Shown here piece after piece: positions 1 through 64,000 of a stretch of DNA of 64,000 bases (the first letter of the stretch is position 1; each line of letters starts with the position of its first letter). The DNA is from Propioniferax innocua (GTDB lineage Bacteria; Actinomycetota; Actinomycetes; Propionibacteriales; Propionibacteriaceae). Both the position numbers and the translations under genes were made by a program. The DNA lies in contig NZ_VFOR01000002.1 in NCBI RefSeq assembly GCF_006716235.1, positions 186,001 through 250,000 of the forward strand, given 5' to 3'. A model generated the notes under the pieces. It did no database searches. It saw nothing but the letters and a program-made list of their open reading frames with translations, and was not told the origin of the DNA.

Positions 1-1055
1 CCACCGGTGGTGTGCGGATCCCAGTCGATGACGTCGATGCGATCCATGCCGTGTGACTCGGTGTTACGGACGATGTTGCGCATCGTCTCGACCGTCGTGA
101 TCGGGTACTGCCCCACCGAGGTCTCACCCGAGAGCATGACGGCATCGGCTCCATCGAGCACCGCATTGGCCACATCCGAGGCCTCGGCGCGCGTCGGCCG
201 CGGAGCATGGATCATCGACTCCAGCATCTGGGTGGCCACGATGACCGGCTTGGCCCAGCGTCGCGCGGCAACGATGATGCGCTTCTGCGCCATCGGCACC
301 TGCTCCAGAGGAAGCTCGACGCCCAGGTCGCCACGCGCGACCATCACCGCGTCGAAACTGTCGACGATCTCACCGATGGCCTCCACAGCCTGAGGCTTCT
401 CGATCTTCGCGATGACCGGAACGGTGCGGTTCTCCTCGCGCATGATCTCGTGCACCGGCTCGACATCCTTGGCACTGCGCACGAAGGACAGGGCGATCAT
501 GTCAACCCCGCTGCGCAACGCCCATCGAAGGTCGTCGCAGTCCTTCTCACTCATCGCGGGGACGCTGACCGCCACCCCCGGGAGATTGATGCCCTTGTGG
601 TCCGAGACCGGCCCCCCGACAGTGACGCGGCACACCACGTCGGTCCGGCTGACCTCCTCGGCGACGAGATGCACGTTTCCGTCATCAATGAGGATGCGGT
701 CCCCCGGCGTCACATCGCCGGTCAATCCCTTGTAGGTCGTGGAACAGCGTTCCTTGTCGCCCTCCACATCCTCGGTGGTGATCGTGAACCGATCGCCGTA
801 TCCGAGCGTGACCTTGCCTTCGGCGAACTTCCCGAGTCGGATCTTGGGTCCCTGCAGATCCGCGAGAACACCCACCGGGCGCCCCACCTTCTCGGCGGCC
901 TGCCGCACCAACTGAAGGCGGCGATCGTGCTCGGCATGATCGCCGTGGCTCATGTTGAGTCGAGCGACGTTCATGCCCGCCTGTACCAGACCGACGATCT
1001 TGTCCAGATCGTTGGTCGCCGGACCAAGAGTGCAAACAATTTTGGCTCTACGCAC
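1..1055 (-). CDS. pyk: Pyruvate kinase (C-terminus outside window)
   Basis: Glycolytic pyruvate kinase, which converts phosphoenolpyruvate and ADP to pyruvate and ATP in the cytosol. The minus-strand frame starts with a GTG and reads [15 protein letters not shown], the classic N-terminus, then ARLNMSHG (about residues 31-38), GPKIRLGKF, the [10 protein letters not shown] segment and the metal-site region [10 protein letters not shown], followed by [28 protein letters not shown]. About 351 codons are present. The last part of the A domain and the C-terminal allosteric domain lie beyond position 1. The nearest upstream ATG (1066-1068) is out of frame, so GTG at 1055 is the best start. A 70-nt gap separates it from the pseudouridine synthase upstream. 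The family is certain; only the start codon is a choice. Confidence 0.96.
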
Positions 1056-1125
1056 GGTCCCCAAGCATAGTCCTGCACCTTCTCATCATCGATGGGGGCC
1101 TTGTGCCTGCCTTTCGGCCTCGGCC

Positions 1126-2049
1126 TCAGGCGCGTTGCAGAACCTCGAGGGCATGAGCCAGGTCCTCCGGAGGTTCGGAGGTGAAATGCACCTGCTCCCC
1201 ACTGCCGGGATGCTCGAAGCCCAAACCGACCGCATGCAGCCACTGTCGTTCCAGCCCCACACGTTCCGACAGTCTGGGATCCGCCCCATACAACGCGTCA
1301 CCAACACACGGGTGCCCAGTCGCAGCCATATGGACGCGGATCTGGTGCGTGCGCCCGGTCTCGAGATGCACCTCGATGAGAGTGGCGGCCGCCATCGCCT
1401 CAAGCGTGTCGTAGTGGGTGATCGACTCCCGTCCCCCCTCGACGATCGCCATCTTCCATTCCCCACTGTGGTGGCGCCCGATGGGTGCGTCGATGGTCCC
1501 GGAGAACGGGTCGGGATGCCCCTGTACGAGGGCGTGGTACGTCTTTTCGACGGTGCGCTCCCGGAACGCCTGTTTCAGCAATGAGTACGCCCGCTCGCTC
1601 TTGGCCACCACCATGAGCCCCGAGGTTCCCACGTCGAGACGCTGCACGATGCCCTGACGCTCGGCCGCTCCCGACGTGGAGATCGCAAATCCCGCCGCAG
1701 CAAGATGCTCCACGACCGACGGACCTTTCCACCCCAGACTCGGATGGGCCGCAACCCACGCCGGCTTGTCAACGACGATCAAGTCCGCATCATCGTGGAC
1801 GATGCGCAGCCCCTCCACGATCTGAGGGCGCACCCGAACACCCACCGGGTCCTCGGGGATGTCGACCTCCAGCATCTGCCCCGCATCGACCCGATCCGAT
1901 TTCGACACAACGACGCCGTCGAGCCGTACCGAACCATTGGCGACGAGATCGGCCACACGGCTACGGGACAGCCCCGTCATGCGGGCGCACGCCGCATCGA
2001 CGCGGTCACCTTCCAGCCCTCCCGGCACCAGGAACACCCGCTCAGGCAT
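1126..2049 (-). CDS. RluA-family 23S rRNA pseudouridine synthase
   Basis: 307-aa pseudouridine synthase of the RluA/RluD family, predicted to isomerise uridines in 23S rRNA. An S4 RNA-binding domain occupies about residues 15-65 ([19 protein letters not shown]). The catalytic domain follows, with the active-site aspartate D139 in [10 protein letters not shown]. The residue before RLD is Gln rather than the usual His. The [15 protein letters not shown] motif typical of the family comes later. A longer reading frame exists upstream, but the ATG at 2049 overlaps the end of lspA by 8 nt and begins the conserved sequence, so it was chosen. The lspA-rluD pairing is common. Which uridines it modifies cannot be read from sequence. 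Confidence 0.92.
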
Positions 2050-2695
2050 CCGCGCCTTCACCCCCGGCCTCAGACCTGCCCCTGGGCCCCGATACGCCCT
2101 TGGGGTTCTCCCCGGACACCACCACGTTGTCGGGAAGGCCATCTGGGCCCACGCCGCTCCGGAACCACACGATCACCAGCGCCACGGCTCCGAGAGTGAC
2201 ACAGATATCGGCCACATTGAAGATCGGCCAAGCCGGAAGCCGAAGGAAGTCGATCACATGCCCCACCGCGAACCCCGGTGGACGGAACAACCGGTCGGTG
2301 AGATTGCCCAGGATTCCGGCCGTGATGATGCCCAACGTCAATGCCCAACCGGTGTGCCGCAGCGTCCGTGCCAGCGCCACGACGAAGGCGAGCACCACGA
2401 ACGAGAGCACGGTGAAGATCCACGTGTGGCCAGCACCGAGCGAGAAAGCCGCACCGGGATTGGCGATGAGGTGCAACTGCAGCAGCTCACCGATGAAAGG
2501 GATCGGCGTCCCCCAAGGAAGCGTCGACAGTGCCCACTGCTTGGTTCCCGCATCGATCCCCCACCCGACGAGTGCGGTCACGATCCACAAGGTGAACCCC
2601 CGACGGCCACTGATCCGTCGAGACGACACACCATCATTCCGTCGAGACGACACACCATCATTCCGTCGAGACGACGAGGCCTCCGAAGCAGTCAT
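2042..2695 (-). CDS. lspA: Lipoprotein signal peptidase (signal peptidase II)
   Basis: 217-aa inner-membrane aspartyl peptidase that removes signal peptides from diacylglyceryl-modified prolipoproteins. Four hydrophobic segments are visible after residue 32. The catalytic aspartates are D134 (NLTDR) and D163 (FNVAD), and the conserved NPGAAFS is at 79-85. The start ATG overlaps the stop of the zinc-finger gene as ATGA, indicating translational coupling. The odd part is a charged N-terminal extension of about 30 residues that contains an eight-residue unit (SRRNDGVS) repeated in tandem from identical 24-nt DNA units (2616-2675). Substrates in this window include the lipoproteins at 39250-39960 and OppA. 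Confidence 0.95.
2616..2675. repeat. 24-nt direct tandem repeat inside lspA, 2.5 copies
   Basis: Two identical 24-nt units (2616-2639, 2640-2663) are followed by the first 12 nt of a third (2664-2675). Each full unit encodes eight residues, so gain or loss of a unit keeps the lspA frame. The units are base-identical, with no synonymous drift, which suggests recent slippage. Confidence 0.93.
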
Positions 2696-3102
2696 CGCCT
2701 TTCCTGGCGCTGCTTGCACGCCATGCACAGGATCGCCCGGGGATACACCTGAAGACGGCCCTTGCCGATGGCTTCGCCACACTCCTGGCAGTGCCCGTAT
2801 GTGCCGTCGTCGATCGCGTCGAGAGCCGTACGTGTCTGCTCGATCATCTCCCCAGCGTTGGCGGCCAGCGTCATCTCATGGTCGCGCTCGAAGTTCGCCG
2901 AACCGATGTCGGCGGCATCGCCGCTGGCTCCCTCATCACCGAGGATCCCCTTGAGGGCTTCCTCAGCTCGATGCAGGGCTTCCCGATGCTGTTCGAGCTC
3001 CTCTTCGAGCTCGGCACGCAGCTGGGCGATCTCCTCTGCAGTCCATTGCTCCTCTCCCTCCCGAACCGGAAAGTCAAGCTTGGACGCGGATTGGTTCGCC
3101 AT
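2692..3102 (-). CDS. TraR/DksA-type zinc-finger protein
   Basis: 136-aa cytosolic protein of the DksA/TraR C4 zinc-finger group. A long charged helix or coiled coil spans residues 20-55, and the finger is C105-x2-C108-x17-C126-x2-C129 (HCQECG ... LCMACK). The family binds the RNA polymerase secondary channel or acts as a small regulator; the exact role in actinobacteria is less clear, so promoter targets are unknown. The start at 3102 is supported by a GAGGAG ribosome-binding site about 7 nt upstream. Its stop overlaps the lspA start (ATGA), so it heads a small operon with lspA and the pseudouridine synthase. Confidence 0.88.
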   Translation of the reverse strand: MANQSASKLDFPVREGEEQWTAEEIAQLRAELEEELEQHREALHRAEEALKGILGDEGASGDAADIGSANFERDHEMTLAANAGEMIEQTRTALDAIDDGTYGHCQECGEAIGKGRLQVYPRAILCMACKQRQERR

Positions 3103-3236
3103 GGTGGCTCCTCTCGCATACCCGTCCCGTGACGGGAGACCGCCATGGTAGCGGCATTCGACAACCTTCTCATCAAAAGTCACATCTGGTCGCGGAAACA
3201 CATCTGCCCCAGCGGACCGTGTTCCCGCAGACAAAC

Positions 3237-3263
3237 GGCGGACCGCTCCAAGAGCGGTCCGCC
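3237..3263 (-). terminator. Hairpin terminator after wag31
   Basis: A perfect 12-bp GC-rich stem (GGCGGACCGCTC with its complement) closes a 3-nt loop just downstream of the wag31 stop. On the minus strand it is followed by GTTTGT, a weak U-rich tail. It separates the dcw cluster from the zinc-finger/lspA operon. Confidence 0.85.
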
Positions 3264-3283
3264 GCGTGCGGTGAAACTTCAGA

Positions 3284-4210
3284 TCACGCGTTGGGGTTGG
3301 TGCCCTCCGCCAGCGCATCAAGACGCGGGGTGCCGGGATTCTCATCAGCGCCCTCAGGCTCCAGACCACCCGACTCCAGCGAACGAATCTGATCCTGAAG
3401 ATGCTTGGTGAGGTTCTGGCGATAACGGCCCTCAAAAGCACGGAGTCGCGAGACCGTCGCGTTGAGCTGATCGCGGTCGCCCTCAAGCTTGCTCATGGCC
3501 TCACGACGCTTCTCGGCCAGCTCACGATCGAGATCGCCGGCACGAGTCTGGGCCTGGGAGGTGATGCGCTCGGCATTGGCGCGGGCATCCTGCTCAACGC
3601 GTGCCGCGCGACCCTTGGCCTCATCGGTGATCTGCTGTGCCTGCTGCTTGGCGTTCTCGATGGTCGTACTCGCCTCGGCGTCAGCCTCTTCGGCGATCTT
3701 GTTGGCGTCCTCGACCGCACGCTGCACCCAGGCACCGGCCTCGGCTGCGGTGGTGACCACGACGCGGCCCTTCTCATCGGTGACCGGAGCGTTGGTGCCG
3801 ACCGCGGCAGCCGGTGCGGCTGCTGCGGGGGCCTGCTGACCGGCGCGGCTGGCGTCCTCACGGGCCTTCTGCGCGTCCTGCTTCGCCTTCGCGGCTTCAT
3901 CCCTGGCCGCCTTCAGATCAGCGGCGTGCGCTTCCTTGAGCTCAGCGATCTTCTTCTCGTACTCAGCCTCGACCTGCTTGCGGATCTCGCCCTCGGCGGC
4001 CTGCGGAGCCGCCGTGGACTGCTCATCCTGCTCGAGCTGCGACTCCTTCATCGCCTCGAGCTGGGAACGCATCATCTCGTTCTCTTCGACGATCTGACCG
4101 AAGGAGGCCTCGACCTTGTCGACGAACAGGTCGACCTCGGTCGTGTCGTACCCCTGCCTTCGGGCCACGTGGAACTTGGTGTTGCGGACTTCTTCCAAAG
4201 TCAGGGACAT
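3284..4210 (-). CDS. wag31: DivIVA-family polar growth protein Wag31
   Basis: 308-aa DivIVA homologue that assembles at cell poles and septa and directs polar peptidoglycan synthesis in actinobacteria. The N-terminal DivIVA domain (residues 1-60) contains the membrane-curvature segment LTLEEVRNTKFHVARRQGYD and the start of a coiled coil. An Ala/Pro-rich low-complexity linker follows at roughly 125-150, then a second long Ala/Glu/Lys coiled coil typical of Wag31. The ATG has a GAGGTGA ribosome-binding site. It is the last gene of the dcw cluster, has its own putative promoter 100-130 nt upstream, and is followed by a strong hairpin, so separate expression is likely. Confidence 0.95.
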   Translation of the reverse strand: MSLTLEEVRNTKFHVARRQGYDTTEVDLFVDKVEASFGQIVEENEMMRSQLEAMKESQLEQDEQSTAAPQAAEGEIRKQVEAEYEKKIAELKEAHAADLKAARDEAAKAKQDAQKAREDASRAGQQAPAAAAPAAAVGTNAPVTDEKGRVVVTTAAEAGAWVQRAVEDANKIAEEADAEASTTIENAKQQAQQITDEAKGRAARVEQDARANAERITSQAQTRAGDLDRELAEKRREAMSKLEGDRDQLNATVSRLRAFEGRYRQNLTKHLQDQIRSLESGGLEPEGADENPGTPRLDALAEGTNPNA

Positions 4211-4311
4211 CGTTCACCTCACGTCGAGAATTGGGTGGTGGGCCACCTCAAGTGTCACTCACATGGTGTCGCCGCACCTCGATGGGACAAGCCAGCCACC
4301 ACTGAAGACTT

Positions 4312-4339
4312 ACCGTACCAGCGGCTTTCGGTCTCGCAA
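4312..4339 (-). promoter_or_regulatory. Putative promoter for wag31
   Basis: On the minus strand a TTGCGA -35-like hexamer (4339-4334) and a TACGGT -10-like hexamer (4317-4312) are separated by 16 nt, in the only sizeable gap (155 nt) between yggT and wag31. This is a motif match only. Confidence 0.35.
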
Positions 4340-4365
4340 GCCGAAGGCAACCATCAGGGCACTGC

Positions 4366-4659
4366 TCAGAAGATCATGGCGTTGACCTGCAGCAGGATCA
4401 ACACCAGGAACCACACAACCATGAAGCCGAGGTCGAGAGCTGCATTCCCGATCCGCACCGGCGGGATGATCCTGCCGAAGAAATTCAATGGCGGATCGGT
4501 GAGCGTGTAAATGGTCTCGGCGATCACGAGCATGATGCCCCGCGGACGCCACGACGGCGCGAACATCGGCACCCAGCTCAGAACCATGCGGGCGAACAAC
4601 ACGCACAGATACAGCGTCAGCACCGTGTTGATGATCTGTCCGAGCAACGACACGTGCAC
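4366..4659 (-). CDS. YggT-family membrane protein
   Basis: 97-aa protein with two hydrophobic spans (about residues 5-27 and 72-95) flanking the conserved stretch DPPLNFFGRIIPPVRIG, which identifies the YggT family. In Gram-positive bacteria this gene lies between sepF and divIVA, as here (12 nt after sepF), and is linked to division or envelope functions without a defined biochemical role. The family placement is secure; the function is inferred from position. Confidence 0.9.
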   Translation of the reverse strand: MHVSLLGQIINTVLTLYLCVLFARMVLSWVPMFAPSWRPRGIMLVIAETIYTLTDPPLNFFGRIIPPVRIGNAALDLGFMVVWFLVLILLQVNAMIF

Positions 4660-4671
4660 TCCCTCTGAGGC

Positions 4672-5253
4672 TCAGCTCTGGTTGTAGAACCCGCCCGCGA
4701 TCCGTTCCTTGTCTTCGGCCGTCACCGTGACATTCTTCGGTGACAGCAGGAACACCTTGTTGGTGACGCGTTCAATCCTGCCATGGAGACCAAAGATGAG
4801 CCCCGCGGCGAAATCGACCAGACGCTTGGCGTCTGTGTCCTCCATCTCCGAGAGATTCATGATCACCGGCACGCCATCGCGGAAATGTTCACCGATGGTG
4901 CGTGCTTCGTTATAGGTACGGGGGCACACGGTGATGATGCGGGAAAGGTCAGCCACACTCGGCTCCGGTTCAGGATCACGCGTGGACTCGGTTCGTGCCA
5001 CCCCGCCTCGAGCCGAGGTCTCCCCCGGGCGTCGCGTGGCGGGACGATCGCCACGTCGCCGGTCGATCTCATGAACCTCGGCGGAATCCTCGGCACCGAC
5101 ACCTTCGGTCAATTCGACATCTTCGGTGTACTCATCCTCGAGCTCATCGTCATGGCGACCATCACGGCGACGACGATCGTCCTCGTCGTAGTCGTCATAG
5201 CGATCATCGGCGACGAGGCCGAGCCACGCCGCTGCGTTCTTGAGACTGCCCAT
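4672..5253 (-). CDS. sepF: Cell division protein SepF
   Basis: 193-aa FtsZ-membrane tether. An N-terminal amphipathic stretch ([14 protein letters not shown]) is the likely membrane anchor. A long acidic/arginine-rich disordered linker follows (residues 16-90), then the C-terminal SepF domain (about 95-185) with [23 protein letters not shown]-type core sequence and [10 protein letters not shown]. Actinobacteria lack FtsA, and SepF takes over anchoring of the Z-ring by binding the FtsZ C-terminal tail, which is intact here ([10 protein letters not shown]). It sits between pgeF and yggT in the expected order. Confidence 0.95.
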
Positions 5254-5287
5254 CGGTGCCTCCTATTTCGTGCACGTCATGACGACG

Positions 5288-6052
5288 TTATCCGAGGCCC
5301 ACCTTACGGGACTCACCGACACGCCCGGTACAGAACACGATGCCCGCCTGTCGCCCGGCCGCCGCATCGACGCGATGGCTGAAGAAGCGTTCCGGGTCAG
5401 TGCGCGTACACCGATCGTGCCGCTCCACATGTACCCCCATCTCGGTCAGCTGGGCGTCTGCACCTGCGCCCAGATCAATCGCCGGCGTCCCCCACGTGGT
5501 CGTCGCCCTCGTGGCGGGAAGGATTTCGGCGGCCGCGTCACGCATGGGCTCGGGAACCTCATAACAGTCCCCGCAGATATGCGGACCGATCCAGGCCCGC
5601 AGCGGTGCCGGGCTCAACCCACGCATCGTCTCGACCGTGGCCTCCAAGACCCCGGCCAGCAGACCGACACGGCCGGCATGAGCCGCTCCGACGACTGATC
5701 CGTCCTCGGACGCGAACAGTACCGGGACACAGTCGGCCACTCTGATCAACAGGCCCACATCGGGTTCGGTGGTCACCAAGGCGTCGGCCTCCACCTCGGG
5801 GCACTGCTGCCCATCGACGGCATCGTGGACGACATGGACGTTGGTGGTGTGCATCTGGTCGACGCGGATCAGAGCACGAAGGCCCAACTCCCGTCGAACG
5901 ATCTCGAGATTGTCGTGAACCGCGGGGTCCACTCCCACGCGACCAAGGTTCAACGAGCTCCACGACCCCTGGGATCGTCCACCGAGGCGGTCGGTGAAGG
6001 CCAGCCCGACTCCCGGAACCGTGTCTCCCGGATCGAGCCTCAACGCGAACAC
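5288..6052 (-). CDS. pgeF: Peptidoglycan editing factor / YfiH-type polyphenol oxidase
   Basis: 254-aa member of the multicopper-oxidase-fold YfiH family (PgeF), a cytosolic purine nucleoside phosphorylase-like and peptidoglycan-precursor editing enzyme. Metal and active-site elements are visible: VDQMHTTNVHVV, RVADCVPVLF (Cys) and AAHAGRVGLLAGV (His). WIGPHICGDCYEVP follows, then SHR near the end. The GTG start at 6052 comes 4 nt after the ftsZ stop, the tight ftsZ-pgeF spacing seen in actinobacteria. It likely works on mis-incorporated precursors made by MurC in the same cluster, which is inferred from family knowledge. Confidence 0.9.
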   Translation of the reverse strand: MFALRLDPGDTVPGVGLAFTDRLGGRSQGSWSSLNLGRVGVDPAVHDNLEIVRRELGLRALIRVDQMHTTNVHVVHDAVDGQQCPEVEADALVTTEPDVGLLIRVADCVPVLFASEDGSVVGAAHAGRVGLLAGVLEATVETMRGLSPAPLRAWIGPHICGDCYEVPEPMRDAAAEILPATRATTTWGTPAIDLGAGADAQLTEMGVHVERHDRCTRTDPERFFSHRVDAAAGRQAGIVFCTGRVGESRKVGLG

Positions 6053-6056
6053 GGCG

Positions 6057-7289
6057 TCACTTCAGGAAGTCGGGAACGTCCAGGTCGTCGCCATCATCGG
6101 GCTTGGGGGCGGCCGGACGCTGCTGCGTCGGGGCCTGCCACGTGGAACGCTCAGTCGGCTTGTCACCGCCGTCGGAAGCGCCACCACCGGTGTTCGGCCG
6201 CGTCGGAGCAGTGCTCACCGACGTGGGCTCCTCCTTCTGGGCCGACGGCTGGGCTGGACGCTGCTGCTCGATGATCGGGCGCTCGGAGATGGCCGTGCGC
6301 TCGTTCTCGTGACGAGAGACGCCCTGCTGACGCTTCTGGGAACCATCGGCGAATCCAGCGGCGATCACGGTGATCCGCAGCTCGTCTCCCAGCGCATCGT
6401 CGATCACGGTGCCGAAGATGATCTGGGCATCGTCCGAAGCCGCCGACTGGATCAGGCTCGCCGCGGTGGACACCTCGAACAACCCCATGTCGGAGCCACC
6501 GGAGATGGCCATCAAGACGCCCTGAGCGCCATCGATGCTGGCTTCCAGCAGTGGCGAGGAGACCGCCATCTCTGCAGCGGCCTTCGCCCGGTCCTCTCCC
6601 CTGGCCGAGCCGATGCCCATGAGGGCCGAGCCCGCATTCGACATGACGGCCTTGACGTCGGCGAAGTCGAGGTTGATCAGTCCCGGAGTGGTGATGAGGT
6701 CGGTGATGCCCGAGACACCCTGCATCAAAACGGTGTCGGCCTGGCGAAAGGCGTCGAGGATGCTGACCTGCGCATCGCTCATCTCCAGCAGCTTTTCGTT
6801 GGGGATGACGATGAGGGTGTCGACCTCCTCGCGGAGCTTCTCGATGCCCTCATCGGCCACGCGCGAACGCTTGGCCCCCTCGAACATGAACGGACGAGTC
6901 ACGACGCCGATCGTCAAGGCTCCCATGGAGCGCGCTGTCCGTGCCACGACGGGCGCAGCGCCGGTACCGGTGCCACCGCCCTCACCTGCGGTCACGAACA
7001 CCATGTCGGCACCCTTGAGCACGTCCTCGATGTCTTCGGCATGGTCCTCGGCCGCCTGCCGACCCTTGTCCGGGTCGGCGCCGGCACCCAGACCACGGGT
7101 GAGATCACGCCCGATGTCGAGCTTCACATCCGCATCGGAGATCAGCAACGCTTGGGAGTCGGTGTTCAGTGCGATGAACTCAACGCCCCGCAGACCGGCC
7201 TCGATCATGCGGTTGACAGCGTTGACGCCACCACCACCAACGCCAACGACCTTGATGACGGCGAGGTAGTTCTGGGAAGGATTGACCAC
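6057..7289 (-). CDS. ftsZ: Cell division tubulin homologue FtsZ
   Basis: 410-aa GTPase that forms the Z-ring. The GTG start gives [21 protein letters not shown], the usual actinobacterial beginning; the 39 upstream codons in the open frame do not resemble FtsZ. The GTP-binding tubulin signature GGGTGTG is at 104-110. NLDFADVK is the T7 loop that completes the active site of the next subunit. A variable Pro/Gln/Thr-rich linker (about 315-395) leads to the conserved C-terminal tail [10 protein letters not shown], which binds SepF and FtsW. An AGGAGAAAGAGG stretch precedes the start. It lies 138 nt after ftsQ, a gap that could hold the usual ftsZ promoters. Confidence 0.97.
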
Positions 7290-7427
7290 GGGGGTTGCCT
7301 CTTTCTCCTGCTTCGGCGGCGAGTGCCGTTCCTGGCTGCCCGTCAGGCTATTGAAGCGCTTCGGCCAATCGCAACCAAAACGGCCAACCCGGCGGGTGTC
7401 TCTCAAGTGGTACTTGAGGGTATGCGG

Positions 7428-8084
7428 TCAGCGGGTCGAAGGGTTTTCCGGTGCCGTGACGTCGATGAAACGGGCTTCTGTGGCTCCCAGCAGAGCCCTG
7501 GCGACCTTCATCTTCAACGCCACGTCCTCACCCGAACCGACGACCACGCGGCGGTCTTCCGGGAGGAACAACGTGATGCTGTCGGGGCTGTGCGCCTCCA
7601 CCCGATCCACACGAAGATCCCCGGTCTCGCGGAGCACTGCGGCGATGCCCCGCAAGGTCTCCGGGTCGGCCGGCGCGGTGGCCGTGACCAGACCAGCGGT
7701 TTCCCGAGCTTCTGCGAAAGTGAAGCCCTCGGCGTCGACGAGGGTCGGAGCCGGATGCGTGTCGAGCACGAATGCCGGCTCCCGTTCCACGACCTGGATC
7801 GTCACCACATCGGGGAGACCACGGCTGACATGCGCCTCCGCAACGGGCGGAAGAGCTGCAACCCGCTCGGCGATCTCACGCTCGGACACCTGCGCCAAAG
7901 GCCTCCCCATCGGAGCATCGGCGACGTCGACGACCTGCTCGACGGCGAGAATCCCAGCTCCCTCGACCCGCACTTCTCGCAGCGCGAACAACGGGCTGAA
8001 GCCCATCACGCCGATGAGGAGCAACAAGACGACGAAGCCCACTCCGATCACAGTGCGGCGGCTCCTGCGTTCAGGCCCGGCCAT
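7428..8084 (-). CDS. ftsQ: Division septum protein FtsQ/DivIB
   Basis: 218-aa bitopic divisome protein. A basic cytosolic N-terminus (AGPERRSRR) leads to one membrane span (about residues 13-34), then the POTRA domain starting at LFALREVRVEGAGILAVEQV, and the beta domain with VVTIQVVEREPAFVLD and a VDAEGFTF motif. It links FtsL/FtsB and FtsI/FtsW to the Z-ring machinery. The ATG at 8084 overlaps the 3' end of murC by 14 nt; the longer open frame upstream is inside murC. Position between murC and ftsZ is canonical. Confidence 0.93.
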   Translation of the reverse strand: MAGPERRSRRTVIGVGFVVLLLLIGVMGFSPLFALREVRVEGAGILAVEQVVDVADAPMGRPLAQVSEREIAERVAALPPVAEAHVSRGLPDVVTIQVVEREPAFVLDTHPAPTLVDAEGFTFAEARETAGLVTATAPADPETLRGIAAVLRETGDLRVDRVEAHSPDSITLFLPEDRRVVVGSGEDVALKMKVARALLGATEARFIDVTAPENPSTR

Positions 8085-9522
8085 GGGACTCCCGAGTTCT
8101 CCGCAGCCCCTCCACGATCCGTGGCGCCATCTGCGTGATGTCACCGGCCCCGAGCGTCAACACCACATCACCGGGGCCGACCATCTCCGTGACGCTCGCC
8201 ACGATTTCGTCATACGGCACCCACCGCGCCACACCACCGGCGCGACGACAGGAATCGACGAGCAGCGAGGCGTCCACCTCGGGGATCGGCTCCTCACGTG
8301 CGGCGAAGACATCGGTGACGAGGCACTCATCGGCCAGTGCGAGGGCCTCACCGAACTCTTCGGCGAAGTCTCGCGTCCGCGAATACAAGTGCGGCTGGAA
8401 GCAGGCCACGACCCGACCATCGCCCACGCCGACACGTGCCGCATGCAGAGTCACATCGAGTTCGGTCGGGTGATGGGCGTAGTCGTCGAACACCCGAACC
8501 CCACCTATCTCCCCATGTGGGGTGAAGCGTCGCGCGGTGCCACGGAATCCCCCAAGGGCCTCGGCCACACGCGTCGCGTCGGCCCCATGGGTGACCGCTG
8601 TCACCAGAGCGACTGCCGCATTGTGGAGATTGTGCAGACCCGGCACCTGGAGAGCCAGCCGGATCGGACCGGCCGGGCCGTGCAGCGTCGCCCGTGAACC
8701 AAACCCCTCCAGGCACTCATCCTCGAGCCACCAATCCCCACCGGGGCCGACTGTGACGATCCGCGTCGACGATTCTTTCTGCTCCACCACGGTGGCAGCG
8801 ATGCGCGCGGCCCCGGCGTCAGCGATGTTGATGACCACGCAGGAGGCCTTCTCGGCGAACTCGACGAACCCCTCGGCATACGCCTCCGGCGTCTTCCAGT
8901 TGTCGAGATGGTCGGCCTCCACGTTGGTGATGACACGCAACTCCGCCGGGTACTGCAGGAACGAGCCGTCCGACTCATCGGCCTCCACAACGAACGGACC
9001 GGTCCCGTCCGCGGCGGCCTCCCCCGTCGTCGCCAGGGGCGCACCGACGACGAAGCCGGGATCCATGCCGAGCGACCAGAAGATGTGGGCGAGCATGCCC
9101 GAGGTGGTCGTCTTTCCATGTGTGCCGCCCACCGCGATACCGACCCGCCGCTCGGCACCGGCAGCGGGTTCCATCAACGCTCCCAGAGCGGCACTGCGAT
9201 GCCAGATCCGCAACCCGCGTTCGCGGGCAGCCACGACCTCGGGATTGTCTGCCGCGATGGCGGAGGAGACCACGACGGTCTCGGCGTCGCCGACCTGTTC
9301 GGCGGCATGCCCCACGAAGGTCGTGACGCCGCGGTCACGCAATCGGGCCAGATTCGCCGAGTCGGAACGGTCCGACCCGCTGACCCGGACGCCGCGTCCG
9401 GCGTACAACTCGGCCAGGGGCGCCATTCCCGCACCACCGGCCGCGATGAAGTGCACCGGCCCCAGGTCGGACACCGGAACCAAGGGCACCGGGGGCACCA
9501 GGGCGCCGAAGATCGAACTCAC
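8071..9522 (-). CDS. murC: UDP-N-acetylmuramate--L-alanine ligase
   Basis: 483-aa ATP-dependent ligase adding L-alanine to UDP-MurNAc, the first amino acid of the peptidoglycan stem. The N-terminal UDP-binding motif is GPVHFIAAGGAGMAPLA. The ATP P-loop GTHGKTTT is at 133-140, VVEADESDGSFL is the catalytic/Mg segment, and DDYAHHPTE is the C-terminal Mur ligase signature. The start is a GTG within a 4-nt GTGA overlap with the murG stop, implying coupled translation. An N-terminal Pro/Val-rich stretch of 20 residues precedes the core. Confidence 0.97.
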   Translation of the reverse strand: MSSIFGALVPPVPLVPVSDLGPVHFIAAGGAGMAPLAELYAGRGVRVSGSDRSDSANLARLRDRGVTTFVGHAAEQVGDAETVVVSSAIAADNPEVVAARERGLRIWHRSAALGALMEPAAGAERRVGIAVGGTHGKTTTSGMLAHIFWSLGMDPGFVVGAPLATTGEAAADGTGPFVVEADESDGSFLQYPAELRVITNVEADHLDNWKTPEAYAEGFVEFAEKASCVVINIADAGAARIAATVVEQKESSTRIVTVGPGGDWWLEDECLEGFGSRATLHGPAGPIRLALQVPGLHNLHNAAVALVTAVTHGADATRVAEALGGFRGTARRFTPHGEIGGVRVFDDYAHHPTELDVTLHAARVGVGDGRVVACFQPHLYSRTRDFAEEFGEALALADECLVTDVFAAREEPIPEVDASLLVDSCRRAGGVARWVPYDEIVASVTEMVGPGDVVLTLGAGDITQMAPRIVEGLRRTRESHGRA

Positions 9523-10613
9523 GACCGGGCCGCCGCCAGCACGCGCTCGGCCAAGGTCGTGGCCGCCTCGCCGGGCACCAGATCCCGCCCGATGGTGCCC
9601 ATCGTCTGCAGACCGGCGGTGTCCTTGATGATCCCGGGGATCTCTCCGGCGAGCCAGGTGGACGAAAGACCGGAATCAGCGATGAGCCGGCCCCCACCGG
9701 CGTGCACGAGTGCCTCGGCATTGCGAGCCTGCTCACCGTTGCCGTGCGGCAGCGGCACGAAGATCGCGGGAAGCCCCACGATGGCGGTCTCCACCACCGT
9801 GCCAGCCCCGGAGCGGGCCAACATCAGGTCAGCGGCCGCATAGGCCTGCTCCATGCGGTTGACATAGGCCACCGGGCGGTAGATCGCACCGGTGTCGGAA
9901 TCGGTCACCGAGACCATCTCGTCGGTGAAGTTCTTGGCACCCAGCACATGCAGGATCTGCACCCCGGCGGCCAGCAGCGGGTCGATGGCGTCGATCACGG
10001 CCTCGTTGATCGACCGGGCCCCCTGCGACCCACCACTGACGAGCAGCACCGGCAGATCAGGCTTCAACTCGAACAACGCACGGCACTTCGTCTGCTCCGC
10101 AGCACGGTCGAGCAGAGTGATCTCGTCACGCACCGGGAGGCCGATGCACTCGGCGCCCTTCAATGAGGTGTTGGGGAACGCCGTGTAGACGCCTTCAGCG
10201 AACCGCGCACCGACCTTGTTGGCCAGACCCGGCACCGAGTTCTGCTCGTGGACGATGACCGGCAGCTTGAGCTGCTTGGCCGCGATGTAGGCCGGCGTCG
10301 CCACATACCCGCCGAATCCGACGAGCACGTCGGCGCGATGCTTGCGGAGCTTCTCCTTGGCCTCCCCCACCGCACGGGCCAGACGCATCGGGACCATCGC
10401 GAGTTCGAGGCCGGGCTTGCGCGGCATCGGCACCGGAGAGATGAGCTCGAGATCCAGACCGGCCTCGGGGACGACACGGCTCTCGAGGCCCTTCGGCGTC
10501 CCGATCGCAACGCGGCTCCCCTCGGGGTCCAACTCAGCCAGACGATTGGCCGTCGCGATCAGCGGCGAGGTATGCCCGGCGGTGCCACCGCCGGCCAGAA
10601 CTACGTTGACCAT
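9519..10613 (-). CDS. murG: UDP-GlcNAc:lipid I N-acetylglucosaminyltransferase MurG
   Basis: 364-aa peripheral membrane glycosyltransferase that turns lipid I into lipid II on the inner leaflet. The G-loop GGGTAGHTSP sits at the N-terminus, a second glycine-rich loop is in LLVSGGSQGARSINE, and the donor-binding segment MLARSGAGTVVETAIVGLPAIFVPLPHGNGEQARNA follows in shortened form. The ATG at 10613 begins the conserved sequence; an upstream open extension lacks similarity and fills the 142-nt gap to ftsW. That gap, unusual in this overlapped cluster, could carry an internal promoter (TGGTATTCC just upstream is -10-like). Confidence 0.96.
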   Translation of the reverse strand: MVNVVLAGGGTAGHTSPLIATANRLAELDPEGSRVAIGTPKGLESRVVPEAGLDLELISPVPMPRKPGLELAMVPMRLARAVGEAKEKLRKHRADVLVGFGGYVATPAYIAAKQLKLPVIVHEQNSVPGLANKVGARFAEGVYTAFPNTSLKGAECIGLPVRDEITLLDRAAEQTKCRALFELKPDLPVLLVSGGSQGARSINEAVIDAIDPLLAAGVQILHVLGAKNFTDEMVSVTDSDTGAIYRPVAYVNRMEQAYAAADLMLARSGAGTVVETAIVGLPAIFVPLPHGNGEQARNAEALVHAGGGRLIADSGLSSTWLAGEIPGIIKDTAGLQTMGTIGRDLVPGEAATTLAERVLAAARS

Positions 10614-10755
10614 GGAGGTCCCTTCTGTTCGGACTCGGAATACCAGTGCGTTCGGATGGTCGCTTTCCACATGGCCCCAGATCTCCGCACGTCCAGACCC
10701 CAATGGCGGGGATCCACTCATGCCCGGGATCCGGGAACGCTGCGACGATACCGCG

Positions 10756-12063
10756 TCAGCCGCGAGAGCCGACGATGGAGGTGACGCGCGACGGCCTCGC
10801 GTCATGCTTGCGTTGGAGGGCTTCCCGAGCATGCGGCACATCACGCGCGCAGGCGATCAGGACGCCGAGCGCGAGCATGTTCGCCATGAGCGCCGAACCA
10901 CCGTAGGAGAGCATCGGCAGTGGAACACCCATCACGGGCAGCATGCGCAGAACGACGGCGATGTTCACCAGAGCTTGGAACAGGAACCACGTGGTGATTC
11001 CGGTGGCCGTGACACGTCCGAACAGCGTCTCCGAATGCATCGCCACCCGGATGCCGGCGAAGCCGAGGACGAAGAACAACGCCAGGACCAGCAGTGCCCC
11101 GAACAGACCCAGCTCCTCACCGATCACGGCATAGATGTAGTCGGTGTGCGCCTCGGGCAGGCTTCCCCACTTCTGACGGGACCTACCGATCCCGGTACCG
11201 GTCCAGCCCCCCGTGGCCAAGGCGTAGACACCGACGGTCGCCTGCATGTTCGTCCCATCCAGGTCCTGTCCGGGATTCATGAAAGCCAGCAGGCGCCGCA
11301 TGCGGTTGGCCGACGTCACCGTCATCGCGAGAACACCGAGCAGCCCGACACCGCTCAGGGCCAGCAGTACCCGCTTGGGGGTTCCGACCACCAGCAACAA
11401 CGACACGAGGATCCCTGCGATGATGACCGCGGTACCCATGTCTCCTTGGAACACGACCAACAACAGCACCAGACCGGCCAGCGGCAGGAACGGGATCAGC
11501 AGGTGCGCCGGTTCATCCAGTTTCCGTTGTTTGCGTGTGAAGATGGCACCGGCCCACATGACGAGGGCGAGTTTGGCGAACTCGGCGGGCTGGAACCGCA
11601 GCAGCGGGGTACCGAGCTCGACCCAGTTCTGGTTGCCGTTCACATCGACGCCGAGCGGCGTATAGGTGAGCACGAGAAACCCATAGGCCAGGAGCAATGC
11701 CGCCCACGACATCACCTGCAACGACTGCAATGACGCCCGCGCCAGGAACACCGCGCCGATGAGACCGGCCACCATGAAGACGCTCTGCCGCTTCACGAAG
11801 AAGAAGGAGTCCCCGACCTGCAGCTGCCCGTAGACGCTGCTGGCCGAGAGCACGAACATCAACCCGAGCCCGATCAGCAGGGCCGCCGACCCGATGATCA
11901 TCCAGTAGTCGGCCAGAGGCCGTGCCAATGTGTCGCGCATGATGGCGACCACGCCACGAGGGCTCTGCTCCTCGTCGGCGGAGGGCTCACCGACCGACGC
12001 CGGTTCCATACGGGCACGCCCCTTCTGTGAGGGGCTCTTCTGCGGCGGGGGAAGCAACGCCAC
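10756..12063 (-). CDS. ftsW: SEDS peptidoglycan glycosyltransferase FtsW
   Basis: 435-aa polytopic SEDS protein with about ten membrane spans, which polymerises lipid II at the septum together with FtsI. Family landmarks are NQNWVELGTPLLRFQPAEFAKLALV (shortened here), FQGDMGTAVII and the C-terminal GVPLPMLSYGGSAL motif. A cytosolic N-terminal tail of about 50 residues (QKSPSQKGRARMEPAS) precedes the first span. The open frame begins with GTG at 12063, 34 nt after murD; an ATG at 12009 is an alternative start. It is followed by the 142-nt gap before murG. Confidence 0.96.
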   Translation of the reverse strand: MALLPPPQKSPSQKGRARMEPASVGEPSADEEQSPRGVVAIMRDTLARPLADYWMIIGSAALLIGLGLMFVLSASSVYGQLQVGDSFFFVKRQSVFMVAGLIGAVFLARASLQSLQVMSWAALLLAYGFLVLTYTPLGVDVNGNQNWVELGTPLLRFQPAEFAKLALVMWAGAIFTRKQRKLDEPAHLLIPFLPLAGLVLLLVVFQGDMGTAVIIAGILVSLLLVVGTPKRVLLALSGVGLLGVLAMTVTSANRMRRLLAFMNPGQDLDGTNMQATVGVYALATGGWTGTGIGRSRQKWGSLPEAHTDYIYAVIGEELGLFGALLVLALFFVLGFAGIRVAMHSETLFGRVTATGITTWFLFQALVNIAVVLRMLPVMGVPLPMLSYGGSALMANMLALGVLIACARDVPHAREALQRKHDARPSRVTSIVGSRG

Positions 12064-12097
12064 GGGGTCCTCCAGTCGGTGGATTCAGCGGTCGGCG

Positions 12098-13555
12098 TCA
12101 GGCGTCGGGGGCGATCCCTCGCACTGCCGCGGCGAAGGCCTCGCCCCGCGCACCGTAACCGGCATACATGTCGAGACTCGCGCAGCCGGGGGCCAACAGC
12201 ACCACATCGCCCGGCTGAGCCATGTCAGCGGCCACAGCCACCACCTGCGTCATGGCTCCATCATCGTCGGATTCCACGATGAACACGGGAACCTCGGGCG
12301 CGTGTTGGGAAAGTGCCGCGTTCACATGCTCCCGATCTACCCCGAGGAGCACTGCCCCACGGAACCGGTGGGCATGGGTACGCACCAGCTCATCGAAGTC
12401 AGTCCCCTTCGCCTGTCCCCCGGCGACCCATACGACCTTCTCGAACGCCTGCAGTGACGCAGACGCCGCCGCCGGGTTGGTGGCCTTCGAATCGTCCACC
12501 CATGTGACATCGCCGAAGCACGCCACGGTTTCAATGCGATGCGCGCCGGCACGGGTGTCGCGCAGGCCCTGCCGCACCGCGGCATGCGGGATGTCCAGGG
12601 ATCGGGTCAACGCCGCAGCGGCCAGGGCGTTGGCGATGTTGTGCGGCGCGTTCGGATGCACATCGGCGACGCCGGCCAGCTCCAGAGCCGATGCATCGCG
12701 CTGTTTGATCCACGCACGATCCACCAACAGTTCGTCGACGATCCCGGTCATGGAGCGAGCCGGGATTCCGAGGGTGAAGCCGATGGCGCGAGCGCCCTCC
12801 ACCACATCGGCCTCCTCCACCATGCGTTCGGTGGCCGGGTCATCCACGTTGTACACGCAGGCGGTGGTCACACCGTTGTAGATGCGGGCCTTGTCGGCGG
12901 CGTACTCGTCGTATGACTCGTGCCATTCCAGATGGTCGGGAGCGATGTTCAGCACCGCGGCACCATGGAGCTGCAGCGTGTGGGTCCAGTGAAGCTGGAA
13001 GCTCGAGAGCTCGACGACGAACACGTCGTAGACGGTGTCGGTGTCGAGGATCGCCTCACACACCGGTCGCCCGATGTTGCCGACCAGTGCCACCGATTTC
13101 CCGGCGGCCTCGAGCATGGCCGCGGCCATGGTGACCGTCGTGGTCTTGCCGTTGGTGCCGGTGACTCCAAGCCACGGCGTCCGCTCCGGAATGGCTCGGT
13201 GTCCGTTGGACAGGCGCCATGCCAGCTCGACCTCGGACCAGATCGGCACATTTCGCTCAACCGCCTGCGTCAACAGCGGTGCACTGGGGCGCCATCCCGG
13301 CGAGGCGATGACCAGATCGGCGTCCTCGGGAAGTTCTGCGGTCGCCCCCGGACCGGTCCGCACCTCGGTGCCGAGCGAACCAAGGAGCTCGGCCTTGTCC
13401 CAAGTGGCCTCGCTGGTGGAGTCGTCGAGCGCGATGACCCGGGCCCCGCCTTCACGGGCTGCCTCGGCGGCCGCGAAGCCGGAGGCCCCCAGACCGGCGA
13501 TGACGACACGCAGACCGCCGACGGCGTTCGGATCGAGATCGAGCCCGCCGATCAC
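12098..13555 (-). CDS. murD: UDP-MurNAc-L-Ala:D-Glu ligase
   Basis: 485-aa Mur ligase adding D-glutamate to UDP-MurNAc-L-Ala. It has an N-terminal Rossmann-type region [17 protein letters not shown], the ATP P-loop GTNGKTTT at about 133-140, and [20 protein letters not shown] and [10 protein letters not shown] (C-terminal domain) complete the set. A longer open frame reaches 13654, but the GTG at 13555 forms a GTGA overlap with the mraY stop, exactly as at the murG/murC and murF/mraY joints, so it is the preferred start. Confidence 0.96.
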
Positions 13556-14622
13556 AGCCCCGCCACCCATTCGGCGTAGAAGATGCCAAGTCCAAGACTG
13601 ACGCAGATGCCGCACACGATCCAGAAACGCACCACGATCGTCGACTCGCCCCACCCCAGCAGCTCGAAATGGTGCTGCAATGGAGCCATCTTGAACAGAC
13701 GCTTGCCCTTGGTGAGTTTGAAGTACCCCACCTGCAACATCACCGACAAGGTGATGATGACGAACAGGCCACCGAGGATCACCAGCAGCAGCTCGGTGCG
13801 GGTGAAGATCGCCAAGCCGGCCAGTGCACCGCCGAGCGACAGGGAGCCGGAGTCACCCATGAAGATCTTCGCCGGCTTCGTGTTCCACCACAAGAACCCG
13901 AAGCATGCCGCGGCCAGGGAGGCGGCCACCACCGCGAGATCGTGCGGGTCCCGCACCTCATAGCACCGCGGATTGGCCGTCAGCACCGACGCGCAGGACT
14001 GGTTGTACTGCCAGATGTTCACCAGCGTGTAGGCGCCGAACACCATCGTCGACGCCCCGGTGGCCAGACCGTCGAGACCATCGGTCAGGTTCACCGCGTT
14101 CGAGGCGCCCGCGATCAACACCATGATCCAGACCACGGCGAGGATCAGCGGCAGCGTCAGCGGCTGGATGTCCCGCAGGAACGAGACGGCCTGGGACGCG
14201 GGGGTGAGCCCACGCTCATTGGGGAACTGGAATGAGAGGATCGCGAAGCTCGCCGCCACCACTGACTGACCCATGAGCTTGGCCTTGGAGTCGAGCCCGA
14301 GACTGCGCTGCTTGGAGATCTTGATCCAGTCATCGAGGAACCCGACGACGCCCAGCCCCACGAACAGGTAGAGCACGAGCATTGCCGAAGCCGTCGGTGG
14401 CCGCCACGTGATCACGTGCGCGACGATGTAGCCGAGCACGACCGCCATCATGATGACGATGCCGCCCATGGTGGGGGTGCCGCGCTTGGTCAGGTGCTCG
14501 GTGGGTCCGTCCTCACGGATGAACTGCCCATAGCCCTGCTTGACCATGACGCCGATGGCGAATCGCGTACCGATGAGGGTGGCGATCATAGAGACTGCTG
14601 CAGCCAGCAGGATGGTCTTCAC
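13552..14622 (-). CDS. mraY: Phospho-MurNAc-pentapeptide translocase MraY
   Basis: 356-aa integral membrane enzyme that transfers phospho-MurNAc-pentapeptide to undecaprenyl phosphate, giving lipid I. About ten transmembrane helices are visible. Motifs include [12 protein letters not shown] near the N-terminus, FLDDWIKI with the acidic pair, [30 protein letters not shown] and the C-terminal [14 protein letters not shown] segment with its histidines. The GTG start overlaps the murF stop (GTGA). Confidence 0.97.
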
Positions 14623-16097
14623 ACGCCGCTCCTGGAATCGTCGACACCAAGCAACTCGTCGGCCACGGCCTCGAGAGCCATCGAACGGGATGCCTTCACC
14701 AGCACCACATCATGACCACTCGCCACCTGCTTCGCCAGTTTCCTGGCCTCCTGCGTGTCGGCGGCCCGATGCGTGGACACCGGTGATCCCCCATCGGTTT
14801 CACTCACCCCGGCGACGATGTCGTCGGCGAACTCCCCCACCGCGATGAGTTCATCGATCCCCAGCGCTGCGACCGCACGGCCAATCGCACGATGTTCAGC
14901 GGCTGAGGCGTCACCGAGCTCGAGCATGTCCCCCAGGACTGCGATGGTGCGCGATCCGGGATGCTCGCGCTGCTCGGCGCGGCCGATGGCTGCGAGGCTG
15001 TGGCAGGCGGCGAGCATCGAGTCGGGGTTGGCGTTGTAGGCGTCATTGCAGACCACGAGCCCATCTGCTCGGCGGGTGATCTCCATACGCCATCGTGAGC
15101 GTGAAGTGGCAGCGGTCAGGGACGCCGCGACGGCAGCAGGATCGACGCCCAGCACCACCGCTGCCGCCGCTGCGGCCGCCGCATTGCCGACCTGATGCCG
15201 TCCGGAAACCTGCAGCTCGACGGGGAAACGCTCGACATGGTCCCCACGTTCCACCACAAGGGTGAAGGAATGACGATCCAGATCGCCGGCGTGCACGTCA
15301 TCGGCCCACACGATCACGTCGGCCGGTTCGGTGGGGCGCCCCGCCCCGCTGAACCACGCGATGCGACCACGGGTCCTGGGGGCCATCCCAAGCGTGTACG
15401 GATCGGTGCCGTTGAGCACTGCCCAGCCGTCGGCATCCAACGCCTCGACGATCTCACCCTTGGCCTGCGCGATCGCTTCTCGCGAACCGAATTCCCCCAG
15501 ATGAGCCACGCCGACGTTCAGCACCACTGCGACGCTGGGCGGCACGATGCCACACAAGTAGGCGATGTGCCCTCTGCCACGGGCTCCCATCTCAGCCACC
15601 AGATAGCGGGTGTCCTCATCACACGAGACGGCTGTCAGGGGCACGCCGATCTCGTTGTTGTGGCTGCCCTCGGGAGCCACGGTGGCGCCGGCATCGCCCA
15701 AGACGGTGGCCAGGAGATCCTTGGTGGAGGTCTTGCCCTGCGAACCGGTCAGCGCGACGGTCCTCAGCCCGGGCAGGGCGTCGATGACATGGCGGGCGAC
15801 CCGGCCGAAGGCCTCCCGGACGCCGAGCCCATCCGCACCGGCGTCGACCACGATGCAGCGTGATGCGTCGACGCCATCGGGAACGTGGTTCACCAAGGCG
15901 GCCGCTGCGCCGGCATCAAGCGCGGCCTGCACGAAACGGTGCCCGTCGACGTTCTCCCCCGGCAGTGCCACGAACAGCGCGCCCGGGGTCACCGCGCGCG
16001 AATCGATGCAGACATCGGGCCCCACGACGAGATCGCCCGGGTCGTGAGTCACCCCGCCGATCCCCGCCGCGATTTCTGCCACTGAAACCGGACGCAT
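14619..16097 (-). CDS. murF: UDP-MurNAc-tripeptide--D-Ala-D-Ala ligase
   Basis: 492-aa Mur ligase that adds D-Ala-D-Ala to the UDP-MurNAc tripeptide. It shows [19 protein letters not shown] in the N-terminal domain (shortened), the P-loop [21 protein letters not shown], and [13 protein letters not shown] in the C-terminal region. An ATG at 16097 forms a TGATG overlap with the murE stop; a TTG one codon upstream is possible but less likely. No ddl gene for D-Ala-D-Ala synthesis lies in this window. Confidence 0.97.
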
Positions 16098-17638
16098 CAA
16101 AGCTCCTCCGTGCCGATCTGGGCCCAGGATTCGGCGAGAACTGTCGAGTCGTCGAACGGGATCACCTCATCGCCGACGATCTGGCCCTGCTCATGTCCCT
16201 TGCCGAGTACCACGACGATCCCGTCGGAACCTGCCCGCCGCAGCCCTTCGGCGATGGCCGCGCGGCGTCCGCCCACATCCAGGGCATCGGGATTCACGCT
16301 GCGTGCTCCATGCAGAGCCGCCGCTCGGATCGCTGCAGGATCCTCGGTACGCGGGTTGTCGTCAGTGATGATCGTGACGTCCGCGCCCTGCGCCGCGGCG
16401 GCGCCCATGGGCTCACGCTTGGAACGGTCCCGGTCACCGCCACAACCGACGACGACCACGACGCGACGCCCAGCCTGACGCTGCTCGGTGAACGCACTCA
16501 GAACCGCGGCCACCGATTCCGGAGTGTGCGCGAAGTCGACATAGGCTTCTGGAGCGCGATCCCCCAACGGAACCGGCTGCATACGCCCGGGTACGTCCAC
16601 CGTCGCCAGAGCGGGGGCGACGGCCTCGGGGGCGACGAGCTGTCCGGCAACGACCTGTCCGTCGACGAGCGCCATCGCGATGGCCGCGTTCGTGCGGTTG
16701 AACATACCGGGGAGTCGCATCGGAACCGTCAGCGTTCCGCCCGGATGCTGGAGGGAGAACTCGTCAGGTGCCGAAGGCAGGATCCGATAATCAGCCTGCT
16801 CGCTGCGTCCCACCGTCCGCAGTCTCAGCCCGTTCGCGCGGGCGCGTTCGATGAGCTGTGCCGCCCACGGATCGTCCATGTGCACCACCGCGTTGTGGGT
16901 GAAATGCGGGGTGAACAACCGGGCCTTGGCCTCGAAGTACTCCTCCATCGTTCCGTGGAAATCGAGATGCTCGCGGTTGAGGTTCGTGAAGCCCGCACCG
17001 GCGAATTCGATGCCATCCACCCGGTTGAGCGCCAGCGCATGCGAGGAGACCTCCATGGCCACCGCTTCTGCGCCGCGGTCCCGCATCTGGGCGAGCATCG
17101 CCTGCAGGTCGGGCGATTCGGGGGTCGTCACCGTGGACGTCGGTTGGTCGATCCGGACGCCGTCGAGTTCGAACCCGAGGGTCCCGATCGTCCCCACCCG
17201 CAGTCCCACCTGGCGCAGCAGCGCCGCCATGAGGTGAACCGTGGTCGTCTTCCCATTGGTGCCGGTGAGCCCGAACATCTGCACAGTGGTCGACGGATCC
17301 TGATGCACGCGTGAGGCGAACACCGCCATGTCACGGCGCGGATCCGGGCTGACGGCTACCGCCACCTCGGCACCATCGCCCGCCGTCAGCGGGCCCTCGG
17401 CCCGGATCTGTTCAGCCCCCTCGGCATCTGTCAGGATCGCCACCGCACCCGCGTCGACGGCCTGACGTGCGAATCGCGCTCCATGCACACGCGTGCCCGG
17501 CAGGGCCACCCACAGATCCCCCGGTGCCACACGACGGGAGTCCAGCGTGACACCGGACGCAGCGACATTCTGCCCGTCGGGCAATGTCAACATCGTCGGC
17601 CCGGTGCCGATTCTTGGTTCGGGAACACGCTCGTTCAT
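16097..17638 (-). CDS. murE: UDP-MurNAc-L-Ala-D-Glu:meso-DAP ligase
   Basis: 513-aa ligase adding the third stem residue. P-loop TGTNGKTTT is at 125-133, VSSHALALNRVDG is the carbamylated-lysine/active-site neighbourhood, and the substrate-specificity loop at 427-432 reads DNPRTE. In the family DNPR goes with meso-diaminopimelate, whereas lysine-adding enzymes have different residues, so a meso-DAP cell wall is predicted for this organism. The start ATG at 17638 lies 57 nt after the ftsI stop. Confidence 0.96.
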   Translation of the reverse strand: MNERVPEPRIGTGPTMLTLPDGQNVAASGVTLDSRRVAPGDLWVALPGTRVHGARFARQAVDAGAVAILTDAEGAEQIRAEGPLTAGDGAEVAVAVSPDPRRDMAVFASRVHQDPSTTVQMFGLTGTNGKTTTVHLMAALLRQVGLRVGTIGTLGFELDGVRIDQPTSTVTTPESPDLQAMLAQMRDRGAEAVAMEVSSHALALNRVDGIEFAGAGFTNLNREHLDFHGTMEEYFEAKARLFTPHFTHNAVVHMDDPWAAQLIERARANGLRLRTVGRSEQADYRILPSAPDEFSLQHPGGTLTVPMRLPGMFNRTNAAIAMALVDGQVVAGQLVAPEAVAPALATVDVPGRMQPVPLGDRAPEAYVDFAHTPESVAAVLSAFTEQRQAGRRVVVVVGCGGDRDRSKREPMGAAAAQGADVTIITDDNPRTEDPAAIRAAALHGARSVNPDALDVGGRRAAIAEGLRRAGSDGIVVVLGKGHEQGQIVGDEVIPFDDSTVLAESWAQIGTEEL

Positions 17639-17695
17639 CTCGGGGAGGCTATCCGATCCTGACCGCGATGCGCGGCACGTGCACCGGCGATCCGG

Positions 17696-19630
17696 TCACC
17701 ACGTGAGCTGATCCTCCGTCGGGCCCTCCGTCGTGGAGGGCGTCACACCATAATTCGCCAGAACAGTCCGCATCGTGTCGTGATAGACCGGAGCGGCTGC
17801 CGCGGTGCCGGTGTGTCCATTTCGGGGGTTGTCGATCGCCACATACGTGACGTACTGCGGATCCTCGGCCGGGGCCATGCCCACGAAGGACGCGGTGTAA
17901 CCGTTGTAGCCGCCGGTTTCGGGGTCATACTTCTCAGCGGTACCGGTCTTGCCTCCCGTGCGATAGTCCTCCATCGCGACGTTCGTGGCGAAACCGCCCG
18001 GACCGACGACCGATTCCATCATCGACGCCACCATCTCCGAGGATTCCTCGGAGACCACCCGACGCGGCTCGGCACGCTTGATGGGCACATCCTGCCCATT
18101 CGCATCGGTCGCGCTGCGCAGGATCGTCGGCTGGTTGTACACGCCGTCATTGAGGATCCCCGCGATGGCGGCTGTCTGCTGCAGTGCGGTCACCGACACG
18201 CCCTGACCGAACGCGATCTGATCACGGGTGTAATCCTCCATGTCCGCAGGAGGGAGGGAACCAGCGGCCTCGCCCGGCAGCTCGATACCCGTGGGGCGTC
18301 CGAGCCCGAAGTCGGAGAGGTACTGATGCATCCTCTCCTTGGGCATCTCGCGCGACATCATGATCATGCCGATGTTCGACGAGTAGGCAAAGGCTCCTCG
18401 CGCCGTGATCTGGGCGTAGTTGTGCTGCACCACGTCTCGCACGGTGCCACCGCCGGATTCGATCGACGGCGGGATCACCAGACGCGTCTGCGGAGCCACG
18501 GTTCCCGAATCGGTGAGCGCGGCCATGGTGAGGATCTTCTGCACCGACCCGGGCTCGAACGCCTGGGTGATGCTCCGGTTGAACATGTCATCGGAGTCGG
18601 CGTCCTCGATGCGGTTGTTGTCGAACGTCGGGACGTTGGCCATCGCGATGACCTCGCCGGTCTTGACGTCCATGGTGATGGCGACGCCCGAGTCGGCGTT
18701 GTGCTTCTTCACCTGCTCGGCGAGTTTTCGCTCGCTCACCGCCTGCACGCGCGTGTCGAGCGTCAGCTCATAGGAGACGCCGTTCTGCGCGGGCGTCAAC
18801 ACGTTCTGACCGAGCGGAATGCGCTGCCCCGACGGTGACGCTTCGAAGACCTCCTGCCCGGGCTGACCCGCCAGCTGCTCATCGAGCTGCATCTCCAGCC
18901 CGGCGACGCCTTCGTTCTGGCCGTTGATGAAACCGACGACCGCTGCCGCATTGGACCCCTCGGGATAGGTCCGGATCGGGCTCGACTCGCGGAAGACGCC
19001 GTAGATCTGGGCTTCAGCCAGATCGGCAGCCAGACGGTCGTACTGCGCGGCAGGGACCTTGCGTGCCACGTAGGCAAAACGCGTGCCCTCCTTGGTGAGG
19101 CCCTCCTTGTACTTCTCGGCGTCCCCGCCGATGTGGGCCACCATCAACGCCGCGATCTCATCGGCCTTCTCCCTGGTGAGCGTCGGGTCACAGGTGATAT
19201 CCATCGCAGGCTGGCTGACCGCCATCACCGCACCGTTGCGGTCGGTGAGAACGCCCCGCTCCGCGGGCAATGGCACCGATCGCGTCATCGCGGCCTCTGC
19301 CGACGCCGCATAGGCCTGGGTGTCGAGCACCTGCAGCTGCACCAGACGACCGGCACACACCGACACCACGATCGCCAGAGCCACGAGCATCACCTGCAAC
19401 CGGGAGACGCCCGAGGCCAATTTCAGTCGCGTCGGAGGCCTGGTCGACCCCCGGGAGGAAGGGCGATGGGAGGACGGGCGTCGGGAGGACGGATGACGGG
19501 ACGACCGCCGCGACTTCGCCGACCCCGAAGCGCCGTCGCCGGAACGGTTTCGGCGTCTGCGAGCCTCATCGAGGGAACGCACGCGCTTCGATGAGCGTGA
19601 CCGCTCTCGCGGTGTGCGGTCGTCTGCCAT
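17696..19630 (-). CDS. ftsI: Septal class B penicillin-binding protein FtsI (PBP3)
   Basis: 644-aa transpeptidase that cross-links septal peptidoglycan. A strongly basic, Ser/Arg/His-rich cytosolic tail (residues 8-70) precedes one membrane span (about 78-95). The PBP dimer domain begins near 115 (PLPAERGVLTDRNGAVMA), and the transpeptidase domain carries S362-VQK, S417-S-N and K561-TG. ATG at 19630 overlaps the ftsL-like stop (TGATG); a GTG one codon earlier would give a GTGA overlap and is equally possible. It pairs with FtsW. The SHRPSSR-type repeats in the tail look like low-complexity expansion. Confidence 0.96.
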   Translation of the reverse strand: MADDRTPRERSRSSKRVRSLDEARRRRNRSGDGASGSAKSRRSSRHPSSRRPSSHRPSSRGSTRPPTRLKLASGVSRLQVMLVALAIVVSVCAGRLVQLQVLDTQAYAASAEAAMTRSVPLPAERGVLTDRNGAVMAVSQPAMDITCDPTLTREKADEIAALMVAHIGGDAEKYKEGLTKEGTRFAYVARKVPAAQYDRLAADLAEAQIYGVFRESSPIRTYPEGSNAAAVVGFINGQNEGVAGLEMQLDEQLAGQPGQEVFEASPSGQRIPLGQNVLTPAQNGVSYELTLDTRVQAVSERKLAEQVKKHNADSGVAITMDVKTGEVIAMANVPTFDNNRIEDADSDDMFNRSITQAFEPGSVQKILTMAALTDSGTVAPQTRLVIPPSIESGGGTVRDVVQHNYAQITARGAFAYSSNIGMIMMSREMPKERMHQYLSDFGLGRPTGIELPGEAAGSLPPADMEDYTRDQIAFGQGVSVTALQQTAAIAGILNDGVYNQPTILRSATDANGQDVPIKRAEPRRVVSEESSEMVASMMESVVGPGGFATNVAMEDYRTGGKTGTAEKYDPETGGYNGYTASFVGMAPAEDPQYVTYVAIDNPRNGHTGTAAAAPVYHDTMRTVLANYGVTPSTTEGPTEDQLTW

Positions 19631-20421
19631 CACTGGCCTCCACGGGCGAATTCGGTCGCTTGTTGCTCCGGGCCCTGCGGCGCCGGATCCTGCTGCCCGG
19701 GTTCGGGCGCTTCAGGTGCTGGGGGCGGGGGGCCCGGCTGACCGGGCTGCACCTGCCCACTGCTCGGGCCGTCCGGTGCCGGCGATCCGGGGAACGCCGG
19801 GTTCTCCGGCTGACCCTGCCCCTGATTCTGCTGGTCGGCGCCCGGATTGGCCGGGTACGACTCGCCCTGGGGGCGAAGTTGTTCAGCACGTTCCCGGGCC
19901 GCCGCTGCTGCGTCCTCGGCTTCGGACCGCCGGGTATCGGCGTAATCCTGCGCTTTGGACTCCTGCGACGCGTCCTCCTCATCGGACGTCAGGATGACCG
20001 ATTCGGGCCGGGCCTTCCCATCGGAGGGCGCGACATCGCCACTGATCTCACCGGTACGCAGGTCCACGAAGGCGATGTGGTCATTGGGGCGCAGCCCCAG
20101 CTTGGAGGCCTTGCGCGTGACCTCGCCGGTGGAGGACGCCTCGATGACCTGCTGTTTCAGCTCACCTTCGCGATAGCTCAACTCGACCGCCTCGGCACGC
20201 AGATCGTTCGCCTGCATCGCCTGGGCCTGCAGATGCGTGTTCAGGAACAGCAGCCCCACAAGACCGGCCACGAGGAGACCGCCGAGCACGACGAGGAATG
20301 ATGCGCGCCCCATGCGCCCTTGGCTGGCCGGGACGAGAGCGAGTCGTGGACGAGACGGCGGAAGGGGGGCTCCCCCGCCACGGGGGTCATCAGATGTGGT
20401 GGGAAGTGGGGACACGCTCAT
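19630..20421 (-). CDS. ftsL: FtsL-like septum protein with long Pro/Gln tail
   Basis: 263-aa bitopic protein in the ftsL position between rsmH and ftsI. A cytosolic segment (1-39) is followed by one membrane span (about 40-60) and a short heptad-like helix (62-100: NTHLQAQAMQANDLRAEAVE), as in FtsL/DivIC. Then comes a conserved bit SKLGLRPNDHIAFVDL. The tail after residue 150 is disordered, first Asp/Glu/Ala-rich then Pro/Gly/Gln-rich, which roughly doubles the usual FtsL length and would lie outside the membrane. The start ATG overlaps the rsmH stop (ATGA). Identity rests on topology and position, since FtsL sequences diverge. Confidence 0.85.
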   Translation of the reverse strand: MSVSPLPTTSDDPRGGGAPLPPSRPRLALVPASQGRMGRASFLVVLGGLLVAGLVGLLFLNTHLQAQAMQANDLRAEAVELSYREGELKQQVIEASSTGEVTRKASKLGLRPNDHIAFVDLRTGEISGDVAPSDGKARPESVILTSDEEDASQESKAQDYADTRRSEAEDAAAAARERAEQLRPQGESYPANPGADQQNQGQGQPENPAFPGSPAPDGPSSGQVQPGQPGPPPPAPEAPEPGQQDPAPQGPEQQATEFARGGQ

Positions 20422-21407
20422 GCTGCCGCCTCCAGTCGCTCGATGGCCCGCAGCCGCGCCGATGCGGCACGCGGATTGGTGGTGGTCTCGGCCCTGCCCG
20501 GCCGCTCGGCCCCCTTGACGAGGAGCTGCATGGTGGCCCGCATCTCGGGCGGGACGACGGGGAGGTCACGGGGTGCACGATCGATCGTGCGTTCCCGGAA
20601 GGCGTTCTTCACGAGGCGGTCCTCCAACGAGTGATAGGCCAGAACGACCATGCGCCCGCCCGGGGTCGATGCCGTGGGCGACACCAGGGCATCGAGCGCC
20701 TGCGGAAGCAGCGCCTCCAATGCGGCCAGTTCATCGTTGACCGCGATGCGCAAAGCCTGAAACGTGCGCTTGGCCGGATGCCCACCGGTGGTGGCGTGCC
20801 GCACCGCGGCGGGAAGCGCCTCCACGATGACCTCGACCAGCCGGGCCGATGTGGTGAAGGGCTCGACCTCCCTGGCTGCCACGATCGCACGGGCGATCCG
20901 GTCAGCGTGGCGCTCCTCGCCATAGGTGGTGAGGATGCGTCGTATCTCAGCTCCGGACCACGTGTTCAACACATCGGCGGCGGTCGGACCGGCGTCCCCC
21001 ATTCGCATGTCCAGCGGCGCGTCCACCCGATAGGCGAAGCCTCGGTCGATGGTGTCGATCTGCAGCGAGGAGAGGCCGAGATCGGCGAGCACCGAGGACA
21101 CCTCGGCGACCCCCAGATCGGCCAGAGCTTCGGCGAACTGCGAATAGACCGCGTGGACGAACTCCACCCGGTCGCCAAAGCGCGCCAGACGCTGACGGCT
21201 GTGGGACAGAGCGTCCGGGTCGCGGTCGAATCCGATCACCCGGGACTCGGGACAGGCCTCCAAGATGGCCTCGGCATGTCCACCAAGACCGAGGGTGCAG
21301 TCCACGTGCACCGCGCCGGGTTCGGCGAGGGCGGGTACGCAGAGCTCCACGACCCGATCGAGCAGCACGGGGACGTGCACGTCGGACGTCGGCGTCTCCT
21401 CCGTCAT
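20418..21407 (-). CDS. rsmH: 16S rRNA (cytosine1402-N4)-methyltransferase RsmH
   Basis: 329-aa SAM-dependent methyltransferase (MraW) acting on C1402 of 16S rRNA. HVPVLLDRVVELC opens the domain, followed by the SAM-binding region VDCTLGLGGHAEAIL, the central SSVLADLGLSSLQID, RGFAYRVDAPLDMRM, TFQALRIAVNDEL and VLAYHSLEDRLVKNAF. It is the second gene of dcw clusters, after mraZ. The ATG has a GAGGAGGGGGC ribosome-binding site. A 301-nt region separates it from mraZ. Confidence 0.97.
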   Translation of the reverse strand: MTEETPTSDVHVPVLLDRVVELCVPALAEPGAVHVDCTLGLGGHAEAILEACPESRVIGFDRDPDALSHSRQRLARFGDRVEFVHAVYSQFAEALADLGVAEVSSVLADLGLSSLQIDTIDRGFAYRVDAPLDMRMGDAGPTAADVLNTWSGAEIRRILTTYGEERHADRIARAIVAAREVEPFTTSARLVEVIVEALPAAVRHATTGGHPAKRTFQALRIAVNDELAALEALLPQALDALVSPTASTPGGRMVVLAYHSLEDRLVKNAFRERTIDRAPRDLPVVPPEMRATMQLLVKGAERPGRAETTTNPRAASARLRAIERLEAAA

Positions 21408-21708
21408 GCCCCCTCCTCGTTCACTCGATTCATCTGCCAGGTCGTCGCCCCGGCGCTGATTCCCCCAGCGCTGATTACTCTGTCTGCGCGATCTTTGGTG
21501 CGTATGGCCCGGCTGCCCGGGCCCGTCCCTCGTGATCGGCGAGGCATGCCCCGAACCGACCCTCCACAGGCGTGGAGGTACGAGTCGAGCAACCCACCTC
21601 GGGCTCCTGCGATGAGGTTTCGCCTCGAGGGCCGGCGGGAAGTGCAGCCTGCCGCAGGGGAAGTTGCGTCAGGATGCCCGTCCCTCGAGACGAAGCCACA
21701 CCGCAGGA
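21408..21708 (-). other. mraZ-rsmH gap
   Basis: A 301-nt stretch with no convincing gene. A 102-codon frame (21404-21712) spans it with 4-nt overlaps at both ends (GTGA with mraZ, ATGA with rsmH), but its codons include many AGG, AGA, CGA and ATA and roughly one third end in A or T, unlike the flanking genes. The nonamer GCGCTGATT occurs twice, 7 nt apart, near 21453-21478. The ribosome-binding site of rsmH lies at its left edge. Confidence 0.5.
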
Positions 21709-22137
21709 TCACTCACCCGGAACGACCTCGTGATTCATCTGCGCGAACACCGATTCCTGCTCCGCGGAGTAGGTCTCCCATGCCTCGCGGTCCCAGATCT
21801 CGATGCGGTCGATCGCGCCGACCACGACGATGTCCTTGCCGAGGCCGGCATACGCGCGCAGTGCCGGCGGAATGCTGAGACGCCCCTGCTTGTCGGGCAC
21901 CTCACTGGAGGCTCCGGCCGCCAGCATGCGCTGGAAGTCGCGGACCCCCTTCACCGTCGATGGCCCGGAAGCCATCTTCTGCGCCATCTCACGGAAGGTC
22001 TGCTCGGGGTAGATGGCCAGACACCGGTCCTGGGACCGAGTGACGACCAATCCGTCGGTGAGTTGCTCTCTGAACTTGGCCGGGAGGAAGAAACGACCCT
22101 TCTCGTCGAGCTTCGGTTCATGAGTGCCGAGAAACAC
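21709..22137 (-). CDS. mraZ: Transcriptional regulator MraZ
   Basis: 142-aa AbrB-type DNA-binding protein that forms ring oligomers and represses the dcw promoter. Two SpoVT-AbrB half-domains are visible: LDEKGRFFLPAKFREQL (about 10-26) and DKQGRLSIPPALRAYAGL (about 80-97), each with the DxxGRxxxPxxxR pattern. The start is GTG at 22137. Four regularly spaced GTGGRG boxes lie 40-80 nt upstream, so autoregulation is expected. Confidence 0.96.
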   Translation of the reverse strand: MFLGTHEPKLDEKGRFFLPAKFREQLTDGLVVTRSQDRCLAIYPEQTFREMAQKMASGPSTVKGVRDFQRMLAAGASSEVPDKQGRLSIPPALRAYAGLGKDIVVVGAIDRIEIWDREAWETYSAEQESVFAQMNHEVVPGE

Positions 22138-22572
22138 GGTGCACCCACCCCCTCAAGCTCAGCGATCACGGTCGATCTGCTCCACTGCGCTCCACAGTAC
22201 TCCACTTTCCCCCACAACGCGCAACCCTCAGGAGGAGAGTTTCAGAGAATCCCCGAAAAGTCCCACAAGAACAGGCTTTTCACGGTCAAGGCGGGGTGGA
22301 GGGTTGCGCCATGGCATGCGAGGCGACAGGCCCCGAAAGCAACCGAATCACCCCATGGGGAGCACCGACGGGAGCAAAGGGGGAGGAAAGTGGAGCAACA
22401 GGGGCGGGGCGGTGGAGAGCAGGGAACTTCGTCGTCACCGAATCGTGATCTTCGCCCGAAACGCGTAAGGTGTGCACGGACTTGGGCCGAGAAGCCCTTC
22501 ACGTCCGTTCACGGAGGGCCGGTCGGCGCCCGCGAACGGGCTCGACGACAAGATCTGCGGAAGGACCGACTC
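22138..22572. other. Divergent mraZ/moxR intergenic region
   Basis: A 435-nt non-coding region between divergent genes. The left end carries the MraZ boxes (22180-22215). The middle (about 22240-22430) shows no gene; it contains a purine-rich stretch, with GTGGAG words on the plus strand near 22390-22420. The right part should contain the moxR promoter; TAAGGT near 22469 is -10-like, with no clear -35. Confidence 0.6.
22180..22215 (-). promoter_or_regulatory. MraZ operator: four GTGGRG boxes at 10-nt spacing
   Basis: On the minus strand the hexamers GTGGGG, GTGGAG, GTGGAG and GTGGAG occur at 22215-22210, 22205-22200, 22195-22190 and 22185-22180, each starting exactly 10 nt after the last. 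Known MraZ operators are three or more GTGG/TGGG-type direct repeats with a helical-turn period upstream of mraZ, so this is very probably the autoregulatory site of the dcw cluster. Confidence 0.85.
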
Positions 22573-23592
22573 TTGACTACGAGCTACGCCGGACCGGAAG
22601 ACCCGAACCCCATGGGTCGTCGCGGCGCAGGGCCCATGGCCCCGCAGTACAACATCGAAGATCTGGTGCAGACGATCGATCGCGTGCGCGCGGGCATCGA
22701 GTCGGTGATCGAGGGCAAGCGCGAAAGCGTCGACACCGCGCTGATGGTGCTGCTCGCCGAAGGGCACCTGCTGCTGGAGGATGTGCCGGGCGTCGGCAAG
22801 ACGATGCTGGCAAAGGCGATCGGCCGCTCGATCGACTGCTCGGTACGCCGCCTGCAGTTCACCCCTGACCTCCTGCCCTCCGACATCACCGGCGTCTCCA
22901 TCTACAACCAGGAGAGTCGCGAATTCGAGTTCAAGCCCGGCGGCGTGTTCGCCAACGTCGTGGTGGGCGACGAGATCAACCGGGCCTCACCCAAGACGCA
23001 GTCCGCTCTGTTGGAAGCCATGGAAGAGCGCCAGGTGTCGGTGGACGGCACCACCTATGAACTCGATCTGCCGTTCATGGTCGTGGCGACCCAGAACCCG
23101 ATCGAGATGGAGGGCACCTATCCCCTCCCCGAGGCCCAGCGCGACCGCTTCATGGCGCGTATCGAGATGGGTTACCCGACGCAGCGCGCCGAGCTGGAGA
23201 TGCTCGAGCACCACGGCGCCCATGACCCCCTCATGGATCTGGAGCCCGTCACCGACGCTGGCACGATCCTCGCACTGATCGAGACCGTCAAGGACGTCTA
23301 CGTCGCTCCCCCGGTGCGCCAATATCTCATCGGCATCATCGATGCCACACGTGACTCCTCCGACCTGCGTCTGGGCGCCTCACCTCGTGCTGCACTCCAT
23401 CTCCTGCGTGCGGCCAAGGCCTACGCCGCCATGCAGGGACGCGACTACGTCAACCCGGATGACGTAGCCCACCTGGCCGCGCCTGTGCTGGCCCACCGCG
23501 TACTGCCCTCCACCGACGCCCAGCTCCAGCGTCACTCGGCGACCGACATCATCGACGGGGTGGTGCGATCGGTGCCCGTGCCGGAGAAGTGA
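22573..23592 (+). CDS. MoxR-family AAA+ ATPase
   Basis: 339-aa cytosolic AAA+ ATPase. It has Walker A VPGVGKTM at about 71-78, Walker B VVVGDEIN at about 129-136, the MoxR signature RASPKTQSALLEAMEERQVS (shortened in the sequence that follows) and sensor-1 VATQNPIEMEGTYPLPEAQ. MoxR proteins are encoded with DUF58 proteins and act as chaperones or metal/cofactor-insertion factors; the partner here would be the two membrane genes downstream. Start choice is uncertain: TTG at 22573 has a GGAAGG site 10 nt upstream and was chosen; ATG at 22612 is the alternative. It overlaps the next gene (TGATG). Confidence 0.93.
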   Translation: MTTSYAGPEDPNPMGRRGAGPMAPQYNIEDLVQTIDRVRAGIESVIEGKRESVDTALMVLLAEGHLLLEDVPGVGKTMLAKAIGRSIDCSVRRLQFTPDLLPSDITGVSIYNQESREFEFKPGGVFANVVVGDEINRASPKTQSALLEAMEERQVSVDGTTYELDLPFMVVATQNPIEMEGTYPLPEAQRDRFMARIEMGYPTQRAELEMLEHHGAHDPLMDLEPVTDAGTILALIETVKDVYVAPPVRQYLIGIIDATRDSSDLRLGASPRAALHLLRAAKAYAAMQGRDYVNPDDVAHLAAPVLAHRVLPSTDAQLQRHSATDIIDGVVRSVPVPEK

Positions 23593-24839
23593 TGCGCCGC
23601 AATCCGTGGAGCCGCCTCACCTCACGTGGGCGGGTGTTCCTCATCACCGGACCCGCACTCGTCCTCACCGGCATGCTCGTGGGTGTCGTCGGCTTGGTGT
23701 GGGCCGGGCTCGTGCTGTTCCTTCTGCCCATCGTGGCCTTTGCGTTCATGATGGGCAGCCGCCTTCGCCTGTCGTGTGAACGCGCGTTCACCCATGGCGA
23801 GATGAGTATCGGCCAGACGCTCGACTCACATCTGGTGGTGTCGAAGAAGGGCCGGATGTCAGCCGGCATTCTCATGTTCGAGGAGGCCATGCCTCCCGAG
23901 CTCGGCCGCCGCCCCCGGTTCACGATCAACCAGGTGCGGGGCACGTGGTCACGGGATGTGCACTACCCATTGCACGGCCACCAGCGCGGACGCTTCACCG
24001 TGGGCCCCCTGCTGGTGCGCAGCACAGACATGTTCGGCATGGTGAAATTCGACCGCCAGTTCTCCTTGACCTCCGAGGTCATGGTGACCCCCCGTATCCA
24101 CCCCCTGGGATCCATGGGCAATGTGGCAGGTGGTGGCACCTCGGGCGACCACCGGCCGCAGAAGCTCGGCGTCACCGGCCAGGATGATGTCTTGGTGCGC
24201 GAGTACCGCCACGGTGATGACGTACGCCGCGTCCATTGGCGCTCCACCGCGCGACGCGGTGAGCTGATGGTGCGCCGTGAGGAACAGGCATGGGATCCCC
24301 GCGTCTCCGTCCTCGTGGACAACCGCACGAGTGCTCACGCCGGCGTCGGTCGCGGGAACTCGATGGAGTACGCCGTGTCCTGCGCCGCCTCCATCGCCTG
24401 CCACTTCGTCGCCGAATCCTTCGACGCCAGCCTGTACGACGCCGACGGGGTCATGGCCTCGTCCACCACCACTCAGGTGGGCAGGCGTCACATCATCTCG
24501 ACCTACACCGACCTGAAGGCATCCGATTCGACCAACCTTCTGACCGGCATCGGGGCCGTCAGCTCCGACACTTCCGGGCAGGTCCTCGTGGCCGTGCTGG
24601 GCCGCATCACGCAGGCCGATGCCGATGCGCTCGTGCGTTCGCGTCGTTCCCATTCGCATGGCTTGGCCATCGTCATCGACGTCGACTCGTTCTCCTCGAC
24701 TCTCTCGGAGCACCGCACCGAGCACGAGAAGGCAGTCGGAGTGTTGCGCTCCAACCTCTGGCGCGTGGTGGAGGTCGACAGGGACACCCCGATCAGGGAT
24801 GCCTGGAAGGATCTCGAGCGGATCGGAGAGTTCGTCTGA
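23592..24839 (+). CDS. DUF58 membrane protein
   Basis: 415-aa protein with two N-terminal membrane spans (about residues 15-55, TGPALVLTGMLVGVVGLV), then a long cytosolic region holding the DUF58 core. The core shows the family signature VREYRHGDDVRRVHWRSTAR followed by GELMVRREEQ, which begins a vWA-like fold. The gene is sandwiched between moxR and a transglutaminase gene with 1-nt overlaps on each side, the standard MoxR-DUF58-TgpA operon. Function is unproven in the family; a role in envelope protein quality control or processing is inferred from the partners. Confidence 0.92.
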   Translation: MRRNPWSRLTSRGRVFLITGPALVLTGMLVGVVGLVWAGLVLFLLPIVAFAFMMGSRLRLSCERAFTHGEMSIGQTLDSHLVVSKKGRMSAGILMFEEAMPPELGRRPRFTINQVRGTWSRDVHYPLHGHQRGRFTVGPLLVRSTDMFGMVKFDRQFSLTSEVMVTPRIHPLGSMGNVAGGGTSGDHRPQKLGVTGQDDVLVREYRHGDDVRRVHWRSTARRGELMVRREEQAWDPRVSVLVDNRTSAHAGVGRGNSMEYAVSCAASIACHFVAESFDASLYDADGVMASSTTTQVGRRHIISTYTDLKASDSTNLLTGIGAVSSDTSGQVLVAVLGRITQADADALVRSRRSHSHGLAIVIDVDSFSSTLSEHRTEHEKAVGVLRSNLWRVVEVDRDTPIRDAWKDLERIGEFV

Positions 24840-27106
24840 TGGCACGTCCTGCACGGGCCGCAAATCCGGCACCCCCACGACCCCAGGTCATCACATCCTC
24901 CGACCGCGCGTCGGTGGCCATCGGTCTTGGCGTCATCCTCGCGGCCCTGCCATTGAAGATGCTCGTCATGGGATGGAGCTACATGTGGCTCACCATCCCT
25001 CTCGTGGCGCTGCTGTCGATGGCTTCCCTGGTGGTGCGCAGGCTCCGATTGGGAAGCCTGATGACGCTCATCGTCCAGATCATCCTGATGACGGCTTTCC
25101 TGCTCGCCGTGGCGCAGTCCCTCAAGACCGAGGGCGGGATCTTCTCGGGCTGGTGGGGTCTGTATGAGCAGGCATCCGAACACATCATGTCGCAGGCCTC
25201 CCCCATGGAGCCCAACGCCGGCGTGACACTGCTGTTCACCACTTTCATGGGCGTCATCGCGATCCTCACCGATGTGATGGTGCAGACCATCCAACGACCG
25301 GCGTGGTCGCTGCTGCCGCTGGCGATGGTGTGGGTCATCCCCACCTTCACGCTCCGCAACGAAACGCCGTTCTGGACCGTGGCCGCGATGTTCGGCGGCT
25401 ACCTGGTCATCCTGCTCGCCGATGGCGTCAATGTCACCGCATGGTGGCCCCGCGGTGTGCGTCGCCGAGACACCGACCGCACCAATGGCGCACTGGCGCT
25501 GCGTTCGGCACTGATCGCGGTGCCCGCTCTGGTCCTTGCCATGGTGGGTGGCATGGCCCTTCCGGTGCTCATGAATGGCGAATGGACGCGTGACAAGCCC
25601 AAGGGCGCCGATGGCCCCCTGACGATGTCCGATCCCTCGTTGGATCTGCGCCGCAACCTCAACCAGCCTGAGGACCGCGAAGTCATCCGCTACTCCACCG
25701 AGGCCGAAGACGGCGTCTATCTGCGCATGACCTCCCTGCCCGCCTTCGACGGCACCGGATGGCACAGCTCCGGCGTCCAGCTCAGGGACATGCCACTGGA
25801 TCCTCCGCCGGGTGTGACGAGCGTCGACTACGACACGATCAACACCCAGATCCAGGTCACCGAGTTCGGCTCGGAATACCTCCCCGCCCCCTACGCCCCG
25901 CAGGAGCTGCAGGTCGACGGGGAATGGAAATACGACCCCGACTCCCTGATGGTCATGGCCACCGGCGACAACCGAACCGAGGCGACCCGCGATCTTGAGT
26001 ATTCGGTCTCGAGCCTCGACGTACAGCCCGACGGCCAAGGCCTTTCCCAAGCACAGACCGGAAACCCACCGGATGCGCGCTACACGGTTCCCATCCCCGA
26101 GGACCTGCCCCCGGAGTTGTTCGAGCTCTCGCAGCAGCTCACCTCGGATCAGCCGACGCCAGCGCTGAAGGCCGCCGCCATCCAGAGTTATCTGCGTTCG
26201 GACGAGTTCACCTACTCCACCGAGCCGCAGCCGGGCACCGGATACGACGCCCTGCAGAACTTCCTGTTCACCGACAAGAAGGGCTACTGCGAGCAGTTCG
26301 CCGGATCCATGGCCGTACTGGCACGCCTGGCGGGTATTCCGTCACGCGTGGCCGTCGGTTTCCTGCCCGGGGAGAAGCAGGGTGATGACCACGTGGTGTC
26401 GATTCGCGACTACCACGCGTGGCCCGAGTTGTACTTCGAAGGCTACGGCTGGGTGCGTTTCGAACCGACACCGAGCGTCGGCGTGGCACCATCGTGGACC
26501 GTGGTGGGCCAGGGGTCCGAGGAAGGGAACGGCCAGGGCGAAACGCCCGAGCCGACTCAGGAGGGGTCCCCCTCCCCCACCCCGACCCCCACTCCGTCCG
26601 AGAAGCCTGACGCCCCGCTGCCCGGACCGGTCGACCCCCCGGAGAGCCCCGCCTGGGTGCAGACGCTGGTGTTCATCGGGCTCGTCGTCGGCGTCGTGGC
26701 AGGTCTGGCTCTGTTCGTCTCGATCCCCTTCCTGATCCGCCGTCGACGCCGCCTGCATCGTCTGGCCACCACCGGTGACATGGATCAACGCGTCGAAGGT
26801 GCGTGGGCCGAGGTGCGTGATTCCGTCCTGGACGCCGGAGAGAACTGGCCCACCGGTTCCCCACGCGTGATCGGCAAACTCGTCGGCGAACGGCTGGACA
26901 CCCAGTCGGCCAGAGCCATGGAGGTACTGTCGCTGATCGTCGAACGGCAGCGGTACGCACGATCCAACTCGGTGAATGCCGATCTGGCCGCCATTGCGCA
27001 GGACGTCCGACGCGGCCTGCTCCACGATCAGGATCTGTCGACCAAATTCGCCGCCAACTGGTGGCCCCGTTCACTGTGGCTGGGACTGTTCGGCAGGAAG
27101 TCGTGA
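24839..27106 (+). CDS. Membrane transglutaminase-like protease (TgpA/DUF3488)
   Basis: 755-aa membrane protein. About six spans occupy residues 20-235, then an extracytoplasmic transglutaminase-like domain (about 250-570), a Pro/Thr/Ser-rich spacer (GSPSPTPTPTPSEKP), a final span (about 605-630) and a cytosolic DUF4129-like tail. The predicted thiol catalytic residues are C484 in KKGYCEQFAGSM and H526 in RDYHAWPELYF, with E542 (RFEPTPS) at the third triad position, where an acidic residue is expected. ATG overlaps the DUF58 stop (TGATG). The likely work is cleavage or cross-linking of envelope proteins; substrates are unknown. A strong terminator follows. Confidence 0.93.
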   Translation: MARPARAANPAPPRPQVITSSDRASVAIGLGVILAALPLKMLVMGWSYMWLTIPLVALLSMASLVVRRLRLGSLMTLIVQIILMTAFLLAVAQSLKTEGGIFSGWWGLYEQASEHIMSQASPMEPNAGVTLLFTTFMGVIAILTDVMVQTIQRPAWSLLPLAMVWVIPTFTLRNETPFWTVAAMFGGYLVILLADGVNVTAWWPRGVRRRDTDRTNGALALRSALIAVPALVLAMVGGMALPVLMNGEWTRDKPKGADGPLTMSDPSLDLRRNLNQPEDREVIRYSTEAEDGVYLRMTSLPAFDGTGWHSSGVQLRDMPLDPPPGVTSVDYDTINTQIQVTEFGSEYLPAPYAPQELQVDGEWKYDPDSLMVMATGDNRTEATRDLEYSVSSLDVQPDGQGLSQAQTGNPPDARYTVPIPEDLPPELFELSQQLTSDQPTPALKAAAIQSYLRSDEFTYSTEPQPGTGYDALQNFLFTDKKGYCEQFAGSMAVLARLAGIPSRVAVGFLPGEKQGDDHVVSIRDYHAWPELYFEGYGWVRFEPTPSVGVAPSWTVVGQGSEEGNGQGETPEPTQEGSPSPTPTPTPSEKPDAPLPGPVDPPESPAWVQTLVFIGLVVGVVAGLALFVSIPFLIRRRRRLHRLATTGDMDQRVEGAWAEVRDSVLDAGENWPTGSPRVIGKLVGERLDTQSARAMEVLSLIVERQRYARSNSVNADLAAIAQDVRRGLLHDQDLSTKFAANWWPRSLWLGLFGRKS

Positions 27107-27130
27107 CGGTGTGACGGAGCCGATGATGAG

Positions 27131-27160
27131 GAAGGCCCGGAGCGTGCGCTCCGGGCCTTC
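27131..27160 (+). terminator. Terminator of the moxR operon
   Basis: A perfect 13-bp stem (GAAGGCCCGGAGC with its complement) around a 4-nt loop, 25 nt after the transglutaminase stop, followed by CGTATTT. A partial second copy of the right arm (GGGGCCTTCCGTATT) lies just downstream at about 27170-27184. Confidence 0.88.
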
Positions 27161-27317
27161 CGTATTTCAGGGGCCTTCCGTATTGATGCCTGTTCGTCGT
27201 GCGAGATCCCCGTATATCCCGCCCGTATCCATCCCGCAGGTGTCGATCCCATGCGGTGGGGTCGCGGCGCTGGGGCGTCCTCAGCCGGGTCGCCGTCAGC
27301 CGGTTTTTTCAGGTGGT

Positions 27318-27722
27318 TCAGCGATCCTCGCCCTGACGGCGACGCCAGCGTTCTTCCATCTTGCTCATGAACGCATCGCTTCCGGAGCCACCGCCCTGCC
27401 CGACGCGGGACCGCGAGGGGGGCGTCGGCTGCTCGGATTCGGATGCCGGCTGGTAGGCACGGAGACCGAACACGGTACCGGCGAGCATGAGGATGAAGCC
27501 GATGACGCTGATGAACCAGAATGCCCCGCCATTGATGGCGACGCCGCCGATCAGGAGGAGCACTCCGGCCAAGAAGCCGAATCCGGCCAGAACGGCCTGC
27601 TTACGACGAAGAACCCTCGGGGTGTGATCGCCGCGCATGGTATGCGCGAGTTTGGGGTCGTCAGCGGTGAGGGCCTTCTCCATCTGCTCGAGAAGTCGCT
27701 GTTCCTCTTCGGACAGGGCCAC
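27318..27722 (-). CDS. DUF3040 membrane protein
   Basis: 134-aa protein starting at GTG 27722 (ALSEEEQRLLEQMEKALTADDP), the signature N-terminus of DUF3040 proteins. Two adjacent membrane spans are at about residues 43-62 and 69-90, and the Ser/Gly/Arg-rich tail is cytosolic. A GGAGGTGTC ribosome-binding site precedes the GTG. In actinobacteria the family commonly neighbours the dcw cluster; no function is established. Not essential to any pathway recognised here. Confidence 0.88.
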   Translation of the reverse strand: MALSEEEQRLLEQMEKALTADDPKLAHTMRGDHTPRVLRRKQAVLAGFGFLAGVLLLIGGVAINGGAFWFISVIGFILMLAGTVFGLRAYQPASESEQPTPPSRSRVGQGGGSGSDAFMSKMEERWRRRQGEDR

Positions 27723-27878
27723 TCGACACCTCCAACACGTCCGTGATGCTCCCCACGGTGGGGACACGTCAAGTCTAGATGGCCGCGTGGCGCGGACGAA
27801 ACCAGTTGACGAGACTTCTCTGTGCCGTCCAACGCACCGAGGGCAGAACGTGGAGAAAGGAAGGCACAGGGGCCGGGG

Positions 27879-28598
27879 TCAGATCGTGACGGTCTTATCG
27901 ACGGCCCCGGATCGAGCCATCACATGCAGGGAGGACGCGGCGGTGATCCATTCGGCGCGGCTTGCGACGGCCCGTTCGAGTTCGAGCAGCTCGTGGGTCG
28001 AGACGTCAGCGCTGACGACATCGGCGATCGCCCCGACTCCATATTCGGAGAGAACAGTGAAATCGGCGGCCTCGAGCATGGCGAGCAGATCCTCGCGTCG
28101 CACCCAGCCGTCGTCCTCGAGCAGTTCGCGGGCCGTGCGGAGGTCGCCGTCGATCACATGCCGGAGGATCCGCTGATACGGCTGACGCACCAGCAGGCTG
28201 ACCACACCGCCTGGTCGCAACACCGAGGCGATGTTCTGCAGCGTTCCAGCGCGGTCGGTGACGTCGGAAAGCACCAGGTGGCACAGCACGGCATCGACGC
28301 TGTGGGGCTCCACGACCTCACAGAGGGTGCCGGTGTCACCTTGATGCGTGGTGAGCCGTTCGGTGAGACCCATCTCCCGGGCGCGTCTGTCGGTGTTGGC
28401 GAGCTGATCGGGGCTGGGGTCGATGACCATCACGTCGTGACCATGCTGGGCCAGATGAGCAGCTATGGACCCGGTTCCGCCACCGAGGTCAACCACCACC
28501 TGGGAGCCGCTGGTGTGTTCGGTGAATTGTTCGTCGAGCAGCGTGATCAACCACTGCTGCGAGACGGACCAACGCGCGGAGTTGTACATGCCCGTCAC
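27879..28598 (-). CDS. Class I SAM-dependent methyltransferase
   Basis: 239-aa cytosolic methyltransferase. Motif I VVVDLGGGTG is at about 34-43, an acidic residue ends the second strand (MVIDPSPDQL), then LCHLVLSDV and VLRPGGVVSLLV. The NIASVLRPGG and VIDGDLRTARELL segments resemble the CmoM/SmtA tRNA-wobble methyltransferase group, but that assignment is tentative. The GTG start at 28598 has GAGGAGGAACA directly upstream; an internal ATG three codons later is the alternative. It lies 124 nt after the HEPN gene in the same orientation, with a TAGGCT -10-like hexamer in between. Confidence 0.85.
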   Translation of the reverse strand: MTGMYNSARWSVSQQWLITLLDEQFTEHTSGSQVVVDLGGGTGSIAAHLAQHGHDVMVIDPSPDQLANTDRRAREMGLTERLTTHQGDTGTLCEVVEPHSVDAVLCHLVLSDVTDRAGTLQNIASVLRPGGVVSLLVRQPYQRILRHVIDGDLRTARELLEDDGWVRREDLLAMLEAADFTVLSEYGVGAIADVVSADVSTHELLELERAVASRAEWITAASSLHVMARSGAVDKTVTI

Positions 28599-28722
28599 TG
28601 TTCCTCCTCGATGTGGTTGGCCCATCGGGGCCAGCCTAGTGTGATTTCCCGTCATCTGGGATGCCCGGGGCTGGCGCGTCACGGTTTGGGCAGTGCAGGC
28701 AGGGCCCAGGAGCCAGCTGCAT

Positions 28723-29226
28723 TCAGGCACCCTGCCCTGCCTCACGATGCGCCTCGGCCCGGAACCGCATCCCCGCGTGTTGCGGGGCGTCGCCACGGGC
28801 ATGGTCATTGAGCATGGCGCCCACGTCGTCGAGGAAGGTCTCGGCGTCCCGCAGAAGGTCATCGGCCTGCCTCTGCCCCACCCGGGCGCCTGCGGATACA
28901 GCGGCGACACGGGGATGGAGCAGTTCGAAGAACCCTGCCCACTCCCCCAGCTCGGGGGCCAGCACCGCGAGGAGATGCCACATCTGTACCGGCTGGCCAA
29001 GCCGTCTCACGCCTCTTCCTCGCAGCCGGAACACCGCTGCCGCTCCCTGCAGAGCTGCACGATGTGCTGCCACATACCTCTCGGAGGCCGAGTCAGCCAA
29101 CTCCGCGGCGAGGAGGGCGGCTCGAGCCCGTCGGAGGTCGGCTGCGGGCGTCACGGAATCATCGGGTTCTGCAGGAACCGGCGCGGATGAGTTGTAAGCG
29201 GCAAGAGAGCTGGGCGAACTGAACAT
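28723..29226 (-). CDS. SAV_6107-type HEPN protein
   Basis: 167-aa mostly helical protein. The core AADLRRARAALLAAELA...SERYVAAHRAALQGAAAVF matches my recollection of the small actinobacterial SAV_6107 HEPN family, found beside the dcw cluster. The typical HEPN RNase motif RxxxxH is not obvious, so activity is doubtful. The ATG at 29226 begins the similarity and has GGAG nearby; a longer open frame upstream is rejected because it is Arg/Pro/Ser junk running into the repeat region. Function unknown. Confidence 0.7.
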   Translation of the reverse strand: MFSSPSSLAAYNSSAPVPAEPDDSVTPAADLRRARAALLAAELADSASERYVAAHRAALQGAAAVFRLRGRGVRRLGQPVQMWHLLAVLAPELGEWAGFFELLHPRVAAVSAGARVGQRQADDLLRDAETFLDDVGAMLNDHARGDAPQHAGMRFRAEAHREAGQGA

Positions 29227-29666
29227 GACGACTCCCTGGGTCTGAGCAAGGGGTTCCGCGGCGTCCACGCGAAATCCTTTCCTGGTACGGCCTCTGGATT
29301 GCAACCTGTGGGGATGCGGCACCTCGACCCGGGAGCCCCGTCTGCGCATCGGGGTCGAGATCGATACGCAGACGGGGCCGGCCCATGCATTCGATCGCAG
29401 TCCGACGGCTCTTCCCCAAGGCCGATCGAACACGCGTTCGAACATGTCCAACTATAGGCAGGGGGTACGACAAAAAAGCAACCCCCAGGACAGGTCTTGA
29501 CCCCGCCATGGCTCTGGCCACACCCCGCCATGGCTGTGCCACACCCCGCCATGGCTGTGCCACACAGGGGCGGCCCGGCTCCTGTCCGACAAGGCTGAAA
29601 CATCACCCGCATCCAGTGACCAGATCGCAGGGCCCAAACGCAGGAGCAGAAGCCTAGAATCCCGAC
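29227..29666. other. Divergent HEPN/lhr intergenic region with repeats
   Basis: A 440-nt region without a supportable gene. It holds a 21-nt tandem repeat (29501-29564), an A-run (near 29472) and, at its right end, the likely lhr promoter. Open frames here have no recognisable similarity. Confidence 0.6.
29501..29564. repeat. 21-22 nt tandem repeat, three copies, palindromic GCCATGGC core
   Basis: Units at 29501-29522 (22 nt, two differences), 29523-29543 and 29544-29564 (identical, 21 nt). Each contains the 8-nt palindrome GCCATGGC, and successive palindromes are 22 and 21 nt apart, close to two helical turns. The block lies about 100 nt upstream of the lhr start and 275 nt upstream of the HEPN gene. 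Confidence 0.92.
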
Positions 29667-29667
29667 G
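29655..29667 (+). promoter_or_regulatory. Leaderless promoter of lhr
   Basis: TAGAAT at 29655-29660, a good TANNNT -10 hexamer, is followed after 6 nt by the GTG start codon, with no ribosome-binding site between. This spacing places transcription initiation at or next to the start codon, as in leaderless actinobacterial mRNAs. Confidence 0.6.
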
Positions 29668-32600
29668 TGGGTTCCCTCGACCGCTTCAGCGCACCGGTGG
29701 CACGGTGGTTCACCGAATCCTTCGACGCGCCCACACCCGCGCAGATCGGGGCCTGGGACGCGATCTCCTCGGGTGAGCATTCCCTCGTGGTCGCGCCGAC
29801 CGGGTCGGGCAAGACGCTGGCGGCGTTCCTGTGGTCACTCGATTCGCTCTTCCGTGAACTCACCGCAGAACCGGACGCCCCGGCAGGCGTCCGCGTCCTA
29901 TACGTGTCGCCGTTGAAGGCATTGGGCGTCGACATCGAACGCAACCTCGCCGCACCCCTCGAAGGGATCGGCGAAAGGGCCGCTGCCGCAGGGACGGCGC
30001 TACCGCCGATCCGCACCGCCGTCCGTTCCGGTGACACTCCTTCGTCGGACCGGGCCAGGATGCTGCGACGCCCACCGCACGTACTCATCACGACGCCCGA
30101 ATCGCTGTATCTGATGCTGACCTCCCGGGCGCAGGAGATCCTGAGGACGGTGGAGACCGTCATCATCGATGAGATCCATGCGGTGGCCCCCACCAAACGC
30201 GGAACCCACCTGGCGCTCTCCCTCGAGCGACTCGACGCCCTTCTGGAACGCCCCGCCCAACGCATCGGCCTGTCGGCAACGGTACGGCCTCTCGACACGG
30301 TCGCTCAGTTCCTGGCCGGGGATCAGCCGGTACGCACCATCACCCCACCTTCCACCAAGAAGTGGGATCTCAACGTCCGCGTCACCGTCGACGACCTCAC
30401 CGACCTGCCCGAGCTCCCCGAACAGGTGGACATCACCGATTCCGCGCTCCCGACCGCCGGGTCGCTGTGGCCGCACATCGAGGGTGACCTCCTCGATCGC
30501 ATCGAGGCCAACCGCTCCACATTGGTGTTCGTCAATTCACGACGCACCTGTGAGCGCCTCACGAGTCGGCTCAACGAACTGCACCACGAGCGTCTCGGAG
30601 GCGACCGTGTGGACCGCTCGGGGCACCTGCCCGCACAGCTGATGACGCCGCGAGATGAGATGGCCGACCCACCCGAGGTGATCGCCCGTTCGCATCACGG
30701 ATCGGTGAGCAAGGAGGAACGCCAGCAGACCGAACAGGCGCTGAAGGCCGGGACGTTGCGGTGTGTCGTGGCCACCAGTTCGCTGGAGCTCGGCATCGAC
30801 ATGGGCGCCATCGACGAGGTCATCCACATGGGTGCCCCACCCTCGGTGTCCTCGGCGCTGCAACGAACCGGACGTGCGGGGCACAGCGTCGATGCCGTCT
30901 CCCGCTCGACCTTCTATCCGTTGCATCGTCTCGACGTGCTTCATTGTGCGGCGATCGTCGACGCGATGCGGGCCGGCGACATCGAGCGCATCGCCATGGT
31001 TCCCAATGCCCTGGATGTGTTGGCCCAGCAACTCGTCGCACACGTGGCCGCCCACCCCGATGGTGTGGACGTCGAGGAGTGCTTCGACATGGTGCGTCGC
31101 GCCGGGCCTTACCGGGGCCTCGACCGCGAGGCCTTCGATCGGACCCTCGGGTTGATCTGCGGGGCCTACCCGTCCACGGATTTCCCCGACCTGCGGGCCC
31201 GCGTCGACCATGCCGATACCGGACTGCTGACGCCGCGCCGCGGAGCCCAGCGGGTGGCCATCACCAGTGGTGGCACGATCCCCGACCGGGGCCTGTTCGC
31301 GGTCTACCTCGACGCCGGGGATGAGGCCGCCCGGCGGGTGGGCGAACTCGACGAGGAGATGGTCTACGAGACGCGCATCGGCGATGTCATCACATTGGGC
31401 GCCTCGAGCTGGCGGGTCACGGCCATCACCCACGAGCGGGTCCTGGTGGTCCCGGCCCCCGGTCACACCGGGCGTCTGCCCTTCTGGCACGGGGACCTGC
31501 TCTCGCGGCCTGCAGCAGCGGCCGAGCGGTTGGGCGAGGTTGTTCGACGGCTCCATGAGCCGGGCCCCGAAGCACCCGACCTCGACACGAACGCGCTCAC
31601 CAACCTGGTCTCCCTCATCGCCGACCAGCGTGCCGCCACCGGCGTCATCCCCGATGAACGCCACGTGGTGGTGGAACGACTCCGCGATGACCTGGGCGAT
31701 TGGCGGATCGTGGTCCATTCCCCGTGGGGGCGTGCGGTGAACCAGCCGTGGTCGGCAGCCATCGCGGCTCGGCTCATCGACGCCACGGGGATCGACCCGG
31801 TGCCGGTCGCCGGGGACGACGGTTTCGTCCTGCGCCTGCCCGATGGGGAGGTCGATGTGGCGTCGTTGATCGCTTTCGAAGCCGACGAGATCGATGAGAT
31901 CACCCGCACCGGGGTCGCATCCTCTGCCCTGTTCGCGTCTCGTTTCCGTGAATGCGCGGCACGTGCGCTCCTGCTGCCACGCCGCGACCCCGGCGCTCGG
32001 GCACCGCTGTGGCAGCAGCGTCTGCGCGCGAAACAGTTGCTGGAGGTCGCCCGTCATCATCCCGACTTCCCGATCAGCGTCGAGACCGCACGTGAATGCC
32101 TCGGTGACGTCTACGATCTCCCGGCGTTGCGCCGTGTGATGGAGGGGCTCGGCGTCGGCCGCATCGAGGTGACCGAGGTCGAGCGCGAGAGCGCATCGCC
32201 CTTCGCACATGCGTTGTTGTTCGAGTACACGGGGAACTTCGTGTACGACGCCGACACGCCCCTGGCCGAGAAGCGGGCGGCGTTGCTGTCGTTGGACCCC
32301 GATCTGTTGGCCCAGCTACTCGGCACCGCCCGGTTGGCCGAGGTGCTGGATCCGACGGTGATCGACGAGGTGGAACGCGAGTTGCAGCATCTGGCACCCG
32401 AGCGTCACGCACGGAACGCCGATCAGGTCACCGATCTACTGCGCACTCTCGGCCCCCTGACCAGGGATGAGATCGCCGCACGCTGCGTCGATGATGCGGT
32501 GTTGGAGGCCGGCCTCGCGGGTGACCGCCCGAACTCGGCCAGAGCCTGGCCCGTGGAGATCGGGGGACGCACACGGTTCGCCGCCACTGACGACCTGGCG

Positions 32601-34196
32601 ACGCTGCATGATGCGGTGGGCGTCGCCCTGCCCGTCGAAGCGACGCCCGGCCCGGTCGCGGCCGATCCGATCGCCGCGTTGCTCAGGAGGTACACCCGGA
32701 CCCACGGACCCTTCTCGGTGGCCACGGCCGCCGAGGCACTCGGGCTCGGACAGGCGGTGGTGCGGGCCGGGCTGGAGCAGTTGTGCATCCGCCGTGATGT
32801 GGTGCGAGGAGAGTTCCGAGCCGCTGCCGGGGTGGAGTTCTGCGACGCCGGGGTGCTGCGGCGAATCCGCGCCCGCAGTCTGGCCGCCACCCGTGCCCAG
32901 ATCGAACCGGTGGAACAACGCGCGCTGGCGGAGTTCCTCGCCGTACATCATCGGCTCGGCGCCGAGCATGGCGTCGACGGAACCTTCGCGGCCATCGAGC
33001 AACTCGCCGGGGTCGCGCTGCCCGCATCGGCGTGGGAGAGCCTGATCCTTCCGGCCCGCGTGCCCGACTATCGACCGCAGATGCTCGACGATCTGATCGC
33101 GTCGGGTGATGTCGTGGCCTGTGGTCACCGTCGTTCCGGACGCCGTGATGGGTGGGTGAGCCTGCACCCGACCGAGATCGCACCGTTGACGCTGGGCCAG
33201 CGTCCACCGGATGTCGAACCGAAACTGGCTCCCTTCCTCGATGAAGGCGGGCTGTTCTTCACCCAGATCGTGGAACGTGCCCGGGCCGAGGGGCACGATC
33301 ACACCACGGCCGAATGGGAGGAACAGCTCCTCGACCTGTGGTGGGCCGGTCTGACCACCCCGGACTCATTCGCCCCGGTGCGCGCCATGCTGCAACCGCA
33401 ACGTTCTGCTCGCTCGGCCCCAACCCGACGACACCGCCTCCGGCTGGGACGCACCTCCGCAGCACAGATGGCGCAGGCGCGGCGGATGCAGTCCGGCGGC
33501 CCACGGGTGGCCGGACGCTGGACGCGTCTGCCCCGCATGGACGTGACGAACACCGATCCCGCTGGTCCTGGCGCGGTTGCCGAGCACGGGCAGGCCCTCG
33601 GCGAGATCCTGCTGCACCGTCACGGCATCGTCACTCGCGATGCCGTGCGCACCGAGCAGGTGGCGGGCGGGTTCGCACTGGTGTACAGGGTTCTGCGCGA
33701 ATTCGAGGACGCGGGCCTGGCACAGCGAGGCTATTTCGTCGAGGGGCTCGGCGCGGCACAGTTCGCCACCTCGGCAACCGTGGATGCATTGCGCGGTTTC
33801 CGCCATGCAAGCGCCCCACCACGCCTGTTGGCGGCCACCGACCCGGCCAACCCGTTCGGTGCGGCGTTGCCGTGGCCCAAGACCACCGGTGCCCCGCGTC
33901 CGGCGCGCCGAGCAGGCGCCATGGTCGCCATCGTCGAGGGCACGGCGGCGCTGTTCATCGAACGTGGCGGACGATCGGCGGTGGTTCTCTCCCCCGCCCA
34001 TGTCCCGACTGCGGCCGGTGTCTGGGTGGCTGCGGCCCGGGCAGGCCGGATTCCCTCCGCGCGTCTGGACACGATCAACGGCGAGTCGGCTCTCGGCTCC
34101 ACATTCGCAGATGCCTTCCTCGAGGCCGGTTTCGTGATCTCCCCGAGCGGCCTGAGACTACGCGCAAGTAGCCAAAGCGGGGGTCTCTCCGGTTAG
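29667..34196 (+). CDS. lhr: Large Lhr-type superfamily 2 helicase
   Basis: 1509-aa ATP-dependent DNA/RNA helicase of the Lhr family. RecA domain 1 carries a Q-like region (TPAQIGAWDAI), Walker A APTGSGKT (43-50), VLYVSPLKALGVD, ITTPESLYLML, DEIH (168-171) and SATV. Domain 2 has VFVNSRRTCERL, ATSSLELGIDMG and QRTGRAG (399-405). The winged-helix and Lhr-core domains follow to about residue 860, then the long C-terminal Lhr extension that makes full-length Lhr about 1500 aa. Mycobacterial Lhr is a 3'-5' translocase induced by DNA damage. A GTG start directly after a -10 hexamer suggests a leaderless transcript. No uracil glycosylase or nuclease gene is linked. Confidence 0.96.
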   Translation: MGSLDRFSAPVARWFTESFDAPTPAQIGAWDAISSGEHSLVVAPTGSGKTLAAFLWSLDSLFRELTAEPDAPAGVRVLYVSPLKALGVDIERNLAAPLEGIGERAAAAGTALPPIRTAVRSGDTPSSDRARMLRRPPHVLITTPESLYLMLTSRAQEILRTVETVIIDEIHAVAPTKRGTHLALSLERLDALLERPAQRIGLSATVRPLDTVAQFLAGDQPVRTITPPSTKKWDLNVRVTVDDLTDLPELPEQVDITDSALPTAGSLWPHIEGDLLDRIEANRSTLVFVNSRRTCERLTSRLNELHHERLGGDRVDRSGHLPAQLMTPRDEMADPPEVIARSHHGSVSKEERQQTEQALKAGTLRCVVATSSLELGIDMGAIDEVIHMGAPPSVSSALQRTGRAGHSVDAVSRSTFYPLHRLDVLHCAAIVDAMRAGDIERIAMVPNALDVLAQQLVAHVAAHPDGVDVEECFDMVRRAGPYRGLDREAFDRTLGLICGAYPSTDFPDLRARVDHADTGLLTPRRGAQRVAITSGGTIPDRGLFAVYLDAGDEAARRVGELDEEMVYETRIGDVITLGASSWRVTAITHERVLVVPAPGHTGRLPFWHGDLLSRPAAAAERLGEVVRRLHEPGPEAPDLDTNALTNLVSLIADQRAATGVIPDERHVVVERLRDDLGDWRIVVHSPWGRAVNQPWSAAIAARLIDATGIDPVPVAGDDGFVLRLPDGEVDVASLIAFEADEIDEITRTGVASSALFASRFRECAARALLLPRRDPGARAPLWQQRLRAKQLLEVARHHPDFPISVETARECLGDVYDLPALRRVMEGLGVGRIEVTEVERESASPFAHALLFEYTGNFVYDADTPLAEKRAALLSLDPDLLAQLLGTARLAEVLDPTVIDEVERELQHLAPERHARNADQVTDLLRTLGPLTRDEIAARCVDDAVLEAGLAGDRPNSARAWPVEIGGRTRFAATDDLATLHDAVGVALPVEATPGPVAADPIAALLRRYTRTHGPFSVATAAEALGLGQAVVRAGLEQLCIRRDVVRGEFRAAAGVEFCDAGVLRRIRARSLAATRAQIEPVEQRALAEFLAVHHRLGAEHGVDGTFAAIEQLAGVALPASAWESLILPARVPDYRPQMLDDLIASGDVVACGHRRSGRRDGWVSLHPTEIAPLTLGQRPPDVEPKLAPFLDEGGLFFTQIVERARAEGHDHTTAEWEEQLLDLWWAGLTTPDSFAPVRAMLQPQRSARSAPTRRHRLRLGRTSAAQMAQARRMQSGGPRVAGRWTRLPRMDVTNTDPAGPGAVAEHGQALGEILLHRHGIVTRDAVRTEQVAGGFALVYRVLREFEDAGLAQRGYFVEGLGAAQFATSATVDALRGFRHASAPPRLLAATDPANPFGAALPWPKTTGAPRPARRAGAMVAIVEGTAALFIERGGRSAVVLSPAHVPTAAGVWVAAARAGRIPSARLDTINGESALGSTFADAFLEAGFVISPSGLRLRASSQSGGLSG

Positions 34197-34234
34197 TCTG
34201 ACCCAGCCGAACAATCCCACACTGAAAGAGAAGC

Positions 34235-35803
34235 ATGTCTCCCGACACAGTTGTGAAGATCATCGCGATGCTCCTGTATTTCGCAGGAATGATTGCGGTG
34301 GGCGTCTGGGCCACCAAGCGCACCCGAACGATGCAGGACTACATGTTGGGAGGCCGCAACCTTCCACCCGCCGTGGCCGCCTTGTCAGCAGGGGCGTCCG
34401 ACATGTCGGGTTGGTTGCTCATGGGACTCCCCGGCGCCATCTACATGGGTGGACTGGTTCAGGCCTGGATCGCGATCGGGTTGACGCTCGGCGCGTGGGT
34501 GAACTGGAAGATCGTCGCCCCTCGACTGCGTATCTACACCGAGGTCTCGGGCAATGCGATCACGATCCCCTCGTTCCTCGACAACCGCTTCGCCACCGGC
34601 GGCCGGGCTCTGCGCGTCATCGCCGGCCTGGTGATCTTGGTGTTCTTCACCTTCTATGTCTCCTCGGGTTTCGTCGCCGGTGGCCAGTTCACGGTCTCGG
34701 CGTTCGGTGACGTGTTGTCGTCGCTCGGCCTCTCCGACGACGGTTCGCGCTATATGGCCGGAATGCTCGTGGTGGCCGGGGTCACCATCGCCTACACCTT
34801 GGTGGGCGGGTTCCTCGGCGCCTCGTACACCGACTTCTTCCAAGGTGTGCTGATGTTCCTGGCGCTGCTGTTGGTGCCGATCGTGGCGCTGTTCATCGCC
34901 GGTGGCCCAGGCGAGGTCGTCAGCAATGTCAACGAGGCTCAACCCGGTTCGTTCAATCTGTTCGATATGGAGGCCGGTGGCGGTTTCATCACGGTTCTCG
35001 GCCTGTTCGCCTGGGGTCTGGGCTACTTCGGGCAGCCCCACATCATCGTGCGGTTCATGGCTCTGCGCGACATGCGCGATGCCGTGACCGGACGCCGCAT
35101 CGGCATCGGCTGGATGGCGCTGTGTGTCGCCGGAGCGATCGGTTCGGCCATCGTCGGCATCGGTTACATCGGCCAGCGCGACGCCCTGACCGTCACCGAC
35201 ACCGAGAACGGCGAGACGGTGTTCCTCGACATGGCCCAGCAGCTGTTCCCCTCGGTGATCGCCGGTCTGGTGCTGGCTGCGGTGCTCGCCGCGATCATGT
35301 CCACGATCTCCTCCCAGCTGGTCGTCTCCTCCTCCGCACTGGTGGAGGACCTGACCAAGATGGTCCTCGGCGACGACCTGAAGATGAGCCCCCGACGCCA
35401 GGTGTGGCTCGGCCGAGCCGGTGTCGGCCTCGTCGCGGTGATCGCCATCGCGCTGGCGTGGAACCCCGATTCCTCGATCCTCGACCTCGTCGGATTCGCC
35501 TGGGCCGGGTTCGGTGCGTCCTTCGGCTCGGTCGTGGTGTTGTCGCTGTTCTGGCGACGCTTCACCGGCCCGGGTGCCATCGCCGCGATGATCGGTGGTG
35601 CGCTGACCGTAGCCCTGTGGAAGATCTTCGGCCTGGATGCGGTGGTCTACGAGTTGCTTCCGGGCTTCGCGGTGTCGCTGATCCTCGGCCTCGTGGTCTC
35701 CAAGGCCAAGCCGGAGGAGCAGCCCAAGATCGATGCGGAGTTCGACAAGATGCTCGAGCTCCTGCACAGCGAGGTGAAGCAGACCGACGCCACACAGGCG
35801 TGA
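34235..35803 (+). CDS. putP: Sodium/proline symporter PutP
   Basis: 522-aa SSS-family transporter importing proline with sodium. About 13 membrane spans are visible. Family landmarks are GGRNLPPAVAALSAGASDMSGW near the N-terminus (shortened), LVGGFLGASYTDFFQG, GYFGQPHIIVRFMA and the STISSQLVVSSSALVEDL segment that contributes the sodium site. It lies 38 nt after lhr, with TAGTCT overlapping the lhr stop as a possible -10, and AGAGAAG as ribosome-binding site. A strong hairpin follows. It could complement the proline genes at the right end of the window. Confidence 0.93.
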   Translation: MSPDTVVKIIAMLLYFAGMIAVGVWATKRTRTMQDYMLGGRNLPPAVAALSAGASDMSGWLLMGLPGAIYMGGLVQAWIAIGLTLGAWVNWKIVAPRLRIYTEVSGNAITIPSFLDNRFATGGRALRVIAGLVILVFFTFYVSSGFVAGGQFTVSAFGDVLSSLGLSDDGSRYMAGMLVVAGVTIAYTLVGGFLGASYTDFFQGVLMFLALLLVPIVALFIAGGPGEVVSNVNEAQPGSFNLFDMEAGGGFITVLGLFAWGLGYFGQPHIIVRFMALRDMRDAVTGRRIGIGWMALCVAGAIGSAIVGIGYIGQRDALTVTDTENGETVFLDMAQQLFPSVIAGLVLAAVLAAIMSTISSQLVVSSSALVEDLTKMVLGDDLKMSPRRQVWLGRAGVGLVAVIAIALAWNPDSSILDLVGFAWAGFGASFGSVVVLSLFWRRFTGPGAIAAMIGGALTVALWKIFGLDAVVYELLPGFAVSLILGLVVSKAKPEEQPKIDAEFDKMLELLHSEVKQTDATQA

Positions 35804-35806
35804 CCC

Positions 35807-35840
35807 CTGTGCCGGGTGCTCACTCGAGCACCCGGCACAG
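35807..35840. terminator. Terminator between putP and the convergent CYTH-CHAD gene
   Basis: A perfect 15-bp stem (CTGTGCCGGGTGCTC with its complement) around a 4-nt loop, starting 4 nt after the putP stop. It lies between two convergent genes and can act on both, though no long U-tract is present. Confidence 0.85.
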
Positions 35841-35874
35841 ATGAGTTCTCAGCCCTACTGCTCGGAGCGGTTTC

Positions 35875-37344
35875 TCAGATCAGTTCAGTGACGAGCCTTC
35901 TTCCGGTGCTCAATGCCTCGTCGTGCATGGTGGCGAGTCTCCCGGCCAGGGTCCGGTAGGTCTCGAGGGGTTCACCGGCGTCGCGTGCCTGCTGTTCGAA
36001 GACCTCGAGTTCATCGGCGAGCAGCCGAGCGTCCTGCATCTCCCCCAGAGTGCTGGCGACGGCCTTCCACTTCCTGCGTTCGTCCTCGGCCGATTCGTGC
36101 CCGAGTTCGGCGAGCAGCTCATACGCGTAACGGGCGGCCTTGGCGGCCTTACGGACGTCGTGCCAGTTCTCGTCCTCCTCCGGGTCGGCCTTGGCGGTCT
36201 CGAAGCGTTCCTGCACACGGTTCACCGATTTCTGCGCCAGCGCGACGAGCACGTCATCGGCTCGCCCACTGCGTTTCCCGGACGGCGGATCGGCCACGAA
36301 TTCGGCGAGTTCGGCCAGCAGTCCATCCCATCGTTCTCCGGTGAGCTCACCACGCACCTCGGTGTGGGCGTCACCGTGCCGGGCACGGAGGCCATCCATG
36401 ATGCGATCATGCACAGGGCCGACGATCTGATCGGAGTCGAGCCCGTCCAGCAGGTTCGAGAACTCCTCGATGAGCACCTCGGCGTCACGGGCTCCCCCGA
36501 GCATGGCGCCGGCCCATCGCAGTTCCTGACGCAGCGCCCGCTGTCGGTCCCGTTCGAACACCGATCCGAAGATCTGCAGGATGCTCCGCATCCGCCGGGC
36601 GGCCACCCGCGCTTGATGCACCGCATCCGGGGCGTCCTCCCACACGCCTGTTTCGAGTGACTGCAGACGCCCCACGTGGGTCCCCATCACCCAGGCGACC
36701 GCACGGATCGCCGGAGCGTCCATGTCCGGTCGCGTGGCCGGTTCAACACCATCGAGCACATGCGCAAGCTTCGACGCCCACGGTGAACGCTGCAGTCCGG
36801 CGCCGAACAGCACCTTCTCCACATCGGCGAAGGTCTCCTCCGGTTCGTCCCCCACCAACTCGACCTCGGCCTCCACCCATTGCACGTGACGGTTCACACC
36901 AGGACGAAGCACTCGCCCGTCGACCTCGTCGAAGACGATCTCGGCACGAGCCACACCGGCATCGTCGAGCAGTTCGGTGGTCGTGCGGGTGGTGATCAAT
37001 CGCACCACCGGGAGCAGGGCTCGTGTCTGGAGCACCTCGGCGACCTCTGCACGCAGCTCGGCGGGCACGTGACGCCTGGTTCCGGGCAGACGCACCTCGT
37101 GCCGGGCGTCCCCCTTCGCACGTGTCTTGAGGTGCCACCCGGCGTCAGCTCCTCCGCTGCGGTGACGCAGCGTGGTGCGTGCGGCAGACAGCGTCAGCTC
37201 GGCGGTGTCGTGATAATCGGCCACGAGGGTGTCGGTACGGGGTTCGGAGATCGACCCCAATTCGCGCAGGTCGGGCATCTCCACACCTTCGGGGAGGGCG
37301 TACTTGCGCTCGACCTCCAACGCACGTTCACCTTGTTCGCTCAT
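35875..37344 (-). CDS. CYTH and CHAD domain protein
   Basis: 489-aa protein with an N-terminal CYTH domain (about 5-200) that shows the metal/triphosphate signature EVERK (10-14, ExExK), and a C-terminal CHAD domain (about 215-480) of histidine-containing helices: HQARVAARRMRSILQIF, then HDVRKAAKAARYAYELL. CYTH enzymes hydrolyse inorganic triphosphate or make cyclic products, and CHAD modules bind polyphosphate, so a polyphosphate-related hydrolase is inferred. ATG at 37344 begins the conserved part. It is transcribed alone, convergent to putP and divergent from the LGFP locus. Confidence 0.9.
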   Translation of the reverse strand: MSEQGERALEVERKYALPEGVEMPDLRELGSISEPRTDTLVADYHDTAELTLSAARTTLRHRSGGADAGWHLKTRAKGDARHEVRLPGTRRHVPAELRAEVAEVLQTRALLPVVRLITTRTTTELLDDAGVARAEIVFDEVDGRVLRPGVNRHVQWVEAEVELVGDEPEETFADVEKVLFGAGLQRSPWASKLAHVLDGVEPATRPDMDAPAIRAVAWVMGTHVGRLQSLETGVWEDAPDAVHQARVAARRMRSILQIFGSVFERDRQRALRQELRWAGAMLGGARDAEVLIEEFSNLLDGLDSDQIVGPVHDRIMDGLRARHGDAHTEVRGELTGERWDGLLAELAEFVADPPSGKRSGRADDVLVALAQKSVNRVQERFETAKADPEEDENWHDVRKAAKAARYAYELLAELGHESAEDERRKWKAVASTLGEMQDARLLADELEVFEQQARDAGEPLETYRTLAGRLATMHDEALSTGRRLVTELI

Positions 37345-37459
37345 CGCTCCATCCTTGGACTCGTGTACCGGCCCCCATTGTCCCGGATGATGCCCAGAAC
37401 CGTCCCGGGGGCTGCTCGGCGGGCCCACGGGCGTCGATCCGATGAGTTTTCACTCACCC

Positions 37460-37489
37460 TTAGACTTCCCTCATCGCGGAGGCTAGGCT
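37460..37489 (+). promoter_or_regulatory. Putative promoter of the LGFP/M15 gene
   Basis: TTAGAC (37460-37465) and TAGGCT (37484-37489) are 18 nt apart and lie 45 nt upstream of the GTG start, whose ribosome-binding site is GGAGGA at 37525-37530. Motif match only. Confidence 0.4.
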
Positions 37490-37534
37490 GCGAACGGTCA
37501 TTCTGGGAGAACAGCACATCGTTCGGAGGACCTT

Positions 37535-39250
37535 GTGAAGCGCATCGCCGTGTTTCTGACCATGCTCGGGTTGAGCCTGTCGCTCTCCGGTGCCCTGGCG
37601 CCGGTGGCTTCGGGGGCACCGACGCCAACTCCGACGCCCACACCGACTCCCACCCCCTCGGTGAGCGTCACCGCCACTCCTGCCGAACCGCAGCTGGATC
37701 AGGGACCCACCCCCTCGGCTTCGGAGGACGCACAACCCGATGACGCGACCGCCACCCCCACCCCCGAGACCCCGACCCCATCCGACGTGGTCACGCCCGA
37801 CGAGCAGACCCCCACGCCGACGCCCACCCCGACCCCGACCGTGACGCCACAGGCGAAGGCTGGCGAGGTGCGCATCGGGCGTCACGTCGTCAAGGGTGCG
37901 ATCTTGGCGCACTACAACAAGCTCGGTGGCGCGAAGGGGCAGCTCGGTCGCCCGGTGTCCGATGAGTTCGTAGCTGGCCGCAAGGTGCTGGTGCAGCGGT
38001 TCCAGGGCGGCAACATCTACTGGCGCTCCGATGTCGGGGCGACGCACCTGGTGGGACAGATCCTGAAGAAGTACGGCGATTACCGCTGGGAGCACGGCCA
38101 CCTCGACATCCCCGTGTCCGGTGAGTCGAAGGGCGCTCGCGGCACCTACTACAACCGGTTCAAGGGCAACGCGACGATCATGTGGCACCCCAACGCCGGC
38201 GCCCACGCGGTGTACGGAGAGATCCACAAGAAGTGGCGCAGCCTCGGCGCCGAGAAGTACGGCTACCCCACGACCGACGAGTTCAGCGGCAACAACCGCG
38301 GCGTCTCCCGGCTCAACTGGTTCCAGGGGCCGGACGGCCCGCGCACGATCATCTGGACCCCGGGCCTTGGAACGTACGAGGTGCGCGGCAAGATCCGTGA
38401 GACGTGGCACCGCCTCGGCGGTGAGGGCGGGGCTCTGGGCGCCCCGGTCTCCGATGAGTTCACCGGACAGAACGGCGCCCGCGTCAGCCGGTTCCAGCGC
38501 GGCATCATCGTGTGGACGCCGGGCACCGGAGCCCATGCCGTCTACGGCAAGCTCCTGCAGGAGTATGGACGCCGCAACTGGGAAGGTGGCGACCTGGGCT
38601 TCCCGACCAGCAACGAATGGCGCTTCAAGGACGGTTGGGGGCAGGACTTCACGAACGGTCGCCTGCTCTACATGGACAACGGCACGTACCGCACGCAGGC
38701 CCGTGCGAACGTGTACATCCGCAACGCGACCTCCGGCGACGTGCGGCACACCTACCGCTCGGGCTGCCCTGTCGGACCGTCCAACCTGCGCGTGATCGAG
38801 ATGAACCATCTGGGCTATGACGGCCGCATCCACCGCGGTCAGCTCGTGGTGCGCGCCGGCCGCACCGGGAACTACACCAATGGACTCTCCGCCGGCGGTT
38901 GGGCGTCCTTCCCCGTGGAGAAGATGCGCAACCCCGACCACTACCAAGGCAGCGATCCGGCCATGATGCGGGACAACAACACCTCGGCGTTCAACTGCCG
39001 TCCGGTGGTCGGCAATCCGTATCGCCAGAGCCCGCACGCCTACGGCACGGCCTTGGATGTGAATCCGGTGCAGAACCCGTACTTCGACGGCCGCAAGTGG
39101 TGGCCCGAGAACGGCACCAAGTGGATCAAGCAGCGCCACGGCAAGGGCGTCTTCACCTCGCATGATCCGATGTCGCGCGCGTTGATCGACAACGGCTTCT
39201 TCTGGGGCGGCTGGTGGGCCAGCAAGGACTACCACCACTTCCAGCTGTGA
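37535..39250 (+). CDS. Secreted LGFP-repeat protein with M15 (VanY-like) peptidase domain
   Basis: 571-aa exported cell-wall protein. A signal peptide (1-28, ends ASG-A) is followed by a Pro/Thr-rich linker with PT dipeptide runs (29-110). Five LGFP repeats come next (about 120-385; motifs LGRPVSDEF, LDIPVSGES, YGYPTTDEF, LGAPVSDEF, LGFPTSNEW). The C-terminal peptidase domain carries SPHAYGTALD, with likely zinc ligands H501 and D508, and the third histidine in the terminal DYHHFQL (H568). LGFP modules are thought to bind the cell wall, and M15 peptidases cut stem-peptide D-Ala ends, so a wall-trimming enzyme is inferred. GTG start with GGAGGA; overlaps the lipoprotein gene (TGATG). Confidence 0.88.
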   Translation: MKRIAVFLTMLGLSLSLSGALAPVASGAPTPTPTPTPTPTPSVSVTATPAEPQLDQGPTPSASEDAQPDDATATPTPETPTPSDVVTPDEQTPTPTPTPTPTVTPQAKAGEVRIGRHVVKGAILAHYNKLGGAKGQLGRPVSDEFVAGRKVLVQRFQGGNIYWRSDVGATHLVGQILKKYGDYRWEHGHLDIPVSGESKGARGTYYNRFKGNATIMWHPNAGAHAVYGEIHKKWRSLGAEKYGYPTTDEFSGNNRGVSRLNWFQGPDGPRTIIWTPGLGTYEVRGKIRETWHRLGGEGGALGAPVSDEFTGQNGARVSRFQRGIIVWTPGTGAHAVYGKLLQEYGRRNWEGGDLGFPTSNEWRFKDGWGQDFTNGRLLYMDNGTYRTQARANVYIRNATSGDVRHTYRSGCPVGPSNLRVIEMNHLGYDGRIHRGQLVVRAGRTGNYTNGLSAGGWASFPVEKMRNPDHYQGSDPAMMRDNNTSAFNCRPVVGNPYRQSPHAYGTALDVNPVQNPYFDGRKWWPENGTKWIKQRHGKGVFTSHDPMSRALIDNGFFWGGWWASKDYHHFQL

Positions 39251-39960
39251 TGCGGCGGGGGCTACTGGCGGCCGTTGCCGCCGCGGCTGTCACCGCGACG
39301 GGGTGTGGCGGCTCGGGTGAACCGACCGAAGACCCGTCCATGCCTCCACCCCCGACGTCCGAGGTCTCCTATGAACCCGGCGCGGAGGAAACCGATACGG
39401 GGCCGCAGGAGCCTCGCCCGACCGGTGACCTCGAATCTCCGCTGGCCACCGCGTCGGGTCCGTTGACGGAGGATTCGCTCCCCCAGCAGGTGCTCGACTA
39501 TCGGGGGGACGCCAGCGCGGCCCGCCAGATCGGTGCCCCGAACGGCACGTGGGTGGCCGAGACCGAGGGCCCGGTCGCGTCGTTCGAGGCACTTCCGGCA
39601 TGCGGCGACATGCAGGAAGCCGTGGACGCACCCGCCGCGAACCACGCCCTTGCCGGCGCCTACATCGATCCCGATGGCAACCTCGGCATGGCCGTGACCA
39701 TGCAGTTCCCCGACGCCGACGCGGCCGGCACATGGTTCGGCCTGTTCACCGAACGGCTGCAGCAGTGCGGGCCCGATGGCGCAACCCCGGTGTCCGACCT
39801 CATGGCGACCGAGAACGAGGCGACCTATCGTCGAAATCTGGACGTGATGTACACCGAGGTGGCCATCACCGAGGTGGACCGGGTCCTGCTGATCGGTCTT
39901 GGCGAAAAGGTGGATCACGCCCCGATGATGGCCGCAGCGCACGACGCGATCGGTCGCTGA
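39250..39960 (+). CDS. Hypothetical lipoprotein
   Basis: 236-aa predicted lipoprotein. The signal peptide RRGLLAAVAAAAVTATGC ends in a lipobox with lipidated C19. A Pro/Glu/Thr-rich spacer runs to residue 80, then a compact domain (90-236) with two further cysteines (in LPACGDM and QQCGPDG) that could form a disulphide. The domain vaguely recalls extracellular sensor or LppX-type folds, but no family is recognised. Translation is coupled to the LGFP/M15 gene upstream (TGATG), suggesting shared work at the cell surface. Function unknown. Confidence 0.82.
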   Translation: MRRGLLAAVAAAAVTATGCGGSGEPTEDPSMPPPPTSEVSYEPGAEETDTGPQEPRPTGDLESPLATASGPLTEDSLPQQVLDYRGDASAARQIGAPNGTWVAETEGPVASFEALPACGDMQEAVDAPAANHALAGAYIDPDGNLGMAVTMQFPDADAAGTWFGLFTERLQQCGPDGATPVSDLMATENEATYRRNLDVMYTEVAITEVDRVLLIGLGEKVDHAPMMAAAHDAIGR

Positions 39961-40145
39961 AGGGGCCGCTGGGCATCTCCACACGGCATCGAGCCCGGGC
40001 AGAAGGTCACACTTGCATCTCAGACGGCGCGTCTCGCTGATTGGACTCCGAAGATAGCCTGAGATGATCCTCAGGTTGCGCCCCCTGTCAGCGCATGGGC
40101 ATTGGCAGGTCTTCCCGGGCGTCGCCGCACTGAGGGAGAACCACC

Positions 40146-41387
40146 ATGTCTTTGTCATCCCGCATCCGTACGTCACGGATCCGTTCACTGTTGGCCACCA
40201 TGGCAGTGGCGGCGATGGTCGGCGTGGCTGCAGTCGCCGGCCCACCCGGGGTCGCGTCGGCCGCCCCCGCCAACGATCAGGCCGAGCTCGATCAGGCCGT
40301 CACTCGCAAGGCTGAGGAGTTCTCGAGGACCCACGGGTCTCTGGGCCGCAAGCTCCATGCATCCGCCGACTGCACCCTGCGGCGTGACGGGTGCGTCCAG
40401 CGCTACGAGCGCGGTCTGATCTACTCCTCCCCCGCCGGCCTCCACGTCGTGCGGGGTGCCATCGGGCAGGCCTACGCCGAAGTGCGCTGGGAGACCAGCC
40501 GACTCGGCTACCCCACCTCCGACGAGGACTGCACCCTCAAAGACGGCGGCTGCGTCCAGCGCTTCGAGGGCGGTCTGATCTACTGGACACCCAGCACCGG
40601 GGCATTCCCGGTGTGGGGCAAGATCGCCGAACGCTATGCCTCGGTGCGGTGGGAGACCTCGACGCTGGGCTACCCCACCTCCGGCGAGTTCTGTGGCCTG
40701 AAGGACGGCGGCTGCTTCCAGCGTTTCCAGGGCGGCCTCATGTACTGGACGCCGCGCACCGGCGCACATCCCGTGTGGGGAGCCATTCGTGGCGCCTACG
40801 ACTGGGCGCGCTGGGAGACCGGGAAGCTCGGCTACCCCATCTCGGGTGAACGCTGCGGGTTGAAGGACGGCGGCTGCGTCCAGGAATTCCAAGGCGGCCT
40901 GATCTACTGGCAGCGTCACGCCGGCGCGCACCCGGTGTGGGGTGCGATCCGCAGCACCTACGAGGCGACAGGTTGGGAGAACGGCAAACTCGGCTACCCC
41001 ATCGGCGCGGAGAACTGCGAAGCCGGGGTCGGCTGCCACCAGTTCTTCACCGGTGGTGCGATCCATTGGACGCCGGAGTACTGGAGTCATCCGGTCTGGG
41101 GTGCCATCGGGGCCAAATACGATGAGTTCGGGGGCGAGCTCAGCTATGCGCTCGACCGCGAATACTGCGGCCTCCCCCAAGGTGGCTGTGTGCAGGAGTT
41201 CGGCTACGGCATCATCGCGTGGACGCCGCACCGAGGAGCCTTCGCCGTGACCGGACACATCGCCGACCAGTGGTTTGAACAGGACGCCATGCACGGACAT
41301 CTGGGCTACCCGATCGCCGATGAGGTCGAACACTCATGGGGTTGGTCGCAGAAGTTCGAGGGCGGCACGCTCTCCGAACGCAAGTGA
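40146..41387 (+). CDS. Secreted LGFP-repeat protein with paired cysteines
   Basis: 413-aa exported protein: signal peptide (1-39, VASA-AP), a helical spacer, then six LGFP-like repeats of 50-54 residues from about 77 to the end. Each repeat opens with a C-x5/6-C pair (for example CGLKDGGC), giving 12 regularly placed cysteines, and continues with the QRFxGGLIYWTP and LGYPTSxE signatures. One repeat (CEAGVGCHQFF) is divergent. There is no catalytic domain, so it is probably a structural or binding cell-wall protein, perhaps stabilised by one disulphide per repeat. A CCTGAG/CTCAGG dyad and a TAGCCT hexamer lie 70-90 nt upstream. A hairpin follows. Confidence 0.86.
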   Translation: MSLSSRIRTSRIRSLLATMAVAAMVGVAAVAGPPGVASAAPANDQAELDQAVTRKAEEFSRTHGSLGRKLHASADCTLRRDGCVQRYERGLIYSSPAGLHVVRGAIGQAYAEVRWETSRLGYPTSDEDCTLKDGGCVQRFEGGLIYWTPSTGAFPVWGKIAERYASVRWETSTLGYPTSGEFCGLKDGGCFQRFQGGLMYWTPRTGAHPVWGAIRGAYDWARWETGKLGYPISGERCGLKDGGCVQEFQGGLIYWQRHAGAHPVWGAIRSTYEATGWENGKLGYPIGAENCEAGVGCHQFFTGGAIHWTPEYWSHPVWGAIGAKYDEFGGELSYALDREYCGLPQGGCVQEFGYGIIAWTPHRGAFAVTGHIADQWFEQDAMHGHLGYPIADEVEHSWGWSQKFEGGTLSERK

Positions 41388-41394
41388 CGCTGAC

Positions 41395-41421
41395 CTTCGC
41401 TCGGGCCTGCCCCGGGCGAAG
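41395..41421. terminator. Hairpin between the LGFP gene and tRNA-Lys
   Basis: An 11-bp stem (CTTCGCTCGGG against CCCGGGCGAAG, one G-U pair) with a 5-nt loop, 7 nt after the LGFP stop and 30 nt beyond the 3' end of the convergent tRNA. Likely terminates both. Confidence 0.7.
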
Positions 41422-41450
41422 GGACATGTCTTGGGCAGAGTGCCATTCGG

Positions 41451-41524
41451 TGCCCCCACTGGGACTCGAACCCAGGACCCACGGATTAAAAGTCCGTTGC
41501 TCTAACCAACTGAGCTATAGGGGC
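41451..41524 (-). tRNA. tRNA-Lys (anticodon TTT)
   Basis: A 74-nt cloverleaf on the minus strand. The acceptor is GCCCCTA paired with TGGGGGC (one A-T closing pair), D-arm AGCTCAGTTGGTTAGAGC, and anticodon loop CTTTTAA with TTT in a GGACT/ATCC-type stem. The T-arm is CTGGG TTCGAGT CCCAG. Discriminator base A; CCA is not encoded. Reads lysine AAA/AAG codons. Confidence 0.97.
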
Positions 41525-41533
41525 CCGGACAGC

Positions 41534-42241
41534 TTAGCTGAAATCCCAGCCGTGCTCACGCAACGAATCGGCCGACACCGACACAACGTCACGCACCGCC
41601 CCGGGCCGCGACGGGTTGTAGGTGACGAGCATCAGCGTCGGCGGGTCATTCCAGCCGAGCGTCCAGAATCGGTACGGCTCACTCCCATTCGGCACGTAAC
41701 CGACCTGCATCATCCGCATCCATCGCCCCGCTCTGACGCTGTCCTCGACTCGCCCCACCGAAACACGCAGCCGCCCATGCGTCGGTGCTGACATGAGCAA
41801 CCGCAACGCGCGGCGTCGACGCCACCGCGCCATACCGTCGCGCGTCTTGAACCACGCCAGAACGAAGAGGGCGGCAGTGATGATGGCAGCGATGAACATC
41901 ATCACCAAGGTGAGCGACCTCGCCGGGTCGATGACCAACGGCACGAAGAAACACGCCATGGCCAGCGACAGGAAACTCAAGGACAACGCTTCGAGGCATG
42001 CGTACCGAAACGTCACCCACCACGAGCGCGGCGACGCCACTCCGGCGAGAACCGCCAGCCAGAACACCGCGAGTCCCACCATGACCGCGAGCACCACGAC
42101 CACCTCGGACCACTCGTCCTCCGGGACGCCCTCCGCGATCGCCCAAGGCACCGGCATCACGATCATGGCGCTCATGAGCACGGCCATGGCGAGCAGGAGC
42201 CCGCGGAATCCCATCCAGAACCGCGCGGCACCGGTGATCAT
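41534..42241 (-). CDS. Hypothetical four-span membrane protein
   Basis: 235-aa protein with four hydrophobic spans (about residues 10-35, 46-68, 82-105, 110-130), then an Arg-rich turn (ARWRRRRALRLL) and a roughly 100-residue cytosolic tail with Trp-rich strands (YRFWTLGWNDPPTLMLVTYN). No known family is recognised. ATG at 42241 has AAGGAGAG upstream; the long upstream extension has no support. It is divergent from the GroEL-apical-like gene, and the 149-nt shared promoter region has a large perfect inverted repeat, so the two may be co-regulated. Confidence 0.8.
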   Translation of the reverse strand: MITGAARFWMGFRGLLLAMAVLMSAMIVMPVPWAIAEGVPEDEWSEVVVVLAVMVGLAVFWLAVLAGVASPRSWWVTFRYACLEALSLSFLSLAMACFFVPLVIDPARSLTLVMMFIAAIITAALFVLAWFKTRDGMARWRRRRALRLLMSAPTHGRLRVSVGRVEDSVRAGRWMRMMQVGYVPNGSEPYRFWTLGWNDPPTLMLVTYNPSRPGAVRDVVSVSADSLREHGWDFS

Positions 42242-42314
42242 GTGACTCTCCTTGCGACGCGATCGGCACGAACCTGCCCACCAAGAGTAGAAGAACGCGC
42301 GTTCACTCCCCCAG

Positions 42315-42352
42315 CTCGACGTTGTGCCGTGACAGCCCGGCACAACGTCGAG
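42315..42352. promoter_or_regulatory. 15-bp perfect inverted repeat in divergent promoter region
   Basis: CTCGACGTTGTGCCG (42315-42329) and its exact complement (42338-42352) flank 8 nt. Beyond one mismatch, CCCCA/TGGGG extends the arms to about 20 bp. Both flanking genes point away, so a terminator makes little sense; an operator for a dimeric regulator or a structured leader of the plus-strand gene (start 42391) is more likely. Confidence 0.75.
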
Positions 42353-42390
42353 GTGGGGCGCGTGATGAGGCGTCCTGTTTGAATGGGTGC

Positions 42391-43041
42391 ATGGATGCGT
42401 GGCAATGGACGCTTGCAGCAGCGGTCGCGTTGAGCGTGGGGGCGATCGTGTGCGTGATGATGCTGCGTCGGCCCGGAACATCGAACCCGGCGTCGCTCGC
42501 CCCGGACGATGGGGCCACGCTCACCGAGAAATCCGGGACGCCGAAGGCCCTCACCCCGGAGCATGGGATCGGCGCGGCTCCATCGCCTCCCAGCGCAGAT
42601 GGCCAGAGACGCGCAGATGAGCTGACCGACGACGAGGCCGAAGGCATCGCCGCCCCGTGGGCCACCACCGACTTCGCCAACGATGGACGCCGCATCGTTC
42701 TGGAGGACGTGCGTGTGCTGGTCTGCGCAGACCCGATCCGTTCCGAGGCAGAACTCGTGGGCCCCCTCGGCCGGGCTCAACTCGAGGGCCGCCCGTTGGT
42801 GGTGGTGACGCCGGAGATCGACGATCAGGCCTGCCGCATGCTGATCATGAACCACCGCACAGGCACGGCTGCCGCCCTGTGCGTGCTCGCTGACGACCCC
42901 GACCTGACCCGGATCGCAGAACGCGTCGGCATCACCGAACACTCCACCGTGACCGACCGTCAGGCCGACTACTGCCCAGCAGAGCACTGGGGCGAAGCCG
43001 ACCTGTGGGTCAGCGACAAGCGTCACACGTGGATCGGTTGA
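42391..43041 (+). CDS. Membrane-anchored protein with GroEL-apical-like domain
   Basis: 216-aa protein: one N-terminal membrane span (about 6-25) followed by RR, predicting the rest is cytosolic. A Pro/acidic linker runs to 85, then a domain at about 86-215 resembles the apical domain of GroEL. Compare GRPLVVVTPEIDDQACRMLI (133-152) with GroEL [20 protein letters not shown], and the following MNHRTGTAAALCVLADD with VNTMRGIVKVAAVKAPG. VRVLVCADPIRSEAELVGPL matches the preceding strand and helix, and GEADLWVSDKRHTWI matches the later strand. Equatorial and intermediate (ATPase) domains are absent. No annotated family is known to me for this architecture. The start has a weak ribosome-binding site. 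Confidence 0.7.
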   Translation: MDAWQWTLAAAVALSVGAIVCVMMLRRPGTSNPASLAPDDGATLTEKSGTPKALTPEHGIGAAPSPPSADGQRRADELTDDEAEGIAAPWATTDFANDGRRIVLEDVRVLVCADPIRSEAELVGPLGRAQLEGRPLVVVTPEIDDQACRMLIMNHRTGTAAALCVLADDPDLTRIAERVGITEHSTVTDRQADYCPAEHWGEADLWVSDKRHTWIG

Positions 43042-43065
43042 CCACCCGGCCCGAACGCTGACCGA

Positions 43066-45528
<2,463 letters not shown>

Positions 45529-45561
45529 TGTTCCTCCTCATGCGCCCCAGCAGCCTACCGC

Positions 45562-46494
45562 TCAGCGTCGGAGTCGGTCGGACAATTCCGCGCCAGTTGG
45601 TGGTTGCGCCCCATGGCGCTCGCACACCAGTGCCGACGCCACCACGGCCTCCTGCAGGGAACCGGCGAGATCTGCCGGATCATTGGCGTGCGCACGCAGG
45701 AACGCGCCCATGAAGGTGTCCCCCGCACCGATGGTGTCGGCGAGCTCGATGCGCTCCCCCGGAACGGTGATGTCAGGTTGCCCGGTCCGCTGCGCGACCG
45801 CTCCGTCGGGGCCGAGAGTCGTCACGGCCAGCGAGAATCCGAACTGATCGCTCCAGCGGCGTGCCGCCTCGAGCGGGTCGGGCTCCATTCCGGCGCCGCG
45901 GGCCAGGAACACAAGGTCCTCATCGGAAGCCTTGAGCACTCCGGCGTGCTCCCCGAGCACCTCGAACCATGGCTGGATACGCCGCCAGTACTCCTGCCGA
46001 TCCGGGATGACGGTGGGGCGCACATTCACATCGATCGACATCGGGCCGCGATGGTTCCGTGCCCACTCCAGCAGCACCTGGTTCGAGGGAGGAACCACCA
46101 ACGCCAGGGACGCCACGTGCAGCCACGACCCTTCAGCAGGTGCTGTCAGTTCCTCTGCGCCCCAGCCGAAGTTGGACGTCCCGGAGAAATGGAACGCGTA
46201 GGACGCCTTGCCCTGCTCATCGAGGCTCACCACCGCAAGAGAGGTCGGATCGTCAGTACGCACCAGATGCGCCGCACCGACGTGGTTGTCGGCGAGATGC
46301 TCGGCGATCTGGCGCCCGAAGTCGTCCCGGGAGATCCGGCCGCAGAACTCCACGTTCTCCCCCAGCCGAGCAAGAGCGATCGCCGTGTTCATCGGGCCAC
46401 CGGCCGACTGCGCCTGCCACGTACTGGCGAACGTGCTGCACTGCGTTTCGGGCACAAGATCGACCAGGGCCTCACCGCACACGACGAACTTCAT
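45562..46494 (-). CDS. PfkB-family sugar kinase (fructokinase-like)
   Basis: 310-aa ribokinase-fold kinase. The N-terminal signature GGPMNTAIALARLG binds the sugar. The C-terminal DTIGAGDTFMGAFL carries the catalytic aspartate and anion hole. The opening MKFVVCGEALVDLVP and lack of other domains fit fructokinase or a related carbohydrate kinase; substrate cannot be fixed from sequence. It lies 9 nt after the DUF4192 gene. Confidence 0.9.
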   Translation of the reverse strand: MKFVVCGEALVDLVPETQCSTFASTWQAQSAGGPMNTAIALARLGENVEFCGRISRDDFGRQIAEHLADNHVGAAHLVRTDDPTSLAVVSLDEQGKASYAFHFSGTSNFGWGAEELTAPAEGSWLHVASLALVVPPSNQVLLEWARNHRGPMSIDVNVRPTVIPDRQEYWRRIQPWFEVLGEHAGVLKASDEDLVFLARGAGMEPDPLEAARRWSDQFGFSLAVTTLGPDGAVAQRTGQPDITVPGERIELADTIGAGDTFMGAFLRAHANDPADLAGSLQEAVVASALVCERHGAQPPTGAELSDRLRR

Positions 46495-46503
46495 GCCCCC
46501 AGC

Positions 46504-47562
46504 CTACGAGGCCCGTTTCGCATCCTCCCCGCGGTCATCCTGCAGGTCACGGCGCAATTCGTCCCAGAATGTCGGCGGCAGCGCGCGGGCCTGGATGTCG
46601 TCGAGGATCCTGCCGAGTGAGTAGTCCGGGTCGGCGGATCGGACTCGGCTGGCACACTCCACCAGCAGGGCTCCGTTCCCCGCTATCCATGCAGCGACCC
46701 CCAACAGACACAGGGGTGGCACCTCCCATTGCGGCAGGGTGTGTGCCACAACCCGGCTCCACAACGCCACGTGCTGTTCAGCAGTGGGACGGTCCATGAG
46801 CAACCACACCGCGTCTCGGCACTGGATATCGTCAACCAGCTGAGCCAGCAGGGCGCATGTGGTGGCGTCCATCATTCCGGGGTTCGAAAGATGACGCTGC
46901 ACGATCGCTTCTGCCAGCGGCAGGCGTCGGCGTCGCTTGATCGCCTTGAGCTGACGTGCAGCTGCGCGTTGGGCGGCCCGGCACGCCGGGTCCTCCGGGT
47001 CGGGGCCCGCGGCGAGATCCACCACCGCAGCACGGCCCGGCAGAGCCGTGACCCCTGCCATGACCGCCTGGGCCGCGACCTCATGGCTCTCCACCTCGTA
47101 GGGCTCGGGCTCCGGATCACTCGAACAGCAGGCCGCCCAGAAGTGCGTCGTGGTGGCATGGATACGGTCGGCGACGGGGATGGGGCTCACATCGGCGACC
47201 GCCTTCACGATCCGGAGTCCGGTGTCGGGGTCGTCCCCATAGGCGACCAACGAGACCTGATCGGCCCCGGAGACACTCACCAGATGGTTCAGGTACCTGT
47301 TGACCCCCTCGAGGTCATCGAGGAGATGGGCCGGTTCCGTCGCCTGCGTGCTGAGGTCATCGCCGTGGAAGTCGTCGATGTCGTGAGCCGTGGCGTCCGG
47401 CTTCTTCGAGGTCAGGTCGATGCGCGCGGTGAGGACGACACGTCGGTCGGCCGCGAACAGGAACACGAGCGAGTTCTCCGGGTGGAAACCCATGAGATAT
47501 GGAATGGCGGCGAGAGTTCCTTCGTGGGACCGGGCGCGGATCAAGGGAGGCGTGGAGGTCAT
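46504..47562 (-). CDS. DUF4192 protein
   Basis: 352-aa cytosolic protein whose N-terminus STPPLIRARSHEGTLAAIPY followed by LMGFHPENSLVFL is the hallmark of DUF4192, an actinobacterial family of unknown function. The ATG at 47562 starts this signature; a longer frame is rejected. No ribosome-binding site is evident. TAACGT lies 5 nt upstream of the ATG, so leaderless translation is possible. Tight spacing (9 nt) to the PfkB gene suggests co-transcription without a clear functional link. Confidence 0.88.
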   Translation of the reverse strand: MTSTPPLIRARSHEGTLAAIPYLMGFHPENSLVFLFAADRRVVLTARIDLTSKKPDATAHDIDDFHGDDLSTQATEPAHLLDDLEGVNRYLNHLVSVSGADQVSLVAYGDDPDTGLRIVKAVADVSPIPVADRIHATTTHFWAACCSSDPEPEPYEVESHEVAAQAVMAGVTALPGRAAVVDLAAGPDPEDPACRAAQRAAARQLKAIKRRRRLPLAEAIVQRHLSNPGMMDATTCALLAQLVDDIQCRDAVWLLMDRPTAEQHVALWSRVVAHTLPQWEVPPLCLLGVAAWIAGNGALLVECASRVRSADPDYSLGRILDDIQARALPPTFWDELRRDLQDDRGEDAKRAS

Positions 47563-47688
47563 GCCCCACGTTATGGACGGGGTGGACGCAAATGGTTCCG
47601 CCAAGAAGCTTGGTTGTGGACGGAGCTCGACAGCGGAGCGACGCTGTGGACAACCGCGTGTCGCATGTTCCTCCGGCCCACATCCTGA

Positions 47689-48873
47689 TCAGAGCTCGCC
47701 GGGTTCGCGCCGCCGCAGAGCCAACGCGAGAAGGCCACCGATCGCATAAACGGCCGCCACCATGATCCACCCGGCACGGAAGTCGCCGGTGGCGTCCCGG
47801 AGCACCCCCATCGCCATGGGGCCCGACGCGAAACCGATGTACATGCCCATCGAGGTGATCCCCGTTGCCGTGCCGACGCTTCCCTTCGCCACCACCTGCA
47901 TGATCGTCGCATTCACCACCACATTGGCGCCGAGTGTGCAGGCGCCGAGCAGCACTGCCCCGAACCAGAGCAGAACGTGAACCGCCCACAGGTCGGCGGC
48001 CAGCAGGACCAGCCCGCTCCCCACAGCACCTGCGGAGATGATGAGGAAGACCGTGGTCGCGCGTCGGCCCGCCCGCATCTGACGTCCCCAGAACACCCGG
48101 AACACAACGCCCACCGTGCCGGTCACCGCCGCTGCCAGACCACCGACCATCAGCGGGTATCCCAGCGACTGCACTGCGAACGTCGGCAGATACACGTTGG
48201 TGGCCTGCATCCCGAACCCGGTCAGCAGAGCGAAACCAGCGAGGAACCACACGGTTCCGGGCAGGGGCTCCGACGCGCCGCTCCCCCGTCGGCCGCGCCC
48301 CACGGGTTCAGTGGCCCCCACCGCGCGCACGGTCACGAGGGACTGGATCCAGAACAGCACCACGACGCCCGCAGCTCCCAAGGCCGCACCTCGCCAGCCG
48401 AGCCACAACGTCATGGCCGGAAAGAACAGTCCGGAGAAGAGCTGGGCCACCTGCACACCGGACTGTTTGATCCCCAACCAACCGCTGCGCTGCGCCGGAG
48501 GCACGTCACGGATGAGGATGCCGTTGGTCGTCGGATTGCAGATCGCCAACGGCGGCCCCGCGAGCACCGAGGCCACCAAGAGCATCCAATAGTTCTGTGC
48601 CGCCGCTGCGAGCACCAGCGCAGCCAGTGAGGACAGGTGCACCACCACGAGTTGGGCCCGGACGCTGATCCGATCGGCGAGCCGTCCCAACCAGGAACTC
48701 GTCAGTGCCGCCGTGACGAATGCCACCGACGCGAGCGACCCCAGCTGGCCCGGGGTGATACCGATCTGCTCGATGACTGCGGGCCCCGCCGCTGCCACGC
48801 CGTATCCCAACAGGGGGCCGGCCGTCATGGCCGTCACCAGGACGACGAGGAGGGAGAGCGGGGCCTTGTTCAC
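47689..48873 (-). CDS. MFS transporter
   Basis: 394-aa major facilitator superfamily permease with 12 predicted spans. The loop 2-3 motif appears as SSWLGRLADRISVRAQLVV, and after helix 6 a basic loop contains GRGRRGSGASEP. It has features of CynX/NimT-like or drug-exporter-like families, but the substrate is unknown. The GTG start sits in a GTGA overlap with the preceding gene, a glycosylase-annotated family, so the two are translationally coupled. Confidence 0.85.
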   Translation of the reverse strand: MNKAPLSLLVVLVTAMTAGPLLGYGVAAAGPAVIEQIGITPGQLGSLASVAFVTAALTSSWLGRLADRISVRAQLVVVHLSSLAALVLAAAAQNYWMLLVASVLAGPPLAICNPTTNGILIRDVPPAQRSGWLGIKQSGVQVAQLFSGLFFPAMTLWLGWRGAALGAAGVVVLFWIQSLVTVRAVGATEPVGRGRRGSGASEPLPGTVWFLAGFALLTGFGMQATNVYLPTFAVQSLGYPLMVGGLAAAVTGTVGVVFRVFWGRQMRAGRRATTVFLIISAGAVGSGLVLLAADLWAVHVLLWFGAVLLGACTLGANVVVNATIMQVVAKGSVGTATGITSMGMYIGFASGPMAMGVLRDATGDFRAGWIMVAAVYAIGGLLALALRRREPGEL

Positions 48874-49748
48874 GTGGCTGAGCGTAGCCTCACTGTATGG
48901 GCCAGCGGCTCGATGGACGCCAACAGTTCAGCCCGCAGCGGTGCTGCACGATCGCTGAATTCGCGTTGGCGTCGCACATATTCGGCGCGTCCCTCAGGTG
49001 TTTCGACGCGCACCGGCGGCAGATCGTGAGAGCTCACGTCATAGGGGCTCGCCTGCATGTCGAGCTGACGGATCTCACGGGCGAGTTCGAAGCATCGCCA
49101 CAGCAGGTCGGTGGGGGTCAACGGGCTGAGTTTGTAGGCGATCTTGTACAGGTCCATACCCACGTGCAGACACCCGGGATCGTCGAACTCGGACTGCCGC
49201 TCCCGCGTCGGCTCATAGCGATTGACGGGTTTGGCGTCGGGTGTGAAGAACCGGTAGGCGTCGATGTGCGTGCAGCGCAGCCCGGTGTCGCGGATCGCGT
49301 CGACGATCTCCTCGGGGCTCAGCCGAAGCCCGAGTTGCGGATGCCGCGTCTGCTCGGGACGTAGCCCGTGCACCATGGCCCATTCGTGCATGCCGAAACA
49401 CCGGAACGTGGGCGGACGCTGGGCCGTGGCACGGAGCAGACGCTCGGCCCACAGCACGGTGCCGGAGCGGTGGCCCAGCACTGCGTCGACATCGACGCCC
49501 ACACCCCCGGCCAGCCGGGTGTAGTCGCGCACCTCGAGGTACTCGTCGCCGTTCTCGAGCGCGACGCCGTGCCCGGGGTGCCAGCGACGCAGCTGGTACG
49601 GGCGGAACGAGTAGTACTCGAACAGGAAATCCTCGATCGGATGTTTGATCCCCCGCGAAGAACGTTCCTTGTGCCCGGCGAGGGCCTCATCGACGCGAGC
49701 ATGATGTCGCTGCTGAAGCAGACGCCACTCGGGCTCGGGCAACACCAT
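48870..49748 (-). CDS. 3-methyladenine DNA glycosylase-annotated family protein
   Basis: 292-aa soluble protein. The beginning LPEPEWRLLQQRHHARVDEAL, then KHPIEDFLFEYYSFRPYQLRRWHPG, is typical of an actinobacterial family usually annotated as 3-methyladenine DNA glycosylase. I do not see the helix-hairpin-helix GVGxxTA motif of true AlkA enzymes, nor Tag or MPG features, so the label is weak. Conserved aromatic and acidic residues (FEYYSFRPYQ, FGMHEWAMVH) could form an active site. ATG at 49748 was chosen; a GTG one codon upstream is possible. Confidence 0.75.
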   Translation of the reverse strand: MVLPEPEWRLLQQRHHARVDEALAGHKERSSRGIKHPIEDFLFEYYSFRPYQLRRWHPGHGVALENGDEYLEVRDYTRLAGGVGVDVDAVLGHRSGTVLWAERLLRATAQRPPTFRCFGMHEWAMVHGLRPEQTRHPQLGLRLSPEEIVDAIRDTGLRCTHIDAYRFFTPDAKPVNRYEPTRERQSEFDDPGCLHVGMDLYKIAYKLSPLTPTDLLWRCFELAREIRQLDMQASPYDVSSHDLPPVRVETPEGRAEYVRRQREFSDRAAPLRAELLASIEPLAHTVRLRSAT

Positions 49749-49755
49749 CACGACA

Positions 49756-50229
49756 TCAGGGTAGTCCGTCCGACGCCGCCTGTGGCGTCTTGCGCCAGCG
49801 GTCCATGAGGGAGGATGCCGCCGAGGCCAGGTCTCGCGTTGCGCTGCGACGATATCCCCCGTGCTCCAGCCCGGCGGCGGTCTCGAACACGTTGTGGCTC
49901 GCCCTGTCTCCCGACCGGAGCCACGACCATGCCATGGCCCCGGTGTAGAGCGGAAGGAACAGCGGCCCGAGCAGGGCCCACTGCGTGGCGTGTACTGCCT
50001 CGTGGTGCAGGAGACCCGGGTTCTGCTTCAGCAGGGCGTCGAAGGTGTGTGGGGTGATCACAACGTTTCCAACGGTGAAGGCGCCCGCGATGGGAAACCC
50101 GAACCGGTAGCCCTCGGCGAGCCACAGGCGTTCGGTTCCTCGCCGCACCCCGCAACGTCCGAGCCTCGCGACACCCAGCCCTGCAGGCGTCGAAAGGTTG
50201 ATCCAGTTGCAGACGCTCCGCCATCGCAT
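49756..50229 (-). CDS. HExxH-motif hypothetical protein
   Basis: 157-aa protein with a zinc-metallopeptidase-like motif LLHHEAVHATQW (HEAVH) near residue 77, followed by two short hydrophobic stretches. The N-terminal Cys/Arg-rich segment is unremarkable. Similar short HExxH proteins occur in actinobacteria without assigned function, and the motif alone does not prove peptidase activity. It lies 7 nt upstream of the glycosylase-annotated gene and probably shares its transcript. Confidence 0.75.
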   Translation of the reverse strand: MRWRSVCNWINLSTPAGLGVARLGRCGVRRGTERLWLAEGYRFGFPIAGAFTVGNVVITPHTFDALLKQNPGLLHHEAVHATQWALLGPLFLPLYTGAMAWSWLRSGDRASHNVFETAAGLEHGGYRRSATRDLASAASSLMDRWRKTPQAASDGLP

Positions 50230-50351
50230 GACTGCACCCTAAGCCGACGCGCCTCTTACGCTGTGATGCCCGGGCGCCTCTGGTGCTCACTGGCGCCGGA
50301 GCATGATGAGCCCGCCCTCACCCCCGGAAACTGTTGCGAACCATTCTCACA

Positions 50352-50365
50352 TATGCTTCTGGTCA
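50352..50365 (+). promoter_or_regulatory. Leaderless promoter of the SmtB-type repressor
   Basis: TATGCT (50352-50357) is a TANNNT -10 hexamer 7 nt before the ATG at 50365, with no ribosome-binding site. GAA-N3-TTC (GAACCATTC) overlaps the region just upstream and could be part of an operator. Confidence 0.5.
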
Positions 50366-50697
50366 TGCCCGCCGCAGACCTCCACGAAGCCGCGATCGAA
50401 CGAGCCACCGAGACATTCGGCGCCCTGAGCACACCATCACGGCTTCGCATCCTGCTGGCTCTCGCAGACGGCGAAGCCACCGTCACAGAGCTGGTCAATG
50501 CCACCGGGTTCTCCCAGCCGCTGGTCTCCCAACACCTGAAGACCCTCCGGGGGCTCCGGCTCGCACGGGTCCGACGCAGCGGCCGACAGGCCTACTACGC
50601 CCTCGACGACGACCACGTCCTCGGCATCATCAACGATGCGCTCGACCACGCTCACGAGGAGCTGTCACAGCTTCCGGGGCATGACACACACGGCTGA
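50365..50697 (+). CDS. ArsR/SmtB-family zinc-responsive repressor
   Basis: 110-aa winged-helix repressor. The recognition helix region FSQPLVSQHLKTLRGLRLAR is at about 49-68 and the wing is RRSGRQAYYAL. The alpha-5 zinc site is complete: D82-x-H84-x10-H95-x2-E98 (in DDDHVLGIIN then DALDHAHEEL), identical in spacing to the SmtB DxHx10Hx2E motif, and no ELCV-type alpha-3 cysteines are present, so zinc sensing is predicted. An in-frame ATG at 50353 exists but lies inside the -10 hexamer, so 50365 is preferred. No zinc exporter or Zur gene is adjacent; targets are unknown. Confidence 0.9.
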   Translation: MPAADLHEAAIERATETFGALSTPSRLRILLALADGEATVTELVNATGFSQPLVSQHLKTLRGLRLARVRRSGRQAYYALDDDHVLGIINDALDHAHEELSQLPGHDTHG

Positions 50698-50755
50698 CAG
50701 AGTCGCCGAAGCAGGCCGGTGCGCCACGGTGTGGCGATGCCCCGCATGGCGGTGA

Positions 50756-50790
50756 ACCCACGTCGGGGCCCACCGCCCCGGGTCGTGGGT
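50756..50790. terminator. Two-part hairpin between convergent genes
   Basis: ACCCACG and CGTGGGT (outer, 7 bp) enclose CGGGGC and GCCCCG (inner, 6 bp) around CCACC. It lies 59 nt after the repressor stop and abuts the stop of the small minus-strand gene, fitting a bidirectional terminator. Confidence 0.65.
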
Positions 50791-50987
50791 CAATGCCGGA
50801 GACCACGCACGACGGGCACGAGGAGGAACACGACAAAGAGGATGCCGACCACGGCGCATCCCAGCCAGAACCACACGGGCCGGCTTTCAGGAGTGACCCC
50901 CAGAAAGGCGATCGCCAGCCCGAAGATCATGGCGAGGACGGTGGTCGCGGCGACCATCGGGGTCGAGTAACGGGGTTGTTCGTTCAC
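50790..50987 (-). CDS. Small two-span membrane protein
   Basis: 65-aa protein from GTG 50987: a polar start (NEQPRYSTP), two hydrophobic spans (about 10-28 and 38-58) separated by GVTPESRPVWFW, and a basic end (RGLRH). Its start forms a GTGA overlap with the stop of another tiny membrane gene, which supports both being real. No family recognised. Confidence 0.65.
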   Translation of the reverse strand: MNEQPRYSTPMVAATTVLAMIFGLAIAFLGVTPESRPVWFWLGCAVVGILFVVFLLVPVVRGLRH

Positions 50988-51148
50988 CAGGGCACTCCCA
51001 TGAAGTAGGGCACCACGACGAGTGCCAACGCAGCCACGAGTAGGACAAAGGCGCCGATGGTGACCTGTCGCTTGCTGAGCTGCCTGCCGACCAACCCGTA
51101 GACCAGCCCAAGCGCACCGACGAGAAGGGCACCGTAGGAGACGTGCAT
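50984..51148 (-). CDS. Tiny two-span membrane protein
   Basis: 54-aa protein from ATG 51148 (MHVSYGALLVGALGLVYGL, then GRQLSKRQVTIGAFVLLVAA). AAAGGGG lies about 7 nt upstream as ribosome-binding site. The frame overlaps the next small gene by 4 nt (GTGA). A second span ends in PYFMGVPW. No family recognised; the pair probably acts together in the membrane. Confidence 0.62.
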   Translation of the reverse strand: MHVSYGALLVGALGLVYGLVGRQLSKRQVTIGAFVLLVAALALVVVPYFMGVPW

Positions 51149-51239
51149 CAGGACCCCTTTCGACGCCGCAACCCTTCCAACGCGGTGATTGATGCACAAG
51201 CACGCGTGTGTCGTTGCAACGATCACCGGTGCAGCGCGT

Positions 51240-52052
51240 TCAGCGCCACTCCACCAATTCCAGGTAGGGGCTCGCCCGGATGACCTCTTCAGCGAATGCC
51301 GAGGCACTGGGCAGCAGGACACCGTGGATGTCCGCCAGGCACTGATGAACACGGCGGCCGGGCCAGTGTTCGGGCATCAACTCCGCAGGGAGGCCGCCAA
51401 GCTCCACGGTCCACGCGACCACCGGTCGAATGAGCCCATGGAGACGACGAAAAGCGCTCTCCGCGCCAAGGCCAGAGAGCTCGGGAACGGCGGCCTCCAG
51501 GTGTTCGCACAAACGCTCCCCCTCTTCGCGCACGCGACCCAGGGACCAGGCCCGGTTCGCGATGGCCCGCGCCGTGTCCACATCAGTGTCCAAGAATCCG
51601 GGCATGACCCCCAGCTCATGAATCTGTCCGGAAAGCGCGCTGCTCTGGTCGCTGGGCGACACCAGCACTCCGGGCCGGAGGGATCGGTACCCGACCCGCA
51701 TGGCCGCTGCTCGAAAGCGTTCCCGCGCGGTGCGCCGCGTTTCGGAGGTGTCGTAGATGAGAGCGTGCAGACGCCCGTCCCAGCTCGGCGGCTGCCCTCC
51801 GCCGCGGATCCGCTCGAAATTGGCCAACAGGTGCCCGGCCAAGCGATAGACCCCCACCCGACCGGTGCGCGAAAGAGCGAGAGAGCCACGGGAGACCATC
51901 CTGTTGAGCACTGAGCGATTGGCGGATTCGGTGAGATCCAACCGAGTCATCAGGTCGATCAGGATCGGCCCCGGAATCGCTGTGACATCAGCAACGGCCA
52001 AGCAGAACGGAGGTTTGTCGAACGCGGGATAATAACGCGATGGGCTCCGCAT
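51240..52052 (-). CDS. PaaX-like transcriptional regulator
   Basis: 270-aa regulator. The N-terminal winged helix (about 28-75) has LTRLDLTESANRSVLNRMVS-type recognition sequence (one residue differs: MTRLDLTE). WDGRLHALIYDTSETRRTARE, then RVGYRSLRPGVLVSP, is the diagnostic PaaX central domain, and a C-terminal helical domain completes the family length. PaaX proteins repress phenylacetate catabolism via phenylacetyl-CoA, but no paa genes are nearby, so the effector and targets here are unknown. ATG at 52052. Confidence 0.85.
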   Translation of the reverse strand: MRSPSRYYPAFDKPPFCLAVADVTAIPGPILIDLMTRLDLTESANRSVLNRMVSRGSLALSRTGRVGVYRLAGHLLANFERIRGGGQPPSWDGRLHALIYDTSETRRTARERFRAAAMRVGYRSLRPGVLVSPSDQSSALSGQIHELGVMPGFLDTDVDTARAIANRAWSLGRVREEGERLCEHLEAAVPELSGLGAESAFRRLHGLIRPVVAWTVELGGLPAELMPEHWPGRRVHQCLADIHGVLLPSASAFAEEVIRASPYLELVEWR

Positions 52053-52198
52053 GCCCAGAGACTATCCACGCATCAGGAGAAGCTCCCGGCCATCCAGGAT
52101 GGCTCCCATCACAACGGCAGTGGCTCCCAGCCCGGCCGCATCTGAACTTCTCGTCTCCAGCCATGACCACGTGGGGCAGATCTGCCTTCAGAAACAAA

Positions 52199-52222
52199 GA
52201 AACCCCGCCGTGGCGGGGTTTC
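52199..52222 (-). terminator. Terminator of tRNA-Ala
   Basis: A perfect stem GAAACCCCGCC with its complement around a 2-nt centre (effectively a 10-bp stem with a 4-nt loop), 7 nt beyond the tRNA 3' end. On the minus strand TTTCTTTGTTT follows, making this the best intrinsic terminator in the window. Confidence 0.9.
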
Positions 52223-52229
52223 TCTTCTG

Positions 52230-52302
52230 TGGAGCTAAGGGGATTCGAACCCCTGACCTCTTCCATGCCATGGAAGCGCGCTACCAACTGCGCCATAGCC
52301 CC
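52230..52302 (-). tRNA. tRNA-Ala (anticodon GGC)
   Basis: A 73-nt cloverleaf. Acceptor GGGGCTA pairs with TAGCTCC (one G-U), D-arm GGCGCAGTTGGTAGCGC, anticodon stem CTTCC/GGAAG with loop ATGGCAT (GGC), and T-arm AGGGG TTCGAAT CCCCT. Discriminator A; CCA is not encoded. Reads alanine GCC/GCT. Confidence 0.97.
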
Positions 52303-52450
52303 GTGGTCACAACCCGGGATATGGCACCCCGGAAGAACCGACCAGAGAACTTTAACCCAAACCGAACTCTTCACACAAATCCACGCCTCGCCGGCCTCCA
52401 AAGCTCCACTGCATTCCCTGCTCTGCCGGCCAGCATGCACACCTGCCCGA

Positions 52451-52519
52451 CCGAATGCAGCGTTTCATCCATGATCGTTTCGCTGGCGTTGATGATCATG
52501 GATGAAACGCTGCATTCGG
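52451..52519. repeat. 26-bp perfect inverted repeat at the 3' end of tag
   Basis: Left arm 52451-52476 and right arm 52494-52519 are exact reverse complements around a 17-nt centre. The right arm contains the last codons and stop of tag. No U-rich tract follows on the minus strand. It may be a large terminator of the proBA/nadD operon or a fossil of a mobile repeat. Confidence 0.93.
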
Positions 52520-53182
52520 CGGCTCACCGGGCCACACCCCCGAACTCCCACGGCGATGAGACCCCACCAGGTGCGTGTCAACGATCCCGATGGCCTCCAT
52601 CAGCGCGAACATCATGGTCGGCCCCACGAACGCGAATCCCTCGCTCTTCAGCGCCTTCGCAAGGGCGACCGATTCGGCCGACTGTGTCGGCACCTCCGCC
52701 ATCGTGTGTGGTCGCGGAGTCTCTGCGGGCCGGAAAGACCACACCAGGTCTGCCAGTCCCCCGCGTTCCCGCAGGCGCAGGGTGGCTCCGGCATTCTGGA
52801 TCGTCGCCAGGATCTTGGCCCGATTGCGGATGATCCGCGCATCGGCCAGAAGTCGGGCCACATCGGCTTCCCCGTAGCCCGCCACGAGGTCTGGTGAGAA
52901 ACCGTCGAAGGCCTCCCGAAACGCCGGCCGCTTGCGCAGGATCGTCGCCCACGACAGCCCCGACTGGAACGCCTCCAGGCTCAGCCGCTCGAACACCCCG
53001 CGCTCATCACGAACGGGCATGCCCCACTCGGTGTCGTAGTACTCCCGCAGCAGAGGGTTCGAAGCCGCCCACGCCGGGCGCGCCAGGCCATCGGCCCCTA
53101 CCACCACGCCTGCTTCGGCTGCCAGGCGACCCGTCTGCTCAGCAACCTCGCCATCACCGTTCGACGCAAGCCCCACCGTCAC
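52496..53182 (-). CDS. tag: DNA-3-methyladenine glycosylase I (zinc-site variant)
   Basis: 228-aa Tag-family base-excision enzyme for 3-methyladenine. The core EYYDTEWGMPV, LSLEAFQSGLSW with catalytic-site glutamate E70, ARIIRNRAKILATIQNA and FVGPTMMFALMEAIGIVDTH is unmistakable. Aligned by eye to E. coli Tag, three of four zinc ligands are missing: Cys4 is P36, His17 is Y49 and Cys179 is S208, while His175 is kept (H204). GTG start at 53182 overlaps the alkB stop (GTGA). The last residues are encoded in a 26-bp inverted repeat. Confidence 0.92.
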   Translation of the reverse strand: MTVGLASNGDGEVAEQTGRLAAEAGVVVGADGLARPAWAASNPLLREYYDTEWGMPVRDERGVFERLSLEAFQSGLSWATILRKRPAFREAFDGFSPDLVAGYGEADVARLLADARIIRNRAKILATIQNAGATLRLRERGGLADLVWSFRPAETPRPHTMAEVPTQSAESVALAKALKSEGFAFVGPTMMFALMEAIGIVDTHLVGSHRRGSSGVWPGEPPNAAFHP

Positions 53183-53826
53183 CCCTCCAAACCTGTCACG
53201 CGCAGGGTGATGTTGTATCGCCCCTGTTCCACACCGCAACCCTGCGGAGCCGTACCGGGAAACACCTTCACCACTCCGTGGTAGGCGAGTCGCACCGGTC
53301 CACCGAACACGAACAGGTCCCCCGACGCCAGCTCCAAGTCCTGATACGGCTTCCCACGGTTCTCGGTGTTCCCGAACCGGAACCGGCACCTGTCCCCCAC
53401 CGACAACGACACCACCGGCGCCGAGGCGCGCTCGTCCCGGTCCTGGTGCATTCCCATGCGGGCATCGGCCCCATACCAGTTCACCAGAGCCACATCAGGC
53501 TCGTACTCGGCATCCGATTCGCCCACGGCCTCCAGTGCCTGCCGGGCCAGACGCCCCATCCACGGCGGCACCTCCAGAACCCGCCGACCATTCACGTCCA
53601 CCGCTTCTCGCGTGTATGCGTAGGGGCGCCAGTGCCAGCCCAGACACACCATCTCGACGCTCATCGCATGCCCACGAATCCTGGGCGAGTGCGCGGGCAC
53701 CGGGCCCCGCATCCATTCACGGCATCGCGCGACCAACCATCTCTGCTGTTCGAGAGTCAGGAAGCCCGGCACATGATGGGCACCCTCCGGCAGAGGCACG
53801 GCCGTATCGAACAGCGGGTCAGTCAC
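53179..53826 (-). CDS. alkB: AlkB-type Fe(II)/2-oxoglutarate DNA dealkylase
   Basis: 215-aa dioxygenase that oxidatively removes alkyl groups from 1-methyladenine and 3-methylcytosine. Iron ligands H127-x-D129 (MHQDRDE) and H183 (AYHGVVKVFPG) are present, with 2-oxoglutarate-binding arginines R203 and R209 in RYNITLR. NWYGADARMGMH matches the NxYxxxxxxxxH family pattern. The GTG at 53826 lies 2 nt after the ogt stop, and the gene overlaps tag downstream, so the three repair genes form one translational unit. Confidence 0.94.
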   Translation of the reverse strand: MTDPLFDTAVPLPEGAHHVPGFLTLEQQRWLVARCREWMRGPVPAHSPRIRGHAMSVEMVCLGWHWRPYAYTREAVDVNGRRVLEVPPWMGRLARQALEAVGESDAEYEPDVALVNWYGADARMGMHQDRDERASAPVVSLSVGDRCRFRFGNTENRGKPYQDLELASGDLFVFGGPVRLAYHGVVKVFPGTAPQGCGVEQGRYNITLRVTGLEG

Positions 53827-54331
53827 GCAGCGAGCCCTCCATCCGCAGCAACCAGCGTTTGGCATCGAGTCCACCGCGGTAGCCACCCAGCCCGCCATCT
53901 GCCCTCAGTATCCGGTGACACGGCAACACGATCGGCAACGGGTTTGTGGCACACGCACTCGCCACCGCTCGCACGGCCCGTGGTCGCCCGACCATGGCTG
54001 CCAGTTCGGTGTAGGTCACCGTCTCCCCGTAGCCGACGCCGGTCAGCGCCAACTGAGTCTCGGCCCGGAAGCCGGATGCGCCATGGTCCAGATCCATCTC
54101 GAACTCACGGCGTTCCCCAGCGAAATATTCCTTCAGTTGCTCGATGGCCCTGTACACATGCTGTTCGGCGGCTTCGGTTCCGACGCCGGTCTCGGGGATG
54201 TCGTCGCCGACGCCGGTCTCGGGGATGTCGTCGCCGACAAAGGCGATCCGCATCAGGCCTTCCTCCGAGGCCACCAATCCCAGCTCCCCCACCGGAGTGG
54301 ACATGGCGCGATGGACCAGGCCGCGTTCCAT
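53819..54331 (-). CDS. ogt: Methylated-DNA--protein cysteine methyltransferase
   Basis: 170-aa suicide repair protein for O6-methylguanine. The acceptor cysteine is C138 in PIVLPCHRILR. YGETVTYTELAAMVGRPRAVRAVASA is the recognition-helix region (shortened), and GGLGGYRGGLDAKRWLL closes the domain. The N-terminal ribonuclease-like domain contains a duplicated nine-residue unit (GDDIPETGV at 33-50) from an exact 27-nt DNA repeat. ATG at 54331 forms TGATG with the upstream gene. The ogt frame runs 6 nt past the AlkB start region boundary, a tight joint. Confidence 0.94.
   Translation of the reverse strand: MERGLVHRAMSTPVGELGLVASEEGLMRIAFVGDDIPETGVGDDIPETGVGTEAAEQHVYRAIEQLKEYFAGERREFEMDLDHGASGFRAETQLALTGVGYGETVTYTELAAMVGRPRAVRAVASACATNPLPIVLPCHRILRADGGLGGYRGGLDAKRWLLRMEGSLRD
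54181..54234. repeat. 27-nt perfect tandem duplication inside ogt
   Basis: Two base-identical 27-nt units (54181-54207, 54208-54234), followed by 4 nt of a third. They encode nine residues each in the ogt N-terminal domain and keep the frame. Identity without synonymous change suggests a recent event. Confidence 0.94.
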
Positions 54332-54927
54332 CAAGCGTGCAGGTTGTAGGAGACCAGCTGCCAACGATGCGGTTCACGCTCCAGGATCAGCCAGTGGCAG
54401 TTGCCCATGGTCCGGAAGCCTTCCCACAGTTCATGCGGCACACCGAGCAGATGCTGCACACCTGCCCGCGCGACGGTGCCGTGGGTCACCACCACGATCG
54501 TCTCACCATCCTTGCCCGACGCGGCGATCTCAGCCAACGCCTCAGCGGTGCGGGCAGCGGCGTCGGTCAGGCTCTCACCATCGACGCCCCGGGGGTTCTC
54601 CGCGGATTCGTAGACCTCGGCGAGCACATCCGCGCCGATCTCGTCACGCGTACGCCCTTCCCACTGTCCATAGCCGATCTCGCGGAGACGTGAGTCGTAG
54701 GTGATCTCGAGCCCGGTGACCTCACCGAGCGCCTGGGCGGTCATGGCGGCACGTTGCAGGTCCGAGGCGATGATCCGGACCGGCTGGTAGACAGCCACCG
54801 GCGTCGCCGCCGAAGCTGCCTGGAGCAGCCCCTTCTCGTTGAGCGGTACGTCCTCCTGTCCCTGCAGACGGCCCTCCGCGTTCCATGCGGTCTGCCCATG
54901 TCGCAACAACACCAGACGAACGCCCAC
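54331..54927 (-). CDS. Histidine phosphatase family protein (phosphoglycerate mutase-like)
   Basis: 198-aa enzyme of the histidine phosphatase superfamily. The catalytic RHG (H10 in LLRHGQTAWN) begins the protein, with ASDLQRAAMTAQAL carrying the second arginine and VVVTHGTVARAG the second histidine. In actinobacteria this gene sits after rsfS and is annotated as phosphoglycerate mutase, GpgP-like glucosyl-3-phosphoglycerate phosphatase or similar; the substrate is unresolved. GTG start at 54927, 2 nt after the rsfS stop. Confidence 0.9.
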   Translation of the reverse strand: MGVRLVLLRHGQTAWNAEGRLQGQEDVPLNEKGLLQAASAATPVAVYQPVRIIASDLQRAAMTAQALGEVTGLEITYDSRLREIGYGQWEGRTRDEIGADVLAEVYESAENPRGVDGESLTDAAARTAEALAEIAASGKDGETIVVVTHGTVARAGVQHLLGVPHELWEGFRTMGNCHWLILEREPHRWQLVSYNLHA

Positions 54928-54929
54928 GA

Positions 54930-55301
54930 CTACTCCTGTTCCTCGATCTCCAGATCGATCTCGGGGCAATCTGCCCACAACCGCTCGAGCGCGTAGTACA
55001 CGCGCTCCTCCTCATGCTGGACGTGGATGACGATATCGAGGTAGTCCAAGAGCACCCAGCGGTTCTCCTTGTCCCCCTCGCGACGCGCCGGGGACAGGCC
55101 CAACTCATCACGCATCGATTCGGTGATGGCATCGACGATCGCACCCACCTGACGGTCGCTCGTGCCGGTGACCACGAGGAACACATCGGTGATCGCAAGC
55201 TGTTCGGAGACGTCGAACGCCACCAGGTCGCGGCCCTTCTTCTCGACAGCCGCTTCGGCGGCGAGCCGTGTCATCTGCAAGGCCTGATCGGCGGCGGTCA
55301 T
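54930..55301 (-). CDS. rsfS: Ribosomal silencing factor RsfS
   Basis: 123-aa Iojap-family protein that binds ribosomal protein uL14 and blocks subunit joining during starvation. [21 protein letters not shown] (shortened), [19 protein letters not shown], then [28 protein letters not shown] is the canonical sequence. ATG overlaps the nadD stop (ATGA). The nadD-rsfS pair is widely conserved. Confidence 0.96.
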
Positions 55302-56008
55302 GTGGTCCCTTCTGAGTCGGCGCTCTCGGATTCGGGGATCCGGGGTTCGGATGTGGTGCCGCTCGCCACGTCGACGCCGGACTTGTACAGCCCGGTCTTC
55401 TGGATGTACTGCACGATGCCATCGGGCACCAAGTACCAGGTGGGCATGTTGTCGCGGACGCGTTCGCGGCAGTCGGTCGAGGAGATCGCCAATGCAGGTA
55501 CCTCCATCAACGTGACCCGCTCAGGCGGCAGGTGCTCCACCGCGGGGGAATGAAGCTCCACCCCGGGGCGTGAGACGCCCACGAAGTGGGCGAGATCGAA
55601 GAGCTCGTCAGCACCCCGCCACGTGAGGATCTTGGCCAGGGCATCGGCTCCGGTGATGAAGAACATCTCAGTGGTGTCGCCATACAACTGCCGCAGATCC
55701 TTGAGCGTGTCCACGGTGTAGGTGTCACCCTCACGGTCGATATCGACACGTGAGACCGTGAAGCGCGGATTCGACGCAGTGGCGATCACCGTCATCAGGT
55801 AGCGGTGCTCGGCTGGTGAAACGCGGCGTCCCTTCTTCTGCCAAGGGACGCCGGTGGGCACGAAAACCACTTCATCGAGTTCGAAGCGTGCAGCCACCTC
55901 GCTGGCGGCCACCAAGTGCCCGTGGTGGATGGGGTCGAAGGTGCCACCCATCACACCGAGCCGATGTGTGGCGCCGGCGGGACGGGGCAGTCCGGTGGAT
56001 ACGGTCAT
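55298..56008 (-). CDS. nadD: Nicotinate-nucleotide adenylyltransferase
   Basis: 236-aa enzyme making nicotinate adenine dinucleotide in NAD synthesis. [19 protein letters not shown] carries the T/HxGH nucleotidyl-transfer motif, [14 protein letters not shown] and the C-terminal [20 protein letters not shown] are family hallmarks. A C-terminal tail of about 25 residues ([20 protein letters not shown]) is extra. It lies 18 nt after the small membrane gene. Confidence 0.96.
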
Positions 56009-56026
56009 GCGGCCGTGACGCCCGGG

Positions 56027-56206
56027 TCAGTTGCCCTCGGAGCCATCGCCCTCGCTGTGCGGGCGACCGTGGCCGACCCCGCGGACGGCGGTGAGCGCGA
56101 TGAGCAGCATGGCCAAAGCGATGAGTCCGATGAACGGTGCCGGGATCGGCGTCTCGTTCACGAGCTTGGACCCTTCACCGGCCAGGGGCAGAAGAACGTT
56201 GAGCAT
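56027..56206 (-). CDS. Small single-span membrane protein
   Basis: 59-aa open frame from ATG 56206: LNVLLPLAGEGSKLVNETPI, then a hydrophobic span (about 24-42, PFIGLIALAMLLIALTAV), then a basic, Gly/His-rich cytosolic end (RGVGHGRPHSEGDGSEGN). It fits tightly between proA (10 nt) and nadD (18 nt) in the same direction. Similar small membrane frames are seen between these genes in related actinobacteria, as far as I recall. Function unknown. Confidence 0.68.
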   Translation of the reverse strand: MLNVLLPLAGEGSKLVNETPIPAPFIGLIALAMLLIALTAVRGVGHGRPHSEGDGSEGN

Positions 56207-56216
56207 GTCGGGGATC

Positions 56217-57455
56217 CTATCGAATCTGTCCGGAACCGACGACGAGGTATTTCGTCGAGGTCATCTCGGCGAGCCCCATCGGGCCACGCGCATGGAGTTT
56301 CTGCGTCGAGATACCGATCTCGGCACCGAAACCGAACTCACCGCCATCGACGAAACGGCTCGATGCGTTGACCAGCACCGCTGCGGCGTCGACCTCCGCG
56401 CACCAGCGCTCGGAAGCGACCAGGTCGTGCGTCACGATCGTCTCGGAGTGGCCCGTGGAGTACTGACGCACGTGCTCGAGGGCGGAGTCGATGTCGTCCA
56501 CGACCTTGGCCGACAGGTCCAGGGACAACCACTCGGCGACGAAGTCGTCCTCGGTGGCGGCCACCGCGTCGGGGACGAGGGCGCGGGTGCGTTCATCGGC
56601 GTGCACGGTGACCCCCGCGGCGGCGAGTTCCGACGCGGCACGTGCCCAGAACTGCGCGGCGACATCGGCATGCACAAGCACGGTCTCGGCCGTGTTGCAC
56701 ACCGATGGACGGTCGGTCTTGGCGTTGAGCAGGATCGTCGTGGCCATGTCCAGGTCGGCGGCGCTGTCCACGTACAGGTGGCAGTTGCCGGTTCCGGTCT
56801 CGATCACCGGCACGGTGGAGTTCTCCACCACGGTCTGGATGAGTCCCGCTCCCCCACGCGGGATGAGGACATCCACCAGTCCTCGCGCGGTCATCAACTC
56901 ATGCGTCGCCTCACGAGGTCCTTCGACGAGCTGCACCGCGTCTGCGGGCAGCCCGGCTTTCTCGAGCCCCGCCCGCAGTGCGGTGATCGTCTGCCTGTTC
57001 GTGCGGAGCGCGGACGACGATCCCCGCAGCAGGCAGGCATTGCCCGACTTCAAGCAGATCCCTCCCGCGTCGGCGGTCACATTGGGGCGGGCCTCGTAGA
57101 TGATGCCGATGACGCCGAATGGCACCCGTATCTGACGCACGGCCACACCGTTCGGGTTGACCCATCCCCGCACGATCTGCCCGACCGGATCGGCGAGATC
57201 AGCCAGGGCGCGCAGCCCATCGGCCATACCCTGCAGTCGCGTCTCGGTGAGCGTCAGGCGATCGAGCAGTGATTCCGCAGTCCCCGCGTCGCGGGCCGCC
57301 GACACGTCCTGGGCGTTGGCCTCACCGATCGCAGCAGAAGCCGCCAGCAGCTCATCGGCCATCGCGTTCAGCGCCTCATTCTTCTGCGCGGTCGTCGCCG
57401 TGGCGAGCACCCGTGACGCCGCCTGGGCGCGGGTGCCGAGCGTCGTGATGTCCAT
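56217..57455 (-). CDS. proA: Gamma-glutamyl phosphate reductase
   Basis: 412-aa NADPH-dependent reductase, second step of proline synthesis. [40 protein letters not shown] (shortened), and the catalytic cysteine in [19 protein letters not shown] identify it. It starts 9 nt after the oppF stop, separated from proB by the whole five-gene peptide transporter. A weak AGGGTC site precedes the ATG, so expression may depend on oppF translation. Confidence 0.97.
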
Positions 57456-57464
57456 GCGCAGACC

Positions 57465-58562
57465 CTAGCCGTTGCTCGCAGTTTGCGGCGCTTCCGCACC
57501 GTGGGCGAGACGCTCGTTCTCCACTTCACGGTCGTCGGCGATCTTCTGCGCGACCTCCTCGGCGAAATGGCAGGCGACGCGACGGCCGGGCTCGATCTCA
57601 CGCAGCTCGGGATCCTCCTGACTGCATTTCTCCCGTGCCCACGGACAGCGGGTGTGGAATCGGCATCCCGACGGTGGATCGGCTGGTGAGGGAAGGTCCC
57701 CCTCGAGCAGGATCCGCTCCCGCGAATCCTCCACCACCGGATCGGGCACCGGGATGGCCGACATCAACGCCACCGTGTACGGGTGGTACGGCTTCTCGTA
57801 CAGTTCATCACTGCCTGCCTCCTCCACCACCTGCCCCAGGTACATCACTGCGATGCGGTCGGAGATGTGTCGCACCACCGCGAGGTCATGGGCGATCACC
57901 ACATAGGTGACGCCCAGCTCCGCCTGCAGGTCCTCCAGGAGATTTATCACCTGTGCCTGCACCGAGACGTCGAGTGCAGAGACCGGCTCGTCGGCGATCA
58001 CCAGATCGGGGCTGCAGATCATCGCCCGCGCGATGCCGACGCGCTGCCGCTGTCCGCCGGAGAACTCATGGGGGTACTTGGCCATCGCCGATGCCGGGAG
58101 CCCCACCAACTCCAACATGTTCAGGGCCTTGCGCCGGTGATTCGCGGGGCTGTCCCGCCCGATCTTCTCCAGATCGGACTCCGCGAGACCGTGCACGGTC
58201 AACGGTTCGATGAGCAGCGATTCGATCGACTGTCGCGGATCCAGACTCGAAAGGGGGTCCTGGAACACCATCTGCATGCGGCGACGCAGCCGCCGCATCT
58301 TCTCCGCGGGCAGCGAGGTGATGTCCTGCCCGTTGAACTTCACCGTTCCACTGGTCGGTTCCTCCAGACGCAGGATCGCGCGGCCGAGCGTCGACTTGCC
58401 ACAACCCGACTCACCCACCACCCCGAGTGTCTGGCCGGTGGAGACGCCGAGGCTGATGCCGTCGACAGCCTTCACATGGCCGACGGTTCGGTCGAACACG
58501 ATTCCTTTTCGGATGGGGAAATGCACCTTGAGGCCGGTGACCTCCAAGAGGTTCTCGCTCAC
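57465..58562 (-). CDS. oppF: Oligopeptide ABC transporter ATP-binding protein OppF/DppF
   Basis: 365-aa ABC ATPase. Walker A is [10 protein letters not shown]-loop [14 protein letters not shown], signature [15 protein letters not shown], Walker [16 protein letters not shown]-loop IAHDLAVV. The C-terminal oligopeptide-type extension has a four-cysteine cluster region ([20 protein letters not shown]), which in DppD/F-type proteins can bind an Fe-S cluster. GTG at 58562 overlaps the oppD stop (GTGA). Pairs with OppD to power uptake. Confidence 0.94.
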
Positions 58563-59686
58563 TCCGATTCCTCCTGTGCCATCTGGCCGGAAGCCATCAC
58601 CTGCGATGTCTGCGTACTGTTCTCGGCATCCGACGCCGGGTTCACGCACCTGGCCCGATGCTCGAATCCGACCTCTTCGAGGGGGATCGCGTCGGTCACG
58701 CAGGCATCGGTCACGTGCCTGCAGCGCGGCGCGAAGGCACAGGCCCTGCTCCAGGGAACGGTGTCTGCCGGGGTGCCGGGGATCGGCGTCAGCCTCTGGT
58801 CACGGCGCTGGTCGAGACGTGGGATCGAGTCGATCAGGCCATGGGTGTAGCGATGTCGTGGGCTGGCGAACAGGGCCTCCCGTGGCGCGTACTCCACGAT
58901 GCGTCCGGCGTACATGACGTTGACGTGATCGCACAATCCGGCGACGACACCGAGATCGTGCGTGATCATGATCATCGCGGTGCCCATGTCGCGCACCAGT
59001 TCGGTGAGCAGCTCCAGCACCTGCGCCTGGATGGTCACATCGAGGGCCGTGGTGGGTTCGTCACAGATCAGCAGACGCGGCTGACAGGCCAGGGCGATCG
59101 CGATCAGGGCACGCTGACGCATGCCACCCGAAAGCTGGTGCGGGTATTCGCCGAAACGCCGAGCAGGGTCGGGGATGCCACAGCGGCGCAGGAGATCGAT
59201 CGCCTCATCACGGGCGTCTTTGGCCGAGATCGTGCGGTGGGCATGCAGCACCTCGGTCATCTGCTTGCCGATGGTGACCACGGGGTTCAGCGAACTCATC
59301 GGATCCTGGAAGACCATGGCGAGATCGCCGCCCCGCAATCTGGTCAGCTCTTGTTTCGGCATCGTGAGCAGGTCGGTGCCGTCGAAACGCGCCTCTCCTT
59401 CGATCGTCACACCGCGGCGCGGCAGAAGGCCCATGACCGCCATCGAGGTCACCGACTTCCCGGAGCCGGACTCCCCCACGATGCCGACCACTTCACCGGG
59501 TCGCACGTCGAAATCGACCCCGTCGACAGCGGTGAACGACTCACCCTTGCGTTTGGAGAACGTCACCGACAGGTTCTTGACGTCGAGCAGCGGCTGAGGA
59601 TCCGCCACCGCCTTCTGCCCGGCGTCCTTCACAGCGATGTTCTTCTGGCCCGTGTCCGGGGTCTTGTCGGTCGTATCGGTCATCAT
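58559..59686 (-). CDS. oppD: Oligopeptide ABC transporter ATP-binding protein OppD/DppD
   Basis: 375-aa ABC ATPase. Walker A is [10 protein letters not shown]-loop [16 protein letters not shown], signature [16 protein letters not shown], Walker [16 protein letters not shown]-loop ITHDLGVV. The C-terminal extension contains [15 protein letters not shown], the conserved cysteine pattern of peptide transporters. An N-terminal hydrophilic extension of about 35 residues ([13 protein letters not shown]) is longer than usual. ATG overlaps the oppC stop (ATGA). Confidence 0.94.
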
Positions 59687-60627
59687 CGCCTCCGCGACTT
59701 CGGGTCGAGGGCTTCACGCAACGATTCACCCAACAAGGTGAATCCCAGGGCGGTCACCGCGATACAGATGCCCGGCAGCAGCGTCAGGTGTGGGGCAGAT
59801 GCCAAGCGTTCCTGCCCCTTCACAAGCATGCGGCCCCATTCGGCAACCGTCGGATCCGGCGCTCCAAGACCCAGATAGGACAGGGCGGCAACCTCGATGA
59901 TGGCGGTGGCCAGCGTCAGGGTGGCCTGAACGATCACCGGACTGATCGAGTTGGGCAGCACGTGGCTCATGACGATGGTGCGGCGACGGAGCCCTAGGGA
60001 GAACGATGCAAGCACGTAGTCCTGATTGCGCTGCTTCAGCATCGAGCCCCGCAGCAGGCGCGCGAAGATGGGCACCTGCGCAGCAGCGATGGCGATCATG
60101 AGTGCCTCGGGTCGGCGTCCCACGATTGCGGCGACGCTGACCGCAAGCAGCAGCGCCGGGATCGAAAGCAGGATGTCGACGATGCGCATCATCAGCGTGT
60201 CCACCCATCCACCGAAGGCACCGGCCACCCCGCCGAGCACCAACCCGCCGCTGAGGCCGATGAGAGTCGAGACCACACCGATGATGAGCGATTGGCGTGC
60301 CCCGTACAGAAGCTGGGTCAACAGGTCCGATCCGAACGGATCGAGACCCAGCGGGTGATCGGCGCTGGCGGGCGGCAGAGAGGAGGGCGTGACCTCACCG
60401 GCCCACTCCACCGAGGACGGTTGGTGGGGTGCGAGCAGAGGCGCGGCCAATGCCACGCTGATGAACAGCAGCACGATGATGCCACCGATGATCGCTGCCG
60501 GGTCACGTTGCAGCCGACGCCAGGCGCCGGCCCACAGGCTGATGCCCTTCTCGTCGACGTTCTGCTCCCCCATGACAGCGGCGAGACTGGCCGGGCGTTC
60601 AGGAAGCTCATGGGTCGTACTGCTCAT
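59683..60627 (-). CDS. oppC: Oligopeptide ABC transporter permease OppC/DppC
   Basis: 314-aa inner-membrane permease with about six spans: an N-terminal span (45-70), then HPLGLDPFGSDLLTQLLYGARQSL, the OppC-type start of the permease domain, and the EAA-type loop with YVLASFSLGLRRRTIVMSHVLPNS. The sequence LGLGAPDPTVAEWGRML near the end is typical of DppC. It overlaps oppB (ATGA) and oppD. Forms the heterodimeric channel with OppB. Confidence 0.94.
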   Translation of the reverse strand: MSSTTHELPERPASLAAVMGEQNVDEKGISLWAGAWRRLQRDPAAIIGGIIVLLFISVALAAPLLAPHQPSSVEWAGEVTPSSLPPASADHPLGLDPFGSDLLTQLLYGARQSLIIGVVSTLIGLSGGLVLGGVAGAFGGWVDTLMMRIVDILLSIPALLLAVSVAAIVGRRPEALMIAIAAAQVPIFARLLRGSMLKQRNQDYVLASFSLGLRRRTIVMSHVLPNSISPVIVQATLTLATAIIEVAALSYLGLGAPDPTVAEWGRMLVKGQERLASAPHLTLLPGICIAVTALGFTLLGESLREALDPKSRRR

Positions 60628-61646
60628 CGCACACGCATCCTCGGGTCGATGACGCCGTACAGGAGGTCGACCACGAGGTTGACCACGGCGTAGATCAGCG
60701 CGATCAGCAGGATGAAGCCCTGCAGCACCGCGTAGTCCAGGGTGTTGATGGCCTGGAACAGATAGGAACCGATGCCGTTGAACGCGAACACCGTTTCGGT
60801 GAGCACCGCACCGGCCAGGAGCTGCCCGGTGAGAATACCGATCGTGGTGAGAACCGGCATCATGGCGTTCTTCATCACGTGACGCCAGGTGATGATGATC
60901 TGCTTCAGCCCCTTGGCGGTGGCTGTGCGGATGTAGTCCTCACCCAACACCTCCAACACCGACGCCCGTGTCATGCGGGTGATGGCTGCCAATGGGATCG
61001 AGCCCAGCGCGAGAGCTGGCAGGATGAGGTGCTTGATGGCGTTCCATGATGCGTCCAGCTCACCGGTCAGCAGACCATCCAGGACGAAGAATCCCGTCAC
61101 ATGAGTGGCGTCGATCCGTACTTCCTGCCGCCCCGACGTGGGCAGCACCGCGAGGAAGTCGAGCCCGGGCACACCCACCGCGAAGACCAGCTTGAGAAGA
61201 TAGGCCAGCACGAAGACCGGGACCACAACCCCCATCAGCGAGGTGCCCACGGCGAACACATCGAGAAAACCCCCGGCGCGCTTCGCCGCGATGTAACCGA
61301 GCGGGATGCCCACGATGATCGCGAACAGCAGGGCCATGACCGCCAACTCGATCGTGGCGGGGAACCGGTCCAGGAAGGTCGCCAGGACCGGTTCCCCCGT
61401 TCGCGGTGATGTACCGAAGTCACCGACGGCCATCTTGCGGATGTACGTCAGGTACTGCACGTGGAGGGGCTGATCGAATCCGTACTGGGCATTGACTCGG
61501 GCGATGGCATCGGGGGTCGCCTTGTCTCCGAGCAGCGCGCGCGCCGGGTCTCCCGGCAGCGCGCGCACCCATGCAAACAGCAACACGCTCAGCCCGAACA
61601 GCACCGGCACCATCAGCAGGAGTCGCCGGATGACGAAGCGGAACAT
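60624..61646 (-). CDS. oppB: Oligopeptide ABC transporter permease OppB/DppB
   Basis: 340-aa permease with about six spans. The N-terminus FRFVIRRLLLMVPVLFGLSV, the periplasmic VRALPGDPARALLG and YGFDQPLHVQYLTYI are diagnostic of DppB/OppB. The EAA loop shows YIRTATAKGLKQIIITWRHVMKNA (shortened). The C-terminus ends in DLLYGVIDPRMRVR. It lies 15 nt after oppA and overlaps oppC by 4 nt. Confidence 0.94.
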   Translation of the reverse strand: MFRFVIRRLLLMVPVLFGLSVLLFAWVRALPGDPARALLGDKATPDAIARVNAQYGFDQPLHVQYLTYIRKMAVGDFGTSPRTGEPVLATFLDRFPATIELAVMALLFAIIVGIPLGYIAAKRAGGFLDVFAVGTSLMGVVVPVFVLAYLLKLVFAVGVPGLDFLAVLPTSGRQEVRIDATHVTGFFVLDGLLTGELDASWNAIKHLILPALALGSIPLAAITRMTRASVLEVLGEDYIRTATAKGLKQIIITWRHVMKNAMMPVLTTIGILTGQLLAGAVLTETVFAFNGIGSYLFQAINTLDYAVLQGFILLIALIYAVVNLVVDLLYGVIDPRMRVR

Positions 61647-61661
61647 CAGTGGCTACCGCCC

Positions 61662-63323
61662 TCAGCGCGAGACCGAGATGGTGTTCCACACCTCATCGTT
61701 GATGGGGCTCGGAGTGAACCCCTCAACTCCCGGTGCGAACGCCAGCGAGGAAGCGGGATGGGCCACCGGGATACCCGGTGCGTACTCGGCGATCTGGCGG
61801 TTGATCTCCTCGTACTTGCTGGCCTGCTCCTCCTTGTCGCCGATTCCACGCGCGGCGGCGAGCTCCTCGAACAGCTCCGGGTTGTCGAAGCCCCATTCGT
61901 GCGTCTTCTTTCCGAAGAAGACGCCGACGAAGTTGTCGGTGTCGTTGTAGTCGCCCGACCATCCGAGCATGTGGATGTCCCGCTTGTCGACGCCATCGGA
62001 GCCCTGTGCCATGTCGAGGTAGTCGGGGCTCCACTTCGCGGTGACCGGCTCCACCGTGATACCGACGGCTTCGAGCTGGGCCTTGATCGCGACGTAGGTG
62101 TCCTCGGGCGTCGGCATGTACGGACGCGAGACGCCGGTCGGGTAGGCGAAACGCAGCGTCAGGTTCTCCTGCCCGGCCTCTTTGAGAAGCTGCTTGGCCT
62201 TTTCCGGGTCGTACTCATACTCCTCCACGTCATCTGCGTAGCCGTCGACGCTGGAGGGCATGAACTGCGTGGCCTTCTCGGTGCCCTCGGGCAGGGACTG
62301 CGAGATCACCGCGTCCTTGTCGATGGCGTGATTGAGTGCCTTGCGCACACGCTCGTCCTGCAACGCCTTGTTCTTCTGGTTGAAAGCGAGGTACAGGATC
62401 GTGTACGGCGGACGCTCCATCACCTGCATGCCCTCGTCCTTGAGCGGCTGTACATCTGCCGGAGCCACCAGATCGTAACCGTCGATGTTGCCGGCCTGAA
62501 GCTCCTGGGTGCGGGCGTTCGGATCCTCGATGACCCGGATGATGGCCTGGGACACCTTGGCCTTGTCGCCCCAGTACTCCTCATTGCGGTCGAGGGTGAT
62601 CTGCTGACCGCGCTCCCAGGAGTTGAACTTGAACGGACCGGTGCCGGTGGGGTGTTCCGTGGCGTACTTCGAGAAACGGGGGTCGTCCTCGGTCCCCTGC
62701 GTGTCATCGGCGTTGAACTCCTCCATGGCCGTGGGGCTCTGCATCGCGAAGGCCGGGAGCACCATGGCGTCGACGAAACCGGCGAACGGCTTGTTGAGCC
62801 TGATGGTCACCTCGGTGGGCGACGCGGCGTCACAGCTGTCATAGATGCCGGGCTTTCCGCCGTTCTCGGGGTTTTTGTACCCCTGGAAGAGCTTGCCGTA
62901 GTAGTACGTGATGTTCTCGTTCTGGTTGAGTCCCTTCCAGTTGGCCCACCGCTCGAAATTCGCGCACACGGCGTCGGAGTTGAAGTCGGTTCCGTCATGG
63001 AACTTCACGCCCTCACGCAGGGTGAAGGTGAACTCCTTGCCGTCCTCGGAGGCCTCCCACTCGGTGGCCAGACGTGGCGTCAGCTCCAGGGTGCCGGGTT
63101 CGACGCCCACGAGCCCCTCGAAGACCTGATGTGCGATACGGAAGCTCTCGCCATCGCTGGCCATCGCCGGATCGAGCATCACCGGGTCACTGGAGGCGGC
63201 GAACACGAACGTGTCGTCCCCCGCACCCCCGTCGGGATCTCGTTCACTTTGCACGCATCCGGTCAATCCCAGACTCAACACGGCAGCAGCAGCGGCCATC
63301 TTTGCCCACACTGGCTTGGACAT
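61662..63323 (-). CDS. oppA: Peptide-binding lipoprotein of the Opp transporter
   Basis: 553-aa solute-binding protein of the SBP_bac_5 family. The signal peptide ends in the lipobox LGLTGC (lipidated C23), so it is anchored on the outer face of the membrane. Domain landmarks are RIAHQVFEGLVGVEPGTLEL, FTLREGVKFHDGTDFNSDAV (each shortened), TGPFKFNSWERG and ARTQELQAGNIDGYDL. It captures di- or oligopeptides, or possibly another hydrophilic ligand, and delivers them to OppBC. First gene of the transporter, with its own predicted promoter upstream. Confidence 0.94.
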   Translation of the reverse strand: MSKPVWAKMAAAAAVLSLGLTGCVQSERDPDGGAGDDTFVFAASSDPVMLDPAMASDGESFRIAHQVFEGLVGVEPGTLELTPRLATEWEASEDGKEFTFTLREGVKFHDGTDFNSDAVCANFERWANWKGLNQNENITYYYGKLFQGYKNPENGGKPGIYDSCDAASPTEVTIRLNKPFAGFVDAMVLPAFAMQSPTAMEEFNADDTQGTEDDPRFSKYATEHPTGTGPFKFNSWERGQQITLDRNEEYWGDKAKVSQAIIRVIEDPNARTQELQAGNIDGYDLVAPADVQPLKDEGMQVMERPPYTILYLAFNQKNKALQDERVRKALNHAIDKDAVISQSLPEGTEKATQFMPSSVDGYADDVEEYEYDPEKAKQLLKEAGQENLTLRFAYPTGVSRPYMPTPEDTYVAIKAQLEAVGITVEPVTAKWSPDYLDMAQGSDGVDKRDIHMLGWSGDYNDTDNFVGVFFGKKTHEWGFDNPELFEELAAARGIGDKEEQASKYEEINRQIAEYAPGIPVAHPASSLAFAPGVEGFTPSPINDEVWNTISVSR

Positions 63324-63383
63324 CTCTATCCCTTCGTTCTCATCGCATTCACGCCTCGTTGCATGAATTGATGCGAGACCCGG

Positions 63384-63411
63384 ACCATACCGGAACCTCT
63401 GCGGATGCGAA
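63384..63411 (-). promoter_or_regulatory. Putative promoter of the opp-proA-nadD run
   Basis: On the minus strand TTCGCA (63411-63406) and TATGGT (63389-63384) are 16 nt apart, in the 123-nt gap between proB and oppA. A weak CCTGAA/TTCAGG hairpin after the proB stop (about 63416-63435) precedes it. Motif match only. Confidence 0.4.
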
Positions 63412-63446
63412 CAGGCCTGAACGAAGGAATTCAGGTCACGAACAGA

Positions 63447-64000
63447 TCACGGTACGCGTCGCCCCTGGGGCAGGACGACCAGCACGTCGCGATGCACGGC
63501 CTCCCCGGGGGCGTCCTCCCCGAGTTCGGCGACCACCCCTGCCGAATCCCTGCGCAGAACACGACGAAGATCGGCGGAGTCGAACGACACCAACCCGCGA
63601 GCCACGACGACGCCGTCCTCATCCCGCAACTCCACCGGGTCTCCGGCCTCGAACTCACCGTTCACCGCTGTGATGCCCACCGGGAGCAACGACGCGGTTC
63701 CGTCCACCACCGCGGCGACCGCGCCGGCGTCCAGGTCGAGACTGCCGCGGATCTCAGATGCATGCGCCAACCAGCGTCGACGGCTTCCCTGTCTGCGCCC
63801 GATGGGGTCGAACCGCGTGCCGACGGATTCCCCGGCCAGGACGGCCTCCACATTGGTGGCGCTGGTGACGAGTGTGGGGATTCCCATGGAGGTGGCGATG
63901 GTCGCGGCCTCGACCTTGGATTTCATCCCGCCGGTCCCCACTTTCGAACCGGTGCGTGATGTGTCGACGCTCAGCAGTTCATCCCGGTGGTGCACCACCG
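63447..64000 (-). CDS. proB: Glutamate 5-kinase, C-terminal part (5' end outside window)
   Basis: About 184 codons of the C-terminal region are present, continuing past position 64000. SKVGTGGMKSKVEAATIA and GIPTLVTSA belong to the amino-acid kinase domain. FDPIGRRQGSRRRWLAHASE begins the PUA domain, with LPVGITAVNGEFEAGDPVEL and ARGLVSFDSADLRRVL. The enzyme phosphorylates glutamate for ProA. In this genome proA is not the next gene: the opp transporter lies between. The last residues (LVVLPQGRRVP) are an ordinary tail. Confidence 0.95.
   Translation of the reverse strand, partial: VVHHRDELLSVDTSRTGSKVGTGGMKSKVEAATIATSMGIPTLVTSATNVEAVLAGESVGTRFDPIGRRQGSRRRWLAHASEIRGSLDLDAGAVAAVVDGTASLLPVGITAVNGEFEAGDPVELRDEDGVVVARGLVSFDSADLRRVLRRDSAGVVAELGEDAPGEAVHRDVLVVLPQGRRVP

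Follow-up and report, generated by a model that had tools for sequence, protein, structure and literature searches.

MITEs and ERIC sequences are small, non-coding intergenic repeats with inverted ends. In REPINs, as described in excerpts of PMC3116915, the inverted ends are invariant and enclose a less conserved spacer for which length and pairing are important, and compensatory changes are frequent. REP families of the GTAG and CGTC types are placed, in the portion of PMC3733652 that treats them, mostly between convergent and unidirectional open reading frames, and the CGTC families are reported there without a dedicated transposase. RepRanger treats U-less intergenic hairpins as REP candidates and counts 3,293 of them in Acidipropionibacterium thoenii (PMC12306157, in excerpt), which means that intergenic hairpins lacking a U-tract are, in themselves, already known in that family of bacteria; stem-loops at convergent gene ends are the subject of PMC1590033 (in excerpt).

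Here, we analyzed 64,000 nucleotides of Propioniferax innocua DNA (the window), in which a 69-bp palindrome overlaps the end of tag. The palindrome is a member of a small family of repeats whose general type is known but which is not described in the literature searched. We consider it moderately probable that it is a copy of a lineage-specific, REPIN-like family of miniature palindromic repeats, in a genome with no match to the transposase of REPIN systems. Y1 transposases are the enzymes linked to REP and REPIN repeats; finding the same build where no Y1 transposase was detected raises the question of what else copies such hairpins, and the family offers 15 defined sites at which mobility and 3'-end function can be probed.

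A perfect palindrome over the end of tag

The features of the locus are as follows.

52451 to 52519, no strand: 69-bp palindromic element of the AA type, the window copy of a family with at least 15 copies
52451 to 52476, plus strand: left arm, 26 nt, CCGAATGCAGCGTTTCATCCATGATC
52477 to 52493, no strand: centre, 17 nt, diverged in sequence and constant in length across copies
52494 to 52519, minus strand: right arm, 26 nt; the minus strand encodes the end of tag (PNAAFHP and TGA)
52456 to 52514, no strand: 59-bp core from TGCA to TGCA, equal in width in 15/15 copies
52496 to 53182, minus strand: tag, DNA-3-methyladenine glycosylase I-like, 3' end inside the element, start codon uncertain
52229 to 52302, minus strand: tRNA-Ala (GGC), the next gene past the element when following tag in its own direction

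The original prediction described a 26-nt perfect inverted repeat with a 17-nt spacer, one arm of which codes for the last residues and stop codon of tag, and both statements proved exact. The arms at 52451-52476 and 52494-52519 are 100% complementary and lie 17 nt apart, and the pair heads a list of 22 inverted pairs in the window, being also its longest perfect pair. When 40 order-1 Markov sequences of window length were simulated, the longest perfect arm reached 11–15 nt; with 15 genomic copies in addition, a chance palindrome is refuted, no point in its favour was found, and we give it a negligible probability.

On the minus strand, the codons CCG AAT GCA GCG TTT CAT CCA TGA lie in the right arm and encode PNAAFHP and the stop, the end of the tag open reading frame. 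The Tag protein matches PF03352 above the cut-off; its match to TIGR00624 (E 2.8e-60) covers residues 35–208 of 228 and, with 203.1 bits, does not reach the curated cut-off of 232.5. Of 19 loci, the Tag C termini of 12 relatives were readable, with tails ranging from none to about 25 residues. Since the TIGR00624 match ends at residue 208 of 228 and the tails are variable, the element affects the non-conserved tail only. The earlier suggestion that a mobile palindrome rewrote the C terminus of tag comes close, in that a dispersed repeat does account for the final seven codons and stop of the gene; its mobility we infer.

Two further observations concern tag and its surroundings. The encoded Tag lacks three of the four residues kept in 12/12 readable relatives (C..YHD..H....C in the relatives, P..YYD..H....S here); in E. 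coli Tag, these conserved residues serve as zinc ligands. On the minus strand, 52496-54331 holds three alkylation-repair genes in a row, namely those for an Ogt-type methyltransferase, an AlkB-like protein and Tag, and the Ogt-type protein (53819-54331, minus strand) carries a tandem duplication, GDDIPETGV-GDDIPETGV.

A repeat family of constant width

A DNA search of the genome itself (2.79 Mb, six contigs) returned 24 matches at 13 places, and an arm pattern (outer arms, fixed width, up to 3 mismatches) located 14 places. A covariance model built from 14 copies found 15, with best E values from 1.5e-22 to 1.2e-10 and the next candidate at E 0.05. Fourteen of these 15 matches score well by construction, the model having been built on them, and they include the window copy, its top match at 88.4 bits (model R1); the fifteenth, C5:31158-31226, was new through the model, at E 1.2e-10. 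The family count is a lower bound, at least 15, because 150 of 2318 first-look candidates were scored by the model. All 15 copies share a 59-bp core bounded by TGCA on either side (TGCAGCGTTTSA...TSAAACGCTGCA), and the whole unit measures 69 bp. This width is fixed by construction in the arm pattern; BLAST, a variable-gap scan and the covariance model, which permits insertions and deletions, were able to reveal other widths and did not.

In a single-arm search (up to 1 mismatch), 24 of the 25 matches fell inside 14 of the 15 copies. An apparent solo arm at C1:615090, located inside long open frames and without a partner arm, was rejected, leaving the genome with no solo arm at up to 1 mismatch. 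The nearest relative of the window copy, C2:737229-737297, is identical to it at 61 of 69 positions, and no pair among the copies is closer. A best pair of 61/69 gives no sign of current mobility, which counts against reading the family as a mobile repeat.

The genome search bears directly on the view that the palindrome is an intrinsic terminator or processing hairpin specific to the proBA-nadD-tag transcript. Its position at the 3' end of tag suits that view. However, the unit recurs at 14 places beside unrelated genes and has no U-tract, and a dispersed family of one width is not the private terminator of one operon. We therefore regard this locus-specific role as refuted by the multicopy result, and very improbable. 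A single conserved copy in all relatives, with mapped RNA 3' ends, is what the original prediction would have taken to indicate a plain terminator; on copy number the opposite was seen, with at least 15 copies here and none found in relatives beyond single chance-level matches.

The unit consensus approximates CSNAN-TGCAGCGTTTSATCCATGATC-N17-(inner motif or other)-TSAAACGCTGCA-NTNSG. Seven arm columns, C(-5), T1, G2, C3, G5, T10 and A12, are invariant in the 30 arms of the 15 copies, the outer columns reading approximately RCSNAN-TGCA. An inner motif, TCCATGATC, is present on at least one arm in 15/15 copies, on both arms in five (AA copies, including that in the window) and on one arm in ten (AB copies). 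Mean pairwise identity across the 15 copies is 0.95 for the A-arm core, 0.80 for the outer B arm, 0.40 for the inner B arm and 0.42 for the centre, the last against 0.26 expected from composition. This contrast indicates that the ends are conserved and the centre is drifting. The centres thus share an ancestor and have since diverged with no insertion or deletion.

The arms pair in all copies, to a varying degree: 79.9% of cells were paired, compared with 31.0–44.5% when the arms were slid against each other (14 copies). For the 26-pair helix of these 14 copies, 19 cells were changed on both arms, as against 10.3 ± 2.4 after shuffling, and the covariation score was 0.166, as against 0.112 ± 0.013; in neither case did any of 500 shuffles reach the observed value, and these covariation counts are inflated by kinship of the copies. 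Pairs with change on both sides (6, against 4.4 when shuffled; 32/500 as high) were weak among the five measures. In the C5 copy, both outer arms are altered jointly (TGCAGCATCTGA / TCAGATGCTGCA). Conversely, the centre and inner B arm of the ten AB copies show no folding advantage over shuffled versions of themselves (z from -2.3 to +1.8), so pairing across the whole unit is not maintained there, which argues against a hairpin throughout; the low z values of the five AA copies arise because their inner arms were among the shuffled letters. The joint arm changes could be explained by selection for pairing or by template-switch repair of imperfect palindromes (PMC8794818, in excerpt), and the data do not separate the two; either process may also account for the perfect arms of the window copy.

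Set beside the REPINs of P. fluorescens SBW25 (PMC3116915, in excerpt), the family is alike in its conserved inverted ends, compensatory changes and extragenic dispersal: it has two inverted conserved ends and a spacer that together form a hairpin, and the spacer is of constant length and less conserved than the ends. It differs from them in that the genome has no PF01797 match, the arms lack GTAG, no solo arm occurs at up to 1 mismatch, and there are at least 15 copies here compared with 430 REP doublets in SBW25. With the GTAG and CGTC REPs it shares the state of a short intergenic palindrome found mostly between convergent and unidirectional genes, but neither foot was found among the 30 arms, and the stem of 5–13 bp given for those repeats in the relevant part of PMC3733652 contrasts with the 69-bp unit and 26-nt arms here. 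Like MITEs and ERIC, the family is small, non-coding and intergenic, with inverted ends; unlike for MITEs, no target-site duplication was seen. No longer element with the same ends was found in the assembly. Finally, the stem-loops of RepRanger and PMC1590033 are likewise intergenic and near stop codons, but they are counted by shape, whereas here one fixed-width sequence is repeated.

Placement of the copies and a possible role at 3' ends

With genes called by codon usage, seven of the 15 copies lie between convergent, five between co-directional and three between divergent gene pairs; the window copy, between tag and tRNA-Ala, is co-directional. At C1:1303417, C1:393364 and C2:939050 the start of the downstream gene was called inside the element, these starts being uncertain. 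For the RNase H gene (C1:1303437-1304462), the start codon may fall inside the adjoining copy.

Twenty-six neighbour proteins were scanned against profiles and had no common function; the left neighbour at C2:939050 was outside the scanned set, and Pfam gave no match at E 1e-6 for either of the proteins flanking C1:1092848. The profile-based assignments were as follows.

Uroporphyrinogen methyltransferase and precorrin-6A reductase
Antiporter-like protein and AAA ATPase
TroA-like receptor and MarR regulator
DprE2 and a ThiD/PdxK-type kinase
GlpK (glycerol kinase) and a Meth_synt_2 protein
GyrB-like protein and TPR protein
IlvD and SNF transporter, a 36-codon open reading frame separating the transporter from the element
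Cytidylyltransferase and phosphoglucomutase
FMN oxidoreductase and RNase H
MFS transporter and enoyl-CoA hydratase
Further neighbours: 3-hydroxyacyl-CoA dehydrogenase, DUF559 nuclease, MsrB (SelR) and CobQ-like protein

A regulon was considered and rejected, the cobalamin genes (uroporphyrinogen methyltransferase, precorrin-6A reductase, CobQ-like) being mixed with those for GlpK, GyrB-like protein, IlvD, MsrB and phosphoglucomutase.

Alternatively, the strict architecture of the unit could reflect binding by an architectural or regulatory protein, which would recognize two outer half-sites at fixed spacing and an inner site in one or both arms. Half-site columns invariant in 30/30 arms, invariant spacing and an inner motif present at least once in each of the 15 copies are consistent with such a site, and strict length with a drifted centre would also be expected of protein-bound DNA. 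However, the scanned neighbours share no function, the convergent bias is unlike that of operators, and coordinated arm changes outside the invariant columns are unexpected for a duplex site. The residual homology of the centres fits sites copied from a common ancestor better than sites that arose independently. We consider a protein site distinctly unlikely.

As originally noted, a U-tract is absent from the flanks of the palindrome, and the same holds for the family. The 30 flanks, taken on both strands, show no T-run: T averages 2.0 per 10 nt, with a maximum of 5 and a genome value of 1.7, and a T-rich tract directly 3' of the hairpin, as in an intrinsic terminator, was not found for the family. 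A consensus terminator scan of 51800-53300 gave 0 sites, which is weak evidence since the scan also missed a T-tailed hairpin at 52196-52226; this hairpin with its T-rich tail, recognized by eye, lies downstream of tRNA-Ala. No Rfam 15 model matched the element above its gathering score; the only models that overlap it, all below threshold, are for microRNA precursors.

The convergent copies nevertheless invite another reading, namely that the copies form a selected family of 3'-end hairpins working in both directions, as U-less terminators or as ends that protect mRNA, and have spread through their usefulness at convergent ends. Convergent pairs hold 7/15 copies but only 5/39 window gaps of at least 15 bp (one-sided p 0.0014, with a small reference), and the copies there lie 6–83 bp from stop codons. 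Among element-free gaps, a perfect stem of at least 9 bp with a loop of up to 12 was present in 3/11 convergent, 4/49 co-directional and 1/9 divergent gaps; the three convergent hairpins have stems of 14–19 bp and unrelated sequences. Furthermore, six of the seven element-bearing convergent gaps have no other perfect stem of this kind, the seventh (C5) having one of 17 bp. These points favour selection of hairpins at gene ends. On the other hand, eight of the 15 copies lie elsewhere, three of them between divergent genes; there is no T-run on either strand; 8/11 element-free convergent gaps show no such hairpin; pairing alone leaves the invariant arm columns of copies with mismatched arms unexplained; and REP repeats have a similar gene-end bias (PMC3733652, in excerpt). 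We judge this explanation of the family unlikely, while a general role as a 3'-end hairpin would be plausible at some copies.

Several other structures were recorded. The unrelated perfect hairpins of convergent gaps, with stems of 14–19 bp, are at 27130-27161 and 35807-35840 of the window and at 4488-4599 of locus L015 (the locus of C1:392402-393432); the two in the window have no T-run in the following 12 nt. Between divergent genes at 42309-42358 lies a 21-nt inverted repeat, 95% complementary, with an 8-nt loop. Beside the C5 copy, C5:31075-31158 holds a near-tandem duplication of TGTTCAGGGCCGTTG and the separate 17-bp-stem hairpin.

Distribution and mobility

DNA searches found the repeat in 0/56 relatives; there was no congener among the genomes searched, and records of close kin may be absent from the collections. 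Model R1, run with stricter filters, gave one weak match in each of 4/116 other genomes of the bacterial family. Three of these (G096, G099 and G135), which lie in long open frames with high third-position GC, were taken as chance, as was the fourth (G098), a shorter hairpin that has AGCGTTTCAT in its arms, occurs at a single locus and was found in 0/18 genus mates. A second, strict pattern matched 1/197 other family genomes, again at the G098 hairpin, which is weak evidence of absence because this pattern detects 4/15 of the genome's own copies. An exact 21-mer scan, which detects 12/15 own copies, found three stretches in genome contigs and one in viral contigs, none of which has a second arm. 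The best E was 0.2 among plasmids (1 record) and phages (4 records), and no two-armed match occurred in the species genomes, viral contigs, plasmids and phages searched. The literature searched does not describe the repeat, and four arm 14-mers were unmatched in text; the excerpted P. freudenreichii genome paper (PMC2909200) describes IS elements and CRISPR, and no such repeat family.

The Y1 transposase profile PF01797, the one transposase family searched, had 0 matches at E 0.001 in this genome (98.98% complete, six contigs); in a control it matched 5/14 named genomes, including E. coli. As PF01797 has no match, we describe the family as REPIN-like in its build without classing it as a REPIN. 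Around the copies, a target-site duplication was not evident: 12/15 showed only 4–6 nt matches at differing offsets, and 3/15 none.

On the REPIN-like reading that we prefer, a unit of 69 bp, conserved at its two inverted ends and variable in a centre of fixed length, would have been copied to at least 15 gene boundaries. It may have spread through a single-stranded hairpin intermediate, both ends being recognized by a trans-acting enzyme, and copies would persist where they are least harmful or where they function as hairpins at 3' ends. In the case of tag, the unit lies on the gene end, such that the gene now stops inside an arm. That the family is mobile without a RAYT/Y1 transposase, through an unrecognized enzyme, we put forward tentatively and consider somewhat unlikely.

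Two copies, C1:392402-392470 and C1:393364-393432, bracket one DUF559/MTES_1575 nuclease gene, located between msrB and the gene for 3-hydroxyacyl-CoA dehydrogenase. Their starts are 962 bp apart, they are mutually inverted with the A arms pointing inward, and no copy is closer to either than its partner (54/69); a pair of copies within 1 kb would be expected in about 8% of uniform random draws. The pair, placed as if at the ends of a composite unit with its own nuclease, is the sole, weak lead to a mobiliser.
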